A stretch of 64,000 nucleotides of DNA from Solidesulfovibrio sp. (GTDB lineage Bacteria; Desulfobacterota; Desulfovibrionia; Desulfovibrionales; Desulfovibrionaceae): contig NZ_JARKOZ010000032.1 of the NCBI RefSeq assembly GCF_029978005.1, forward strand, positions 16,319-80,318. Direction: 5' to 3'. Under the pieces are notes generated by a model, which ran no database searches, was not told the DNA's origin, and worked only from the letters and a program-made list of their open reading frames with translations. Every line of letters starts with the position of its first letter. Within the stretch, counting starts at the first letter, position 1. Below, piece after piece: positions 1-64,000 of this stretch. The position numbers and the translations under genes are program-made.

Positions 1-2
1 CC

Positions 3-872
3 TTTTTCACCGGTCCCGCCCGGGACTTCCTGCTGCGGGCCATCGATTTGGCCCTGGACGAGGACGGGCCGGATCTGACCTCCCTGGCCGTTTTCAGCCC
101 CGAGGACCGGCTGGCCGCGCGCATCGTGGCCAAGCAGGACACCCTCGTCGCCGGGCTGCCCATCCTGCCCCTGGTCCTTGAGCGTATGGGTGAGGCGGCG
201 CGCTGCCGGGCGGTCTTTTTCGCCTCCGACGGCGACGCCGTGCCCGACCGCACCGTGGTCGCGGCCATCGACGGCCCGGCCGTGACGCTGCTCAAGGCCG
301 AGCGGGTCATGCTCAATTTCCTGTGCCATCTCTCCGGGATCGCCAACCGCGTGGCCCAGGCCGCCGCCGCCCTGGCCGGCTCCGGAACGCGCCTGCTCGA
401 CACCCGCAAGACCCTGCCCGGCCTGCGCTATCCCGAAAAATACGCCGTGACCGTCGGCGGCGGCGTCAACCACCGCAAGAACCTGGCCGAAATGCTCATG
501 TTCAAGGACAACCACATCGACCGCGCCGGCGGCATCCCGCAGGCCATGGCCGCCTTGCGCCGGGCCTACCGGGGCCGGATGGAGGAAATGCCGCCGGTGG
601 AGATCGAATGCCGGACCCTGGAGGAGGTCGGCCAGGCCGTGGCCGAGCGGCCGGCACGGATCATGCTCGACAACATGGACGCGCCGGCCATGCGCCAGGC
701 CCTGGCCATGGTGCCGCCGGGCATCGAGACCGAGGTCAGCGGCGGGGTGGACCTGCCGGCCCTGGCCGCCATCGCCGCCCTGGGCCCGGATTTCGTGTCC
801 GTGGGGCGCATCACCCATTCCGCGCCGAGCGCCGACTTCAGCATGCTGCTCAAGGAGACCACCGCCTCATGA
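3..872 (+). CDS. nadC: Nicotinate-nucleotide pyrophosphorylase (carboxylating), 5'-truncated by window edge
   Basis: Reading frame is open from the window start (FFTGPARDFLLRAIDLALDEDG...); motifs LDTRKTLPGLRYPEKYAVTVGGGVNHRKNL and LDNMD...EVSGGV typical of NadC; adjacent to nadA and nadB. Confidence 0.95.
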   Translation, partial: FFTGPARDFLLRAIDLALDEDGPDLTSLAVFSPEDRLAARIVAKQDTLVAGLPILPLVLERMGEAARCRAVFFASDGDAVPDRTVVAAIDGPAVTLLKAERVMLNFLCHLSGIANRVAQAAAALAGSGTRLLDTRKTLPGLRYPEKYAVTVGGGVNHRKNLAEMLMFKDNHIDRAGGIPQAMAALRRAYRGRMEEMPPVEIECRTLEEVGQAVAERPARIMLDNMDAPAMRQALAMVPPGIETEVSGGVDLPALAAIAALGPDFVSVGRITHSAPSADFSMLLKETTAS

Positions 873-1900
873 ACGCATCCCCCACGCAGCGCATCACGGA
901 CATCCGCCGCCAGCGCGGCGACTCCCTGGCCATCCTCGCCCACCACTACCAGCGCGACGCGGTGGTGGCCCACGCCGACATCCTTGGCGATTCGCTGGAG
1001 CTTTCCCGCAAGGCGGCCGGGCTGGCCGCCCGGGACATCGTGTTTTGCGGCGTGTTCTTCATGGCCGAGACCGCGGCCATGCTGGCCAAGCCCGGCCAGC
1101 GCGTGCACATCCCGACGCCCGACGCCGCCTGCGTCATGTCGGAGATGGCCCCGGCCGCCCTGGTGGAGACCGTGCTCGACCGCCTGGCCGCCGCCGGCCG
1201 CGACGTGCTGCCGCTGACCTACGTCAACTCCTCGGCCGCGGTGAAGGCCATTGTGGGGGCGCGGGGCGGTTCGGTGTGCACCTCGGCCAACGCCGGCAAG
1301 ATGCTCCGCTGGGCCCTGGACCAGGGGCGCGGCGTGCTTTTCCTGCCCGACAAGATGCTCGGCCAGAACACCTGCGACGTCCTGGGCGTGGCCCCGGAAA
1401 AGCGCCACATCCTGGACGTGCGCGGCGGTGGTTCGCGCCTGGACCTCGATGCCGCGTCCCGGGCCGAGGTGCTCCTGTGGCCCGGTCAGTGTGTCATCCA
1501 TTCCCGGTTCAAGGCCCGGGATATCGCCGCCGTGCGCGCCGCCCATCCCGGGGCCAAGGTGGTGGTCCATCCCGAGTGCTCCCCGGAGACGGTCAAGGCC
1601 GCGGACGCCGTCGGCTCCACCTCGTTCATCATCAAGTACGTGACCGAGGCCCCGGCCGGGGCCGAGATCGTGATCGGCACGGAAATCAATCTCGTTTCAC
1701 GGCTCGCCCGGCGCTGGCAGGGCGAAAAGACCATCCGGCCGCTGTGCGTGTCCGGCTGCTCCAACATGGCCAGGGGCAGCGAGGAGAAGTTGCTGGCCTT
1801 GCTCGAATCCCTGGACGCCGCCACGCCCGTGACCGTGCCCGAGGACGTGCGCGGGCCGGCCACGGCGGCGGTGGCCAAGATGCTGGAAATTTCGGCCTGA
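869..1900 (+). CDS. nadA: Quinolinate synthase A
   Basis: AILAHHYQRDAVVAHADILGDSLELSRKA; conserved Cys-containing motifs (VHPECSPE, CVSGCSNMARG); ATGA overlap with nadC. Confidence 0.96.
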   Translation: MNASPTQRITDIRRQRGDSLAILAHHYQRDAVVAHADILGDSLELSRKAAGLAARDIVFCGVFFMAETAAMLAKPGQRVHIPTPDAACVMSEMAPAALVETVLDRLAAAGRDVLPLTYVNSSAAVKAIVGARGGSVCTSANAGKMLRWALDQGRGVLFLPDKMLGQNTCDVLGVAPEKRHILDVRGGGSRLDLDAASRAEVLLWPGQCVIHSRFKARDIAAVRAAHPGAKVVVHPECSPETVKAADAVGSTSFIIKYVTEAPAGAEIVIGTEINLVSRLARRWQGEKTIRPLCVSGCSNMARGSEEKLLALLESLDAATPVTVPEDVRGPATAAVAKMLEISA

Positions 1901-1931
1901 TTCACGGGGCCGCAAACAGGGAGTACGCGCG

Positions 1932-3512
1932 ATGGTCTACCGCATGCATGCGGGCGCCTTGGTGGTGGGGTCGGGACTGGCCGGGCTCACGGCCGCCCTG
2001 ACGCTCGCCGACCACGGCCTGGAAGTGATCCTGCTCACCTCGGGCGAGGATCTCGACGACGGCAACAGCGCCCTGGCCCAGGGGGGCATCGTCTTTCGCG
2101 GCCCGGACGACTCGCCCCAGCTCCTCGAGCGCGACATGCTCACCTGCGGCTGGCGGCACAACTCGCCCCGGGCCGTCAAGTACCTGGCCAAGCGCGGGCC
2201 GCAGGTGGTCCAGGAACTGCTCATCGACCGCCTGAAGCTGCCTTTCGACCGCAAGGGCGACGGCTCCGGCTGGCACATGGGCAAGGAGGGCGGCCACAGC
2301 GTGGCCCGCATCCTCCACATGGCCGACCGTACCGGGCGCGGCATCATGGAAGGGCTCATGGCCGCGGTCAAGGCCCATCCCGCCATCAAGGTCCTGGCCC
2401 GGCGCACGGCCGTGGACCTGCTCACTTCCCACCACCACGCCACGCTCCTGGAATTCAAGTACCAGCTGCTCAACCAGTGCCTGGGGGCCTACGTTTTAAA
2501 CGAAGTCTCGGGACAGGTGGAAACCATCCTGGCCGACTTCACGGTCCTGTGCACGGGCGGTTGCGGCAGGTTGTTTCTCCACACCTCCAACACCAGATCC
2601 TCCATCGGCTCGGCCCTGGCCATGGCCTCGCGCGCCTTCGCCAAGGTCATGAACGTGGAGTACGTGCAGTTCCATCCGACCACGCTTTTCCACCGGGCCG
2701 AGCGCCGGCTGCTCGTCACCGAGGCCCTGCGCGGCGAGGGGGCGCGGCTGGTCAACGACCGGGGCGAACCCTTCATGCAGCGCTACGACCCCCGGGCGGA
2801 CCTGGCCCCGCGCGACATCGTGACCCGGGCCATCCTGGCCGAGATGCTCAAGACCGACCACGACTGCGTCTACCTCGACGTGGCCAGTTACGTGAAGAAC
2901 CTGGAAGAGCATTTCCCCACCGTCTACAAGGGCTGCCTGCAGCTCGGCATCGACATCTCCAAGCAGCCCATCCCGGTGGTGCCGGCGGCCCACTACTTCT
3001 GCGGCGGCGTGCTCACCGACAACACCGGCCGCACCACCCTGGAGCGGCTCTACGCCGCGGGCGAGTGCGCCTGCACCGGCATCCACGGGGCCAACCGCCT
3101 GGCCAGCACCTCGCTTCTGGAGTGCCTGCTGTGGGGCTACAGCGTGGGCCAGGACATCGGCAAGCGGGCCGGGCACAAGGCGGCGCTCGGCCGCCGGCTC
3201 GTAGACAGCATTCCGGACTGGGTGAGCCCGGGGTCCAACCGCAACGAGGACCCGGCGCTGATCGCCCAGGACTGGGCCACCATCCGCAACACCATGTGGA
3301 ACTACGTGGGCATCAACCGCTCGGGCTCTCGCCTCAAGCGGGCCTTCGAGGACCTGCGCGAGCTCAACAAGCACCTGCACGACTTCTACCGCGAAACGCC
3401 CCTGTCCAAGGCCATCGTGGACCTGTTCCACGGCTGCCAGGCCGCCTACACCATCACCATCGCGGCCATGCAGAACCGCCGGTCGCTCGGCTGCCACTAC
3501 CGCGTGGACTGA
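1932..3512 (+). CDS. nadB: L-aspartate oxidase
   Basis: FAD-binding VGSGLAGLTAALTLADHG, VEYVQFHPTTLFH, HYFCGGVLTDNTGRTTLERLYAAGECACTGIHGANRLASTSLLECL. Confidence 0.95.
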   Translation: MVYRMHAGALVVGSGLAGLTAALTLADHGLEVILLTSGEDLDDGNSALAQGGIVFRGPDDSPQLLERDMLTCGWRHNSPRAVKYLAKRGPQVVQELLIDRLKLPFDRKGDGSGWHMGKEGGHSVARILHMADRTGRGIMEGLMAAVKAHPAIKVLARRTAVDLLTSHHHATLLEFKYQLLNQCLGAYVLNEVSGQVETILADFTVLCTGGCGRLFLHTSNTRSSIGSALAMASRAFAKVMNVEYVQFHPTTLFHRAERRLLVTEALRGEGARLVNDRGEPFMQRYDPRADLAPRDIVTRAILAEMLKTDHDCVYLDVASYVKNLEEHFPTVYKGCLQLGIDISKQPIPVVPAAHYFCGGVLTDNTGRTTLERLYAAGECACTGIHGANRLASTSLLECLLWGYSVGQDIGKRAGHKAALGRRLVDSIPDWVSPGSNRNEDPALIAQDWATIRNTMWNYVGINRSGSRLKRAFEDLRELNKHLHDFYRETPLSKAIVDLFHGCQAAYTITIAAMQNRRSLGCHYRVD

Positions 3513-3545
3513 TCGCCGTTTCGCCGTCCCTCGCCGTTCTCCCGC

Positions 3546-3586
3546 CCGGACCGGGGCGTCGTGCGCCGCATGACGCCCCGGTCCGG
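3546..3586. terminator. Perfect 15-bp stem, 11-nt loop between convergent nadB and SDR genes
   Basis: CCGGACCGGGGCGTC-gtgcgccgcat-GACGCCCCGGTCCGG; no adjacent T-run on either side. Confidence 0.55.
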
Positions 3587-3594
3587 CGGCATGG

Positions 3595-4371
3595 TCAGTT
3601 CGTCGTCAGGCCGCCGTCCACGTGGAAGACCTGTCCCGTGATCCAGCCCGCCGCCGGCGAGGCCAGGAAGACGGCCATGGGCGCGACGTCCTCCGGCCGG
3701 CCGATGCGCCCCAGCGGATAGATGGTGCGGATCATGTCCTGGAACCGTTCACGCCCTTCCGGGGTCAGGCGCTCCAGGTTGCGGCGCACTTGCGGCGTCT
3801 CCACGGTGCCCGGCGCGATGGCGTTGACGCGCACGCCGACCGGGCCGAGTTCGAAGGCCAGGGCCTTGGTGAAGGAGTCGATCCCTCCCTTGGTCATGGA
3901 GTAGAGGGCCGAGAGCCGGCCGGGCAGCATCCTGTCCGCGAAATAGGAAGAGATGTTGATGATCGCCCCCCTTTTTTCCGTCAGGGCCGGGAGAACCGCC
4001 CGGGACAGGAAAAAAGGCGTGCGGAGGTTGAGGGTCATGTGCGTGGCGTAGCTTTCCTCGGTGACCTCGGCGATGGGATCGAAGAGGCCGATGCCGGCGT
4101 TGTTGACCAGGACGTCCAGGCCGCGCCCCAGGGCGAGGAGCGCCGCCGCCAGGGTTTCGGCCGCGCCTTCCCTGGACAGGTCGGCGGCGATGCCGGTCGA
4201 GGCCTCCCCCAGGCTTTCCCTGGCCCTTTCGAGCTTGTCCCTGTCCCGGCCGGTGATGACGACATGCGCGCCGCAGGCCGCAAACGCCCGGGACAGGCCC
4301 AGGCCGATGCCGTCGCTGCCGCCCGTGACCACCACCGTCTTTCCCGTGAAGTCGAATCGCAGTGCTTCCAT
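3595..4371 (-). CDS. SDR family NAD(P)-dependent oxidoreductase
   Basis: [15 protein letters not shown] cofactor motif, NNAG, YSMTKGG (YxxxK), C-terminal [14 protein letters not shown]. Confidence 0.92.
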
Positions 4372-4397
4372 GCCGTGCCTCTCCTGTGGTTCCGTAA

Positions 4398-4413
4398 ATT
4401 TAGTACCCTAAAT
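4398..4413. promoter_or_regulatory. Candidate MarR operator upstream of the SDR gene
   Basis: Inverted repeat ATTTAG-tacc-CTAAAT; matches the site at 4969-4992 as ATTTAGG-N5-AAATWTA on the minus strand. Confidence 0.6.
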
Positions 4414-4458
4414 AATTGACTCCAATCCGCCTGGCGCGTTGCCGCGCGCATCCTGCCT

Positions 4459-4959
4459 TCAGGACAGGCGGGACAGGCCCTGGGACACTTTGCCGAGCAG
4501 CGCCGTCAGGGTCTCGCGCTCCTGCGGCGAAAGCGCGGCCATGACCGTGGCCACGCGGTCGTAGTGGCCGGGCAGCACGGCGTCCAGGCGCGCCATGCCT
4601 TCGGGCGCGGGCCGCACGGTCACGGCGCGGCGGTCGGTGGCCGCGTGTTCGCGCACCACGCAGCCGTCGCGCTCGAGGGTGTCGAGGACGCCGGTCATGG
4701 TGGCGCAGGAGACGCCCGTGCCGGCGGCGAGCTGCGATGGGGAGAGGCCGTCCGGGTTGCGGGCCAGCAGGATCAGCACGGAAAAGCGGCGCAGGGACAG
4801 GCCGTGCGCGGCCATGTGTCGCTCCATGGACGCCGCGGCGTCCTCGCCTGTGCGCAGCAGCCGCAGGAAGGCGTCCACGGCCGTCACGTCGAGGTTTTCA
4901 TAGCGTTCGCGGAGCTTCTCCAGGGCTTCCCGGCTCGGCAGATCGCGCAGCTCAAACAT
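4459..4959 (-). CDS. MarR family transcriptional regulator
   Basis: LSPSQLAAGTGVSCATMTGVLDTLERDGCVVREHAATDRRAVTVRPAPEG wHTH; start taken at MFELRDLPS. Confidence 0.9.
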   Translation of the reverse strand: MFELRDLPSREALEKLRERYENLDVTAVDAFLRLLRTGEDAAASMERHMAAHGLSLRRFSVLILLARNPDGLSPSQLAAGTGVSCATMTGVLDTLERDGCVVREHAATDRRAVTVRPAPEGMARLDAVLPGHYDRVATVMAALSPQERETLTALLGKVSQGLSRLS

Positions 4960-4968
4960 TTTGCCTCC

Positions 4969-4992
4969 ATATATTTCGGCTCCTAAATATAT
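4969..4992. promoter_or_regulatory. Candidate MarR autoregulatory operator
   Basis: Perfect 8-bp inverted repeat ATATATTT-cggctcct-AAATATAT just upstream of the MarR start. Confidence 0.65.
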
Positions 4993-5013
4993 CCTTCCCT
5001 CCCGCCTGCCAAC

Positions 5014-5045
5014 AAAAAAATCCCGACTCGCGCCGGGATTTTTCA
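5014..5045. terminator. Intrinsic terminator-like hairpin with A-run and T-run flanks
   Basis: aaaaaaAATCCCG-actcgcgc-CGGGATTttt. Confidence 0.6.
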
Positions 5046-5046
5046 T

Positions 5047-5107
5047 TACCCCTTTTCGGGGTGGTCCAGGAGGGGCCCGAGGCCCCTCCTGGCCGCCGGA
5101 GGCATTC
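5047..5107 (-). repeat. Intergenic GC-rich palindromic element, copy 1 (inverted relative to copy 2)
   Basis: CCAGGAGGGGCC-cga-GGCCCCTCCTGG (5066-5092); shares GCCTCCGGCGGCCAGGAG with copy 2 on the opposite strand. Confidence 0.6.
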
Positions 5108-5124
5108 TTCCTCTTTCCCCTACA

Positions 5125-5904
5125 TCACCAAACTTCCCGCACCTTCACGCCGCGCGCGGCCATGCGGTCCTTGCAGTCCTTGATGCTGTATTCGCCGTAG
5201 TGGACGATGGAGGCGATGAGCGCCGCCGAGGCCTTGCCGATGGTCACGGCGGCGGCCATGTGGTCGGGGTTGCCCGCGCCGCCCGAGGCGATGACCGGGA
5301 TGGTGACGGCTTCGCTGATAAGCCGCGTGAGCGTCAGTTCATAGCCGGTCTTGGCCCCGTCGGCGTCGATGGAGTTGCAGCAGATCTCGCCCGCCCCCAG
5401 CGCCTCCACGGTCCTGGCCCATTCGACGGCGTCCAGGCCCATGGACTTGCGCCCGCCGTGGATGACGATCTCGTAGCCGGAGGGGATTTTTTCGCTGACC
5501 GGCACCTGCTTGACGTCCATGCCGACCACCACGCACTGGGAGCCGAAGGCGGCCGCGCCCTGGCTGATGATGTCCGGGTTTTTGACGGCGGCGGAGTTGA
5601 CCGAGATCTTTTCCGCGCCGGCCAGGAGCACCGCGCGCATGTCTTCCACGGTGGAGATGCCGCCGCCCACGGAGAAGGGAATGAAGATCTGGCTCGCCAC
5701 CTTGTCCACCACGTCGAGCATGATGCCCCGGCCTTCGCTGGAGGCCGTGATGTCGTAGAAGACCAGTTCGTCGGCCCCGGCCTCGTAGTAGAGGCGGGCG
5801 GTCTCCACAGGGTCGCCGATGTCCACGTTGCCCTTGAACTTGATGCCCTTGGTGAGCTTGCCGTCGCGAACGTCCAGGCAGGGAATGACGCGTTTGGAGA
5901 GCAT
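5125..5904 (-). CDS. hisF: Imidazole glycerol phosphate synthase subunit HisF
   Basis: [71 protein letters not shown]. Confidence 0.97.
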
Positions 5905-5906
5905 GG

Positions 5907-6539
5907 TTACCGGGCCTCCTTGCAGTAGGCGGCGAAGTTGGCCAGAAGCGCCAGGCCCGGGCGGCCGCTTTTTTCCGGATGGAACTGCACCGCCCACAAT
6001 CCCTTGCGGCCGTGAAGCGAGCAGAACGGCAGGCCGTATTCCGTGACGCCGAGGACGTACTGCGGCGCGGGCACCGGGTAGTAGCTGTGGACGAAATAGA
6101 ATTCCGAGGCTTTGTCGATGCCGTCGAAGAGTTCGCAGGGCGCTTTGAGCGCCACGCGGTTCCAGCCCATGTGCGGGATGCGGATGGGCTCGCCGTTCTC
6201 GTCCGTGAGCGCCGGGGAGAACATGGCGCATTGGCCGGGAATGACGCCAAGGGCGGTGGTGTCGTTTTCCGCGCTGTATTCGAGGAGTATCTGGCAGCCG
6301 ACGCAGATGCCGAGCAGCGGCTTGCCGGCGGCCACCTGGCCGGTGAGAAGCTTGTCCAGGCCCGTGGAGGTCAGCTCGTGCATGGCCTGGCCGGCCGCGC
6401 CCACGCCCGGGAAGATGATGCCGGCCGCGTCGGCGATGACGGCCGGATCGGCGGTGATCCGGCAGGGGATGCCGAGATGGTCCAGCGCCCGGCGCACGCT
6501 CGTCTGATTGCCGGCCTTGTAGTCCAATATGGCAAGCAT
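5907..6539 (-). CDS. hisH: Imidazole glycerol phosphate synthase subunit HisH (glutamine amidotransferase)
   Basis: [52 protein letters not shown]. Confidence 0.96.
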
Positions 6540-6555
6540 GGACAGCTCCTTGCAC

Positions 6556-6670
6556 CTTGCCTCCGGCGGCCAGGAGAGGCACTGCCTCTCCTGGACCTCT
6601 CCGGCAGGGGCCCTGCCCCTGCACCCCGCCGGGGGGAATGATTCCCCCCGGCCCCCCCCGAAGGGAAAAA
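6556..6670 (+). repeat. Composite intergenic palindromic element, copy 2 (three successive palindromes)
   Basis: CCAGGAGAGGC-act-GCCTCTCCTGG (6570-6594), GCAGGGGC-cct-GCCCCTGC (6604-6622), GCCGGGGGGAAT-g-ATTCCCCCCGGC (6628-6652). Confidence 0.65.
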
Positions 6671-6785
6671 TGGGGGGAGGCCCTTGTGAAATGGGTATGC
6701 GACGGCGCGGCGCGCCGTTTCGCAGGCACCGGTTGTGAACATTTTTGGCCGGTTTGGCAAGGCGGGGCCGCGGGCGGCGCGGCGT

Positions 6786-8771
6786 CTACTTCTTGCGTTT
6801 GAACATCTTTTCCATTTCGCGAATGGAGAAGCGCATGGCCACCGGCCGGCCGTGGGGGCAGTAGTCGCGGTCCGGGGTCCCCGCCCACTGGGCGAGCAGG
6901 GCCACGGCCTCGTCGTCGGCCAGGCGTGTTCCCGCCTTGACGGCGGTCTTGCAGCTCATGAGGATCCAGAGGTCCTGCAAGGACTTGGACTGTCCGGACA
7001 GGGCGGCGGACAGGTATTCCCGGGCCTGGCCCAGGGACAGTCCCGGCGGCGCGCCGGTGATGGCCACCACCCCGGGCCGGGGGGATTCCAGGAGGAAGCC
7101 GATGGCTCGCAGTTCGTTGTGCAGCTCGCGCAGCTTGGCCTGCTCGCTGGGGTGCAGCGTCGTCTCCACCGGGATGCCCACCGGCCGGCTGTCGCCGCGC
7201 GAGCCCGAGGCCTCCATGGCGGCGAAGATGACGCGCTCGTGGGCGGCGTGCTGGTCCACCAGCACCAGTTCGCGGCCGAGGTCCACGATGAGGTAGGTGT
7301 CGGCGAACTGGCCCAGGTAGCGCAGCCCCGGCGGCAGGGCCGGCTCCAGCTCCTCTGGCGCGCGGGCGCGCAGGGGCTCGGGCGCGGCGGCAAGCGGCGG
7401 CTCGTCGGGCGTGGCCGAAGGGGGCGCGGCGCGGAAAGAGGCCGAAGGGGCGGCCTCGCCGCGCTCGCGGCGTTCCACGGCCGGCGGGTCGAAGTGGCGC
7501 ACCGGCGCGGGCTGGCCCTGGCGGCGGTTGTCGGCGGCGGCCCGGGCCGGCGTGGGCGCGGCCGGGCCGCGGTCCGGACGCGGGGAATAGGCCGGCGGCG
7601 CGGCCGGCGCTTCCCGCACCGTCTCGCCCATGGGCACGGTCTGGGAGGGGGCAGGGGCGTCGGTGCGGACGAGCTCGTCCAGGAAATCGCGGCGGGCCGG
7701 GAATTTGGGCGGCTCGCCGTCCTTTTTCACCCAGGGCTCGGGCGCGGGCACGGTGCGCAGGACCAGGGCCTTGTCCAGCGCCTGGCCCACGGCCCGGCGC
7801 AGGTTCACGAACACGGCCTGCTCGTCGCGAAACCGCACCTCGGTCTTGGCCGGATGGACGTTGACGTCCACGTCCTCGGCCGGCACCTCCAGGAAAATGA
7901 CGCACTGCGGGTATTCCCGGGCCAGCAGCCGGCCCTTGTAGGCCTCGCGCACGGCCGAGAGCAGCACCCGGTCGAGCACGGCCCGGCCGTTGACATAGAA
8001 AAGCATGCGGTCGGCCCGGGCCTGGGCCTTGAGGGGCTTGCCGAGCACGCCGCCGACGCGGATGGGCCCCAGGGCGTACTCCATTTCGAAGAGTTCGTCC
8101 GTGACGGCCGGCGGCCACATGCCGGCCAGGCGCGCGGTCAGGTTCTGGCCGGCCGGGAAGCGCAGGGCGGTGCGGCCGCCGATGGTCAGCTTCATGGCCA
8201 CGTCCAGGCGGGCCAGGGCGGCGCGGCTGAAAAGCTCGGTGGCCCGCTTGGTCTCCACGGCCTCGGACTTGAGGAATTTGAGCCGGGCCGGCACGGCGGC
8301 GAAGAGGTCGCGCACCTCCACCCGCGTGCCGCGCGGCATGGCCGCCGGGCCGCGCTCCGCGATGCGTCCGCTTTCCACGCGCAAAAACGCCCCCTCGTCG
8401 AAGGCCTCGTGGCGCGAGGTGATGGTGCAGGTGGACACCGAGGCGATGCTCGGCAGCGCCTCGCCGCGAAACCCGAAGCTCTCGATGCCGGAAAGCTCCT
8501 CCATGGAGGCGATCTTGCTGGTGGCGTGGCGCGTGACGGCGAGCGGCAGCTCCTCGGGCGTCATGCCCCAGCCGTCGTCGGCCACGGCCAAAAGCGTGCG
8601 GCCGCCGCCGTCGACGGTCACCTCGACCCGCGTCGCCCCTGCGTCGAGGCTGTTTTCCACCAGCTCCTTGAGGACGCTGGCCGGGCGTTCGACCACCTCG
8701 CCGGCGGCGATCTGGTTTTGCAGTTCCGGGGGCAGGACGCGGATGGTGCGATGCTTGACGGAGCGAGTCAT
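6786..8771 (-). CDS. mutL: DNA mismatch repair endonuclease MutL
   Basis: [53 protein letters not shown]-terminal [12 protein letters not shown]; start at MTRSVKH. Confidence 0.97.
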
Positions 8772-8881
8772 GGACCGGAGCATACGCCAACTCCCGTGCG
8801 GAGGCCAGAAGACGCAAACGGCTGGAAAACCGGGAGCGACAAGCGTAGGGACTTTCCTGTCCCACGTAAAGGAGGCCCGTC

Positions 8882-10003
8882 ATGGCCATCGAGCACAACT
8901 ACCTGCGCACCCGGGTGCGCCTGTCCCATATCGTCGCCAACTACCAGCGCCTTCGGGGCTTGGGCGGCCACGTGCTGGCCGTGGTCAAGGCCGACGCCTA
9001 CGGCCACGGGCTGGTGGAAACGGCCGCCGCCCTGGACGGGGTCGGCTGCGACGCCTTCGCCATCGGCTCCGTGGCCGAGGGCGCGGCCCTGCGCGACGCC
9101 GGGTCGCGAGCGGCCATCATCTCGCTTCTGGGACCCGTCCTGCCCGAGGACGACGCCCTGGCTCTGGAAAAGGACGTCGTGCCCTTTGTCCACGATTTCG
9201 GCCAGCTCGACCGCCTGGCCGGGGTCGCGGCCAAGGCCGGCAAAAAGGCCAGGGTGGCGCTCAAGTTCGACACGGGCATGGCCCGGCTGGGATTCGCCGA
9301 GGACGACGTGCCGCGCCTGCTTGCCCGCCTTGCCGGCCTGCCGTCCATCGAGCCGGTCATGGTCAGCTCCCACCTGGCCACGGCCGACGATCCCACGGCC
9401 TTCGACTACGTGAGCACGCAAGGCGGGCGCTTCGCCCGCATCTGCCAGGCGCTGCGCCACGGCGGGCTCGCCTTCGAGGCCTCGCTTTGCAACAGCGCCG
9501 GCATCCTGGCCCATGCCGGGGATTTCGGCTTCGACGCCCGGCGGGCCGGCATCGCGCTCTACGGCGTCAACCCCTTCGCCGGCACGGACCAGGAACACCT
9601 GGGCCAGGGGCTTTTGCCGGCCATGGAGACCGTGACACGCATCGTCTCGGTCCACGACCTGCCGCGCGGGGCCTCCATCAGCTACGGCCGGACATTCATC
9701 GCCGAGCGCGACATGCGCGTGGCCATCGTGGCCGCCGGCTACGCCGACGCCTACAGTCGGGGGCTCTCCAACAAGGGCTTCATGTGCCTGTCCGGCCGGC
9801 GCGTGCCCATCCTCGGCCGGGTGTGCATGCAGCTCACGGCCGTGGACGTCTCGGGGCTCGACCCCGCCCCGGGCGACCCCATCCACCTGCTCGGCGGCGA
9901 CGGCCCGGGCGCGGTCAGCGCCGACGACCTGGCCCTGTGGTGGGACACCATCCCCTACGAGGTCTTCTGCCTCTTCGGCCTCAATCCCCGGGAATACGTC
10001 TAG
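8882..10003 (+). CDS. alr: Alanine racemase
   Basis: [18 protein letters not shown]-Lys motif, [55 protein letters not shown]. Confidence 0.95.
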
Positions 10004-10136
10004 CCCCGCGTCCGCTTTCGGGACGTCGCGCGAGGGGCATGCCCGCGAACGGGCGGTCCGTGCGCGGGCGGTGCGCCGCATCGCCCGGTTTTCCGGAACC
10101 TTCTTCGCCTGTTCCCGGCAGGCATGCCGGCGCGTC

Positions 10137-10165
10137 GCGTCCGCCCCTGGCCGGACGCTTTTTTT
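10137..10165 (+). terminator. Intrinsic terminator downstream of alr
   Basis: GCGTCCG-cccctggc-CGGACGC followed by TTTTTTT. Confidence 0.85.
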
Positions 10166-10319
10166 ATATCAGACTAAAAATATCTAATTTATCTCTGGCC
10201 ACGACGGCAGGGCGGCCTTATCCTGAGGGCAGGATTCGGGCCCCGCAAGCCGGCTTGCCCGGAGGGCCGGCGCATCGACGGATCTCCTTTTTCAGAAATT
10301 CTTGCAGGAGACAGCGTCA

Positions 10320-11738
10320 ATGGAAACTCCAAGCGCCAGGAAGCACGCCATACGCGGCATGTTCTTCGATCTGCTTGACGATCCCTGGAAGCATGCCGAC
10401 AAGGAACAGGAGGCGGCCCGTTTCGTTGCGGACGGCCTTCTCGTCGTGGAAAACGGAAAGATCGTGGATTTCGGCCCCGCAGGCGAGGTCGCCCCGCGCC
10501 ATGAAGGCGTCGAGACCACTCACATCAAGGACCGGCTCATTCTGCCGGGATTCATCGACGGCCACATCCACTTCCCCCAGGTGCGCGTGCTCGGCGCCTA
10601 CGGCAACCAGTTGCTGGACTGGCTGCAGAAGTGGATCTTCCCCGAGGAGATCAAGTACAGCGACCGCGCCTATGCCAAGGAAGCGGCGGGAAAGTTCTTC
10701 GACGCGCTTCTGGCCGGCGGCACCACCACCTGTCAGGCGTTTACCACCAGCTCGCCGGTGTCGACCGAGGAGTTTTTCGACGAGGCCACGCGCCGCAACA
10801 TGCGGGTCATCGCGGGCCTCACCGGCGTGGACCGTTTCGCGCCCAAGGAATTCCTGATCAGTCCCGACGACTTCTACACCGAGTCCAAGCGGCTCATCGA
10901 GCGCTACCACCGCAAGGGCCGCAACCTCTACGCCATCACCCCCCGCTTCGCCGTGGGCTGCACCGGCGAGATGATGGACCGCTGCCGCCGGCTCAAGGAG
11001 GAGCACCCCGACTGCTGGGTCAACACCCACATCTCGGAAAATCCCTCGGAAATCCGCACGGCCAAGGAGCATTTCCCCGAGTGCTCGGACTACACCCAGG
11101 TCCACGAGGAGCACGGACTTCTCGGGCCGAAGTTCACGGCCGGGCACGGCATCTGGCTCTCAAACGATGAGATGCGTCGGTTTTCCAAGGCCGGCGCGGC
11201 CATATCCTTCTGTCCGCTGTCCAACCTTTTCCTCGGCAGCGGGCTTTTCCGCCTGGGCCGGGCCAAGGATCCCGAGCATCCGGTGCGGCTGTCGGTCGGC
11301 AGCGACATGGGAGGCGGCAATGCGTTCAGCCTCGTGCGCGTGCTGGAGGAGGCCTACAAGGTCGGCATGTGCAACAACACCATGCTCGATGGCTCCGTGG
11401 ACCCGCGCGCCCAGGACCTGGCCGAGGCCGACCGCAACAAGCTCTCGCCCTACCGGGCCTTCTACCTGGCCACCCTCGGCGGAGCCCATTCCCTCTACCT
11501 CGACGACCTCCTCGGCAATTTCCAGCCGGGCAAGGAGGCCGATTTCGTGGTCCTCGACTGGAACGCCGGACAGGCGGCCATGGCCTGGCATCAATCCCTG
11601 GCCGTAGGCGAGGCCGGGCCGCGCACCATCGAGGAAGCGGCGCAGGTGCTTTTCGGCGTCATGGCCGCGGGCGACGACCGCAACGTGGACGAGACCTGGA
11701 TCGCCGGCGAGCGTGCCTACGCCAAGGCCGCGTCGTGA
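10320..11738 (+). CDS. guaD: Guanine deaminase (amidohydrolase family)
   Basis: LPGFIDGHIHFPQVRVLGAYGNQLLDWLQKWIFPEE, CQAFTTSS, VNTHISENPSEI, GHGIWLSNDEM, VGSDMGGGNAFS. Confidence 0.93.
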   Translation: METPSARKHAIRGMFFDLLDDPWKHADKEQEAARFVADGLLVVENGKIVDFGPAGEVAPRHEGVETTHIKDRLILPGFIDGHIHFPQVRVLGAYGNQLLDWLQKWIFPEEIKYSDRAYAKEAAGKFFDALLAGGTTTCQAFTTSSPVSTEEFFDEATRRNMRVIAGLTGVDRFAPKEFLISPDDFYTESKRLIERYHRKGRNLYAITPRFAVGCTGEMMDRCRRLKEEHPDCWVNTHISENPSEIRTAKEHFPECSDYTQVHEEHGLLGPKFTAGHGIWLSNDEMRRFSKAGAAISFCPLSNLFLGSGLFRLGRAKDPEHPVRLSVGSDMGGGNAFSLVRVLEEAYKVGMCNNTMLDGSVDPRAQDLAEADRNKLSPYRAFYLATLGGAHSLYLDDLLGNFQPGKEADFVVLDWNAGQAAMAWHQSLAVGEAGPRTIEEAAQVLFGVMAAGDDRNVDETWIAGERAYAKAAS

Positions 11739-11810
11739 CCCGGCATGCGTCGTCGGCCGCGACCGGGACTCGACCGGGCGCGGCCGGCGGCGGGCCGAAA
11801 GGAGGTCGAC

Positions 11811-12458
11811 ATGGAAGTGCGCGTGGCCCGGGCTTCGGCCGTGGCGTCCCAACGGGTGCCTCCCGGGCGGGAGGAATGGTTCCTGGCCTGGCAACGCGGG
11901 GTCTCGGCCGCGGCCGAGACCTTTCCCGGCTATCGCGGTGCGGACGTCTATCCGCCGGGGCCAGGACAGGGCGAGCAGTGGATCGCGGTGATCCATTTCG
12001 ACGCGCCCGAGCAGCTCGACGCCTGGCTGGCGTCTCCGGTGCGGGCGCAGTGGGTGGCGAAGCTTCGGGAGAACGTGGGCGATTTCGAGCTGGAGGCCTT
12101 TTCCCGGGGCTTCGGCCCCTGGTTCGCCTGCCTTCGCGACGCGCCGGACCGGGCCGCGCCCGCGGGCTGGAAGATGGCCCTGGTGGTGCTCCTGGGGCTT
12201 TACCCCACGGTGATGGTCCTGACGCTTTTCCCAGGGCCGCTTCTGGCGCCCCTGGGCCTGCCCGTGTCCATGCTCCTTGGCAACGCCATGAGCATCGCCA
12301 TCCTGCAATGGGGGGTGATGCCGCTTTTAAGCGCCGCCTTCGCCACCTGGCTTACGGCCTCGGGCCCGGCCGGCCGCCGGGCGACTCTGCTGGGCCTGGC
12401 GGTCATCGCCGCGTGCCTGGCCTTGCTGGTTCTTTTCTTCGGGGCGGTGGCGGGGTAG
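11811..12458 (+). CDS. Antibiotic-biosynthesis-monooxygenase-like (ABM) domain protein with C-terminal transmembrane segments
   Basis: GREEWFLAWQRGVSAAAETFPGYRGADVYPPG...WIAVIHFDAPEQLDAWLASPVRAQWVAKL; hydrophobic C-terminus; AAAGGAGG before ATG at 11811. Confidence 0.7.
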   Translation: MEVRVARASAVASQRVPPGREEWFLAWQRGVSAAAETFPGYRGADVYPPGPGQGEQWIAVIHFDAPEQLDAWLASPVRAQWVAKLRENVGDFELEAFSRGFGPWFACLRDAPDRAAPAGWKMALVVLLGLYPTVMVLTLFPGPLLAPLGLPVSMLLGNAMSIAILQWGVMPLLSAAFATWLTASGPAGRRATLLGLAVIAACLALLVLFFGAVAG

Positions 12459-12482
12459 AAGCGCGGCCTTCGACCGGAACGC

Positions 12483-13901
12483 TCAGGTCCGGGTCGGGAT
12501 GCCGTGGATGCGCAGGTAGCGGTAGAGGCTCTGCTTGCCGAGCTCGGACATCTCGCAGGCCTTGTGGATGTCGCCGCCGGTCTGCTGCATGAGGCTTCGG
12601 AAGTAGCGGTACTCGGTGTCCTTCTTGTAGGCGTCGAAGGGCGTGATCGCCATCTCCCCCGAAGCGGCGGCGGGTTCGGCCTGGGGCGACGGCTCGAGTT
12701 CCAGGCCGTTCGTCGCGTCCTGCCGCTTGCCGCTCATGACGCGGATGCGCACCTCGGGCGGCAGGTGCTTGGGGTAGAGGGTGGGCTCGAACTGGGCGCG
12801 CACGATGATGTTTTCCATAAGGTTGACCAGTTCGCGCACGTTGCCCGGCCAGTCGTACTCCTGGAGGCAGTCCAGGAACTCCGGCGAGAAGCCCTTGAGC
12901 GGCACCTTGTACTTCTTGCAGTAGGCGTTCATGTAGTGGATGGTCAGCTCGCGGATGTCCTCGCCGCGCTCGCGCAGGGGCGGAATGTGGATGTGCATGG
13001 TGCGCAGGCGGAAAAGCAGGTCGTTGCGGAAGTCGCCCAACGCCACCAGGGCTTCGAGGTCCTTGTTCGTGGCGGCGACCAGGCGGAAGTCGCTGGTCTC
13101 CTCCTCCTTGGCGCCGACCGGGCGGAAGCGGCGCTCCTGGAGCACGCGCAAAAACGCCTTCTGCTGGGAAAAGGGCAGCTCGCCCACCTCGTCGAGGAAA
13201 AGCGTCCCCTTGTCCGCCTGCTTGATGAGGCCTTCCTGTTTTTTTTCCGCGCCGGTGAACGCCCCCTTGGCGTGGCCGAAGAGCACCGACTCGATGAGCG
13301 TTTCCGTGAGGCTCGAGCAGTCCACCACCACGAAGGGCCCTTCGGCCCGGTCGCTGTTGTCGTGGATGGCCCGGGCGAAGAGCTCCTTGCCCGTGCCGGT
13401 CTCGCCGGTAATCAGCGTGTTGGCGTCGGCGTTGGCTGCCTGAGCCACGAGGTCCAGGCAGCTGGCCACGCGCTGGCTGTTGCCGATGATGCCCTCGCGC
13501 TTAAGCGCCACGGTCGGCGGGCGGTGGGTGAATTTTTCCTTGCGGTACTGGAGGGCGCGAATGAGCGGCAGGGTCATGGACTCGGCCGTGGCCGGCTTCT
13601 CGATGTAGTCCCAGGCGCCGTTCTTGATGGCCAGTTCCGCGCCGTTGGGGTAGCTCGCGCCGGTGAAGATGATGACTTCCGGGGCCTTGTCGCGTTCGGT
13701 GATCCTGGGGATGGACAGCAGGCCGTTGCCGTCGGGCAGGTCCACGTCGAGGTAGACGACATCGTAGATTTCGTTGTCCAGGGCCTCGAGCCCCTTGGTC
13801 AGGCTCGGGCGCGCCTCGACCTCGTGCCCCATGCCCTCGATGACCAGCTTGCACACCTCGCGGATGTGGGTGTCGTCGTCGATCACCAGAATCTTCGCCA
13901 T
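12483..13901 (-). CDS. Sigma-54-dependent response regulator (receiver-AAA+-Fis HTH)
   Basis: ILVIDDDTHIREVC receiver; GETGTGKELFARAIH, GAFTGAEKKQEG, RLVAATNKDLEALV; C-terminal HTH. No adjacent kinase. Confidence 0.93.
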   Translation of the reverse strand: MAKILVIDDDTHIREVCKLVIEGMGHEVEARPSLTKGLEALDNEIYDVVYLDVDLPDGNGLLSIPRITERDKAPEVIIFTGASYPNGAELAIKNGAWDYIEKPATAESMTLPLIRALQYRKEKFTHRPPTVALKREGIIGNSQRVASCLDLVAQAANADANTLITGETGTGKELFARAIHDNSDRAEGPFVVVDCSSLTETLIESVLFGHAKGAFTGAEKKQEGLIKQADKGTLFLDEVGELPFSQQKAFLRVLQERRFRPVGAKEEETSDFRLVAATNKDLEALVALGDFRNDLLFRLRTMHIHIPPLRERGEDIRELTIHYMNAYCKKYKVPLKGFSPEFLDCLQEYDWPGNVRELVNLMENIIVRAQFEPTLYPKHLPPEVRIRVMSGKRQDATNGLELEPSPQAEPAAASGEMAITPFDAYKKDTEYRYFRSLMQQTGGDIHKACEMSELGKQSLYRYLRIHGIPTRT

Positions 13902-14028
13902 TTGGCCTCCCTTGTGTCCCCCGACACACGGGAATGTGTAAGGGGTAGCGCCCTTTTTGTCGAGACGGGGCGGCGCGACGTTTGACGGGGGCCGGCCCGG
14001 TTCGTAAGGATCGGGTCAGGAGGCGGAC

Positions 14029-14463
14029 ATGACCGACGAAACGACCCCGCGGCGGCGGCCCATCCTGGTCTGGGTGATCTTTCTTTTCTACCTCGTCAGT
14101 TCCGTGCAGGTGATCGTGGGGCTTTTCTTCGTCACGGCCGGCGGCGTGGCCATGGCCCCGGAGCAGCAGGCCTACCTGGCCAAGTTCACGGTCATGGACC
14201 GGGTGATCGGCTACGTGAACGCCGGGCTCACCCTGGTCGGGGTGACGCTTCTTTTCGCCTTGCGCAAGCGGGCGGTGAGCGTGCTGGCCCTGGCGTTTGC
14301 CTGCAACATGTTCTCCACGGCCGTGGTCTGGTACAAGACCGACCCCTTTTCCGTCATCTCTCCCAAGGGGCTCATCGCCCAGGGCCTGAGCGTCGTGCTT
14401 TTCGGCGCGGTGGTCTTCTACGCCTGGCGGCTGGACAAGCGGGGAGTGTTGTGCAGGCCGTGA
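14029..14463 (+). CDS. Small multi-TM membrane protein of unknown function
   Basis: Four hydrophobic segments; well-formed ORF with GGAGG upstream. Confidence 0.65.
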   Translation: MTDETTPRRRPILVWVIFLFYLVSSVQVIVGLFFVTAGGVAMAPEQQAYLAKFTVMDRVIGYVNAGLTLVGVTLLFALRKRAVSVLALAFACNMFSTAVVWYKTDPFSVISPKGLIAQGLSVVLFGAVVFYAWRLDKRGVLCRP

Positions 14464-14537
14464 GGCAGTCCCTATAAACGGTTTTGGAATGCGGCGGCGT
14501 TCTTGACTCGCCCCATGAAGTACGGCAGGAGAAAAGC

Positions 14538-14816
14538 ATGACGCTTTTGTTCGATCAATCCAAGGCTATCGAAAAAGCCCTCGGCGAGGAAGCCGCCAAA
14601 CCGGTCATCGAAGCGTTTCAGACTTCGGATCAACGCGTGATGTCGGCCTTGCTGGCCGAGGTGGCGACCAAGGCCGACGTGGAGCGGTTGCGCGGGGAGC
14701 TCAACGCGCGCTTGGCGCGTCTGGAAAACATGGTCAAGGTGCTCATCGGGCTGGCGGCGCTCGCCGTGGCTTTTTTCAGCCCGGTTGCCGAAAAATTGCT
14801 GGGCCATCTCAAATAA
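14538..14816 (+). CDS. Small coiled-coil protein with C-terminal TM segment
   Basis: ATKADVERLRGELNARLARLENMVKVLIGLAALAVAFFSPV; AGGAG upstream of ATG at 14538. Confidence 0.65.
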   Translation: MTLLFDQSKAIEKALGEEAAKPVIEAFQTSDQRVMSALLAEVATKADVERLRGELNARLARLENMVKVLIGLAALAVAFFSPVAEKLLGHLK

Positions 14817-14837
14817 CGCCTCTCCTGCTTCCCCGCC

Positions 14838-15584
14838 TCAAACGCTTCGCGCCATGACGACTTCGTAGGTCGTGGCCATGCCGTCCCCGGCGCGAAAGCG
14901 CTCTTCATAATACCGCACGAAGTCCCGATACCGCTTGGGGCTTCCCGCCTTGGCTCCCGGGGTGTGCGTGACGCCCGCGCCCTTGAGGCTTCGCAGCATG
15001 GCGGCCACGCTCTCGTGCGTGATGACATGCGTCTCTTCGCTGATCGAAGCTGTGACGCCCGGCAGACTCGCGAAAAGCTCCCGATAAAACGAGGCCGGCC
15101 GCATGGGGTAGACCGCGCCGAAACCCGTGGCCCGCGACGCCTCCTCCAGTTCCCGAAGCGTCCCCTCCACGTAAAGCGCGAGGGCGAAGCCGCCGCCCGG
15201 GCGCAGCAAGGCCAGATCGGCCGGGATGGACGCGGACGGGGCGGCGTACCAGTGCATGGCCGAGGCCGAGCACAGGAAATCGAAGGTGGCCGGGCGAAAC
15301 GGCGGCTGCTCGCCGTCGGCCGCGACCTTGCGCGCCCCGGGCATGGCGGCGTGCTCCAGCATGCCGGGCGAGAGGTCGAGGGCCACGTAGACGCCGCACT
15401 TATGGCGCGGCGCGAGCTCGCGCGTGAGCAGGCCGCTGCCCGCGCCGATCTCCAGCACGCGGCCGCGAAGCTCCGGCGGACAGAGATCGGCCAGGCGCGC
15501 CGCCACGAGCCGCTGCACCCGGGCCGCGCCCTCGTAGGTGGCCCCGGCCCGGTCGAAACGCCGGCGGATGGGATCGGTCTTCAC
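14838..15584 (-). CDS. bioC: Malonyl-ACP O-methyltransferase-like protein (BioC)
   Basis: IRRRFDRAGATYEGAARVQRLVAARL...LEIGAGSGLLTRELA SAM motif; GTG start; operonic with bioF. Confidence 0.85.
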   Translation of the reverse strand: MKTDPIRRRFDRAGATYEGAARVQRLVAARLADLCPPELRGRVLEIGAGSGLLTRELAPRHKCGVYVALDLSPGMLEHAAMPGARKVAADGEQPPFRPATFDFLCSASAMHWYAAPSASIPADLALLRPGGGFALALYVEGTLRELEEASRATGFGAVYPMRPASFYRELFASLPGVTASISEETHVITHESVAAMLRSLKGAGVTHTPGAKAGSPKRYRDFVRYYEERFRAGDGMATTYEVVMARSV

Positions 15585-16180
15585 GCCGGAAGCTCCGCCA
15601 GAAGGGCAGGGGAGGGGAAATGCCCGCCGTCGTGCACGGCAAGCTTCGCGCCGGGAAGCAGGGCCAGCGCCCTGTCCAGGGCCTTGCGGCGCACGATGCG
15701 GTCCCCCTCTCCCCAGACCACGGCGACGTTGGCGGCCGGGACCGGCGCGTCGGCCACGGTAGAGGCCAGGAGATAGTCGAGCCCGGTCGCCAGGAGCCCG
15801 GCCCAGTCCGGATTCCAGGCCGGCGCGCCGGGCACGCCGCAGTTGCCCCAGAAGGCGCGCACGGTCGCCTCGGGTGCGCTCGCCATGGCGTCGCGCATGG
15901 ACCGGACCAGGCGCTCGGGAAAGCTGTCGGCAAAACGGGCGAAGGGCGCGATAAGCACCACCTTGCGGCAGTTCGGGAAAAGGGCCGCGCCGTGGCGCAG
16001 CAGCATGTGCGCGCCCGTGGACCAGCCCATGAGCAGGCGCGGCCGGGCGGCCGCGACCCGGGCGACAAGCGTCGCCTCGTCGCCGTCCAGAAACGGCGCG
16101 GCGAAAGCGGCGCGGCCCGAAAGCCCGGGAAAGAGCGTTTCGGGACCGGCCCAGCCGGAGAGGAAAAACGCGTCGGTCAT
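15581..16180 (-). CDS. Alpha/beta hydrolase, probable pimeloyl-ACP methyl ester esterase analogue (BioH/BioG role)
   Basis: GWSTGAHMLLRHG nucleophile elbow; position between bioC and bioF; ATGA-type overlaps on both sides. Confidence 0.75.
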   Translation of the reverse strand: MTDAFFLSGWAGPETLFPGLSGRAAFAAPFLDGDEATLVARVAAARPRLLMGWSTGAHMLLRHGAALFPNCRKVVLIAPFARFADSFPERLVRSMRDAMASAPEATVRAFWGNCGVPGAPAWNPDWAGLLATGLDYLLASTVADAPVPAANVAVVWGEGDRIVRRKALDRALALLPGAKLAVHDGGHFPSPALLAELPA

Positions 16181-17355
16181 GGAAAAAACGAAACCCGGAG
16201 CCTGGAAAAGCCGAGGCGGATGCGACGCACGTCCTCGTCCGTGAGGTCGGCCCGAAGCGACAGGCGAAGCCTCGCCGTGCCATCGGGCACGGTGGGCGGC
16301 CGCACGGCGGCCACGAGCAGCCCCTCGGCCATGAGCAACGCCTGGGCGTGGAGCGCCACCCGGTTGCGGCCGCAGGCCACGGGGATGATCTGGGTGGTCG
16401 AGCCCATGGTGTCGAAGCCCAGTCCGTTCAAATGGTCCCGGATCTCCTTGGACAGGCGCATGAGCCGCGTGCCGAGGGCCGGATTGGCCTTGATGTGGCG
16501 CAGCGCCGCCAACGCCGCGCCGAGCACCGCCGGCGGCAGGGCCGTGGAAAAGATGAACGAGCGGCCGCGGTTGCGCAAAAGCTCGATGGTCTCCACCCGG
16601 CCGGCGATGAACCCGCCCTGGGACCCCAGCGCCTTGCTGAGCGTCCCCACGTGCACGTCCACGTCATCGGAGAGCCCAAGAGCCGCCGTCAGGCCGCGTC
16701 CCCGGCCGATCACCCCGGTGGCGTGGGCCTCGTCCACAACCACCAGCGCCCCGTGGGCTTTGCCAAGCTCGACGATCCGCGCTAAGGGAGCCACGTCGCC
16801 GTCCATGCTGAAGACCGTGTCCGTGACCACGATTTTCTTCTCGGCCTGCGCCTCGCGCGTGAGCAACCGCTCCAGATGCTCCATGTCCAGATGCCGATAG
16901 CGCACGAGCCGGGCTCCGGAGAGCCGGATGCCGTCGATGATGCTGGCGTGGTTGAGGCGGTCGGAAAAAACTACGGTATGCCGGTCGGCCAGGGCGGAGA
17001 AGACGGCCAGGTTGGCGGCGTAGCCGCTGCCGGTGACCAGCGCCGCTTCCTGGTACTTGAACGAGGCCAGCTCCGCCTCCAGCGTCTCGGCCAGGGCGAA
17101 GTTGCCGGTGATGAGCCGCGAGGCCCCGGACGAGCAACCGTAACGCTCCAGGGCCTTGGCCGCGCCGAGGACGAGATCCATGTGCCCGGCAAGGCCGAGG
17201 TAGTTGTTGGAGGCGAGGTTCAAGACCCGCGTTCCCGAATAGAGCAATTCCCGGGCCGCGCCGTCGTCTATCGGCGGTATGGTCCGGAAACTGTCCGAGT
17301 TGCGAAGCCTGGCCGCCTCGGGCACGATGTATCTGCCGAAAAAGGATGTACTCAT
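16177..17355 (-). CDS. bioF: 8-amino-7-oxononanoate synthase
   Basis: NNYLGLAGHMDLVLGAAKALERYGCSSGASRLITGN, VVDEAHATGVIGRGRGLTAA, GTLSKALGSQGGFI; start could also be 17388. Confidence 0.92.
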   Translation of the reverse strand: MSTSFFGRYIVPEAARLRNSDSFRTIPPIDDGAARELLYSGTRVLNLASNNYLGLAGHMDLVLGAAKALERYGCSSGASRLITGNFALAETLEAELASFKYQEAALVTGSGYAANLAVFSALADRHTVVFSDRLNHASIIDGIRLSGARLVRYRHLDMEHLERLLTREAQAEKKIVVTDTVFSMDGDVAPLARIVELGKAHGALVVVDEAHATGVIGRGRGLTAALGLSDDVDVHVGTLSKALGSQGGFIAGRVETIELLRNRGRSFIFSTALPPAVLGAALAALRHIKANPALGTRLMRLSKEIRDHLNGLGFDTMGSTTQIIPVACGRNRVALHAQALLMAEGLLVAAVRPPTVPDGTARLRLSLRADLTDEDVRRIRLGFSRLRVSFFP

Positions 17356-17380
17356 GGCTGACGGTTCCGGGAGGGAGTCC

Positions 17381-18697
17381 ATGCGCATCTGGCATCCCTG
17401 CACCCAGATGAAGGATCACGAGGCGTATCCTCCCGTCTTTATGGATCGGGGTCAAGGGATTTACCTGTACGACCGGGAGGGCAACGCCTACATCGACGCC
17501 ATATCCTCCTGGTGGGTCAACCTGTTCGGACACGCCAATCCCCGAATCGTCGAACGCGTGACCGAACAGCTTTCCCGGCTTGAGCACGTCATCTTCGCCG
17601 GCGCGACCCACGCCCCGGCCGAGGAACTGGCCGAGCGGCTGCTGGCCGTGGCCATGCCGGGGCTTTCGCGCGTCTTTTTCGCGGACAACGGCTCCTGCGC
17701 CGTGGAAGCGGCGCTCAAGATGAGCCATGCCTCCTTCCGCAACCTGGGGCATCCCGAGAAATGCCGCTTCCTGTTTCTGTCCAACGGCTACCACGGCGAG
17801 ACGGCCGGGGCGCTCGGCGTTTGCGGCGACAGGCTCTACGCCGCCCCGTTCAAACCGCTTTTCATCGAGCAGATCGAGGTGCCCGGCCCGGACTGCCTGG
17901 CCTGTCCCCACGGCAGGACGCGCGAAACCTGCGACACGGAGTGCTTCGCGGCCATGGAGGCGGCCATCGACGCCCACAAGGCCGAGCTGGCCGGGGTCAT
18001 CGTCGAGCCGCTGGTGCAGTGCGCCGGGGGCATGCGCATGTACCCGCCGGCCTATCTGGCCAAGCTGCGCCGGGCCACGACCGAGGCCGGCATCCATTTC
18101 ATCGCCGACGAGATCGCCGTGGGGTTCGGGCGCACCGGCAGCATGTTCGCCTGCGAGCAGGCCGGGGCCACGCCGGACTTCATGTGCCTCTCGAAGGGCA
18201 TCACCGGCGGCACGCTGCCCCTTTCCTGCGTGCTGACCACCGACGCGGTGTTTGACGCCTTTTACCACGACTACGTGGAGGACAAGGCGTTTCTGCATTC
18301 CCACAGCTACACCGGCAACCCCCTGGCCTGCGCCGCCGCCTGCGCCACGCTGCGCATCTTCGAGGAAGACGACGTCATCGCGGCCAACGTGGCCAGGATC
18401 GCCTACCTGCAGGAGGCCGTGCGCGGGCGGTTCGCCGGCTGCAAGCACGTTGCGGAGATACGCAACACGGGCTGGATCACGGCGGTGGAGCTTTACGCCG
18501 ACCCGGGGCGCGGGGAGCCCTTCGACTGGCGCTCGCGCACGGGCTTTCGGATCTACCGGGCGGCGCTCCGGCGCGGGGCGTGGCTTCGCAACCTCGGCGA
18601 CATCGTCTATTTTATGCCGCCCTACGTCATCACCAACGAGGAAATCGACCGGCTGGCGGACATCGCCATCGATTCGGTCAGGGAGGTGCTCGGATGA
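17381..18697 (+). CDS. bioA: Adenosylmethionine-8-amino-7-oxononanoate aminotransferase
   Basis: IWHPCTQMKDHE, ISSWWVNLFGHANPRI, NGYHGETAGALGV, ADEIAVGFGRTGSMFACEQAG; GGGAGGGAG precedes ATG at 17381 (17354 also possible). Confidence 0.95.
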   Translation: MRIWHPCTQMKDHEAYPPVFMDRGQGIYLYDREGNAYIDAISSWWVNLFGHANPRIVERVTEQLSRLEHVIFAGATHAPAEELAERLLAVAMPGLSRVFFADNGSCAVEAALKMSHASFRNLGHPEKCRFLFLSNGYHGETAGALGVCGDRLYAAPFKPLFIEQIEVPGPDCLACPHGRTRETCDTECFAAMEAAIDAHKAELAGVIVEPLVQCAGGMRMYPPAYLAKLRRATTEAGIHFIADEIAVGFGRTGSMFACEQAGATPDFMCLSKGITGGTLPLSCVLTTDAVFDAFYHDYVEDKAFLHSHSYTGNPLACAAACATLRIFEEDDVIAANVARIAYLQEAVRGRFAGCKHVAEIRNTGWITAVELYADPGRGEPFDWRSRTGFRIYRAALRRGAWLRNLGDIVYFMPPYVITNEEIDRLADIAIDSVREVLG

Positions 18698-19278
18698 AGC
18701 GCTATTGCATCACCGGCACGGGCACGGGCATCGGCAAGTCGCATTTTGCGGCGCTCCTGGCTCGCCGGCTCAAGGAAGAGGGCAAGTCGGTGCGTTACAT
18801 CAAGCCCGTGGCCACGGGCTATCCCGAGGACGACGACGCGGCCTTCGTGGCGCGCCGGGCCGGACTCGCCCCCGAGGACGCGGTCACGCTCTACACGGCC
18901 GCCGAGCCGGCCTCGCCGTGCTTCGTGTTCGATCCGTTTCCCTTCGAGGAATGCGTGGCGCGGATGGAGGCGCTGTGCGCGGACCGCGACGCGGTGCTGA
19001 TCGAAAGCGCCGGCGGCCTGGCCGTGCCGCTTGGCGTGCGGCGCTACAACTACCATTTCGCCCTGGAGCTCGGCTGCGACGTCATCCTGGTGGTCCCGAA
19101 CCGCCTCGGCTGCCTGTCCGACGCCGTGGTCTACGGCCATTTCGCCCAGCGGCACCGGATGGCGCTCGAAGCCATCGCCCTAAACGACTTCTTCGCCGAA
19201 AGCCCCGGCCACGCCGACCGCAACGCCGCGGAACTGGAGCGGCAGTTTCCGGGGAAGGTGGGATATCGGTATGGCTGA
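18694..19278 (+). CDS. bioD: Dethiobiotin synthetase
   Basis: ITGTGTGIGKSHFAALLARRLKEEGKSVRYIKPVATGY; overlaps bioA stop. Confidence 0.92.
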   Translation: MKRYCITGTGTGIGKSHFAALLARRLKEEGKSVRYIKPVATGYPEDDDAAFVARRAGLAPEDAVTLYTAAEPASPCFVFDPFPFEECVARMEALCADRDAVLIESAGGLAVPLGVRRYNYHFALELGCDVILVVPNRLGCLSDAVVYGHFAQRHRMALEAIALNDFFAESPGHADRNAAELERQFPGKVGYRYG

Positions 19279-19342
19279 GGCAAAGTTCTCGCGGTGAAGC
19301 GAGGGGGAACCCCCGTCGGGATTTTTCCTCGGCAACTGGGCG

Positions 19343-21022
19343 TCATCCCCTGTCGTCGAGTTTTTTCTCAAGGGCCTGCTTGACGCGATCGACGACGCCG
19401 ACCCAGTCCATGGGGGCTGTCTGGGTAAAAAGGCGCATCGTCGGATACCAGGGGGTGTCGTCACGGCCGCGCAACCAGCGCCAGCAGCCGGAAAAGCGGT
19501 TGAGAACCCATGCAGGCCTCCCCAAGGCTCCCGCCAAATGGGCGACGGCGGTGTCCACGGTGATGACCAGATCCAGGTTCATAATCAAGGCGGCCGTGTC
19601 GGCAAAATCGCGGCATGCATCCATGTAGTTCGTCATCTTCAATGTGGCTGGCGGCGGGGGGCCATCTTTTTGGAGATTAAAAAGATGGACTCCTTCCAAG
19701 TCCATCAAGGGGAGGAAAGATTCGGCAGGCATGGACCGTTGTTTGTGGCTGAGTCCGAAATCAGAAAATTGCCGTCTGTTTTGACCTGACCAGACGAGAC
19801 CGATTCTGAAGCCAGTAATTGCAGCCATTTTGCTTTTCCAGAAGAGGACGTCCTCGTCCGATGCGAAAAGATACGGCCCAGGAGCCGGAATGGAATCAAG
19901 GTCGGTCTGAAAGGCCAAGGGCAGGCTCATCATGGGACACTGGACATCAAAGTCATGGATCTGCCCACTTGTAACGATCGCATCGATTCCTTGCAAGCTT
20001 TTCATCAATCTCGTCAGAGGCTTCTGTACCTGCAAGAGGACGCGAAACCCTCTGTCCTTCGCCAGGACGGCGTATCTACAAAATTGTATCGTGTCGCCAA
20101 ATCCTTGCTCGCTGTAAATGAACAACGTCTTGCCATGGCCATTTTCGCCCTTCCATTGCGGTCTTGGCGGTGAGGCGCGCGAGGATTTTCGTTCGAAAGC
20201 TTTTTCCCGGTATTCGAAGATATCCCAGCCAGGCTTGAAATCCCCCCTGGCCAAAAGCGCCATGGCCAAATTGCATCGAAAGTCGGCTGCGGGCCGGATG
20301 GCGACGGCCTTTTCGTAAGCTGCTATTGCCCCGTCCAGATCGTTTGTGTCTTTGAGCGCATTCCCGAGGTTGTTATAGGCTTCGGCATAGTCTTGTTTTA
20401 ATTCTAGGGCTTTTCGGCAGCAAGCTGCGCTTAGTTCAGGCAGATATTTCAGGCGGGCCACTAGGGCAATGTTGTTATAATAGGCGGCATTGTTGCCGTC
20501 GAGTCGTATGGATTTCATGAAGCATCTTTCCGCCTCCTCCAGCTTGTGCAAATAAAGGAGGCACATGCCAAGATTGCTCCACGATTTTGCATCATCCTGT
20601 TGGCTGGAAAGTATTTCCGTATAGTAGTGCACCGCCTCCGTGAGGTGGCTCTCGGATTCCTGCTGTATCCCGTATTCCGTCAAGCTGTGCGCGAGCAGAA
20701 AAAGCACATGGGGATGCCGTTTTCCCGTGGCGATTATGTTTCGAACTATTTGGATCGACTCAAGTTTTTTGCCCAATACGAGAAGGGCCAGGGCATAGTT
20801 CAGTGCGGCGTCTGTGGATTTCTGATCTAGCGTGCAAGCTTTTTTGAACAAAGCGGCAGCGGTATGCGGGTCGTGTCGTTGGAGATGTTGCTTTCCCTCG
20901 TGGACAAGGGCGGCGACCGCACTGGAGTCGTGATCAGGAGGGGCCTGACTGCCCACTCCCGTCTTGATCGCGAGCATGCCGCACGTATTTCCATCAGGAA
21001 ATGTATGTTGCAAATTTTTCAT
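19343..21022 (-). CDS. TPR-repeat protein with C-terminal glycosyltransferase (heptosyltransferase/GT-B-like) domain
   Basis: Multiple TPRs (AEAYNNLGNALKDTNDLDGAIAAYEKAVAIRP) then KTLFIYSEQGFGDTIQFCRYA, IGLVWSGQ, VITVDTAVAHLAGALGRPAWVL; start uncertain. Confidence 0.87.
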   Translation of the reverse strand: MKNLQHTFPDGNTCGMLAIKTGVGSQAPPDHDSSAVAALVHEGKQHLQRHDPHTAAALFKKACTLDQKSTDAALNYALALLVLGKKLESIQIVRNIIATGKRHPHVLFLLAHSLTEYGIQQESESHLTEAVHYYTEILSSQQDDAKSWSNLGMCLLYLHKLEEAERCFMKSIRLDGNNAAYYNNIALVARLKYLPELSAACCRKALELKQDYAEAYNNLGNALKDTNDLDGAIAAYEKAVAIRPAADFRCNLAMALLARGDFKPGWDIFEYREKAFERKSSRASPPRPQWKGENGHGKTLFIYSEQGFGDTIQFCRYAVLAKDRGFRVLLQVQKPLTRLMKSLQGIDAIVTSGQIHDFDVQCPMMSLPLAFQTDLDSIPAPGPYLFASDEDVLFWKSKMAAITGFRIGLVWSGQNRRQFSDFGLSHKQRSMPAESFLPLMDLEGVHLFNLQKDGPPPPATLKMTNYMDACRDFADTAALIMNLDLVITVDTAVAHLAGALGRPAWVLNRFSGCWRWLRGRDDTPWYPTMRLFTQTAPMDWVGVVDRVKQALEKKLDDRG

Positions 21023-21214
21023 GAAGAGTGTCTTTACAAGATCAATTCTATGGTTTGGCGAAATCCAGCACAAGCAGTCTTTTCATCAGGCCGCCCGAGA
21101 GCGTCCCGCGCACCGCCTGCAACATTGTCTCCACGCACAGGGCGTCGTTCACTCTATGGGCCTGGTTACGGTGTTTGCCGCACGAACCCGGATCACCTGT
21201 CCCGGGCATCTGCG

Positions 21215-22414
21215 CTATGCCTGGGCCGCCAGCCCCCGCCCGTCCACCTTCCGGCTGGTCAGCACGTAGCACAGCGCCACGCCGCACAGGCACCAGACGG
21301 CGTCGACGTCCAGCATGCCGGCGTAGCCCAGGCGGTGCATGGCCGCCGCGCCGAGAAACGGGCCCAGGAAATTGCCGAGCTGGAGCGAAAGCATCATCAG
21401 GTTGGAATTGACTGTTTTGAAGCGCGGCTCGGAGATGTTGAACATGAGCCCGTACAGGGCCGGCGAACTCACCCCCATGCCGATGCCCATGAGCAGCGAC
21501 GAGGCGTAGAGCCCGGCCAGGCTGTACGACCGGGCGGCCAGGAAAAAGCTCGCCGCCGACAGCAGGAAGCTGAAGCGGATCAGGCGCACCTTGCGCACCC
21601 TGTCGAAAAGCCGGTTGCCGCACAGGCGGATGGCGATCATGCACAGCATCTGGATGGTGAAGTAGTGGCCCACGTCATGAAAGCCCCGCGACAGGAAAAG
21701 CCCCTCGGCCATGAAGAAGAGCGAGGAAAAGGCCACGATGTAGACGGCGTTGAGCGCGAGCACCAAGGCCACGGACGGCACGGCCACGTTGCGGTACATG
21801 TCGCCCAGGGACATGGGTTTTGGCTTGACCGCCTCTTCGTGGGCAGCCTTGCGGCGGCGGCCGATGACCCAGATCATGGCCAGGCCGGGAACGAGCAGCA
21901 GCGACATGTCCCGGTAGCCGTGGGCCGCCGAGGGCAGATGGGGCACCACCACGTCGCACAGGGCCGGCACCAGGGAATAGGGCAGCAACAGGGCCACGGA
22001 ATAGAGGCTGAAGGCCTGGCCGCTGCGCTCGGCCGGGATGCGCGCCACCATGAGGGTCATGCAGGCCGCCGAAAGCAGGTACACGGCCGCGCCGTTGACC
22101 AGCCGCACGGCGAGCAGGCCGGCCACGCCCGTGGCGTGGAGGTAGGCGAAGCCGCAACCGAGCAGCAGCACCGCGCCCACGGCGGCGCAGGGGATGGCGT
22201 TGCCCACGGTCAGGTAGGGGCTGGCGAAGAGGAAAAAGGCGATGGTCGCCAGGGACGACGCGCCGATGAGAAAGCCCCGCCAGTCGGCGGCGACGCCGAT
22301 CTGCTGGAGATAGACGTACAGGTTGTAGAAGACCGTGATGTTGCAGTAGGCCAGGAAGATCAGCAGGCAGATGCAGACGAAGTCGAGGGTGAAGAGCTTT
22401 TGTTGCGACGACAT
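21215..22414 (-). CDS. MFS transporter
   Basis: 12-TM-like hydrophobic pattern; GFLIGASSLATIAFFLFASPYLT; downstream of TetR gene. Confidence 0.9.
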   Translation of the reverse strand: MSSQQKLFTLDFVCICLLIFLAYCNITVFYNLYVYLQQIGVAADWRGFLIGASSLATIAFFLFASPYLTVGNAIPCAAVGAVLLLGCGFAYLHATGVAGLLAVRLVNGAAVYLLSAACMTLMVARIPAERSGQAFSLYSVALLLPYSLVPALCDVVVPHLPSAAHGYRDMSLLLVPGLAMIWVIGRRRKAAHEEAVKPKPMSLGDMYRNVAVPSVALVLALNAVYIVAFSSLFFMAEGLFLSRGFHDVGHYFTIQMLCMIAIRLCGNRLFDRVRKVRLIRFSFLLSAASFFLAARSYSLAGLYASSLLMGIGMGVSSPALYGLMFNISEPRFKTVNSNLMMLSLQLGNFLGPFLGAAAMHRLGYAGMLDVDAVWCLCGVALCYVLTSRKVDGRGLAAQA

Positions 22415-22437
22415 GGCGATGGCGGGGTTGCGACGCC

Positions 22438-23106
22438 TCAGCCCCTCGGCGTCAGACCGTTTTTCACGAAATCGGCCAGGGCTTGGCCGATGGCCGCCAC
22501 ATCCGAGGCTGCGTAGCCGGGCGAGGCGGCGAATTGCAGGAAGGTGTTCCTGTTGCGGGCGAAGGCGCTGGCCATGACGAACAGGGAAAAGGCCAGGGCC
22601 TTGTTTCCGGCGCTGGCTTGCTCAAGTCCCGAGGCGGCGGCGACGAGCCCGGAAAAGGCTTCCAGGGTGGGGCGGATGGCCGCGTCGTAGAGGGCGGCGA
22701 AGCAGGCTGTCGGCGTGATGAACTCGCGCTGCAACAGCAGACTCATCCACTGGGAGCGGTTGGAGGCGACCAGGGCGGCGGCGAGGGCGGCCACGGCCCC
22801 GCCGGCCCGCCGCGCCGGGTCCCCATCGTCCGCTTCGCGCCCGGAGGCGACGGCCAGGGCGGCCTGGTGAATTCGGGCCAACTCGCCGGCCACTTCGTCG
22901 ATGACGGCCCGGTAGAGCCCTTCCTTGCCGGAAAAATGAAAGGCGATGGAGGCGACGTTGGCGCCCGCCGCCGCGGCCACCTCCCGGATGCCGACCCCGT
23001 CGTAGCCGCGCTCGGCGAAAAGGCGCAGCGCCTCCCGCAGCAGCCGCTCCCGGGTGTGTTGGCCCTTGGCCAGGCGCATGTCGGCGTTCTTGTCGGCCGG
23101 CGTCAC
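22438..23106 (-). CDS. TetR/AcrR family transcriptional regulator
   Basis: TRERLLREALRLFAERGYDGVGIREVAAAAGANVASIAFHFSGKEGLYRAV; GTG start preceded by AAGGAGG. Confidence 0.92.
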   Translation of the reverse strand: MTPADKNADMRLAKGQHTRERLLREALRLFAERGYDGVGIREVAAAAGANVASIAFHFSGKEGLYRAVIDEVAGELARIHQAALAVASGREADDGDPARRAGGAVAALAAALVASNRSQWMSLLLQREFITPTACFAALYDAAIRPTLEAFSGLVAAASGLEQASAGNKALAFSLFVMASAFARNRNTFLQFAASPGYAASDVAAIGQALADFVKNGLTPRG

Positions 23107-23154
23107 GGCAGCCTCCTTCCCTTTCCGGGCAAGGGATACGCCGGCCGCGAAAAA

Positions 23155-23168
23155 TGTCAATCGATTGA
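23155..23168 (-). promoter_or_regulatory. Palindrome overlapping a TTGACA -35 hexamer upstream of tetR
   Basis: TCAATCGATTGA (23157-23168, perfect 12 bp); minus-strand TTGACA at 23155-23160. Confidence 0.55.
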
Positions 23169-23377
23169 TTGAAATGTTTCGCCGACCCCGCGCGCCCGCC
23201 GGGAGTCGGTCCGGGCGGGTGGGGGGCAGGACCGGAACGGGACGGCGCTGGCCGGCCTGACTGTCGGTCCGGGCGCGCGGGAGGGGCGGGACCCTCCCGC
23301 GTCGCCCGCCCGGGGAACGTCTCGCGCCGTCCGAGATTGCGGACCAGGCGCGGCGTCGATGCCTCGCAAAGGGCCGC

Positions 23378-24178
23378 CTACTCGGCGGCCAGCATCTGCA
23401 TGGCCGCGTCCACGCTGGCGTTTTCGTGGACGATGGCCGTGACGGCGGCCAGGAGCCTGGCCGGCTCGGGGTCCTGGAAGATGTTGCGTCCCACGGAAAG
23501 CCCCGCGCCGCCGGCCAGCACGCTGTCGCGGATCATTTCCAGGAGGCCCCGCCGGGAGTCGATCTTCGGGCCGCCGGCAATGACCACCGGCACGCAGCAG
23601 CCGGCCACGACCTTGGCGAAGCTGTCCGGATCGCCGGTGTAGGGCACCTTGACGATGTCCGCGCCGAGCTCGTTGCCGACCCGGGCGCAGTGGGCCACCA
23701 CGTCGGCGTCGAACTCGTTTTTGACCTTCGGGCCGCGCGCGTACATCATGGCCAGCACCGGCATGCCCCAGGACACGGCGGCCTCGGTCACCAGGCCGAG
23801 GTCGTCGAGCATGCGCGCCTCGGTCTCGTCGCCGAGGTTGACGTGCACGGACACGGCGTCGGCCCCCAGGCGGACGGCTTCCTCCACCGTGCACACCAGG
23901 GTCTTGGCGTTGGGGAAGGGCGAGAGGCTGGTGCTGGCCGAGAGGTGGATGATGAGCCCCACGTCGCGGCCGCGCGCCCGGTGGCCGCAGCGCACCACGC
24001 CCTTGTGCATGAGCACGGCGTTGGCCCCGCCGGCGACGATGCCGGTGACGGTCTCGCGCATGTCCTCGATGCCCGCGATGGGGCCGACGGAAACGCCGTG
24101 GTCCAGCGGCACGATGATGGTGCGGCCGGTGTCGCGGTTGACGATGCGCTCGAGACGGATGGATTTGCCGATGGTCAT
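23378..24178 (-). CDS. DeoC/FbaB-type aldolase, probable 2-amino-3,7-dideoxy-D-threo-hept-6-ulosonate (ADTH) synthase
   Basis: [69 protein letters not shown] before ATG. Confidence 0.85.
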
Positions 24179-24238
24179 GGTCGTTCTCCTTTGCGGTTTT
24201 CGCGAAGGAGCCCGGCTTTTCCCGGCGGCTCGGTCATG

Positions 24239-24270
24239 AAAAAGGGCCGCCGGCGTGTCGCCCGCGGCCC
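24239..24270 (-). terminator. Intrinsic terminator/attenuator upstream of the ADTH-synthase-like gene
   Basis: Minus strand: GGGCCGCGGGCG-ACA-CGCCGGCGGCCC-TTTTT (12-bp stem, one mismatch). Confidence 0.8.
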
Positions 24271-24297
24271 CTGTCGGCGGTGTTGTGGGATGCGGCC

Positions 24298-24396
24298 CTA
24301 TTTGGCCGCGCCACCCGCCGTGCCGCGAGCGCGAAGGCCGTAATAATAATACGAGCCGGCGAAAAGGATGCGCGTGGCGGCGAAACGGGTGTTCAT
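24298..24396 (-). CDS. Putative 32-aa leader peptide [32 protein letters not shown] with four consecutive Tyr codons
   Basis: TAGGAG-N7-ATG; TAT TAT TAT TAC at 24340-24351; stop followed by an intrinsic terminator, then an aromatic-pathway enzyme gene. Confidence 0.8.
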
Positions 24397-24441
24397 GGAG
24401 AGACTCCTAGCCCATGGGCCGGCTTCCCGTCAAGGGCGGGC

Positions 24442-25305
24442 TCAGCCCATGGCCTTGATGACGGCGGCGAAGTCCTCCTCGCCAAGCCCCGTCTCCACCA
24501 GCTTGCGGTAAAGCGGCTCCAGCACGCCAAGCGTCGGCACGGCCGCGCCGGCCCCTGCCGCCGCCTCCACGGCGAAGCGCAGGTCCTTGGCCATGTGCTT
24601 GGCCGGAAACTGCGGCGGATAGGCGTCGGAGCGGAACATGGGGTCCTTCAGGCGGAAAAGCGTGTTGGACATGGAACCGGCCAGGACCACGTCGAGGAGC
24701 GCCTCCCGCGAAAGCCCCAGGGTCTCGCCCAGGCGCAGCGTCTCGGCCAGGGAGGCCACCATGGCCCCGAGCAGCACGTTGACCGTGATCTTCATGGTCG
24801 AGCCCATGCCGACCTCGCCGCACCGGGCCACCTGCTTGCCCATGCAAAGGAGCACCGGCTCCACGGCGGCGATGGTGGCCTCGTCGCCGCCGGCCAGGAT
24901 GACCAGCGTGCCTTCCTCGGCCGGTTTCTTCGAGCCCGAGACCGGCGCGTCCACGTAGTCCGCGCCGGTCGCCTGCACCTTGGTCGCCGCCTCCCGGGCA
25001 TAGGCCGGGGAAATGGTGCTCATGTTGACCAGGGTCTTGCCCGGGCCGAGACTTTTCGCCGCGCCGTCCGGGCCGAAGAGCACGGCCTGGCAGGCTTCGG
25101 GGCCGGTGAGCATGCAGATGGTCGTCTCGCCGAAGGCGGCCGCCTCGGCCGGCGTGGCCGCGATCCTGGCCCCGGCCTCGGCCAGCGCTTGCGCCGGTCC
25201 GGGCGAGCGGTTCCAGGCCATGACCTCGTGGCCGGCCCGCAGGCAGTTGCGCGACATGGCCGCGCCCATGATGCCAAGGCCCAGGAATCCGATTTTCGTC
25301 GCCAT
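24442..25305 (-). CDS. NAD(P)-dependent oxidoreductase, 3-hydroxyisobutyrate/tartronate-semialdehyde dehydrogenase family
   Basis: KIGFLGLGIMGAAMSRNCLRAGHEV, DAPVSGSKKPAEEGTLVILAGG, GSTMKITVNVLLG. Confidence 0.92.
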   Translation of the reverse strand: MATKIGFLGLGIMGAAMSRNCLRAGHEVMAWNRSPGPAQALAEAGARIAATPAEAAAFGETTICMLTGPEACQAVLFGPDGAAKSLGPGKTLVNMSTISPAYAREAATKVQATGADYVDAPVSGSKKPAEEGTLVILAGGDEATIAAVEPVLLCMGKQVARCGEVGMGSTMKITVNVLLGAMVASLAETLRLGETLGLSREALLDVVLAGSMSNTLFRLKDPMFRSDAYPPQFPAKHMAKDLRFAVEAAAGAGAAVPTLGVLEPLYRKLVETGLGEEDFAAVIKAMG

Positions 25306-25327
25306 GGGAAACCTCCTCGAGGATACG

Positions 25328-26446
25328 TCAGTTTCCGGAAGGCAGGGCGCCGGCCGAGCCGAGCTTGTCCAGCACCTGCCCGCACAGCAGATCGTAGCCG
25401 GTCATGGTCATGTGCACGCCGTCCTTGGCCCGAAGCGGCACCTTCCTGCCGCCGATGTCCTTGGCCTGGACGTAGTTGCCCGAAGCGTCGGTGAAGAGGG
25501 TCGAGGCCTCCATGTAGGTGCAGCCGCCGACCTTGGCGCAGGCGTCCTTGGCCGCGGCGTTGACCGAGACCACGCGCGCGTTGTAGGCCGCCTCCCGCAT
25601 GGCCGGCAGTCCCACCCAGATGACCTTGACCCCGGCCCCGGCGGCGATGCGAAGGAAGCTCTCGGCCTTCTCGCGGTAGGCCTCGCTCCACTGGGGCGTG
25701 CCGGGCTGCCTGCCGCCGATGGCGTTGTTGGCGTCGTTGCCGCCCATGACCACCACCACGGCCGAAAGCTTTTCCTTGGCCACAAGCTCGGTCAGCTTCT
25801 TTTCCCAGTCGAAGAACTTCTTGTTGATGAGCCCGGTGGAGACCTTGCCCAGGGGCTCGCAGCCCAGGCCGGTCTTTTCCAGGCGCTGGGACATGGTCAT
25901 GCCCACGCCCACGGCCAGGGAATCGCCGACCACGGCCACGGCGGCGGTCTTCTCCCGGGGCGTGGCCTCCCTGGCGTCCTTTTTCCCCTTTTTCGCAGCG
26001 TCCTGGCGGGGTTCGGCCTGGGGGGACGCCTCTGTCTTCTCCCCGGCGGGCCGGGTCGGTTTGCCCTCGGGCTTGGCCTGGGAGGCGTTTTCCGGCGCGG
26101 GCACAGGCTCGACCGGCTCGCTTTTGGGCTGGGGCAGGGCGGCGGCCTGGACGGGGACGGGCTCCAGGGCCTTTTTGGTCTGCTCCTCGGGCGAGGCCGG
26201 GCGGGCCGGCCCGGCCGGGGGCGTCGTGTCCAGGGTCAGGTCGGCCGGGGGCGCGGCGGCCGGCGGCGCGGGCTCGGGAACGGCCTTGACTTCGGCCTCG
26301 GCGTCGCCGGGCGGGGCGGTCTCGGGCGCGGCGGTTTTTTCGGCCACGCGCTTGTCCTCGCCTTTGCTCGAGGTGTTGACGCAGCCCGTGGCCAGGACGG
26401 CCACGGTCAGGGAAAGCGTGAAGACGAAAAACAGTAGGGATCGCAT
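25328..26446 (-). CDS. SGNH/GDSL-type hydrolase, putative lipoprotein with Pro/Ala-rich linker
   Basis: Lipobox-like VLATGC; VVGDSLAVGVGMTMSQRL block I; MGGNDANNAI; DGVHMTMTGYDLL. Confidence 0.88.
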   Translation of the reverse strand: MRSLLFFVFTLSLTVAVLATGCVNTSSKGEDKRVAEKTAAPETAPPGDAEAEVKAVPEPAPPAAAPPADLTLDTTPPAGPARPASPEEQTKKALEPVPVQAAALPQPKSEPVEPVPAPENASQAKPEGKPTRPAGEKTEASPQAEPRQDAAKKGKKDAREATPREKTAAVAVVGDSLAVGVGMTMSQRLEKTGLGCEPLGKVSTGLINKKFFDWEKKLTELVAKEKLSAVVVVMGGNDANNAIGGRQPGTPQWSEAYREKAESFLRIAAGAGVKVIWVGLPAMREAAYNARVVSVNAAAKDACAKVGGCTYMEASTLFTDASGNYVQAKDIGGRKVPLRAKDGVHMTMTGYDLLCGQVLDKLGSAGALPSGN

Positions 26447-26690
26447 GAAGCCTCTCCGCCGATGACCTGGACATGACGGGGCGGCCGAGGGGCCGCTTTG
26501 TTGGCGCCATGTCCGATGTTCCTGGCGACGCTTATGACCCATGGGGCAGGGCCGGTCAAATCGAAGATGGACCGGCCCGGCGGCGTTCGCCCGATACCAC
26601 ACAACCATCACCATTCCGGCACCAAGCGGCGCATCGGGCCTCCTATACTGTCTCGTCCGGCGCGTTCCGCGCTAAAGAGGAGGTTTCGCC

Positions 26691-29156
26691 ATGAAGGACC
26701 GGCATCCCGACACCGACGCCCACGGCGAGGCGGCCGTCGCCGCGCTGCGGGAGGGCATCCTGCGCCATATCGTGACCACCTTCGGCTCGGACAGCGAGCG
26801 CGTGAACAAGGACAGGCTCTACAAGGGGCTGGCCGCCGCCGTGCGCGACCGGTTGGCCGAGAACTGGGTGGCCACCAGGCGGCGCTACCGGGCCGAGAAG
26901 GCCAAGCGGGTGTACTACCTGTCCCTGGAGTTCCTGCCCGGGCGGTTTCTCAGGCAGAACATCCTGGCCAGCGGCCTGTCGGAGGCCGTGGAGACGGTGC
27001 TGCGCGAATTCGGCCATAGTCTGGGCGCGCTGGAATCCAAGGAAGCCGAGCCGGGACTCGGCAACGGGGGCCTGGGACGACTGGCCTCCTGCTACATGGA
27101 TTCCATGGCCGCGCTGCGCATCCCCGGCCACGGCTACGGGATCCGCTACGACTACGGTCTGTTCGAACAGTCCCTGGAGGACGGCTTCCAGGCCGAGCGC
27201 GCCGACAACTGGATGCGCTTCGGCTCGGTGTGGCAGTTCGACCGGCCGCACTTCTTCTACCTGGTGCGCTTCGGCGGCCGGGTCGAGCGATTCGTGGACG
27301 AGACCGGACGGCTGCGCCACGCCTGGGTGGACACCAAAAAGGTCCGAGCCATGGCCTGCGACTTCCTCATCCCGGGCTACGGCAACCACTACACCACGAG
27401 CATGCGCATGTGGGCGGCCAAGGCCACCACGGGCTTCGACCTCAAGCGCTTCAACGCCAGCGACTACGTGGGCGCGCTGCGGGAGAAGACCCTCAGCGAA
27501 AACATCTCCATGGTCCTCTATCCCGAGGACGACACGCCCGAGGGCAAGGAGCTGCGCCTCAAGCAGCAGTATTTCCTCGTCTCGGCCACGCTCCAGGACA
27601 TCATGCGTCGCCACGACAACGACGGCGGCTCCCTGGAGACCCTGCCGGACGAAGTGGCCATCCACCTCAACGAAACCCATCCGGCCATCGCCGTGGCCGA
27701 ACTCATGCGTCTGCTCGTGGACGAGCGGCTCATGGACTGGGAAACGGCCTGGAAGGTGTGCACGGACGTGTTCGCCTACACCAACCACACCGTCCTGCCC
27801 GAGGCCCTGGAGTGCTGGCCGGTGGAACTGCTCGCGCGCGTCTTGCCCCGGCACATGGAGATCATCTACGAGATCAACCGCCGCTTCCTGGAGGAGGTGG
27901 CGGACCGCTATCCCGGCGATTGCCGCAAGCGCGAACGCCTCTCGCTCATCGGCGAGGGCTGGAACCGCCACGTGCGCATGGCCCACCTGGCCGTCGTCGG
28001 CAGCCGCAAGGTCAACGGCGTGGCCGCCCTGCACACCGAGATCCTCAAGGACCACGTGTTCAAGGATTTTCACGAGCTGTGGCCGGAGAAGTTTGTCAGC
28101 GTGACCAACGGCGTCTCGCCCAGGCGCTTCCTGCTCCAGGCCAACCCCCGCCTGGCCGGGCTCGTCACCGAGGCCGTGGGCCCGGGCTGGGTCACGGACC
28201 TGGACAAGCTGGCCGGGCTGCGCGGGCTGGCGGACGACGCCGCCTTCCAGGAGAAATGGCGGGCCGTGCGCCGGGTCAACAAGGAGCGCCTCATCGAGGC
28301 TATGCCGGAACTGCGCGAACTCGGCGTCTCGCCCGACGCGCTTTTCGACGTCCAGGTCAAGCGCATCCACGAATACAAACGCCAGGCGCTCAACGTGCTG
28401 CACGCCGTGACCCTCTACAACCGCATCAAGGTCCACGGCATCCTGCCCGAAACTCCCCGGGTGATCCTTTTCGGAGGCAAGAGCGCGCCCGGCTACCACA
28501 TGGCCAAGCGCATCATCAAGCTCGTCACCTCCGTGGCCGAGGTCATAAACGCCGACCCGGACGTGCGCGAACACCTGGCCGCGGTCTTTTTGCCCAACTT
28601 CAACGTGGCCCTGTCCGAACGCCTCATCCGGGCCGCCGACCTGTCCGAGCAGATCTCCACCGCCGGCATGGAGGCCTCGGGCACGGGCAACATGAAGTTC
28701 GCCCTAAACGGCGCGCTGACCATCGGCACCATGGACGGGGCCAACATCGAGATACGCCAGGAGGTGGGCGAGGAGAACTTCCTCGCCTTCGGCCTGTCCG
28801 CCGCCGAGGTGGCCGCCAACCGGGCCGGCGGCTACAACCCGCGCCTGCGCTACGAATTCGACCACGAGCTCAAGCGCGCCGTGGACATGATTCACTCGGG
28901 CTTCTTCTCGCCCGGCCGGCCCGAGCTCTTCCGCCCCCTGACCGAGGGCATGCTCGACCACGGCGACTGGTTCATGGTCCTGGCCGACTACGCTTCCTAC
29001 GTGGATGCCCAGGCCGAGGCGGCGTGCCTTTACGCCGACGCCCCGGCCTTCACCCGCCGTTCCATCATGAACACGGCCGGCATGGGGAAGTTCTCCAGCG
29101 ACCGGGCGGTCATGGAATACGTGCGCGACATCTGGGGCGTGCGGCCCCTGGAATAG
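26691..29156 (+). CDS. glgP: Glycogen/alpha-glucan phosphorylase
   Basis: YYLSLEFLPGRFLRQN, GNGGLGRLASCYMDSMA, TNGVSPRRFL, EASGTGNMKFALNGALTIGTMDGANIEI. Confidence 0.97.
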   Translation: MKDRHPDTDAHGEAAVAALREGILRHIVTTFGSDSERVNKDRLYKGLAAAVRDRLAENWVATRRRYRAEKAKRVYYLSLEFLPGRFLRQNILASGLSEAVETVLREFGHSLGALESKEAEPGLGNGGLGRLASCYMDSMAALRIPGHGYGIRYDYGLFEQSLEDGFQAERADNWMRFGSVWQFDRPHFFYLVRFGGRVERFVDETGRLRHAWVDTKKVRAMACDFLIPGYGNHYTTSMRMWAAKATTGFDLKRFNASDYVGALREKTLSENISMVLYPEDDTPEGKELRLKQQYFLVSATLQDIMRRHDNDGGSLETLPDEVAIHLNETHPAIAVAELMRLLVDERLMDWETAWKVCTDVFAYTNHTVLPEALECWPVELLARVLPRHMEIIYEINRRFLEEVADRYPGDCRKRERLSLIGEGWNRHVRMAHLAVVGSRKVNGVAALHTEILKDHVFKDFHELWPEKFVSVTNGVSPRRFLLQANPRLAGLVTEAVGPGWVTDLDKLAGLRGLADDAAFQEKWRAVRRVNKERLIEAMPELRELGVSPDALFDVQVKRIHEYKRQALNVLHAVTLYNRIKVHGILPETPRVILFGGKSAPGYHMAKRIIKLVTSVAEVINADPDVREHLAAVFLPNFNVALSERLIRAADLSEQISTAGMEASGTGNMKFALNGALTIGTMDGANIEIRQEVGEENFLAFGLSAAEVAANRAGGYNPRLRYEFDHELKRAVDMIHSGFFSPGRPELFRPLTEGMLDHGDWFMVLADYASYVDAQAEAACLYADAPAFTRRSIMNTAGMGKFSSDRAVMEYVRDIWGVRPLE

Positions 29157-29236
29157 GCACGGCGCGGCGTCGCCGCTGGCGCGCGGGGAATATCCTCCGC
29201 CCGGCGGCGGCGAGGCTGCGGCCCGCGTCGCTTCGA

Positions 29237-29440
29237 TTGTACACCCGCCGCGACCCGGCTCAGTCGCCGCGCCCGGACGTCGAACACCTGCGCACGGACG
29301 TGCGGCGCATCTACGCGCTCATCCTGCTCCAGTGGCTGCATTACCTGGACCATATCAAGGAGAATTTCCCCTATTTCTTCTCCTTCCAGTGCCGGGTCAC
29401 GCCTTTCCTGGCCGGCGAGGACGCCACCGTGCGCGAGTAG
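29237..29440 (+). CDS. Possible small protein (~67 aa) of unknown function
   Basis: In-frame TTG start; ...DVEHLRTDVRRIYALILLQWLHYLDHIKENFPYFFSFQCRVTPFLAGEDATVRE; amphipathic/aromatic, non-random composition. Confidence 0.45.
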   Translation: MYTRRDPAQSPRPDVEHLRTDVRRIYALILLQWLHYLDHIKENFPYFFSFQCRVTPFLAGEDATVRE

Positions 29441-29493
29441 GGCCGCGCGTGTCCCGTCCTTGCCAAGAAGTCCCGGTCGGGCGAAAGGACGGC

Positions 29494-30399
29494 ATGCGAT
29501 CCCCTTGCGCCCCTGTGCCCGGAAAATCCCCGTCCATTTTCCAGCGCCTGCTGCGCGAGCCCCTGGTCCATTTTTGCGTGCTCGGCGCGGCGCTCTTCGT
29601 CCTGGCCGATCTGAGAGAACGGCCGCAGCCGGCCGGGGACGCCGCCCGCAGCATCGTGGTGACGGACGACGACCTGCGCCAGCTCGCCGGGCTGTGGCGG
29701 GTCCAGTGGAACCGCGATCCCGCGCCGGCCGAGCTGCGCCGCCTGGTCGCCGACCAGGTGGACGAGGAGGTGGCCTTTCGCGAGGCCCTGGCCGCCGGCC
29801 TGGACCGCCAGGATATCCTGGTGCGCCGCCGGCTGGTCGAGCGCATGCGCCACGACTGGGCCACCCAGGACGGCGCGGCCGATCCCGACGAGGCCGCGCT
29901 GCGTCGATGGTACGCGGAAAACGCCGACCGCTTCGCCGCGCCCAGGCAGGCGAGCTTCGCCGTCCTCTATTTTTCCGACCGCCTGCGCGGCGGCAGAGCC
30001 AAGGAGGAGGCCATTCTGGCCCGCGACGGCCTGGCCGGCCAGGCGACGGAGCTGGCCGCGACGACCGGAATCGGCGACCCGACCGAGCTGCCGCCCCTGG
30101 CCGAGGACCTGACCCCGGACGAGGCGGCCGGGCTCTACGGCCAGGAACTGGCCGCCTCCCTGGGACGGCTGCCCCTGGGCTCCTGGCAGGGGCCGGTGGC
30201 CGTGCCCGGCGGCTACGTGCTCGTGGACATCCTGTCCAGGACGCCGGGCGAGCCGCCGGCCTTGGAGTCGGTCCGGGACGAGGTCCTCGACGCCTGGCGG
30301 GCGCGGCGGCGCGAGGAGAGCCTGGCCAAGGCCCTGGACGCGGCGCGCGGGCGCTACGCCGTGGTCCTGCCAGCGGACCTCCCGGGCGGCGCGCCGTGA
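29494..30399 (+). CDS. PpiC/SurA-type peptidyl-prolyl cis-trans isomerase-like membrane-anchored protein
   Basis: N-terminal TM VHFCVLGAALFVLADL; DEEVAFREALAAGLDRQDILVRRRLVERM; LPLGSWQGPVAVPGGYVLVDIL. Confidence 0.8.
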   Translation: MRSPCAPVPGKSPSIFQRLLREPLVHFCVLGAALFVLADLRERPQPAGDAARSIVVTDDDLRQLAGLWRVQWNRDPAPAELRRLVADQVDEEVAFREALAAGLDRQDILVRRRLVERMRHDWATQDGAADPDEAALRRWYAENADRFAAPRQASFAVLYFSDRLRGGRAKEEAILARDGLAGQATELAATTGIGDPTELPPLAEDLTPDEAAGLYGQELAASLGRLPLGSWQGPVAVPGGYVLVDILSRTPGEPPALESVRDEVLDAWRARRREESLAKALDAARGRYAVVLPADLPGGAP

Positions 30400-31382
30400 A
30401 GGCGTATCTCGCCGTCCTGTGCCTGCTGGCGGCCCTTTGGCCCCGCCCGGCCGCCGCCCACGAGACGCGCCCGGCCTACCTCGAACTGCGCGAGACCGCG
30501 CCGGGGGTCTACGACGTACTCTGGCGCACGCCGCTCTACGAAGGCCTGCGCCTGCCCTTCGACCTGCGTTTTCCCGAGGAGGCCCGGGTCCTTGGCGCGC
30601 CGCGCACGGTCGCCTATCCCGACTGGCACCTGGAGACCTGGCGCATGGCCGTGCCCGGCGGCATCCTCGGCAAGCCCATCCTTTTTCGCGGCCACGAGGC
30701 CACCACCGCCGGCGTGGTGGCCCGTCTCTTGCCCCTCGGCGGCCCGGAGCGGACCGTGGTGGTGCCCCCGGGGCGCGAGGCGGCCGTCTTTTCCGGCCGG
30801 CCGGCGGGATTTTTCGATTTCCTGCTCTCCGGCGTGCGCCATATCCTCTACGGACCCGACCACCTGCTCTTCATTGCGGGCTTGCTGTGTCTGGTGTCCG
30901 GCGGCCGTGTCCTTGTCGAAACCGTCACGGCCTTCACCTTGGCCCACAGCCTGACCCTGGCCGCCGCCACCCTGGGCTGGGCCGAGGTCCCGGTGGAGGC
31001 CGTCAACGCGGCCGTGGGGCTCAGCATCCTTTTTCTCGGCCCGGAGATCGTGCGCCGCCTGCGGGGGGAGGCGAGCCTCACCGTACGCTTCCCGTGGCTG
31101 GCCGCTTTCGCCTTCGGACTGTTGCACGGCTTCGGCTTCGCCGGTTCCCTGACCGGCCTCGGGCTTTCGCGCCGAGAACTGCTTGTCGCCCTGCTCGGAT
31201 TCAACTGCGGCGTGGAAGTGGGGCAGCTCGCCTTCGTGGCGGCATTGCTCGGGCTTTGGGCCTCGGTGCGCCGGCTTGGCATCCGCCCGCCGGATTGGGC
31301 GTCCTATGTCCCGGCCTATGTCGTGGGTTCGGCCGGGGCCTACCTGACCTTGTCGCGCACCTTGGTGCTCCTGGGGAAATGA
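30396..31382 (+). CDS. HupE/UreJ family membrane protein
   Basis: Signal peptide then AHETRPAYLELRETAPGVYDVLWRTPLYEGLRLPFDLRF; GVRHILYGPDHLLFIAGLL; LLHGFGFAGSLTGLGL; GTG start overlapping previous stop. Confidence 0.85.
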   Translation: MKAYLAVLCLLAALWPRPAAAHETRPAYLELRETAPGVYDVLWRTPLYEGLRLPFDLRFPEEARVLGAPRTVAYPDWHLETWRMAVPGGILGKPILFRGHEATTAGVVARLLPLGGPERTVVVPPGREAAVFSGRPAGFFDFLLSGVRHILYGPDHLLFIAGLLCLVSGGRVLVETVTAFTLAHSLTLAAATLGWAEVPVEAVNAAVGLSILFLGPEIVRRLRGEASLTVRFPWLAAFAFGLLHGFGFAGSLTGLGLSRRELLVALLGFNCGVEVGQLAFVAALLGLWASVRRLGIRPPDWASYVPAYVVGSAGAYLTLSRTLVLLGK

Positions 31383-31383
31383 C

Positions 31384-32790
31384 ATGGCCCGGCATCGCGC
31401 GACGTTTCCAATCTTTACGGCCGCCGTCCTGGCCGTTTGCATCGCTTCGCCGGCCCAGGCCCACATGGTCAGCGCCGACGTGGGCGATTTCTACGCAGGC
31501 CTGCTCCATCCCCTGACTTCGGCCGAGCACTGGCTGCCCATGCTGGCCCTGGCCCTTTTCGCCGGCCAGTGCGGCCGGGCGGCGGCGCGCGCCGCCGTCC
31601 TCGCCTTTCCCCTGGCCTTGGCCGCCGGCGTGGCGGCCGGGGCGCGTTTTCCCGGCCCGAGCCTCTCCTTCGTCGCCGACGCGGCCGGGCTCGTCGTCCT
31701 GGGCCTGGGCCTGGCCGCCGCGCCGCGCCTGACGGGCCGGACCGTCCTTGCCGTGGCGGCCGCTGTGGCCCTGGGTCTTGTCCTTGGCTGGCGAAGCGGC
31801 GGCGATCTGGCCGCCTCGGCCGCTGGCTGGCGATTCGCGCCGGGCGTGGCCGTCACGGGCTTTGCCGTGGTTGCCGTGGCGGCGGCCTGGGTCCCCCGGC
31901 TCGCAGGGGTCCTGGCCGGCGGCCTGCGCCTCGCCTTCGGGCTGGGACTGGCCTGCTGCGGCCTGCTGCTGGGCCTCGGTGTCCTTGAGAGCTCGCCCTT
32001 CGGCGCGGCCGGGCTGCCGCGCTTTCCCGCCGAGGCCGACCTCCTCGCTCTGGCCGGTTCCGCTGCCGGCCGGCCGGGCTTCACCCTGGCGGCGCTCGGC
32101 GGCGCGTTCGTCTGGGGCGCGGGCCACGCCCTGACCCCGGGCCACGGCAAGGCCCTGGCCGCCGCCTATCTGGTCGGGGAAAGGGGCACTCCCGGCCGGG
32201 CCGTGGCCCTGGGGCTCGTCGTCACGCTCACGCATACCCTGGGCGTCTTTCTCCTCGGCCTCGCCGCCTGGCTGGCCGCCGACTCCTTCGACCGCGAGCG
32301 CCTCTTCCCTTGGCTGTCCCTGGTCTCGGGCCTGGGCGTGGCCACGGTCGGCGCTGCCCTGGTTGCCGCGCGCCTGCGCCGGCCGGTCGCGGGCCGGGAC
32401 GCGTCTGAACACAGCCATGGCGGCATTCCCCATAGCCACGGCGGCCACGGGCAGGCGCGAGGCGGCGAAGCCGGCGGCTGGCGTTCCCTGGTGGCGCTCG
32501 GCGTCTCCGGGGGGCTCGTGCCGTGTCCGGGCGCGCTGGTGCTGCTCCTTGGGGCCGTGGCCGTGGGGAGGGTGGGCTTCGGCCTGGCCTTGACGGCCGC
32601 CTTCAGCCTGGGCCTGGCCGGTGTGCTGATCGTGGTGGGGCTCTTGTTCGTGAAGGGGGCGCGTCTGCTCGAAGCCTCGGCCGGCTTCGCCAAGGCGTCC
32701 CGCTGGCTGCCGGTGTGCGCCGCGCTGGCCGTGACCGTCCTCGGCCTGGTCCTGACCGTCCAGGCCGTGATCGCCCTGGCAGGCGCCTGA
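31384..32790 (+). CDS. HupE-like N-terminal domain fused to a NicO/RcnA-type nickel/cobalt transporter domain
   Basis: AHMVSADVGDFYAGLLHPLTSAEHWLPMLALALFAG (HupE-like); GAGHALTPGHGKALAAAYLVGERGTPGRAVALGLVVTLTHTLGVFLLG (NicO); HSHGGIPHSHGGHG loop. Confidence 0.85.
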   Translation: MARHRATFPIFTAAVLAVCIASPAQAHMVSADVGDFYAGLLHPLTSAEHWLPMLALALFAGQCGRAAARAAVLAFPLALAAGVAAGARFPGPSLSFVADAAGLVVLGLGLAAAPRLTGRTVLAVAAAVALGLVLGWRSGGDLAASAAGWRFAPGVAVTGFAVVAVAAAWVPRLAGVLAGGLRLAFGLGLACCGLLLGLGVLESSPFGAAGLPRFPAEADLLALAGSAAGRPGFTLAALGGAFVWGAGHALTPGHGKALAAAYLVGERGTPGRAVALGLVVTLTHTLGVFLLGLAAWLAADSFDRERLFPWLSLVSGLGVATVGAALVAARLRRPVAGRDASEHSHGGIPHSHGGHGQARGGEAGGWRSLVALGVSGGLVPCPGALVLLLGAVAVGRVGFGLALTAAFSLGLAGVLIVVGLLFVKGARLLEASAGFAKASRWLPVCAALAVTVLGLVLTVQAVIALAGA

Positions 32791-32793
32791 CGC

Positions 32794-33570
32794 CTATTTG
32801 GCCGCGCCCGGGTCCCTGAAGCCGTAGGAGGCCAGCACGGCCTGGCCCTTGGGGCCGCGCAGGTAGTCGATGAAGGCCTTGGCCGCCTCCTTGCGCGGAC
32901 AGGCGGCCACCACGGCGGCCGGGTAGACGATGGGGGCGTGGTCGGTCATCACGGCCACCGCCCGCACGCGCTTTTGGGCCATGCGGGCGTCGGTGGCGTA
33001 GACGAAGGCTGCGTCCACCTCGCCCAGGGCCACATAGTCCAGCGCCTGTTTGACCGACAGGCCGTAGACCATCTTGGGCGAGAGCGTCTCCCAGAGGCCC
33101 CGCTTGTCCAGGGCCTGCTTGGTGTAGCTGCCGGCGGGCACGGCGTCGGGTTCGCCCAGGGCCAGCTTGCCGACCTTGGGTCCGGCCAGGTCCTCCAGGC
33201 AGGTCACGCCCTGGTCGTCGGCTGGGACGGTGAGCATCAGGTCGTTGGCCGTGAAGTCCGCCCGCGTGGCCGGGTCGATGAGTCCGCTTTTGGCCGCCCG
33301 GTCCATGGTGACCTGGTCGGCCGGGGCGAAGACGTCCACGGGCGCGCCGGCCTCGATCTGCTGGAGCAGTTGGCCCGAGGCGGCGAAGTTGACGAAGACC
33401 GTGAGCCCCGGATGCTCGGCCTCGTAGGCTTTCCTGATGTCGGTCAGGGCGCTGGTGAGGCTGGCCGCCGCGGAAACCACCAACTCCTCGGCCGCGCCCG
33501 GGTGTGGGAGAAGGGCGGCGAAAAAAAGCAGGATCGCGGCCGGGACGGCAAGGCGGCATCGAAACGACAT
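32794..33570 (-). CDS. modA: Molybdate ABC transporter substrate-binding protein
   Basis: EELVVSAAASLTSALTDIRKAYEAEHPGLTVFVNFAASGQLLQQIEAGAPVDVFAPAD. Confidence 0.92.
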   Translation of the reverse strand: MSFRCRLAVPAAILLFFAALLPHPGAAEELVVSAAASLTSALTDIRKAYEAEHPGLTVFVNFAASGQLLQQIEAGAPVDVFAPADQVTMDRAAKSGLIDPATRADFTANDLMLTVPADDQGVTCLEDLAGPKVGKLALGEPDAVPAGSYTKQALDKRGLWETLSPKMVYGLSVKQALDYVALGEVDAAFVYATDARMAQKRVRAVAVMTDHAPIVYPAAVVAACPRKEAAKAFIDYLRGPKGQAVLASYGFRDPGAAK

Positions 33571-33605
33571 GGCGGCCTCCTCCCCATTGTTGTTTGAAAT
33601 TGGAA

Positions 33606-34604
33606 TCAGGCGATGCGCACGGTTCCAGGAGCCCTGGGGATGGCGGGGCCGGTCGCGTCGCCCTCCTTGTCCCGACGCTCCTCCCGGGGCGGCAGGCAGC
33701 CGGGCGGCGCGGCCGGTCGCGGCCCGGACCGGCGCGAGCGGGTGCGTTTTTCCTCGTACATGCGCGCGTCGGCGCAACTGACGAGCTCGGCCAGACTGCC
33801 GGCGCAGTCGATGTCCAGGCAGGACAGGCCAATGCTCGCCGCGATGGCGTAGGGCCGCCTGCCCGAGGCGTTGAAGGCCTTCATGCGGGCCAGCAGGCGC
33901 TCCTTGGGCTCCACGGCCTCGTGGGGCGCGTCCTCGAGGCCGAACACGGCGAATTCGTCGCCGCCGAGCCGGGCCACGACGTCGGATTCCCGGAAGGTCT
34001 CGCGCAAGAGCGCGGCCATGTCCCCGAGCATCCGGTCGCCCTCGCGGTGGCCCAGGGTGTCGTTGACGATCTTCATGCCGTCGAGGTCCACGTAGAGCAA
34101 AAATGCGCCCCGGGCCAGGCGGCGGGCGGACTTGAACATCTGTTCGGCCAGGGTGAGGAAGCCCCGGCGGTTGAAAAGGCCGGTCAGCTCGTCGGACAGG
34201 GCCGCGCCCACGAGTTGCTTGTAGAGCTGGTGGCGCTCGATGGCGTGGAGGATGGCCCGGAAAAGCCCCTGGCCGTCGAAGCCGCCCTTGACCAGGAAGT
34301 CCTGCGCCCCCTCGCGCACGGCCATGGTGGAGATCTCCCGGTCGTCGAGCCCGGAGAGCACGATGATGGGCAGGTCCGGAAAGCCGGCCCGCACCGAGGT
34401 GAAGGTGGTCAGGCCCGTGGAATCCGGCAGGTTGAGGTCGAGCAGCACCACGTCCGCGCCGCCGTCGGCCAGGAGTTCGACGCCGCTTTCGAGCAGGGGG
34501 GCGTGGCGCAGGTCGAAGGGAGCGTCCGCGCCGTCCTCCAGGTAGGCCCGCACCAGTTCCGCGTCGCCGTAGTCGTCCTCGATGAGGGTGATGCGAAGGG
34601 TCAT
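33606..34604 (-). CDS. Response regulator with GGDEF diguanylate cyclase domain
   Basis: Receiver LIEDDYGDAELVRAYLEDG...VLLDLNLPDSTG; FRESDVVARLGGDEFAVFG (GGDEF plus upstream RxxD). Confidence 0.94.
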   Translation of the reverse strand: MTLRITLIEDDYGDAELVRAYLEDGADAPFDLRHAPLLESGVELLADGGADVVLLDLNLPDSTGLTTFTSVRAGFPDLPIIVLSGLDDREISTMAVREGAQDFLVKGGFDGQGLFRAILHAIERHQLYKQLVGAALSDELTGLFNRRGFLTLAEQMFKSARRLARGAFLLYVDLDGMKIVNDTLGHREGDRMLGDMAALLRETFRESDVVARLGGDEFAVFGLEDAPHEAVEPKERLLARMKAFNASGRRPYAIAASIGLSCLDIDCAGSLAELVSCADARMYEEKRTRSRRSGPRPAAPPGCLPPREERRDKEGDATGPAIPRAPGTVRIA

Positions 34605-35059
34605 GTCCGGCCCTCCACGGCGTGCGGGTGTGGCGGCAGCTTGGCCAGCGACAGCCAGAATTCCTCCACCCGGCGCATCATGACCAGGAATTCGTCCAGT
34701 CCCAGGGGTTTTTTCAGGAAGCAGTTGGCCCCGAGGTCGTAGCTGGCCGCGATGTCGGTTGCGGCGTCGGAGGTGGTCAGCACCAGCACGGGAATGGAGC
34801 GCAGCCCGGCGTCGCCCTTGACCTCCGAGAGCACCTCCCGGCCGTCCATGCGCGGCATGTTGAGGTCGAGGAGGATGAGGTCCGGCCGGGCGGCGCCGGC
34901 GTGCTCGCCCTGGCGGCGCAGGAAGCGCATGCCTTCCTCGCCGTCGCCCACCCGGTCCACGGAAAGAGCGGCCCGAAAGCCGCGCAGGGCCTCCAGAATG
35001 AGTTCCACGTCGCCGGGGTCGTCCTCCATGAGCAGAATGCGCACGGGCATGGCGTTCAT
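34601..35059 (-). CDS. Single-domain Rcp1-type response regulator
   Basis: ILLMEDDPGDVELILEAL, LILLDLNMPRMDGREVL, VLTTSDAATDI, GANCFLKKPL. Confidence 0.93.
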   Translation of the reverse strand: MNAMPVRILLMEDDPGDVELILEALRGFRAALSVDRVGDGEEGMRFLRRQGEHAGAARPDLILLDLNMPRMDGREVLSEVKGDAGLRSIPVLVLTTSDAATDIAASYDLGANCFLKKPLGLDEFLVMMRRVEEFWLSLAKLPPHPHAVEGRT

Positions 35060-36906
35060 GGCGCGCCGGCCTCCCTGTCCGGCAGGGTGAAGAGAAAGGT
35101 GGAGCCCGCGCCGGCCGTGGATTCCACCCAGATGCGCCCGCCGTGGCGTTCGACGATGCGCTTGCAAAAGGCCAGGCCGATGCCGGCTCCGGCGTGCTCC
35201 TTGGCCGTGGTCAGGCGCTGGAACATCCGAAATACCCGGTCGAAGTGCTGCGGCGCGATGCCCATGCCGTTGTCGGCCACGGCCACGGTCCAGGCGTCGC
35301 CGTCGCGCCGGGCCGAGACGTGGATCTCGGGCGGGGCCTCGCCCCGGTACTTGACGGCGTTGCCCACCAGGTTCTGGAAGAGCTGGGCGATCTGCGTGGC
35401 GTCGGCCGTCACCTCGGGCAGGGCCTCGCGGGTCACCACGGCCCCGGCCTCGGCCAGGGGCAGCTCCAGGTTGTCCAGGGCCACGTCCAGGGCGTCGCCC
35501 AGGGCCATGGGCGCAAAGGCCGCCTTGCTCGTGCCCAGGCGCGAATAGGTCAGCAGGTGGTTGATGAGCTGGCTCATGCGCCTGGCCCCGTCCACCATGT
35601 AGGCCACGTAGCGTTCGCCGGTCTCGTCGAGCTGGCCGGCGCAGCGCTTGCCCAGCAGGTCGGCGAAGCTCGTGATCTTGCGCAGCGGCTCCTGGAGGTC
35701 GTGGGAGGCCACGTAGGCGAACTGCTCCAGGTCCTTGTTGGAATTTTCCAGGGCGGCGGTCTTTTCGGCCAGGGCCCGTTCGCGCTCCTCGAGCTCCCCG
35801 GCCATGGCGTCAAAGGCCTGGTCGAGCCTGGACAGTTCCCGGATGGAAGACGCGCCGGACAGGCGCGTGGCGAATTCGCCCCGGCCGATGGCTTCGGCCG
35901 CCTCCATCAGGGCGACGATGGGTCGCACCAGGAGCCGTGATCCGAAGAACCAGGCCGCACCGAGGCCGATCAGGCCGACGAGGGCCAGCCAGGCCACCTG
36001 GTCGCGAAGGAGCTTGCGCGAGGCGGCGTAGGCCTCGGCCAGGGGCCGTTCCACGAAGACGACCGGGGAGTCCGGCCGGTCCGGGGCGAAGCGGGAGAAC
36101 CCCACCAGCTTGGCCTCGCCGTCGAGGCCCATTGCCTCCAGGCTGCCGAAACGGTGGCCCGAGACGGCCCGCCCGAGCGGTGTGCCGGAAATGTCCGTGC
36201 CCACGGCGGGCAGGGGCCTTGGAAACGTGGCCAGGAGCCGACCTGAGGGCACGAGCACGCCGACCACGCCGCCCTTCGGCGGCGGCGCGGCCGCCACGGC
36301 TTCGGCCAGGGCGTCCAGGCTCAGGCTCGCCGCCACCACGGCCTTGACCTCGCCGTCCCAGCCCAGGGACGGACAGGCGACTACGGCCAGGGGCCGTCCG
36401 TCCGGGGCAGGGGCGAACGGGCCGGCCTGGCAGGTCTTTTCCGTCGTGGCCGCCCGGAACCAGTCGCGCCCGGCGAAGGTGTCGGTCTGCATGGGCGTGC
36501 GCCCCGGGGGAAAGCCGTCCCCGAAACCGCCCGCCGCCTCGGCGATGCGTTCCCCGCCCGCCGCCACGGCCAGGATGTTGGCCACGCCCGCCCCGGATTG
36601 GCGCAGAAGCTGGGAAAAGAGCAGGGAACAGCCCTGCGGGTCCACCACCCGCACTACCGTGGCCGCGGCCAGACTCTCCACCAGTCGCAGGGCGGCGGCC
36701 AGGTGCCTTTCCTGGCCGGCGGCGAGCGTGAGCGCCCGGTTGACGGCGGCGGATCTGGCCTCGTCGCGGGCCTTGGCCCGTTGTTCCAGGCCGTGGTGGA
36801 GCGTCAGTCCCAGGGCCGGCAGCACGGCTAGAAGAACCAGGCCCATGAGGGCGGCGCGAAGACCGAGGGGCGAGGCGCGTCGTGGCGGTGCGGAAGGGTA
36901 CGTCAT
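35056..36906 (-). CDS. Sensor histidine kinase with periplasmic sensor domain, HAMP, HisKA, HATPase
   Basis: Two TMs; [75 protein letters not shown]. Confidence 0.94.
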
Positions 36907-37351
36907 GGGGCCGGCGCCTTTGGCTGCATCGCGGATCGGAGCCGGCGAAGGGCCGGAGACGACGGCAGCCGTCTTGCATCGCCACGCGGAACACCGTCCC
37001 GGGGCATGCTGCGCTCGCATCCGCATTCACAATGTGGTGTTTTTGTAAACCGGAAGGGCGATACTGTAAAGATGCAAGGACACTGACACTGAATTGCAGT
37101 GTTTCGTGTATGTAAGAAAGAGCCCGGCCTTGCGTCCGGCGGCAATGGAACGCCCGGCGTGCTGCAAAACGATTATGGAGATCACGATTTTTCAAGAAAC
37201 GTGGCGCATCCAGTGCGCCATTTTCCGGTTTGCCGCGTTCCTGTCCCGGCCAGGGGGCGAAAACCGGCGCGCGGCTGTTGCCAGCGGCCACGGCCCGGTC
37301 TATGGAAGGGGCAACGCGGCGCGGCCCATCGCGCCATCCCCGCGAGGTTCC

Positions 37352-37705
37352 ATGCCAAAGGGCGACGCCTGCAAGACACTTTCGCCCCTGGAGGCCGTGC
37401 GCCGCTACTGCCTGGCCGCCTGCATGGGCGGACAGCGCAGCCTCGTGGCCGCCTGCGCCGATCGGGGCTGCCCGTTCCATCCCCTGCGCATGAAGGAGAT
37501 CCCCGAGGGATTTCGCGTGCGGGTGGTGCGGGTGGTGCGGCGGTTTTGCCTGCGCTGCACCGTCGGCGACCGCGACGCCGTGCGCCGCTGCACCGAACAC
37601 GACGTCTGCCCGATCTGGCCCTACCGCGTGGGCGTCTCCCCCAAAAAGCTCAAGCGCCTGATCGCCGAAAAGCGCCGCCCCAGGCAGCTCGAACTGCCCC
37701 TGTAG
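37352..37705 (+). CDS. Cys-rich protein with duplicated four-Cys motif, unknown function
   Basis: CLAACMGGQRSLVAACADRGCPFHPLR and CLRCTVGDRDAVRRCTEHDVCPIWPYR halves; 117 aa. Confidence 0.7.
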   Translation: MPKGDACKTLSPLEAVRRYCLAACMGGQRSLVAACADRGCPFHPLRMKEIPEGFRVRVVRVVRRFCLRCTVGDRDAVRRCTEHDVCPIWPYRVGVSPKKLKRLIAEKRRPRQLELPL

Positions 37706-37941
37706 CCCCGGCTCCCCTCCCGCCCGGCCGTTTGCCCCGGCAAACGGCGGCCCCCGTCCGGTAAACGGCGCGGTCGCCGCCGTCGGTCCCTTTCCCCATC
37801 CATGGGTTTTCCGACGCCGCTCGCCGAAATTCGCGGGCCTTCCCGTCGCGGCCCGCGCTACCCGTGGTCCATCCCGGCCGGGACCCCGTCCCCGGCCCGG
37901 CAACCACGGCCCGGCCATGCGCCGGCGGACAGGAGCCACCC

Positions 37942-38256
37942 ATGACCACGACCGCGACCCACGACCCGACACGCACGCCGGAATTCGCCCGGCTCGTGCG
38001 CAAGCGCTGGGGCGTCTCCCTGACGCTGACCGCCTTCATGCTGGCGGTCTACTACGGCTTCGTCGCCATTCTGGCCTTCCGGCCGGACCTCTTCGCCGCC
38101 CGCGTCGGCGAGCACCTGACCCTCGGCATTCCGGTGGGCCTCGGCGTCATCGTCGTCTCCTGGCTCGCCACCGGCATCTACGTGCGCTGGGCCAACGACG
38201 ACTACGACGCCGCCGTGGACAACCTCAAACACGCCATGCGGGAGAACCGGGGATGA
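37942..38256 (+). CDS. DUF485 family inner membrane protein
   Basis: FARLVRKRWGVSLTLTAFMLAVYYGFVAILAFRPDLFA...GIPVGLGVIVVSWLATGIYVRWAN; adjacent to SSS symporter. Confidence 0.9.
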   Translation: MTTTATHDPTRTPEFARLVRKRWGVSLTLTAFMLAVYYGFVAILAFRPDLFAARVGEHLTLGIPVGLGVIVVSWLATGIYVRWANDDYDAAVDNLKHAMRENRG

Positions 38257-39800
38257 ACGCCTTCACCACCACCATCGGGCAACCCAACGCCACCTCCATC
38301 ATCTTTTTCTTCTTCTTCATCCTGGGCACCCTGGCCATCACCTACTACGCCGCCAAGAAGAGCCGGGGAGCCTCCCAGTTCTACGCCGCCGGCCGTTCGG
38401 TCACGGGCTGGCAAAACGGCCTGGCCCTGGCCGGGGACTACATGTCCGCCGCCTCGTTTCTGGGCATCGCCGGCCTCGTCTCGCTGAGGGGCTACGACGG
38501 CCTCATCTACTCCATCGGCTTCCTCGTGGGCTGGCCCATCATCATGTTCCTCGTGGCCGAGCCCCTGCGCAACCTCGGCAAGTACACCTTCGCCGACGTG
38601 GTGGCCTACCGCCTGTCCCAGAAGCCCATCCGCATCGCCGCCTCGGTGGGGTCGCTTCTCACCGTCTGCTTCTACCTGATCGCCCAGATGGTGGGCTCGG
38701 GCTCGCTCATCAAGATGATGTTCGGCCTGCCCTATGAGACGGCCATCATCGCCGTGGGCGCGGTCATGATCGCCTACGTGCTCTTCGGCGGCATGCTGGC
38801 CACCACCTGGGTGCAGATCATCAAAGCCGTGCTGCTCCTGGCCGGGGCCACGGTCATGGTGCTCATGGCCCTGTCGAAATTCGGCTTCAACGTGGTGGGG
38901 CTTTTTAGCGCCGCCGCCGCCACCTACGGCGAGAAGGTGCTCAATCCCGGCGGCCTGGTCGCCAATCCCCTGGACGCCGTGTCGCTCGGCATCGCGCTCA
39001 TGTTCGGCACGGCCGGCCTGCCCCACATCCTCATGCGCTTCTACACCGTGCCCGACGCCAAGACCGCGCGCAAATCCGTGTTCTACGCCACCGGGCTCAT
39101 CGGCTACTTCTACGTGCTGACCTTCATCATCGGCTTCGCCGCCATGGTGCTCGTGGGCCGCGACGTCGTGGCCAAGGTGGACGCCGGCGGCAACATGGCG
39201 GCCTTGCTCCTGGCCGAGGTCACGGGCGGCACGGTGTTTTTGGGCTTCATCGCCGCCGTGGCCTTCGCCACCATCCTGGCCGTGGTGGCCGGGCTCACCC
39301 TGGCCGGGGCCACGACCCTGTCCCACGACCTCTACGCCAACGTCTGGCGCAGCGGGAACTCCTCCGAGGAGGACGAGATGAAGGTGGCCAAGCGGGCGAC
39401 CGTGGGCCTGGGCGTGGCGGCCATTCTCCTGGGCCTGGCCTTCAAGGGCCAGAACGTGGCCTTCATGGTGGGTCTGGCCTTCGCCATCGCCGCCAGCGCC
39501 AACTTCCCGGCGCTCATCCTCTCCATTCTCTGGAAGGGCACGAGCACCTTCGGCGCGGCCGCGAGCATCGTCGCCGGCACCGTGACCGCCGTGGGCCTGA
39601 TCCTGCTCTCGCCCACGGTCTGGGTGGACGTGTTCGGCAACGCCGCGCCCATCTTCCCCTGGACGAACCCGGCGCTGATCTCCATGCCCGCCGCCTTCTT
39701 CGTCGGCTGGCTGGGCTCGGTGCTCGTGCCCGACGCCAAGGCCCGCTCCCTCTACGAGGCCCAGCAGATCCGCAACTACCTCGGCGTCGGCGCGGAGTAG
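38253..39800 (+). CDS. actP: Cation/acetate symporter (SSS family)
   Basis: KKSRGASQFYAAGRSVTGWQNGLALAGDYMSAASFLGIAGLVSLRGYDG; GTAGLPHILMRFYTVPDAKTARKSVFYA. Confidence 0.93.
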   Translation: MNAFTTTIGQPNATSIIFFFFFILGTLAITYYAAKKSRGASQFYAAGRSVTGWQNGLALAGDYMSAASFLGIAGLVSLRGYDGLIYSIGFLVGWPIIMFLVAEPLRNLGKYTFADVVAYRLSQKPIRIAASVGSLLTVCFYLIAQMVGSGSLIKMMFGLPYETAIIAVGAVMIAYVLFGGMLATTWVQIIKAVLLLAGATVMVLMALSKFGFNVVGLFSAAAATYGEKVLNPGGLVANPLDAVSLGIALMFGTAGLPHILMRFYTVPDAKTARKSVFYATGLIGYFYVLTFIIGFAAMVLVGRDVVAKVDAGGNMAALLLAEVTGGTVFLGFIAAVAFATILAVVAGLTLAGATTLSHDLYANVWRSGNSSEEDEMKVAKRATVGLGVAAILLGLAFKGQNVAFMVGLAFAIAASANFPALILSILWKGTSTFGAAASIVAGTVTAVGLILLSPTVWVDVFGNAAPIFPWTNPALISMPAAFFVGWLGSVLVPDAKARSLYEAQQIRNYLGVGAE

Positions 39801-39802
39801 GA

Positions 39803-39882
39803 ATCGGGAGGGGCACCGCCCCTCCCGAACCCACCCTGCCGGGGGGGATCATCCCCCCCGGACCCCCTGGAAGGGGGGAGGA
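39803..39882 (+). repeat. Intergenic GC-rich palindromic element, copy 3
   Basis: CGGGAGGGGC-acc-GCCCCTCCCG (39805-39827) and CCGGGGGGGAT-c-ATCCCCCCCGG (39839-39861). Confidence 0.65.
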
Positions 39883-39888
39883 GGGGAG

Positions 39889-40938
39889 ATGGGCGAGGAA
39901 ATGCATTATAAAGACGTGTCGGAGTTGTCCGAGGCGTTGGGGCGGGCGGGGGATGCTCGGGAGCTGGCCGGGCTGACGCGGGGCGTCCGCGCCTTCGTGG
40001 CCGGCCGGGCGGAAAGCGGCGACGTCCTGGACACGGGGCGCGCCGCCGCCGCGCTCTACGACGGATTGCTGGCCCGGGCGGCCGTCCTGGCCCGGGACAG
40101 GCCGCCGGGCGGCTTCTGCCTGGCGGCGCTCGGCAGCCAGGCGCGCGGCGAGCAGTTTCTGGCCACGGACCAGGACAACGCCCTGATCCTCCCCGACCCG
40201 GCCGATGCCCCCGAGGCCCGGGAGGCGTGGACCGCTTTCGCCGCGCGGTTGCGCGACGTGCTTGCCGCCGCCGGCCTGCCGCCGTGCCCCAAGGGCATCA
40301 TGGCCGCCACGCCCGAGTGGCGAAGGACGCTTCGGGAGTGGCGCGAGGCCCTGGACGCCGCCGCCGACAGGCCGGACGCCGGCGGCGTGCTCCTCGTTTC
40401 GCTCCTGGCCGACGTCCGGGCCGTGTGGGGCGATCCCGCCCTGGCCGAGGCCCTGGCCGGGCAGGTGCGCCGCCATGCCGCCGATGCGCCGCTGCTCGTG
40501 CGAGGCCTTGCGCGCGAGGCCCTGCGCTTCGCGCCCGAGTCCGGCTTTCCCGGCCCGTTTTCGGGGTTCGGCAAAAATCACACGTCCCTCGACCTCAAGC
40601 GCGCCGCCGTCTATCCCCTGGCCCTTGGCGTCAAGGCCCTGGCCCTGGAGGCCGGCCTCACCGAGACCGGGACCGTGGAGCGCCTGGACGGGCTCGTCCG
40701 GCGGGGGCTCGTGGGCGGGGAGCTTGGCGCGCGCCTGACGCGCGCCTTCGCCTGCGTCCAGGGCCTTCGCCTGCGTGCCCAGGCCCGGGCCCTGGCGGCG
40801 GGGCGCGCTCCGGACAACCTGATCGAACGGGACGCCCTGCCGGTCACGGACCGCGAGGCCCTGCGCCAAGCCCTTCACGCCGTGGCCGAACTGGCCGCCG
40901 TCCTCGAACACCATTTCGGATTGGCCTATCTCACCTGA
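39889..40938 (+). CDS. DUF294-type nucleotidyltransferase-like protein
   Basis: FCLAALGSQARGEQFLATDQDNALILPD intact GSxxRxE...DxD; C-terminal substrate-binding-like helical domain. Confidence 0.87.
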   Translation: MGEEMHYKDVSELSEALGRAGDARELAGLTRGVRAFVAGRAESGDVLDTGRAAAALYDGLLARAAVLARDRPPGGFCLAALGSQARGEQFLATDQDNALILPDPADAPEAREAWTAFAARLRDVLAAAGLPPCPKGIMAATPEWRRTLREWREALDAAADRPDAGGVLLVSLLADVRAVWGDPALAEALAGQVRRHAADAPLLVRGLAREALRFAPESGFPGPFSGFGKNHTSLDLKRAAVYPLALGVKALALEAGLTETGTVERLDGLVRRGLVGGELGARLTRAFACVQGLRLRAQARALAAGRAPDNLIERDALPVTDREALRQALHAVAELAAVLEHHFGLAYLT

Positions 40939-40948
40939 CGGAGGAGTC

Positions 40949-42838
40949 ATGCGCGCGAGCGACCCATCGCAGCAACCGGAAACCGTGCAGGCCTTCCTGG
41001 CCGGCGTGCCGCCCTTCGACCGGCTGCCGTCCCTGGATCTGGCCGCCCTGGCCGCCGCCGGCCGGGTGTCCCTGTACCTTGCCGGCGAGGCCGTGCCCGT
41101 GGGCCGGGATTTCGTCTGTTGCGTCCAGCGCGGCGGTGTGCGGCTGCGCCGGCCGGGGGACCTCCCCGGCCGCGACGACGTGCGCGGCGAGGGCGAGTGC
41201 TTCGGCCAAACCTGCGACCTCGGAAACGGGCAGGACGGCGAAGGCTGGGAAGCGACGGCCCTGGAGGACACCTTCCTGGTGCGCCTGCCCCGGGAGGTGT
41301 TCGTCGCGGTCTGCCGCCGCCAGCCCTTCGTCGCCGGCTACTTCGCCGACGCCCTGTCCCCGGCCGCCCGGGATGCCCAGCCGGCCGGCCCCACGGGCTG
41401 TCCCGACCCCTCCGACGGCGACTATCTCTTCACCCGCCTGGCCGGGGAGGTGGCCTCGCGCGGGCTGGCGGACGTGCCCCGGGGCCCGGACCTGCGCCGG
41501 GCGGCCCGGGTCATGGAGGCCGGCCAGGTGGGTTCGGTCCTCGTGCGCGAGGCCGGCGGCGCGGTCATCGGCATCGTCACCGACCGGGATCTGCGCCGGG
41601 CCGTGGCCACCGGCATGGCGCTCGACGCGACGGTCGAGACCCTCATGTCCGCCCCGGTCGCCGCCATCGAGGCCAAAACGCCCTGTTTCGAGGCCCTCCT
41701 GTCCATGACCGGCTCGGGCATCCGCCACCTGCTCGTGACCCGCGACGGGGAGCCGGCGGGCATGGTCACGGCCAGCGACCTGCTCCTGGCCCACGGCCGC
41801 TCGCCCATGGCCCTTTTGCGCGCGGCCAGGCGGGCGGGGGACGCCACGGACCTGCGCGCCATAAGCCAGGGGCTGCGGCCCCTGGCCGCCTCCCTGGTCG
41901 CCCGGGGTGCGCCGGCGGCCGCCGTCTCCGGCATCGTGACGCTTCTGGCCGAACAGGTCCTCGCCCGGCTGCTTGCGCTTCTGGAAAAGCGTTGCGGCCC
42001 GTCGCCCGCGCCCTGTCGCTGGCTGCTGCTCGGCGCGGCCGGCCGGCGGGAGATGCTGCCCGGAACCGGCCTGTCCCTTGCCGCCGTGCCGGACGACGGC
42101 GGCGACCCCATCGTCGGCCGGGCGGCCCGGACCTATCTGCAAGCGCTCTTGCCCATGCTCGGCGAGGAACTGGCCGCCCTTGGCCTGCGCGCGCCCGGTT
42201 CCCATCTGGTCCTTGGCGACCCGCGCGCTCTTGTTCCCTTGGAAGGTTTCGCCCTGGACGGCGATCCCCTGGACCACGAAGCCTCCCTCGAAGGCTTCGA
42301 CGCCCGGCCCCTGGGCGGCCGGGACGAGGCCGGCCCTGCGCCTGCCGTGGCGACGGGGGAGGTCTTTCCCTTCGGCCTGGCCGCGTCCTGGCTGCGGGCC
42401 GCCGCTTCCCGTCCCGCGCCGCTTGGCGTCTACCGGGGCCGGCTCATGGAGCGCGACGGCGGCTCGTGCGAGGCGCTGGACGTCCTGGCCCGGGGTTCGC
42501 GTCCGGTGACGGCTCTGGCCAGGCTTTCGGCCCTGGTCTGGTGTGTTGCGCCGACCGGCACTGTTTTTCGTCTCAACGCCCTGGGAAGCCTCGGCGTCGT
42601 TCCGGCCGCGACGGCCGCCCGGGCCGTGGAGGCCTTCGCCTTTTTCCAGTCCGAGCGGCTCCAGGCCCTGCTGACCGGCCGGGAATCGAGCGGCCGCGAG
42701 GAAGCGCCGCTTGCCCCGGGTACGCTCTCGCCGCGCCGCCGTCATGCCCTGCGGGCCGCTTTCGCCGCCGTGGAGGACCTGCGCCTGGCCCTTTTGGCGC
42801 GCCTTGACGTTAAGGAGGGCGAACATGGGCCTGCTTGA
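40949..42838 (+). CDS. Cyclic-nucleotide-binding-like / CBS-pair / DUF294-like protein with degenerate nucleotidyltransferase motif
   Basis: CBS pair GSVLVREAGGAVIGIVTDRDLRRAV and HLLVTRDGEPAGMVTASDLL; LLLGAAGRREMLPGTGLSLAA in place of the DxD motif. Confidence 0.85.
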   Translation: MRASDPSQQPETVQAFLAGVPPFDRLPSLDLAALAAAGRVSLYLAGEAVPVGRDFVCCVQRGGVRLRRPGDLPGRDDVRGEGECFGQTCDLGNGQDGEGWEATALEDTFLVRLPREVFVAVCRRQPFVAGYFADALSPAARDAQPAGPTGCPDPSDGDYLFTRLAGEVASRGLADVPRGPDLRRAARVMEAGQVGSVLVREAGGAVIGIVTDRDLRRAVATGMALDATVETLMSAPVAAIEAKTPCFEALLSMTGSGIRHLLVTRDGEPAGMVTASDLLLAHGRSPMALLRAARRAGDATDLRAISQGLRPLAASLVARGAPAAAVSGIVTLLAEQVLARLLALLEKRCGPSPAPCRWLLLGAAGRREMLPGTGLSLAAVPDDGGDPIVGRAARTYLQALLPMLGEELAALGLRAPGSHLVLGDPRALVPLEGFALDGDPLDHEASLEGFDARPLGGRDEAGPAPAVATGEVFPFGLAASWLRAAASRPAPLGVYRGRLMERDGGSCEALDVLARGSRPVTALARLSALVWCVAPTGTVFRLNALGSLGVVPAATAARAVEAFAFFQSERLQALLTGRESSGREEAPLAPGTLSPRRRHALRAAFAAVEDLRLALLARLDVKEGEHGPA

Positions 42839-43553
42839 CCGCCTGCTGCGGCGTCGGGTCCCGGACGGGGAGGGCGTTCCCCTGGCCCCGGCCCTGGCCG
42901 CGCACCGGGCGGCCCAGGCCGGCCGCGATCCCCGGGCGCTCCTCGACGCCTGCGCCTTCGTGGTGCTGGACACGGAACTCACCGGCTTCGACCCGCGCCG
43001 CCACGCCCTGGTCTCCATCGGCGCGGTGCGTCTTTCGGGGCTGGAGATCCTGCCCGGCCAATCCTTTTATTCCCTGGTTCGTCCGCAAGGCGACGTGCCC
43101 CGCGACGCCTCCCTGGTCCATCGCCTCACCGCCGCCGGCCTCGAGGAGGCCCCCGGCGAGGCCGAGGTCCTGGAGCGGTTTCTGCATTTTCTGGGCGACG
43201 CCATCATCGTCGGCCACCACGTCGATCTGGACATGGGATTTTTAAACGCCGCCAGCCGCCGCCGCCTGGGCGGCCCCCTCGAGGCCCCCTGCATCGACAC
43301 CCTGCGCCTGGCCATGGCCTTCGAGGAAAAACGCCTGGCGGCCGGGGGCAGGGCAGGGGAGGCCGAAAGCCTGGACTACACCCTGCCGGCCCTGTGCCGG
43401 CGCTTCGGCCTGCCGCAATTCGCCGCCCACGACGCCCGCGCCGACGCTCTGGCCGCGGCCTACCTCTTCGTCTACCTGGCCCGCAAAAGCGCCCGCGGCC
43501 GCCCCCTGGGCCTGGACGGCCTGTGGCGCGCCGGCCGGGCCTGGTGGCGATGA
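42825..43553 (+). CDS. DnaQ-like 3'-5' exonuclease
   Basis: FVVLDTELTGFDPRRHALVSIGAVR, IIVGHHVDLDMGFLNAA, HDARADALAAAYLF (DEDDh); AAGGAGG before ATG. Confidence 0.92.
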   Translation: MGLLDRLLRRRVPDGEGVPLAPALAAHRAAQAGRDPRALLDACAFVVLDTELTGFDPRRHALVSIGAVRLSGLEILPGQSFYSLVRPQGDVPRDASLVHRLTAAGLEEAPGEAEVLERFLHFLGDAIIVGHHVDLDMGFLNAASRRRLGGPLEAPCIDTLRLAMAFEEKRLAAGGRAGEAESLDYTLPALCRRFGLPQFAAHDARADALAAAYLFVYLARKSARGRPLGLDGLWRAGRAWWR

Positions 43554-43575
43554 GACGGGAAAATGAAAAAAAGTG

Positions 43576-43626
43576 TTGACGGGCCGGGCCGTGTTCTCTA
43601 AATAGGAATCAACAGCAACTAGGAAT
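43576..43626 (+). promoter_or_regulatory. Candidate perR promoter with direct repeats
   Basis: TTGACG-N17-TAAATA; TAGGAAT at 43603-43609 and 43620-43626. Confidence 0.45.
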
Positions 43627-43633
43627 AAAAACT

Positions 43634-44098
43634 ATGTCGATGGAAACGCTCAAGGAACTTTTCGCCCAAAGCGGCCTCAAGTTTACCACCCAGCGCTATC
43701 TGGTGTACAAGGCCATGACCACGGCAAGGGACCATCCCTCGGCCGAAGCGGTCTGGCGACGGGTTCGCGAGGCCGCGCCGGCCATTTCCCTGGACACGGT
43801 CTACCGCACCCTGGCTTCCCTGGAGCAGCGGGGGCTGGTCAGCCGGGTGCCGGGGGCGGGCGAGGAGGGGCGTTTCGACGGTGATGTGACGCCGCACCAC
43901 CATCTGGTGTGCCTGTCGTGCGGCGGCATTGAGGATTTCACCATGCCGGGGGCGGCCTTGGACGATTTGCCGCCGTCGGTCGCCGCGTGGGGCGTTCCCC
44001 GCGACGCGCAGATTTTGGTGCGCGGCGTGTGCCGCGCCTGTCTTGGCCGCATGCAGGCGGCAAAACCGCAACAAAACCAAAGGAGCCACACGAAATGA
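43634..44098 (+). CDS. perR: Fur family regulator, PerR-like
   Basis: LKFTTQRYLVYKAM, SLDTVYRTLASLEQRGLV, HHHLVCLSCGGIEDF, CRACLGRM; upstream of rubrerythrin. Confidence 0.88.
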   Translation: MSMETLKELFAQSGLKFTTQRYLVYKAMTTARDHPSAEAVWRRVREAAPAISLDTVYRTLASLEQRGLVSRVPGAGEEGRFDGDVTPHHHLVCLSCGGIEDFTMPGAALDDLPPSVAAWGVPRDAQILVRGVCRACLGRMQAAKPQQNQRSHTK

Positions 44099-44589
44099 GC
44101 AAGACCCTGGAACATCTCAAGGAAGCGTTCGCCGGCGAATCCCAGGCCAACCGCAAGTACCTCGCCTACGCCGCCCAGGCCGAGAAGGAAGGCCACATCG
44201 GCGTGGCCAAGCTCTTCAAGGCCGCCGCCGCCGCCGAGACCGTCCACGCCCACAGCCACCTGCGCAACATGGGCGGCATCGGCGACACGGCCGCGAACCT
44301 GCAGGACGCCATCGCCGGCGAGACCCACGAATTCAAGAGCATGTACCCGGGCATGATCGCCGACGCCAAGGCCGAGGGCGAGAAGGCAGCCGAGCGCGGC
44401 TTCACCTTCGCCAACGCCGTGGAGGAACTCCACGCCAACCTGTACGCCGAGGCGGCCAAGGATGTCGCCGGCTACCCGGATAAGGACTGGTACGTCTGCT
44501 CGGTGTGCGGCTACACCGTGGCCGGCGCGGCCCCGGACAAGTGCCCGGTCTGCCAGGCCCTGGCCAAGGCGTTCTTCAAGGTCGACTGA
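44095..44589 (+). CDS. Rubrerythrin
   Basis: LKEAFAGESQANRKYLAYAAQAEKEG, diiron Glu motifs, C-terminal WYVCSVCGYTVAGAAPDKCPVCQA. Confidence 0.96.
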   Translation: MSKTLEHLKEAFAGESQANRKYLAYAAQAEKEGHIGVAKLFKAAAAAETVHAHSHLRNMGGIGDTAANLQDAIAGETHEFKSMYPGMIADAKAEGEKAAERGFTFANAVEELHANLYAEAAKDVAGYPDKDWYVCSVCGYTVAGAAPDKCPVCQALAKAFFKVD

Positions 44590-44628
44590 TTTCCGGCCGC
44601 ATCGACCGAAGACGGAAAAGGAGCGAGC

Positions 44629-44844
44629 ATGGCGGCGCCCGAAGAAATGTGGCAGTGCCAGACCACCAATTGCGGCTACATCTACGATCCGGACAAAGGC
44701 GACCGCAAGGGCAAGATTCCTGCGGGAACGTCCTTCGCCGATCTGCCCGAGGGGTGGAAGTGTCCGATCTGCGGCGGCGGCAAGAAGTGTTTCCGTCCGC
44801 TGGCCGGGCCGGGATCGACCAAAGAAGTGCAGTGTCCCGTCTGA
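44629..44844 (+). CDS. Rubredoxin with CX4C first motif
   Basis: WQCQTTNCGYIYDPDKGDRKGKIPAGTSFADLPEGWKCPICGGGKKCFRPL. Confidence 0.93.
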   Translation: MAAPEEMWQCQTTNCGYIYDPDKGDRKGKIPAGTSFADLPEGWKCPICGGGKKCFRPLAGPGSTKEVQCPV

Positions 44845-44911
44845 CGTCCGGGGAGCCCGCCAGGGCTCCCCGGGACGGTTCTCCAAGGCCCCGCCCGCGC
44901 GGGGCCTTTTT
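44845..44911. terminator. Two tandem hairpins between convergent genes; the second is a canonical terminator
   Basis: CGTCCGGGGAGCCC...GGGCTCCCCGGGACG (44845-44876); AAGGCCCCGC-ccgc-GCGGGGCCTTTTT (44885-44911). Confidence 0.8.
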
Positions 44912-46029
44912 CATGCCTGGGGCGCGGGCGGCTCCTGGTTCGGCGCGGCGATGAGGTTTCGCTCCTCCAGCACGTGGCGGTAGTCCTCGCCGTAAAGCGT
45001 GAGCATGACCATGGCGAAGCCCAGCACCAGCGGCCCGTAGAGGATGCCCAGGGCCCCGAAGAACTTGATGCCGCCGATGATGGAGAGAAACACCCAGAAC
45101 GTGGACATCTTGGAGCGGTTTTGCATGAGGATCGGCCGTATGATGGAGTCGATGCTCGACACCACCACCGCCCCCCAGCCGATGAGGAAAAGGCCCCACT
45201 GCCACTGGCCCGTGAGCATGAGGTAGATGGACACGGGCAACCAGATGATGGCCGTGCCCACGACAGGAATGAGCGAGGCGAAGCCCATCATGCAGCCCCA
45301 GAAGAAGGGCTGCACGCCCACGATGAAAAGCCCGAGCCCGCCGGCCGCGCCCTGGGCCAGGGCGATGACGAAAGCGCCGAGGATCACGGACTTGGCCACG
45401 TCGTCGAGCTGGCGGAAGATGCGGTTTTCCTGGTCCGTGGACAGCGGCAGGAGGTAGCGGGCGTAGCCGAGCATGGCCTCGCCGTCGCGGATGAGGAAGA
45501 AGAGCACGAAGATGAGGATGATGAAGTTCATGGTCAGCACGAACACGTTGCCGATGACAGTGGTGCCGCTGTCGAGGAGGATCTGTCCGGCGTTTTTGGA
45601 CAGCGACAGCAGGTTGGCCTGCAGCGCGAGCTTATTGATGTCCAGGAAGGGCAGGTGTTCCTGGACCCAGGACAGGTAGGGCGCGACGGCGTCGTGGCTG
45701 AAGAGCGCGTTGAAGTCGAGGGTGGTCAGCTTGGCCTGGAGCGCGTTGACGGACTGGACGCCCTGGGCGAGCAGCGCCCCCAGGAAGAGGAAGACCGGAA
45801 TGATGAGGCAGGAAAAGATGAGCCCGGTGGTGATCAGCGCGGCCAGGGTGGTGCGGTGGCCGCACAGCGCGTCGATCTTGCGCTGCACGGGCCGGAACAG
45901 CGCGGCCAGGACCACCCCGATGATGAGGATGTCCACGAAGGGCCGCAGCACGATGTAGGCCAGGGTCAGCGACCCGGCCAGGATGAGGAGCAGGAAGGTC
46001 GAATAGAATTGGCGGCGTTCTCTGTTCAT
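44911..46029 (-). CDS. AI-2E family transporter (PerM/TqsA-like)
   Basis: VLRPFVDILIIGVVLAALFRPVQRKI; FASLIPVVGTAIIWLPVSIYL; GIKFFGALGILYGPLVLGFAMVML. Confidence 0.92.
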   Translation of the reverse strand: MNRERRQFYSTFLLLILAGSLTLAYIVLRPFVDILIIGVVLAALFRPVQRKIDALCGHRTTLAALITTGLIFSCLIIPVFLFLGALLAQGVQSVNALQAKLTTLDFNALFSHDAVAPYLSWVQEHLPFLDINKLALQANLLSLSKNAGQILLDSGTTVIGNVFVLTMNFIILIFVLFFLIRDGEAMLGYARYLLPLSTDQENRIFRQLDDVAKSVILGAFVIALAQGAAGGLGLFIVGVQPFFWGCMMGFASLIPVVGTAIIWLPVSIYLMLTGQWQWGLFLIGWGAVVVSSIDSIIRPILMQNRSKMSTFWVFLSIIGGIKFFGALGILYGPLVLGFAMVMLTLYGEDYRHVLEERNLIAAPNQEPPAPQA

Positions 46030-46168
46030 GCCGCCCGTGTAGCAAAATCGCCGGCGCGGCGGCAAGGGGCGGGCCGCATCGCGGCATTGCGCCCGGCCGC
46101 CCCTCCGTCGTACCATGCCGCCATGACGACGCTTGTTCCTTGCTTGCTTCCGTTTTCGGGCGTGGCCC

Positions 46169-47158
46169 ATGCCCGTTGAGCCCTTTCCCTCGCCTCGCCG
46201 GGCCCGACTCTGGCCGCGGCCGGCTCTTTACGACCTCACTCCGGAGCTCCTCGGCGACCCCGAGGCCACGGCCACGGAAATCCGCGCCCGCGACTGGACC
46301 TACGTGCTCTCGGCCCGGGGGGTGCCCCATGTGGTGCGCCGCTCCGGCTCCGGCTGGCGGCTTTTCGTGCCCAGGCGGCGCATGGCCGAGGCCCTGGAGG
46401 AGATCGCCGCCTACGCCGCCGAGCGCGAAAACCGCCCCCTGCCCGATCCCGAGGCGCAGCCCTTGCGACCCTCCGTCACCCCGGCGGTCCTGGCCGTCAT
46501 GGGCGTGGTGGCCGGCCTGTGGGGCTTTCTGCTCGGCGAGGCCGTCCTTTTCGGCCGCCGCGTGTCCTGGCGGACCGTCGGGGCCGGGGATTCCTCGGCC
46601 ATGCTGGCCGGGGAGTGGTGGCGCGCCCTGACCTCGCTGTGGCTCCACGCCGATCCGGCGCACCTTTTCGGCAACGCCGCCTGCGCCGCGCTTTTTCTCG
46701 GCCTGCTGTGCCGGGAGACGGGTCTGGGCCTGGGGTTTGCGCTCACGGTCGCGGCCGGCGTCGGCGGCAACCTGCTCAAGGTCATGGTCCAGGGACCGGG
46801 CCTGCATTTCCTGGGCGCGTCCACGGCCGTCTTCGGGGCGCTCGGGGTTCTTGGCGGCGTGCGCCTGTCCGGGTATTGCGCCGAGGTCTCGACCAGGCGG
46901 TTTCTGGCCGCCGGGGCCGTGCTCATGCTGCTGGCCATGCTGGGGGCCGGTTCCGAGGAAACCACGGGCCAGGTGGACCTGGCCGGGCATTTCTTCGGCT
47001 TCCTGTGCGGCGCGGCCCTGGGGCTGGCCGCCGGGCGGCGACTGTGCCGGGCGGGACGGCCCGGACCCCTCGTCCAGGCGGCCCTTGGCGGATGCACCGT
47101 CCTCGTCTGCCTGGCCGCCTGGGGACTGGCCGTGGGGCACGGCTGGTCCGGGCGGTGA
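46169..47158 (+). CDS. Rhomboid family intramembrane serine protease
   Basis: EWWRALTSLWLHADPAHLFGNAACAALFLG; FLGASTAVFGALG (catalytic Ser); LAGHFFGFLCG (catalytic His). Confidence 0.92.
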   Translation: MPVEPFPSPRRARLWPRPALYDLTPELLGDPEATATEIRARDWTYVLSARGVPHVVRRSGSGWRLFVPRRRMAEALEEIAAYAAERENRPLPDPEAQPLRPSVTPAVLAVMGVVAGLWGFLLGEAVLFGRRVSWRTVGAGDSSAMLAGEWWRALTSLWLHADPAHLFGNAACAALFLGLLCRETGLGLGFALTVAAGVGGNLLKVMVQGPGLHFLGASTAVFGALGVLGGVRLSGYCAEVSTRRFLAAGAVLMLLAMLGAGSEETTGQVDLAGHFFGFLCGAALGLAAGRRLCRAGRPGPLVQAALGGCTVLVCLAAWGLAVGHGWSGR

Positions 47159-47239
47159 GGAAGGCTTTGCCTAACGCGCCGTTTTCGGTTAAGGCCGTCG
47201 ATTGTCGCCGCTTTGCTAGGGCGCGGGGAGTGGGATGCA

Positions 47240-47743
47240 ATGAGCTTAAACGGCCTCGTCTTCGAGGGTGAGGACATTCGCTACAGGACCGGCAAGCACT
47301 GGGTGGTGCTGGCCAAGGCCGCGATCCTGTTCGCCCTGGCCCTGGCCGTGTGGTCGAGCGGCCCGGCCCTGACCGCTCTGGCCCAGTTCAAGGTGCCGGA
47401 AGAGCTGGAGAAGTTTCTGCCCAAGATCATCGCCGCGGCGGTGTGGCTTTTCCGTTACGTCTTTTTCATCATCCTGACCCTGCTCGCCCTGACCCGGCTC
47501 TTTTCCTTCTTCACCCTGCGGGTGGGGGTGACGGACAAGCGCCTGCTGTGCGACGATGCGCTGTTCGGCACCTTTTCCCTGGACGTCACCAAGGTCGAGT
47601 CCGTCAAGTGCGAGCCCGGGCTTTTCGGCGGCCTGCTCGGCTACGGCAAGATCATCCTGACCGCGTCGAGCAGCCAGCGGCTGGTGCTGACCAACATCCG
47701 GCGGCCCCACGCCCTGGAACAGGAAATCTTCGCCGCCAAGTAG
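47240..47743 (+). CDS. PH (bPH_2-like) domain membrane protein
   Basis: TM segments followed by RVGVTDKRLLCDDALFGTFSLDVTKVESVKCEPGLFGGLLGYGKIILTASSSQRLVLTNIRRP. Confidence 0.8.
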   Translation: MSLNGLVFEGEDIRYRTGKHWVVLAKAAILFALALAVWSSGPALTALAQFKVPEELEKFLPKIIAAAVWLFRYVFFIILTLLALTRLFSFFTLRVGVTDKRLLCDDALFGTFSLDVTKVESVKCEPGLFGGLLGYGKIILTASSSQRLVLTNIRRPHALEQEIFAAK

Positions 47744-47815
47744 GCCCGGGGCGGCGCGGCGGCCGGCCTTTCCCGGCCAGATGCGTACCCTCCTCGCCGT
47801 GGACCGGCGACCGCC

Positions 47816-49270
47816 ATGTATCTGTACCGAAGACCCATCAAGCAGTACGGCATCCTGTTCAAGATGCTGGCGGTCTACATCGGCATATTGGTCGTCGCCT
47901 ATTTCACCACGTCCACGCTGCTGATCTATATCAAGGAATCGGTCAACATCTCGCGCGACATCGTCAAGGTGCGCTTCGAAGTCCTCTCCATCTCCCAGCG
48001 CCTGGTAGACAGCCTGCTGGCCATGGAGGAGAACCAGAAGAAGTACGAGATCGTCCATTCCGAGGAATACAAGAAGAACTTCCTGGCCGCGCTCAACGAA
48101 TACAAAAACGCCATCTGGAGCATCCTCTGGTTCCGCTACGAGAGCTTTTCCGTCTGGGAGGAGCTCCACGCCGAATTCAGGGCCGCCTTTCCGGAGTTGG
48201 CCCAGGGCAAGGCTCTGGGCGGCGAGCCCTGGATCGACCAGGAGACGCTCAACAAATGGATGCGCATCGTGGTCAGCGCCCGCCAGGACAACGAACGCGT
48301 GCTGGAATCGGGCATGCGCGAGCTTTTCCGCATCAGCGAAGTGGCCGTCAACCGAGGCGTGACGGGCCTGACCGTGTCCATCGGCCTCGGGCTTCTCGGC
48401 ATCCTCTACCTGACCTATTCCCTGCGCCGGCCGCTTCGCGAGCTGCGCCGGGGCATTCGGGCCTACACCCGCGACGGGCGGCTCGAACCCATCCGCGTGC
48501 TCACCAAGGACGAGCTCGGGGAGCTGGCCGCGGCGTTTAACGACATGACCTCCCGCCTCAAGGAGGAGGAGCGCATGCGGGCGGACTTCATCGACATGGT
48601 CAGCCACGAGATCCGCACGCCGCTGACCTCCATCCGCGAGTCCGTCAACCTCATGCGCGAGCGGGTGCTCGGCGAGGTCAACGAGCGCCAGAAGCGCTTC
48701 CTCGACATCGCCAGCGACGAGCTCCAGCGCATCTCGGCCATGCTCACGAGTCTGCTCAAGGTGTCGAGCATGGCCTCCCAGATCGTGGACCTTGCGCCCG
48801 TGACCTTCGATCCGGCCAAGCTGGTCCTGGAAACCCTGGAAAAGGCCGCGCCGGCCGCCGAGGCCAAGGGCATCCGCTTGACGCCGCGCCTGGGGCGCGA
48901 CATCGTCTCCGTGGTCGGGGACCGGGAGCTGCTCGGCCAGGCGCTCTATAACCTCATCGGCAATGCCGTAAAGTTCTCTCCGCCCGAGCGTACCGTGCTG
49001 GTGGGCCTGGAAATGGCCGACGGCGGGCAAAAGCTCCTCGTCAGCATCACCGACGAAGGCCCCGGCATTCCCGAGGAGGAGCAGCCCCACGTCTTCAACA
49101 AATACTATCGGGGCGCGCGCACCAAACGGACCACCGACGGCATCGGCCTGGGGCTCTCCATCGCCAAGACCATCGTCGAGGCCCACGGCGGCAACATCTG
49201 GCTGTCGAGTCTGGCCGGCAAAGGGTGCACGTTTTACTTTACAATCCCCGTGGATGGGACAACTGCCTGA
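47816..49270 (+). CDS. Sensor histidine kinase (HAMP-HisKA-HATPase), GlrK/QseE-like arrangement
   Basis: Two TMs; [71 protein letters not shown]. Confidence 0.92.
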   Translation: MYLYRRPIKQYGILFKMLAVYIGILVVAYFTTSTLLIYIKESVNISRDIVKVRFEVLSISQRLVDSLLAMEENQKKYEIVHSEEYKKNFLAALNEYKNAIWSILWFRYESFSVWEELHAEFRAAFPELAQGKALGGEPWIDQETLNKWMRIVVSARQDNERVLESGMRELFRISEVAVNRGVTGLTVSIGLGLLGILYLTYSLRRPLRELRRGIRAYTRDGRLEPIRVLTKDELGELAAAFNDMTSRLKEEERMRADFIDMVSHEIRTPLTSIRESVNLMRERVLGEVNERQKRFLDIASDELQRISAMLTSLLKVSSMASQIVDLAPVTFDPAKLVLETLEKAAPAAEAKGIRLTPRLGRDIVSVVGDRELLGQALYNLIGNAVKFSPPERTVLVGLEMADGGQKLLVSITDEGPGIPEEEQPHVFNKYYRGARTKRTTDGIGLGLSIAKTIVEAHGGNIWLSSLAGKGCTFYFTIPVDGTTA

Positions 49271-49271
49271 C

Positions 49272-49898
49272 ATGGCCCGAAACATGAGAAAAAAGATGTT
49301 GCGTGAAGCGGCCTGCGGCCTGTGCGCCGCGCTCGTGATCCTTTCCTGCGGCTGCGCCAAGCGGGAGACGGCCGCGCCGCCGGTCCCGCCGACCCCGCCG
49401 CAGGTCGCCGAGGCCCCCGCGCCCACGGCCGTCTCGGCAGCCTGCGAGCCCACCAGGAACAGCCTCTACGACCAGGGCGTGTGTTCCTTCGACACGGGCG
49501 AGGTCAAGCGCGCCATGGGGCTTTGGCGCACCGCCGCGGGCACCGATCCCGACCCGGCCGTGCGGCGCAAGGCCCTTTTCGCCATGGCCGCGGTCAAGCT
49601 CGCCCAGGCCAACACCGACGCCGAGATGGCCGCCGCCATGGAGATGTTCGACGCCTGGAGCAAGGCCTCGCCCCCGGGCGGCAGCGGCGAGGAGCCGCGC
49701 TTCCTGCTGCCGGCCCTGCGAAACCTCAAGCCGGCCGCCGCGCTCAGGGAGCAGAAGGCCGCCCTGGAGCGCGAGTGCGCCAAAAAGCTCGCCGAGCGCG
49801 AGGAGCAGGTGCGGAAAAGCGTGCAGCAGCAGGTCCGGGCCCTGGAAACCATCCATCAGCAGATTCAGGAAAAAAAGAAAGGGCTGATCAACAATTGA
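49272..49898 (+). CDS. Putative lipoprotein between kinase and sigma-54 regulator (QseG-position)
   Basis: MRKKMLREAACGLCAALVILSCGCAK lipobox-like signal; helical C-terminus (EREQ...QQVRALETIHQQIQEKKKG). Confidence 0.72.
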   Translation: MARNMRKKMLREAACGLCAALVILSCGCAKRETAAPPVPPTPPQVAEAPAPTAVSAACEPTRNSLYDQGVCSFDTGEVKRAMGLWRTAAGTDPDPAVRRKALFAMAAVKLAQANTDAEMAAAMEMFDAWSKASPPGGSGEEPRFLLPALRNLKPAAALREQKAALERECAKKLAEREEQVRKSVQQQVRALETIHQQIQEKKKGLINN

Positions 49899-49929
49899 CC
49901 GCCGCCGCGCCCCGCGCGACACCATTCCC

Positions 49930-51300
49930 ATGAAAAGCGCCGCCCAGACGCGAAAGACCATCCTGGCCGTCGACGACGACCCGCACATCCTCGAAGTTCT
50001 GGAAGTGCGGCTCGTTTCGGCCGGCTACGACGTGGTCACGGCCGGCGACGGGGCGGAGGCCCTGCACGTGCTGGCCACGCGCCCCGTGCGTCTGGTCATC
50101 TCCGACATCCGCATGCCCGGCATGGACGGCATGCGCCTGCTCGAGGAGATGGAGCGCCGGGGCCTGCGCCTGCCCATCATTTTTCTCACCGCCCACGGCA
50201 GCATTTCCGGGGCCGTGGAGGCCATCAAGCACGGGGCCGTGGACTACCTGACCAAGCCTTTCGACGGCCAGGAGCTTCTGGCCCGCGTGGCCGAGGTCTT
50301 CGCCAAGGCCGCCGGCGCGCCGGCCCCGGTCGCCCCGGACATGGCCGAATCGGGCCTGGTCGGCCAGAGCCAGGCCATGCGCGACCTGGCCGCCATGATC
50401 GACCGCGTGGCCGCCCGCGACGTCAACGTGCTCATCCTCGGCGAGTCCGGCACGGGCAAGGAGCTGGTGGCCAACCTCGTCCACCGTCGCAGTCCCCGCA
50501 AGAACGGCCCGCTGGTCACCGTGGACTGCGGCTCGACCCCGGCCGGGCTCCTCGAATCCGAACTCTTCGGCCACGTCAAGGGCTCCTTCACCCACGCCGT
50601 CAAAGACAAGAAGGGGCTCATCGAGCAGGCCCACCAGGGCACGCTCTTCCTCGACGAGATCGGCAACATCACCATGGAGATGCAGATCCGTCTCCTGCGC
50701 GTCCTGGAAAACCACAAGATCCGCCGCATCGGCGACGTGCGCGAGATCCAGGTCGACTGCCGGGTCATCGCCGCCACCAACGCCGACATCTTCGAGCAGG
50801 TGGCCGAGGGGGTGTTCCGCGAAGACCTGCTCTATCGCCTCAAGGTCGTGACCATAAACGTGCCGCCGCTTCGCGAGCGGCGCGAGGACATCCCGATCCT
50901 GGCCGAGCATTTCAACCGCCAGTTCTGCGCCGCCCAGGGCATGCCGCCCGTCGTCATGCCGCCCGAGACCATGGCCTACCTCATGGCCTACCCCTGGCCG
51001 GGCAACGTGCGCCAGCTGCGAAACGCCCTGGAGGCCGGGGTGGTGCTGTGCTCCGATGGAACTCTCGCCCCCGGGGATCTGCAGCTGCCCCTGGCCGGCA
51101 AGGGGCCGGACCGCTCGGCCGGATCCGGGGATTCCCTGTCCCTGGACGCCAGCGAAAAGGCTGCCATCGTGCGCGCCCTGGAGCAGAGCAACTGGGTGCA
51201 GAAGGCCGCCGCGCCGCTGCTCGGCGTCAGCCGCCGGGCGCTCAACTACAAGATCCAGAAATACGGCATCGAGATTCCCAAGCGCCGGGCCAAGAAATAG
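49930..51300 (+). CDS. Sigma-54-dependent response regulator, GlrR-like
   Basis: ILAVDDDPHILEVLEVRLVSAGY; GESGTGKELVANLVHRRSPRKNGPLVTVDC; GSFTHAVKDKKGLIEQAHQGTLFLDEIG; Fis-like C-terminus. Confidence 0.94.
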   Translation: MKSAAQTRKTILAVDDDPHILEVLEVRLVSAGYDVVTAGDGAEALHVLATRPVRLVISDIRMPGMDGMRLLEEMERRGLRLPIIFLTAHGSISGAVEAIKHGAVDYLTKPFDGQELLARVAEVFAKAAGAPAPVAPDMAESGLVGQSQAMRDLAAMIDRVAARDVNVLILGESGTGKELVANLVHRRSPRKNGPLVTVDCGSTPAGLLESELFGHVKGSFTHAVKDKKGLIEQAHQGTLFLDEIGNITMEMQIRLLRVLENHKIRRIGDVREIQVDCRVIAATNADIFEQVAEGVFREDLLYRLKVVTINVPPLRERREDIPILAEHFNRQFCAAQGMPPVVMPPETMAYLMAYPWPGNVRQLRNALEAGVVLCSDGTLAPGDLQLPLAGKGPDRSAGSGDSLSLDASEKAAIVRALEQSNWVQKAAAPLLGVSRRALNYKIQKYGIEIPKRRAKK

Positions 51301-51324
51301 TCGCGCCGCCGGGGCGACGCCTTC

Positions 51325-51341
51325 CCGGCCTTGGCATTGCA
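51325..51341 (+). promoter_or_regulatory. Candidate sigma-54 promoter upstream of the ABC/FtsX genes
   Basis: CCGGCCTTGGCATTGCA: GG-N10-GC spacing, perfect TTGCA -12, weak -24 (CCGGCC). Confidence 0.4.
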
Positions 51342-51423
51342 CGGTCTTTCTGTCACAGATCGGGCTTGAAATCGCGGTAATACGCAAGAGCGGGCGGCCC
51401 GCGCGCCGGCGAACGGATGTGGC

Positions 51424-52155
51424 ATGCGGCAGGAACGCAACGGCTTGGCTCGGGTGCCCGGGGGCAGAAAGCAGATCGCCCGCCAGGTGGTGCTGCCGTT
51501 TCGCATGTCCCTGGCCATCAGCCTCAAGAGCATCCGGGTGCGCTTTTTGCGCTCCATGGTCACGGTGATGAGCCTGGTGCTGGCCGTGGCTTTTCTGAGC
51601 TTCATCCTGACCGGAACCGAGGTGGCCCGGGGCGTGCTGGCCACGGGCGATCCGCAGCTGCGCCTGGCGCTCATCGACGCCGGCTACGACCTGTCCTCCG
51701 TGGCCCCGCCGCCCGAACGGGCGGCCGGGGAGGCGGCGCGCCTGGGGGCCGGCCCCAAGGAACGCTGGATCGTGCTGCTGTCGCTTCTGGTGTGCACGGT
51801 CGGCATCGTCAACGCCCAGCTCATGGCCGTCACCGAACGCTTCCGCGAAATCGGCACCATGAAGTGCCTGGGCGCCCTCGACCGTTTCATCTTGCGCCTT
51901 TTTCTGCTGGAAGCCGGCATGCAGGGGCTGGCCGGGTCCGTGGCCGGGGCGTTTTGCGGCATGGCCGGGGCCGTGATGGTGGGACTTTTGCGCTACGGCG
52001 GCGCGGCCGCGGCCGGGCTCGGGCCGGTTGGCCTTGGCCGGGTGCTCGGCGTGTCCGTGGCCGTGGGCGCGGGCCTGAGTCTGCTCGGCGTGGTCTATCC
52101 GGCCGTGGTGGCCGCCCGGATGCGGCCCGTGGAAGCCATGCGGGCCCAGGAATGA
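51424..52155 (+). CDS. Minimal FtsX/MacB-type ABC transporter permease
   Basis: SLAISLKSIRVRFLRSMVTVMSLVLAVAFLSFILTGTEV; short insert; TERFREIGTMKCLGALDRFILRLFLLEAGMQGLAGSVAG; VVYPAVVAARMRPVEAMR. Confidence 0.82.
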   Translation: MRQERNGLARVPGGRKQIARQVVLPFRMSLAISLKSIRVRFLRSMVTVMSLVLAVAFLSFILTGTEVARGVLATGDPQLRLALIDAGYDLSSVAPPPERAAGEAARLGAGPKERWIVLLSLLVCTVGIVNAQLMAVTERFREIGTMKCLGALDRFILRLFLLEAGMQGLAGSVAGAFCGMAGAVMVGLLRYGGAAAAGLGPVGLGRVLGVSVAVGAGLSLLGVVYPAVVAARMRPVEAMRAQE

Positions 52156-52213
52156 CGCTGCCGCGGCGGATGCTCCGCCGCGATCGCCGGTGATGCAGGG
52201 GGGAGCGCGGCGC

Positions 52214-52954
<741 letters not shown>

Positions 52955-52960
52955 GGCCGG

Positions 52961-55900
52961 ATGGCGCGCGGCATGCAAAAAGCCGGCCCGATGCGGGCGC
53001 GGGCGATGTACGCCGCTCTCGCGGCCGTGCTCCTTGTCTGCCTCGTGCTGGTCCCGGCCGGAGCCCTGGCCAAGCGCCAGAAAAAGGAGGCCGGCGACGA
53101 CCGGGCGAAGGTCCTGGCCGCGACCTGGCAGGAGGCTTCCCCGGACGAGGGAGGGCTTGAGCGGGCCGTGGTCGCCGGGCTCGCCGGTCTGGGTTCGCGG
53201 CTGACCGGGACCGCCGGCTGCGCCGTGGCCGCCGACGCCGTGGAGGCCTATTTCCAGGGCCTCGGCGCGGGCGAGGTCGGACGCCTGGACTACCGCACGC
53301 CGGTCATGGCCCACGGCCCGGCCACGCTGACCCTGGCCGACGGCCGCTCCGCCGCCCTTTCGCCTCTGGCGCTCAATGCCCTGACCCCGGGGACCGTGCC
53401 GCCGCAGGGGCTCTCGGGCTCAGTGGTCTGGGCCGGGGCGGGGGAATACGCCGACTTCAACGGAAAATCCCCGGACGGGGCCATCGTGCTCATGGACCTG
53501 CGCTCCGGGCGCAACTGGCAGGCCGCGGCCCAGCTCGGGGCCAAGGCGCTCGTCTACGTGGACGCGGACGCCTCCGGGGCCGTGGCCGACGCCGGGCTTT
53601 TCAAGGACAAGTTCGAACTCACGCCGGTGCGCTTCCCGCGTTTCCTGCTTTCGGCCAAGGCCGCCCGGGAGCTTTTCGGCGACTACGCCGCGCTTTCCGG
53701 GAACAAGGCCGGCCCCGTGGCCACTCTCGCCGGCCGGGCCGCCTGGGAGCAGGCCGTGGCCAGCGACGTCTACCTGCTTTTCCCCGGAACCGATCCGGCC
53801 AGGGGCGGCGAGCTTCTGGTGGTCGAAGCCGCCTACGACGCGGCCGCCTTCGCCCCGGGCGACGCCCCGGGCGCGGACGAGGCCGCCTCGGTCGCCGCCC
53901 TGCTGCGTCTGGCCCGGGATTTTTCCGTAAGTCCCCCGGCCCGGCCGACGCTGCTGCTGGCCACCTCCGGCCGGGCCCAGGCCCTGGCCGGGCTGCGCGA
54001 ATTCTACGCCGCCCTGCGCGGCAAGGGAAAGGACCTGCGCGCCAGGTCCCGGGAGGCCCGCGAGGACGTTCGGGCCATCGGCGAGGTCCTGGACGGGCTG
54101 CGCCAGCTGGAGGAGGGGGGCGACGGCGCGGTGGCGCTTCTCGCCCGGCCGGACGTGCGCCGGGCTATGACCGAGACCCTCAAGGACGAGGTGGACGCCG
54201 TCACCACGCGCCTGATGGAACTGCGACTGGCTCCCGGGGAGAAGGACATGGCGGCGCTGGGCGCCCTGGCCGAGCGCCGAGCGCTTTTGCGCCGGCTCCA
54301 GTGGCGCGAGGAGTTCGCCCTGGCCCCGGCCGGGGAGCGCGCCGCGCTGACGGCGCTTGTGCCCAAAGCCCGGGAGCGGCTCACGCGGGCCAGGGAATCG
54401 GCCGAAACCGAGGGGCGCTGCGTGGAAAGCGCCCGCGAGCTGCGAAAGCGCCTGGGCGAGCGGGAGATCACGGCCCAAGTCTCGCTTTACCTTTCCAGCC
54501 ACGGCCAGGGCGTGGGCGGCTTCGCCCGGGGATTTGCCTTCGACGTCAAGCCCGACGTCAACCCGGTCCAGGCCTACGGCCGCATCAACCGCTCCCTCGC
54601 CGCCGCCGCCGGGGCCGCCGTCAAAAGCCAGGGGCTGCCGGCCGGCTATTACCAGGACGGCATGCGCGACGACCGCAGCCGGCCCTGGCAGGGGCTCCTC
54701 CCCGACAGGCCGGCCCTGGGCGGCGAGATCGGCGCCGTCGCCGGCGTGCTCGGCCTGACGCTGGCCACCGTGGCCGATGCCCGCCAGTCCTGGGGCACGC
54801 CCGGCGACGTGCCCGGGGCCGTGGATTTCGCCGCGCTTGCGCGCCAGTCCCGGTTCGTGGCCGCCGTGGTCGCGGACATGGCCGCGCCGGGCTTCGAGGT
54901 GGGCGAAAAGCGGCCGCGAAACGTCTTTTCGAGCCTCACCGGCCGGGCCAACTTCATCCGCCAGGGCGAGCTCTTTCCCGAGCGCCCGGCCCCGGACACG
55001 GTCCTTTGCGTCTACCAGGGCAAGACCCGCTTCTACGCCGCCGCCGACGCCAAGGGCGGCTTCCAGATAAACGGCCTGGCCAACAAGAAGTACGTCCTGG
55101 ACAAGGCCGTCATCGAGGGCTTCCGCTTCGACCCGGACACCGGCGAGGCCGTCTGGGCCATCGACAAGAAGCAGACCGGCAAGGACGCCTACCGGGTCAA
55201 GATGAACCGCAACGCCATGGAAACCGACCTCATCATGTTCGGTTGCCGGCAAAGCACGCTCTTTTCCGCCTTCGACCCCCGCTCCTTCCGCTACTTCACC
55301 CGCATCGAGCTTCTCGACGCCCGGCGCGAGGCCCCGCCCCTGCGCTCCTGGTTCAGCCGCCTGGACACCCTCGACTCCACGCTGCTCTCGGTCTTCCTCG
55401 AACCGGGCACGCCCTACAAGGCCATCCTGTCCGACACCGTGCTGGCCCGGAAGCTCATCCTTTTAAACGCCAGCCCGGAGCACCCCACGGGCACGGGCTA
55501 TCTCGTGGAGGCCTGGCCCGTGCTGCCCGTGACCGAACTGCTCGGGGCCAGGGACATGTGGGAGCTCGTCGGGCCGCGCGTCAAAAACCTCGAGGACCAC
55601 GGCATCGTCAACGAACGCATCCGCGACCTGGAAAAGCGGGGCAGGGACCTGTACGCCAAGGCCGTGGCCGCCGCCGAGGTCAGGCGCTTCGACGCCATGA
55701 TCGCCTCGGCCCGCTCCAGCTGGGCCCTGGCCGTTCGCGTCTACAACGACGTGGAAAAGACCCAGCGCGACGTGCTGCTGGGCGTGCTCTTCTACATCGC
55801 GCTTTTCATCCCCTTCGCCTACTGCGTGGAGCGCGTGGTCTTCAATTTCGCCGACATCCACAAGCGCATCGCCGCCTTCCTCGGCGTCCTGGCCGCGGTC

Positions 55901-57952
55901 ATCGCCGTGGTCTACCAGGTGCACCCGGCCTTCCAGCTGACCTACAGCCCGCTCGTGGTCATCCTGGCCTTTTTCATCCTCGGCCTTTCGGTCATGGTGG
56001 CGCTGATCATCTTCCTGCGCTTCGAGCGGGAGATGACGGCGCTCCAGCGCCGGGCCTCCCACGCCAAGTCCTCGGACATCGGCGGCATGCGCGCCTTCGC
56101 CGCCGCCTTCGTCATTGGCGTCAGCAACCTTCGCCGCCGCAAGGTCCGCACCACGCTCACCTGCCTGACGCTGGTCATCCTCACCTTCACCATCATGAGC
56201 TTCACGAGCGTCAAATCCACCCGCGACGAAGGGGCGGCGCGTTTCGCCGACGCCGCGCCCTACCGGGGTGTGCTGCTTAAAAACGCCGGCTGGCGCTCCC
56301 TGCCGCCCGAGGCCCTGTCCGTGGTGCGCGACGCCTACGCCCGGGGCCTGACCGTCGCACCCCTGGCCTGGCTGGAGCTGCCCGAGAAGACCCTGTCCCC
56401 GGCCACGGTCGTGCGGGCGGGCGAGCGCGCCGAGGCCGTGCAGAGCTTCCTCGGCCTGTCCGACCAGGAGGCCGCCGTCGGCCGCATGCGCGGGCTCCTC
56501 GTCGCCGGGCGCTGGTTTACCCCGGAGGACCGCGACGCCGTGCTCCTGCCCGCGCCCATGGCCGAGCGCCTGGGCGTCGCCCCGGGAGATGCGGTCACGC
56601 TCTTCGGCCGGTCCTTCACCGTGGCCGGCATCCTGCGCAAGAACGCCCTGGACGACCGGCTGGACCTCGACGGCGAGCCCGTCACCCCGGTGGTCTATCC
56701 CACCGAGGCCATGGCCGAGACCTCGGAGGTCGAGAAGGAGGCCGTGGAGTCCGGCGAGGACGTCAAGTCCATGCAGGCCCGCTACCAGCACATCGACGAT
56801 GACCTGACCGTGGTCGTGCCCTACGACACGCTCATGGGCCTGGGCGGGCAGCTCAAGTCCATTGTGGTCGCCCCGTCCGCCGATGCCCTGGTCATGGGCA
56901 AGGCGTCGGCCGATGACGGCTCGGAACTGGCGGCGCGCCTGGCCGACCGCTTCGGCCTGGCCGTCTTTTCCGGTCAGCCGAGCGGCGTGTTCGTCTACCA
57001 CGCCGGAGACGCCCTGGGCTACGCCGGGGTGCCCAACATCCTCGTGCCCCTGGTCATCTCCGTGCTCATCGTGCTCAACACCATGATCGGCGCGGTCTTC
57101 GAGCGCAAGCGCGAGATCGGCGTCTACACCGCCGTGGGCCTGGCCCCGTCCCACGTCTCCTTCCTTTTCATCGCCGAGGCCTTGGCCTTCGCCGTCATCA
57201 GCGTGGTCCTGGGCTACCTGCTGGCGCAGGTCACGGCCGGGCTCCTCTCCGGCACCAGCCTGTGGGCCGGCATGACCGCCAACTATTCCTCCATGGCCGG
57301 CGTGGCCGCCATGGGCCTGGTCATCGCCGTGGTGCTGCTCTCCGTGGTCTACCCCTCGCGCCTGGCCGGCCAGATCGCCATCCCGGATGTCAACCGCTCC
57401 TGGTCCATGCCCGAACCGGTGGACGGCGCGATCAGGACCCGCCTGCCGTTTCTGGTGCGCGTGCGCGAGCAGGAGTGCGCCGGAGGCTTTCTCTTCGACT
57501 ATTACGGCACCCATCAGGACGTCTCCCACGGCCTTTTCGCCACGGCCGACGTGGACTACGCCTTCGAGTGCCCCTGGGACGCGCCCGGCGCGCCGCCGCA
57601 CCCCAAGGAGCGCTTTCCGGAATTCTGCGACCTCAAGGCCTGCATGCGCCTGACGGCCACAGTCTGGCTCGCGCCCTTCGATTTCGGCATCAAGCAGGCC
57701 GTGGCCATCACCTTCATTCCGTCCCCGGACACGCCCGGCTACATGGAGATCGACGTGGAACTGTCGCGCCAGGCCGGCGAGGCCGGCATGTGGAAGCGGC
57801 TCAACAAGGGCTTCGTCAACGACCTGCGCAAGCAGCTCCTCGTGTGGCGCTCCCTGGAGGAGGCCGTGCGCGTGGCGTATGAGGACAAGGTGGTGAGCGA
57901 CTTCAACGCCAGGATGCGCGGCGGGCCGACGCACGAAGAGGCCGGCGCATGA
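52961..57952 (+). CDS. 1663-aa M28-peptidase-like/PA-like N-terminus fused to FtsX-type permease domain
   Basis: Signal/TM at N-terminus; LLVVEAAYDAAAFAPGDAPGADEAASVAALLRLARDF (M28-like, ligands altered); VSNLRRRKVRTTLTCLTLVILTFTIMSF and FERKREIGVYTAVGLAPSHVSFLFIAEA (FtsX). Confidence 0.82.
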   Translation: MARGMQKAGPMRARAMYAALAAVLLVCLVLVPAGALAKRQKKEAGDDRAKVLAATWQEASPDEGGLERAVVAGLAGLGSRLTGTAGCAVAADAVEAYFQGLGAGEVGRLDYRTPVMAHGPATLTLADGRSAALSPLALNALTPGTVPPQGLSGSVVWAGAGEYADFNGKSPDGAIVLMDLRSGRNWQAAAQLGAKALVYVDADASGAVADAGLFKDKFELTPVRFPRFLLSAKAARELFGDYAALSGNKAGPVATLAGRAAWEQAVASDVYLLFPGTDPARGGELLVVEAAYDAAAFAPGDAPGADEAASVAALLRLARDFSVSPPARPTLLLATSGRAQALAGLREFYAALRGKGKDLRARSREAREDVRAIGEVLDGLRQLEEGGDGAVALLARPDVRRAMTETLKDEVDAVTTRLMELRLAPGEKDMAALGALAERRALLRRLQWREEFALAPAGERAALTALVPKARERLTRARESAETEGRCVESARELRKRLGEREITAQVSLYLSSHGQGVGGFARGFAFDVKPDVNPVQAYGRINRSLAAAAGAAVKSQGLPAGYYQDGMRDDRSRPWQGLLPDRPALGGEIGAVAGVLGLTLATVADARQSWGTPGDVPGAVDFAALARQSRFVAAVVADMAAPGFEVGEKRPRNVFSSLTGRANFIRQGELFPERPAPDTVLCVYQGKTRFYAAADAKGGFQINGLANKKYVLDKAVIEGFRFDPDTGEAVWAIDKKQTGKDAYRVKMNRNAMETDLIMFGCRQSTLFSAFDPRSFRYFTRIELLDARREAPPLRSWFSRLDTLDSTLLSVFLEPGTPYKAILSDTVLARKLILLNASPEHPTGTGYLVEAWPVLPVTELLGARDMWELVGPRVKNLEDHGIVNERIRDLEKRGRDLYAKAVAAAEVRRFDAMIASARSSWALAVRVYNDVEKTQRDVLLGVLFYIALFIPFAYCVERVVFNFADIHKRIAAFLGVLAAVIAVVYQVHPAFQLTYSPLVVILAFFILGLSVMVALIIFLRFEREMTALQRRASHAKSSDIGGMRAFAAAFVIGVSNLRRRKVRTTLTCLTLVILTFTIMSFTSVKSTRDEGAARFADAAPYRGVLLKNAGWRSLPPEALSVVRDAYARGLTVAPLAWLELPEKTLSPATVVRAGERAEAVQSFLGLSDQEAAVGRMRGLLVAGRWFTPEDRDAVLLPAPMAERLGVAPGDAVTLFGRSFTVAGILRKNALDDRLDLDGEPVTPVVYPTEAMAETSEVEKEAVESGEDVKSMQARYQHIDDDLTVVVPYDTLMGLGGQLKSIVVAPSADALVMGKASADDGSELAARLADRFGLAVFSGQPSGVFVYHAGDALGYAGVPNILVPLVISVLIVLNTMIGAVFERKREIGVYTAVGLAPSHVSFLFIAEALAFAVISVVLGYLLAQVTAGLLSGTSLWAGMTANYSSMAGVAAMGLVIAVVLLSVVYPSRLAGQIAIPDVNRSWSMPEPVDGAIRTRLPFLVRVREQECAGGFLFDYYGTHQDVSHGLFATADVDYAFECPWDAPGAPPHPKERFPEFCDLKACMRLTATVWLAPFDFGIKQAVAITFIPSPDTPGYMEIDVELSRQAGEAGMWKRLNKGFVNDLRKQLLVWRSLEEAVRVAYEDKVVSDFNARMRGGPTHEEAGA

Positions 57953-59931
57953 ACGCTTCCCGGGCCATACGTCTTCGCGCCGTGCTCCTGGGCGTCGTCC
58001 TGGGGCTGGTCGTGTGCGCCGTCACGCCGCTGAATAACCTCTATTACGGGGCCACGCCCCTGGGCGGCGGCCATTTCCCCCTGGCGCCCTTTTTCATCCT
58101 GGTCTGGCTGACGCTTCTGGCCGCCGGCCTGGGCCGCCTGCTGCGCGGCCGGGCCGTGCTCACCGGCACGGACCTCATGGTCTGCTGGATGCTCATGGTC
58201 GTGGTCTCGGGCGTGGCCCACACCGGCTTGGCCAGGACCTTTTTCCTCAACATCACCGCCCCCCTGCATTTCGCCACCGAAGGCAACCAGTGGAAGCAGG
58301 TGCTCGGACCGCTCCTGCCGCTGGGCTGGTATCCCGGCGACCCCGACGCCGTGGAGACGCTTTATAACGGCCTTTCCGGCGGCTACACCATGTCCTGGCC
58401 GGCCGTGCTGGCCGCCATCCCCTGGAAGGCCTGGGCCGGGCCGCTGGCCGCCTGGGGCGTGTTCGTGGGCCTGTGCTTTTTCGTCATGCTCTGCCTGGCC
58501 AACCTCTTTTCCCGGCAGTGGGTGTCCAACGAGCGCATGAACTTCCCCTTGCTGCGCCTGCCCGAGGCCATGACCGGGGCCATGGACGCCGGCGGGCTGG
58601 CCGGGTTTTTCACCGACCGCTTCCTGTTGTGCGGCGCGCTGGCGAGCGTCTGCCTGCACACCGTAAACGGCATCGGCTTCTACGACCCCTCGGTGCCGCA
58701 ACTGCCGACCCTCATCCTGGCCGGGCCGTATTTCCCCAAGACCGGGCTTTTTTCCGGCTTCACCAAGCTCAAGATCTATTTCTACCCGGCGTTTATCGGC
58801 TTCGCCTTTCTCACCGCCCGCCAGATTTCCCTGAGCTTCTGGGTGTTTTTCCTGCTCGGCGGGCTTTTTTACGGCGTGCTCGACGTGTTGGGCCAGCAGG
58901 TGCCGGCCTCGGCGCTCGGCGTCACCTTCGGCCCGACCCTGGCCCTGCCCGAGGAGACGCAGATGATCGGCGCCTACGGCGTCTTTTTCTGCTTCATCCT
59001 CTGGCTGGCCCGCCACCATCTCCTCGACGCGGCCCGCGACGCCGTCCGGCTGCGTTTTCGCGGCCCGGACGAGGCCGAGTGGGTGGGGGCCGGCGCGTCG
59101 CTGTGGGGGCTTTTCCTCGGCGGCGGGGCGCTGGTCGCCTGGAGCGTGTCCTTTGGCATGCCCCTTGGCCAGGCGGTGCTCCTTTTCGGCGCGTTTTTCA
59201 TGGTCATGCTGGTGGCCAGCCGCATCGTCTGCCAGGGCGGCCTCGCCTACTTCACCCTGACCGCCGCCCCGACCGACGGCCTGCTGGCCCTCTGCGGCAC
59301 GGGGATATTGAGCCGCATGTCCCTGCTCATGGCCGCGGTCATGCAGAAGATGCTTTTCGTCGATCTGCGGGAGTCGCTTCTGCCGTCGCTTTTCCACGCC
59401 GCCAAGGTGGGGGAGGGCAGGCGTCCCAAGGCGCTGTACCTGGCCGGCATCGTCCTCGCTCTGGCCCTGGCCGTGTGCGTGTCCTTCGCCGCCGTCCTGG
59501 CCGTTTGCCACAAGTACGGCCTGCGCGATTTGCAAATGGACTGGGAGACCCAGACCGTGACCACGGTCTACGAGAACGTCCAGCGCCTGGTGGAGGCCCC
59601 GGCCGGGACCAACCGCACGGTGGTAGGCTTCGCGGTCATGGGCGCGGCGGTCATGTTCGCCCTGGTCGTCGCCTACCAGCGCTTCTACTGGTGGCCCATC
59701 CACCCCATCGGCTACCTGACCATGTATTCCTCGGCCATGCGCATCCTGTGGTTCTCCTTTTTCCTCGGCTGGCTCTGCAACCACCTGACCCTGCGCTACG
59801 GCGGCATCCTCCTGCTCAAGCGGGTGCGGCTGCTCTTCATCGGCCTGATCCTGGGCGACTTTTTGATGGGCGGCATCTTCGCCGTGATCGGATTGTGGAC
59901 GGGGCAGAGTTATCTGGTGCTGCCGAATTAG
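57949..59931 (+). CDS. Large polytopic membrane protein (DUF6785/OPT-like)
   Basis: ~13 hydrophobic segments; PLNNLYYGATPLGGGHFPLAPFFILVWLTLL; FATEGNQWKQVLGPLLPLGWYPGDPDAV; ATGA overlap with previous gene. Confidence 0.72.
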   Translation: MNASRAIRLRAVLLGVVLGLVVCAVTPLNNLYYGATPLGGGHFPLAPFFILVWLTLLAAGLGRLLRGRAVLTGTDLMVCWMLMVVVSGVAHTGLARTFFLNITAPLHFATEGNQWKQVLGPLLPLGWYPGDPDAVETLYNGLSGGYTMSWPAVLAAIPWKAWAGPLAAWGVFVGLCFFVMLCLANLFSRQWVSNERMNFPLLRLPEAMTGAMDAGGLAGFFTDRFLLCGALASVCLHTVNGIGFYDPSVPQLPTLILAGPYFPKTGLFSGFTKLKIYFYPAFIGFAFLTARQISLSFWVFFLLGGLFYGVLDVLGQQVPASALGVTFGPTLALPEETQMIGAYGVFFCFILWLARHHLLDAARDAVRLRFRGPDEAEWVGAGASLWGLFLGGGALVAWSVSFGMPLGQAVLLFGAFFMVMLVASRIVCQGGLAYFTLTAAPTDGLLALCGTGILSRMSLLMAAVMQKMLFVDLRESLLPSLFHAAKVGEGRRPKALYLAGIVLALALAVCVSFAAVLAVCHKYGLRDLQMDWETQTVTTVYENVQRLVEAPAGTNRTVVGFAVMGAAVMFALVVAYQRFYWWPIHPIGYLTMYSSAMRILWFSFFLGWLCNHLTLRYGGILLLKRVRLLFIGLILGDFLMGGIFAVIGLWTGQSYLVLPN

Positions 59932-59940
59932 GAACGCCTG

Positions 59941-61899
59941 ATGTACGACGACAAGGAACTTGCCGAATACCGGGACCTGCTGCCCGCGCCGAAGCACTTC
60001 GAGGAGGGCTTCGACTGGAAGACCATTGTCGGCGCGGTGTTCATCGGCTTCCTCATGATGCCGGGCAGCATGTACCTCCAGCTCGTCATCGGCACGGGCA
60101 TCGGACCGGCCGCCCGCTGGGTCACCATCATCCTGTTCGCCGAGATCGCCAAGCGCGCCTACACCGAGCTCAAGCAGCAGGAAATCTTCCTGCTCTATTA
60201 CATGGCCGGCGCGGCCATGGCCTCGCCCTTCCACGGCCTGCTCTGGAACCAGTACCTCGTGCAGTCCGACGCGGCCAAGATGCTGGGCCTGACCGACCTC
60301 ATCCCGACCTGGGTCGCGCCGGGGCCGGACTCCGAATCCCTGGTCGCGCGCACCTTCTTCCACCGCGACTGGCTCGTCCCCATACTGCTTCTGGTCGGCT
60401 CCCAGATCGTGCAGCGCATCGACCACTTCGGCCTGGGCTACGCGCTCTACCGCGTGACCTCCGACGTGGAGAAGCTGCCCTTTCCCATGGCCCCGGTCGG
60501 GGCGCTGGGCACCATGGCCCTGGCCGAGTCCACCGAGGACCGCAAGACCGGCTGGAAGTGGCGGGTTTTTTCCATAGGTGGCATGATCGGCCTGGCCTTC
60601 GGCGCGCTCTACGTGCTTTTTCCCGTGGTCTCGGGCCTGGTCTTCACCGAGCCCGTGCGCCTGATCCCCATTCCCTGGGCCGACTTCACCCGCAACACCG
60701 AGCATTGGCTCCCGGCCGTGGCCACGGGCATCCAGTTCGACCTGGGCCTGGTCTTCACCGGCATGGTGCTGCCGTTTTGGGCCGTCATCGGCGGCTTGGT
60801 CGGCCTGGCCGTCACCTTCGTGGCCAACCCCGTCCTGTACGACCACGGCGTGCTGCACCGCTGGCGGCAGGGCATGGGCACGGTGGAGACGGTCTTCGCC
60901 AACAACTTCGACTTCTACATGTCCTTCGGCATCGGCCTTGGCCTAGCCATCGGCGTCATCGGCGTATGGCAGGTGGCCAAGTCGCTGCGCAAGGGCGGCG
61001 TGGGCGGCGCGGCCTACAAGGCGCTTTTCGACACCAACAAGGCGCGCGGCGACATCAACTTCTGGCTCTCCATCGGCATCTACGTCTTCTCCACCCTGGC
61101 CTACGTCGGCATGTGCCTGTTTCTCGTGCCGCAGTTCCCCTGGATGTTCTTCGTGCTCTACGGCTTCGTCTACACGCCGATCATCTCCTACATCACGGCC
61201 CGCATGGAAGGCATCGCCGGCCAGTTCGTGAGCCTGCCGCTGGTGCGCGAGGCCAGCTTCATCGCCGGGGCGAAGTTCTTCGGCTACCAGGGCATCGAGA
61301 TCTGGTACGCCCCCATCCCCATCCACAACTACGGCAAGGCGACGGTGGACTTCCGGGAGATCGAGCTGACCGGCACCAGCCTTCGCGGCATCATCAAGGC
61401 CGAGATCGTGGTCTTTCCCGTGGTCATGACCGCGAGCCTGCTTTTTTCCCAGTTCATCTGGCAGCTCGCTCCCATCCCCTCGGCCAGCTACCCCTACGCC
61501 CAGGAGCTCTGGCACCTGCAAGCCCTCAACACCCTGCTCATGCAGACCTCGACCCTGGAGGGCAACTCGCTTTTCTTCCAGGCGTTAAACGGCTGGTACG
61601 TCTCGGCCGGCCTGGGCCTGGGCCTGGTGACGTACTTCCTGCTCATGCTCTTCGGTCTGCCGGTGCTCCTGGTCTACGGCATCGTGCGGGGCCTGGGGCA
61701 AAGCGTGCCCCACGGGCTTATCCTCGAGGTGGTGGGCGCGCTTCTGGGCCGCTACTACTTCCTCAAGCGCTACGGCAAGAAATGGCGGCAGTACGCGCCG
61801 GTGCTCCTGGCCGGCTTCTCCTGCGGCATGGGGCTCATGGGCATGTTCGCCATGGGCGCGACGCTCATCCTCAAGTCGCTGGGGAAGCTTGCCTATTAG
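59941..61899 (+). CDS. Large polytopic membrane protein, OPT-transporter-like
   Basis: GFDWKTIVGAVFIGFLMMPGSMYLQLVIGTGIGPAARWVTIILFAEIAKRAYTELKQQEIFLLYYMAGAAM; many TM segments. Confidence 0.72.
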   Translation: MYDDKELAEYRDLLPAPKHFEEGFDWKTIVGAVFIGFLMMPGSMYLQLVIGTGIGPAARWVTIILFAEIAKRAYTELKQQEIFLLYYMAGAAMASPFHGLLWNQYLVQSDAAKMLGLTDLIPTWVAPGPDSESLVARTFFHRDWLVPILLLVGSQIVQRIDHFGLGYALYRVTSDVEKLPFPMAPVGALGTMALAESTEDRKTGWKWRVFSIGGMIGLAFGALYVLFPVVSGLVFTEPVRLIPIPWADFTRNTEHWLPAVATGIQFDLGLVFTGMVLPFWAVIGGLVGLAVTFVANPVLYDHGVLHRWRQGMGTVETVFANNFDFYMSFGIGLGLAIGVIGVWQVAKSLRKGGVGGAAYKALFDTNKARGDINFWLSIGIYVFSTLAYVGMCLFLVPQFPWMFFVLYGFVYTPIISYITARMEGIAGQFVSLPLVREASFIAGAKFFGYQGIEIWYAPIPIHNYGKATVDFREIELTGTSLRGIIKAEIVVFPVVMTASLLFSQFIWQLAPIPSASYPYAQELWHLQALNTLLMQTSTLEGNSLFFQALNGWYVSAGLGLGLVTYFLLMLFGLPVLLVYGIVRGLGQSVPHGLILEVVGALLGRYYFLKRYGKKWRQYAPVLLAGFSCGMGLMGMFAMGATLILKSLGKLAY

Positions 61900-61914
61900 G
61901 GTGGAGTTCAAGGC

Positions 61915-61944
61915 TTGACGTCTCTTCCGGTCCTGGAGTATCAA
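61915..61944 (+). promoter_or_regulatory. Candidate sigma-70-type promoter upstream of rpoZ
   Basis: TTGACG-N18-TATCAA. Confidence 0.35.
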
Positions 61945-62091
61945 CTTCGGTTTGGCGTTGGGTCCGAAGGGGCCGCCGCCTTCCCGTGCCCTGCGGGAAA
62001 CGGCCTTGACTCCGGGGAAAAACGACTTACCAGGGTGTCACACCCGCCCCGACCGGACCACGCCGCGCGGACAACGCGCAAGGAGAAACGC

Positions 62092-62316
62092 ATGGCGCGC
62101 ATTACCGTCGAAGACTGCCTGGAAAAGATCAACAACCGGTTTCTCATCGTGCAGATGGCCATCAAGCGGGTGCACCAGTACCGCGAGGGCTACGATCCCC
62201 TCATCGAGTGCAAGAACAAGGAAGTTGTCACCGCCCTGCGGGAAATCGCCGCCGGCGAAGTGCTGCCGAGCGAACCCATCGTGGAAGCGGGCGTGCTGCT
62301 GCCTGAAAACGAATAG
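62092..62316 (+). CDS. rpoZ: DNA-directed RNA polymerase omega subunit
   Basis: [33 protein letters not shown]...[23 protein letters not shown] upstream. Confidence 0.95.
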
Positions 62317-62324
62317 CTGCAATC

Positions 62325-63437
62325 ATGCCCCGGGATTACTACGAAGTGCTCGGCGTAGAACGCGGCGCCGATGACGACACCATCAAGAAGGCCTACCGCC
62401 AGATGGCCTTCAAGTACCATCCGGACCACAACCCCGACGATCCCGAGGCCGAATCCAAGTTCAAGGAAGCGGCCGAGGCCTACGAGGTGTTGCGCAACGC
62501 CGAGACCCGCGCCCGGTACGACCGTTTCGGCCACGAGGGCCTGGGCGGCAACGGCTTCGGCGGCTTCGGCTCCACGGACGACGTCTTCAGCGCCTTTTCG
62601 GACATCTTTGGTGAGTTCTTCGGCTTCGGCGGCCGGGGGAGCACGCGCGGCCCCCGCCCCCAGTCCGGCAACGACCTGCGCTACGACCTGACCGTGTCCT
62701 TCCGCGACGCGGCCAAGGGCACCGAGGTCTCGCTCAAGATCCCCAAAAACGTCCAGTGCCACGTCTGCGGCGGCTCCGGGGCCGAGCCCGGAACCTCGCC
62801 CGAGACCTGCAAGCAGTGCGGCGGCACGGGGCAAGTGGTCCAGAGCCAGGGCTTTTTCCGTATCGCCGTGACCTGTCCCATCTGCCGGGGCGAGGGCAAG
62901 GTCGTGACCTCGCCGTGCCGGGAGTGCCGGGGCAGGGGGGTCACGCGCCAGACCCGCGATCTCAAGGTGCGGGTGCCGGCGGGCGTGGACGACGGCAGCA
63001 GGCTTCGGCTTCGCGGCGAGGGTGAGCCGGGGCTTCACGGTGGGCCTCCGGGCGACCTCTACGTCATTCTCCACGTCGAGCCGGACAAGGTCTTCGAGCG
63101 CCAGGGGCAGAACCTGGTGCTGCGGGCCGAGATCAGCTTCGTCCAGGCGGCGCTTGGCCACAAGATCGAGGTGCCGACCCTCGACGGCCATGAGACCATG
63201 GACATCCCCAAGGGCACGCAAAGCGGCGAGGTTTTCTCGCTGCGCGGCCTCGGCCTGCCCGTGCCCGGATCGAGCCGCAACGGCGACCTGCTGGTCGAGG
63301 TGACGGTGGTCACGCCCAAGAACCTGACCAAGAAGCAGGAGGAGCTTTTGCGCGAGTTCGAGAAGCTCGACGAGCAAAAGCCCATGAAGAAAGTGAAGAA
63401 TTTTTTCCGCAAGGCCAAGGAGGCCATGGGGAACTAG
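62325..63437 (+). CDS. dnaJ: Chaperone DnaJ
   Basis: J-domain [34 protein letters not shown]; Gly/Phe region; zinc finger CHVCGGSG...CKQCGGTG...CPICRGEG...CRECRGRG. Confidence 0.95.
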
Positions 63438-63439
63438 CC

Positions 63440-63865
63440 ATGCGCAAACGCCTGTCGATCGTGCTTTTCGCTTCATTTCTGGCCGTCTTCGTCGCCGGGG
63501 CCGCCCTGGCCGGGCCCTCCGAGGATTTCCGTGATGGTCTGGCCGCCGCCAAGGCCGGCGACATGGACAAGGCCATGGCCGCTTTCACCCGCATCATCGA
63601 CGCCGCCGCCTCGGGCGCGGCCATGGACGCCCAGAACCTGGCCAGCGCCTACAATCTGCGCGGCATGTGCCATGACGTGAAAAACGAGTCCGAGCAGGCC
63701 CTGGCCGACTACACCAAGGCCATCGAGACCGACGCCAAGATGGCCGAGGCCTACGGCAACCGGGCCATGCTCTACGCCAAGCTCGGCGACGTGGAAAAGG
63801 CCAAGGCCGACGCCACGGCCGCCAGACGCATCGACCGCAAGGTCAAGGTGCCGGAATTCAAGTAG
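63440..63865 (+). CDS. TPR-containing putative periplasmic protein
   Basis: Signal peptide; ASAYNLRGMCHDVKNESEQALADYTKAIETDAKMAEAYGNRAMLYAKLGDVEKAKADATAARRID. Confidence 0.85.
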   Translation: MRKRLSIVLFASFLAVFVAGAALAGPSEDFRDGLAAAKAGDMDKAMAAFTRIIDAAASGAAMDAQNLASAYNLRGMCHDVKNESEQALADYTKAIETDAKMAEAYGNRAMLYAKLGDVEKAKADATAARRIDRKVKVPEFK

Positions 63866-63916
63866 CGCCGCGCCCCTGGCCTGCCCACGCCGGCCGGGAC
63901 ACGCCGTGGGGGGCGC

Positions 63917-64000
63917 ATGAGCGACGGACTGACCCACATCGACGACGACGGCCGCGCGCGCATGGTGGCCGTGGGGGCCAAGGCCAGGACGCGCGGCTTG
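63917..64000 (+). CDS. moaC: Cyclic pyranopterin monophosphate synthase, 3'-truncated by window edge
   Basis: MSDGLTHIDDDGRARMVAVGAKARTRGL matches the MoaC N-terminus pattern. Confidence 0.75.
   Translation, partial: MSDGLTHIDDDGRARMVAVGAKARTRGL

Follow-up and report, generated by a model that had tools for sequence, protein, structure and literature searches.

A probable tyrosine-sensing transcription attenuator before a lone ADTH-synthase gene of Solidesulfovibrio and its differently coded relatives in Desulfovibrionales

Comparative analysis of a 64,000-nucleotide stretch of Solidesulfovibrio sp. DNA (referred to below as the window) indicates that a site on its minus strand is very probably a ribosome-mediated transcription attenuator, which would sense charged tyrosyl-tRNA and control a lone gene for 2-amino-3,7-dideoxy-D-threo-hept-6-ulosonate (ADTH) synthase (Table 1). 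The site combines a short ORF, a run of cognate codons, an intrinsic terminator and, just after the codons, an antiterminator that excludes the terminator. A broader reading of the comparison is likely, if held with less confidence: one leaderless module in Desulfovibrionales appears to have been copied before many genes that make or transport aromatic amino acids, its control codons changing to Phe, to Tyr, to Trp or to all three as genes duplicated from the operon, with the site in the window being Tyr-specific.

ADTH synthase feeds aromatic synthesis. The assignment of the regulated gene to this family, proposed in an earlier note made from the sequence of the window, is borne out by the TIGR01949 model (384 bits, cut-off 299). 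The closest solved structure is MJ0400, and the Asp, Tyr and Lys that we take to be its active-site residues align in the window's enzyme. This copy stands alone, with genes for a TetR-like regulator and an MFS transporter downstream and an HIBADH-like gene upstream of the leader. A second copy in the genome (67% identical, on another contig) is followed by 3-dehydroquinate synthase II and pheA.

Table 1. Features of the candidate attenuator and its gene, in window coordinates
Feature	Position	Strand	Basis or remark
-35 element TTGACG of leader promoter (putative)	24428..24433	-	TTGAC spacing conserved across leaders
-10 element TAGGAG (putative), 18-nt spacer	24404..24409	-	ends 7 nt before ATG; read as SD in the earlier note
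Leader peptide ORF, 32 codons	24298..24396	-	probably leaderless; start near 24396 (predicted)
Possible region 1, protector pairing with region 2	24370..24381	-	minimum-energy fold of this sequence only
Control codons TAT TAT TAT TAC (Tyr4)	24340..24351	-	same DNA in most orthologs
Region 2, antiterminator 5' arm GCTCGCGGC	24322..24330	-	partner is 24268-24260; conservation and covariation across 83 attenuators
Upper antiterminator stem, 24320-24311 with 24288-24275, enclosing hairpin 24309-24304:24297-24292	24275..24320	-	folds
Region 3 GCCGCGGGC, common to antiterminator and terminator 5' arm	24260..24268	-	comparison and covariation
Intrinsic terminator, hairpin 24270-24259/24255-24244 and T5 24243-24239	24239..24270	-	folds, alignment of 83 sites
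ADTH synthase, lone paralog, regulated gene	23378..24178	-	TIGR01949, NF005556 above cut-off

The leader ORF, its run of four Tyr codons, the terminator hairpin with its T5 tract, and the order of leader, terminator and gene start are all found where the earlier note had placed them. That note proposed an alignment of orthologs from related genomes and named the absence of the Tyr codons or the hairpin from close relatives as grounds for rejection. Our alignment revealed both in every same-genus ortholog: the Tyr run, the ORF and the terminator are kept, and the rest of the N-terminus drifts. The ortholog is present in 13 Solidesulfovibrio genomes, counting that of the window, and all of them retain the run, as YYYY or longer in 12 and as YYYGY in L085. 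Among nine leaders compared, each with an intact run, the Tyr codons are 100% conserved, the preceding residues show 51% identity and the six residues after the run 91%. The reading frame, whose translation is predicted, is conserved in same-genus orthologs across a drifting sequence. The run uses TAT three times in succession, also in orthologs, although the genome favours TAC: TAT is a rare codon here, with 17 occurrences in the genes of the window against 108 of TAC. The 4.8 Mb genome has two copies of the sequence TAYTAYTAYTAY, one in the leader and one inside a protein gene, and the latter location led us to reject the second occurrence as another leader.

The same architecture recurs across Desulfovibrionales and beyond. 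We assembled 178 gene copies (156 distinct) by combining 80 loci of named organisms with additional copies taken from 59 related genomes; labels were assigned to 149 of the distinct copies, and the tree contains 112. In the final labels, 124 of the 149 distinct ADTH-synthase relatives have a leader ORF with a cluster of aromatic codons; this count includes L023, L032, L060 and L063, four leaders that escaped the strict filter and were labelled by hand on the basis of their sequences. Where measured (83 aligned sites), an intrinsic terminator and a conserved antiterminator come after the leader. The combined features were found at only 9 of 2,524 random positions, as compared with most ADTH-synthase starts; this and the rarity of TAYTAYTAYTAY show that the site exceeds what chance would give. 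Together with the presence of the Tyr run, antiterminator and terminator in every same-genus ortholog, this recurrence supports the earlier note's interpretation of the site as a tyrosine attenuator. Copies without a leader are mostly the second genes of tandem pairs or members of certain clades of lone copies. Of the five tandem pairs (L064, L075, L110, L139 and L142), four show the leader before the first copy only, and the L075 pair is cut by a contig end. Lone copies with no detectable leader are L018, L022, L025, L031, L035, L097, L105, L106 and L108.

The two competing helices were assessed on an alignment of the 83 sites that was made without structure and then scored helix by helix. 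In the antiterminator 92.1% of the cells are paired (37-44% once the partner is slid), and its covariation score of 0.271 compares with 0.218 for shuffled alignments (0 of 500 reaching it). In the terminator 91.7% of the cells are paired, each of the 11 pairs shows changes in both partners, and here too the covariation score lies above every shuffle. The earlier note's suggestion that the two structures are mutually exclusive therefore holds, as they share one strand and both covary. The distinction between them is clearest at column 107, which is mismatched or unpaired in the terminator at 63 of 83 sites and pairs with column 27 in the antiterminator at 80 of 83 (U-A 51, C-G 17, U-G 11, A-U 1). 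Even the distant relative L069 retains the antiterminator pairing with a quite different sequence (GGTGCGCC with GGCGCACC). The earlier note had built its antiterminator from the GCGGCC hexamers near the leader stop. These pairings do exist, but in the alignments they are a feature of the genus, and we rejected them as the antiterminator of the family, which is formed by 24330-24322 with 24268-24260.

Across the first set of 70 leaders the antiterminator duplex is possible in all 70, begins 6-17 nt past the last aromatic codon, and in 63 is stronger than expected from shuffled leader sequence at p≤0.05. The duplex of regions 2 and 3 in the window is not itself significant against shuffles (46 of 200), the region being very GC-rich, and it is therefore the family comparison that carries the case. 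The 242-nt region examined folds better than its shuffles (z -3.2), and a strict terminator scan of the site called nothing. Another GC-rich inverted repeat, of the CCGGG/CCCGG type, lies between terminator and gene at 24207-24231 and is also present in orthologs.

The stalling, the kinetics, the tyrosine response and the leaderless start, all of which we infer, would combine as follows. RNA polymerase would start at or a few bases from the leader AUG, so that ribosomes would load directly on the 5' end of the transcript. With Tyr-tRNA plentiful, the ribosome would pass the four Tyr codons, region 3 would be left free, the 3:4 terminator would form and transcription would end near 24239. With Tyr-tRNA scarce, the ribosome would stall on the Tyr codons, and region 2, the first free bases downstream of it (12 nt on from the first base of the last Tyr codon), would pair with region 3 ahead of the synthesis of the terminator's 3' arm, giving read-through into the ADTH-synthase gene.

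Folding models describe the on state of this switch well. For a stalled ribosome and a transcript ending before the 3' arm, the probability of the 2:3 helix exceeds 0.5 in 68-69 of 70 leaders (65 of 70 in a variant of the model) and is 0.99 at the site in the window. The terminator dominates at equilibrium in almost all of the states modelled, so the switch would have to be kinetic; equilibrium folding with or without ribosome masking did not separate the on and off states, and only cotranscriptional (truncated) folds did. The modelled off state, on the other hand, is ambiguous. Region 2 lies inside the leader ORF, ending 5-22 nt before the stop, and in the footprint model a ribosome at the stop leaves it just behind or under the ribosome, not clearly masked. 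In this state, for a transcript that still lacks the 3' arm, the probability of the 2:3 helix exceeds 0.5 in 45 of 70 leaders (0.45 at the window's site), and a protector hairpin appears in one fold only. The zero obtained for a ribosome at the stop in the truncated folds is true by construction (region 2 is cut off) and is not evidence.

The specificity of the leaders appears, from their sequences, to follow gene context. Leaders of operon copies carry Phe, Tyr and Trp codons, and those of lone copies have Tyr-only or Phe-only runs. Trp codons occur in 76 of 81 operon leaders versus 2 of 32 lone-gene leaders (Fisher p=7e-20, for rows that are not phylogenetically independent). Tyr runs precede lone copies in Solidesulfovibrio, isolate Ess09-06 and Fundidesulfovibrio, and Phe runs in Pseudodesulfovibrio, Humidesulfovibrio and others. 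The Tyr leaders cluster in the tree as a single group (support 93) of ten rows, including one that is mixed Phe/Tyr; the Phe leaders appear in more than one place, and a minimum of five switches between the Tyr, Phe and mixed states is required.

How the leader is translated depends on the reading of TAGGAG-N7-ATG, which the earlier note described as a good SD. The string is there, but its interpretation appears to be a misreading, as TAGGAG is more likely the -10 box of a conserved promoter. TTGAC stands 35-40 nt upstream of the leader ATG in 110 of 121 leaders (peak at 36-38; 1% in shuffles), and a -10-like TA element mostly ends 6-8 nt ahead of it. Orthologs have TAGGAT, TACCTT, TAGATT, TAGAAA or TATTTT at the position of TAGGAG. 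Since the TTGAC spacing is conserved, the SD core is rare and TAGGAG falls at the -10 position, the transcript probably starts at the leader AUG, making the ORF leaderless. A strict promoter scan called nothing at this place; the window's -10 is weak, and the -10 match is also poor in four close relatives (L005, L006, L092 and L093). The alternative that the same attenuator has a leader translated from an ordinary SD, with a promoter further upstream, we consider unlikely. TAGGAG would be a plausible SD in the window's own sequence, and the leaders of the most divergent relatives look leadered: their best promoter match (e.g. in L160 and L162-L164) lies 23-36 nt upstream, and several have an SD-like AGGA. 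However, AGGAG is not conserved in the orthologs, which argues, as does the TTGAC spacing, for the leaderless reading, and an SD core precedes only 18 of the 121 leaders as compared with 116 of the 121 regulated ADTH-synthase genes.

It is similarly improbable that the aromatic run senses Phe and Tyr jointly, or general charging stress, rather than tyrosine. Several orthologs have single Phe codons upstream of the run (e.g. FFGPYYYY in L003 and L004), and we counted the two single Phe codons of the window's leader against a Tyr-only reading. A Phe-Tyr-Phe leader is known in Corynebacterium glutamicum, where Phe but not Tyr affects the aroR-aroF attenuator (Neshat et al. 2014, reviewed in PMC11802643). 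Yet almost all orthologs have nothing but Tyr in the run itself, and L002 has four Tyr with no Phe or Trp at all. A constitutive terminator between two transcription units, accompanied by a chance ORF, would be ordinary after the HIBADH-like gene; we regard it as very unlikely, as the ORF, codon run and antiterminator are conserved despite different upstream genes, the antiterminator covaries, and a promoter intervenes between upstream gene and leader. The least probable reading, to the point of being negligible, is a T-box or other known riboswitch: a terminator placed 5' of a gene for amino-acid synthesis would suit it, but it fails because an Rfam search of the whole window yielded no family at gathering score, T-box included.

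The proposed tyrosine attenuator resembles the enterobacterial trp and pheA attenuators in its short ORF with control codons, stalled-ribosome antiterminator and intrinsic terminator. Unlike them, it has Tyr as the control codon, an ADTH-synthase gene as the target, probably no SD, and region 2 within the leader ORF. With C. glutamicum aroR-aroF it would share leader attenuation at the entry step of aromatic synthesis; that system differs in its classical DAHP synthase, Phe response and phylum. Leaderless leader peptides are described for Sinorhizobium meliloti trpL (PMC7298713) and Streptomyces lividans trpL, leuL and ilvL (PMC8079986), in which attenuation likewise involves a transcript beginning at the leader AUG, here deduced from promoter spacing; they differ in amino acid and phylum. 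The open literature, to which our search was directed, held no relevant paper joining leader peptides, attenuation and Desulfovibrio and none naming a tyrosine attenuator; as subscription papers were outside its scope, priority is not certain. Attenuation itself is known, and what appears to be new is a Tyr-specific, leaderless, recoded attenuator family in Desulfovibrionales.

In E. coli, separate repressors and feedback govern the isoenzymes that catalyse the first step of the aromatic pathway, and here the isoenzyme division of labour appears to be achieved by codon changes in one RNA switch. Leaders of the full operon mix Phe, Tyr and Trp, and those of lone copies have Tyr or Phe alone, in separate lineages; nature thus provides a set of variants with which to test how specificity depends on the identity of the control codons. 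Leaders are already known for Trp, Phe, His, Leu, Ile and Thr, and the Tyr-specific case can be placed beside them.

A covariance model built from the 83 sites matched in 56 of the 59 relatives (E≤0.1). In the window's genome only the operon site and the present site stand out; the next-best match (C61) was rejected as lying inside coding sequence, and the genome's trpE, which directly follows another ORF, has no leader of its own. A survey of 198 genomes across the phylum gave matches at E≤1e-5 in 16, with 7 of the 16 in Desulfovibrionaceae, the window's own included; viral contigs yielded no relative. Homologous attenuators also precede other genes. A gene for an SSS-type sodium/solute symporter follows one at six loci, five Phe-rich (L204, L205, L207, L209 and L216) and one mixed Phe/Tyr (L208), which suggests an aromatic amino-acid transporter. 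Homologous Trp attenuators precede trpE at three loci (L210, L214 and L221), where trpE appears to lie outside the ADTH-synthase operon. A Trp-run leader with a terminator stands before a gene for a TRAP DctP-type receptor (solute-binding protein) at four loci (L211, L212, L213 and L215) and perhaps a fifth (L206), suggesting an importer of tryptophan or a related compound. In these leaders of other genes TTGAC lies 35-38 nt before the ATG in 10 of 14, and the SD core is absent from 13 of 14.
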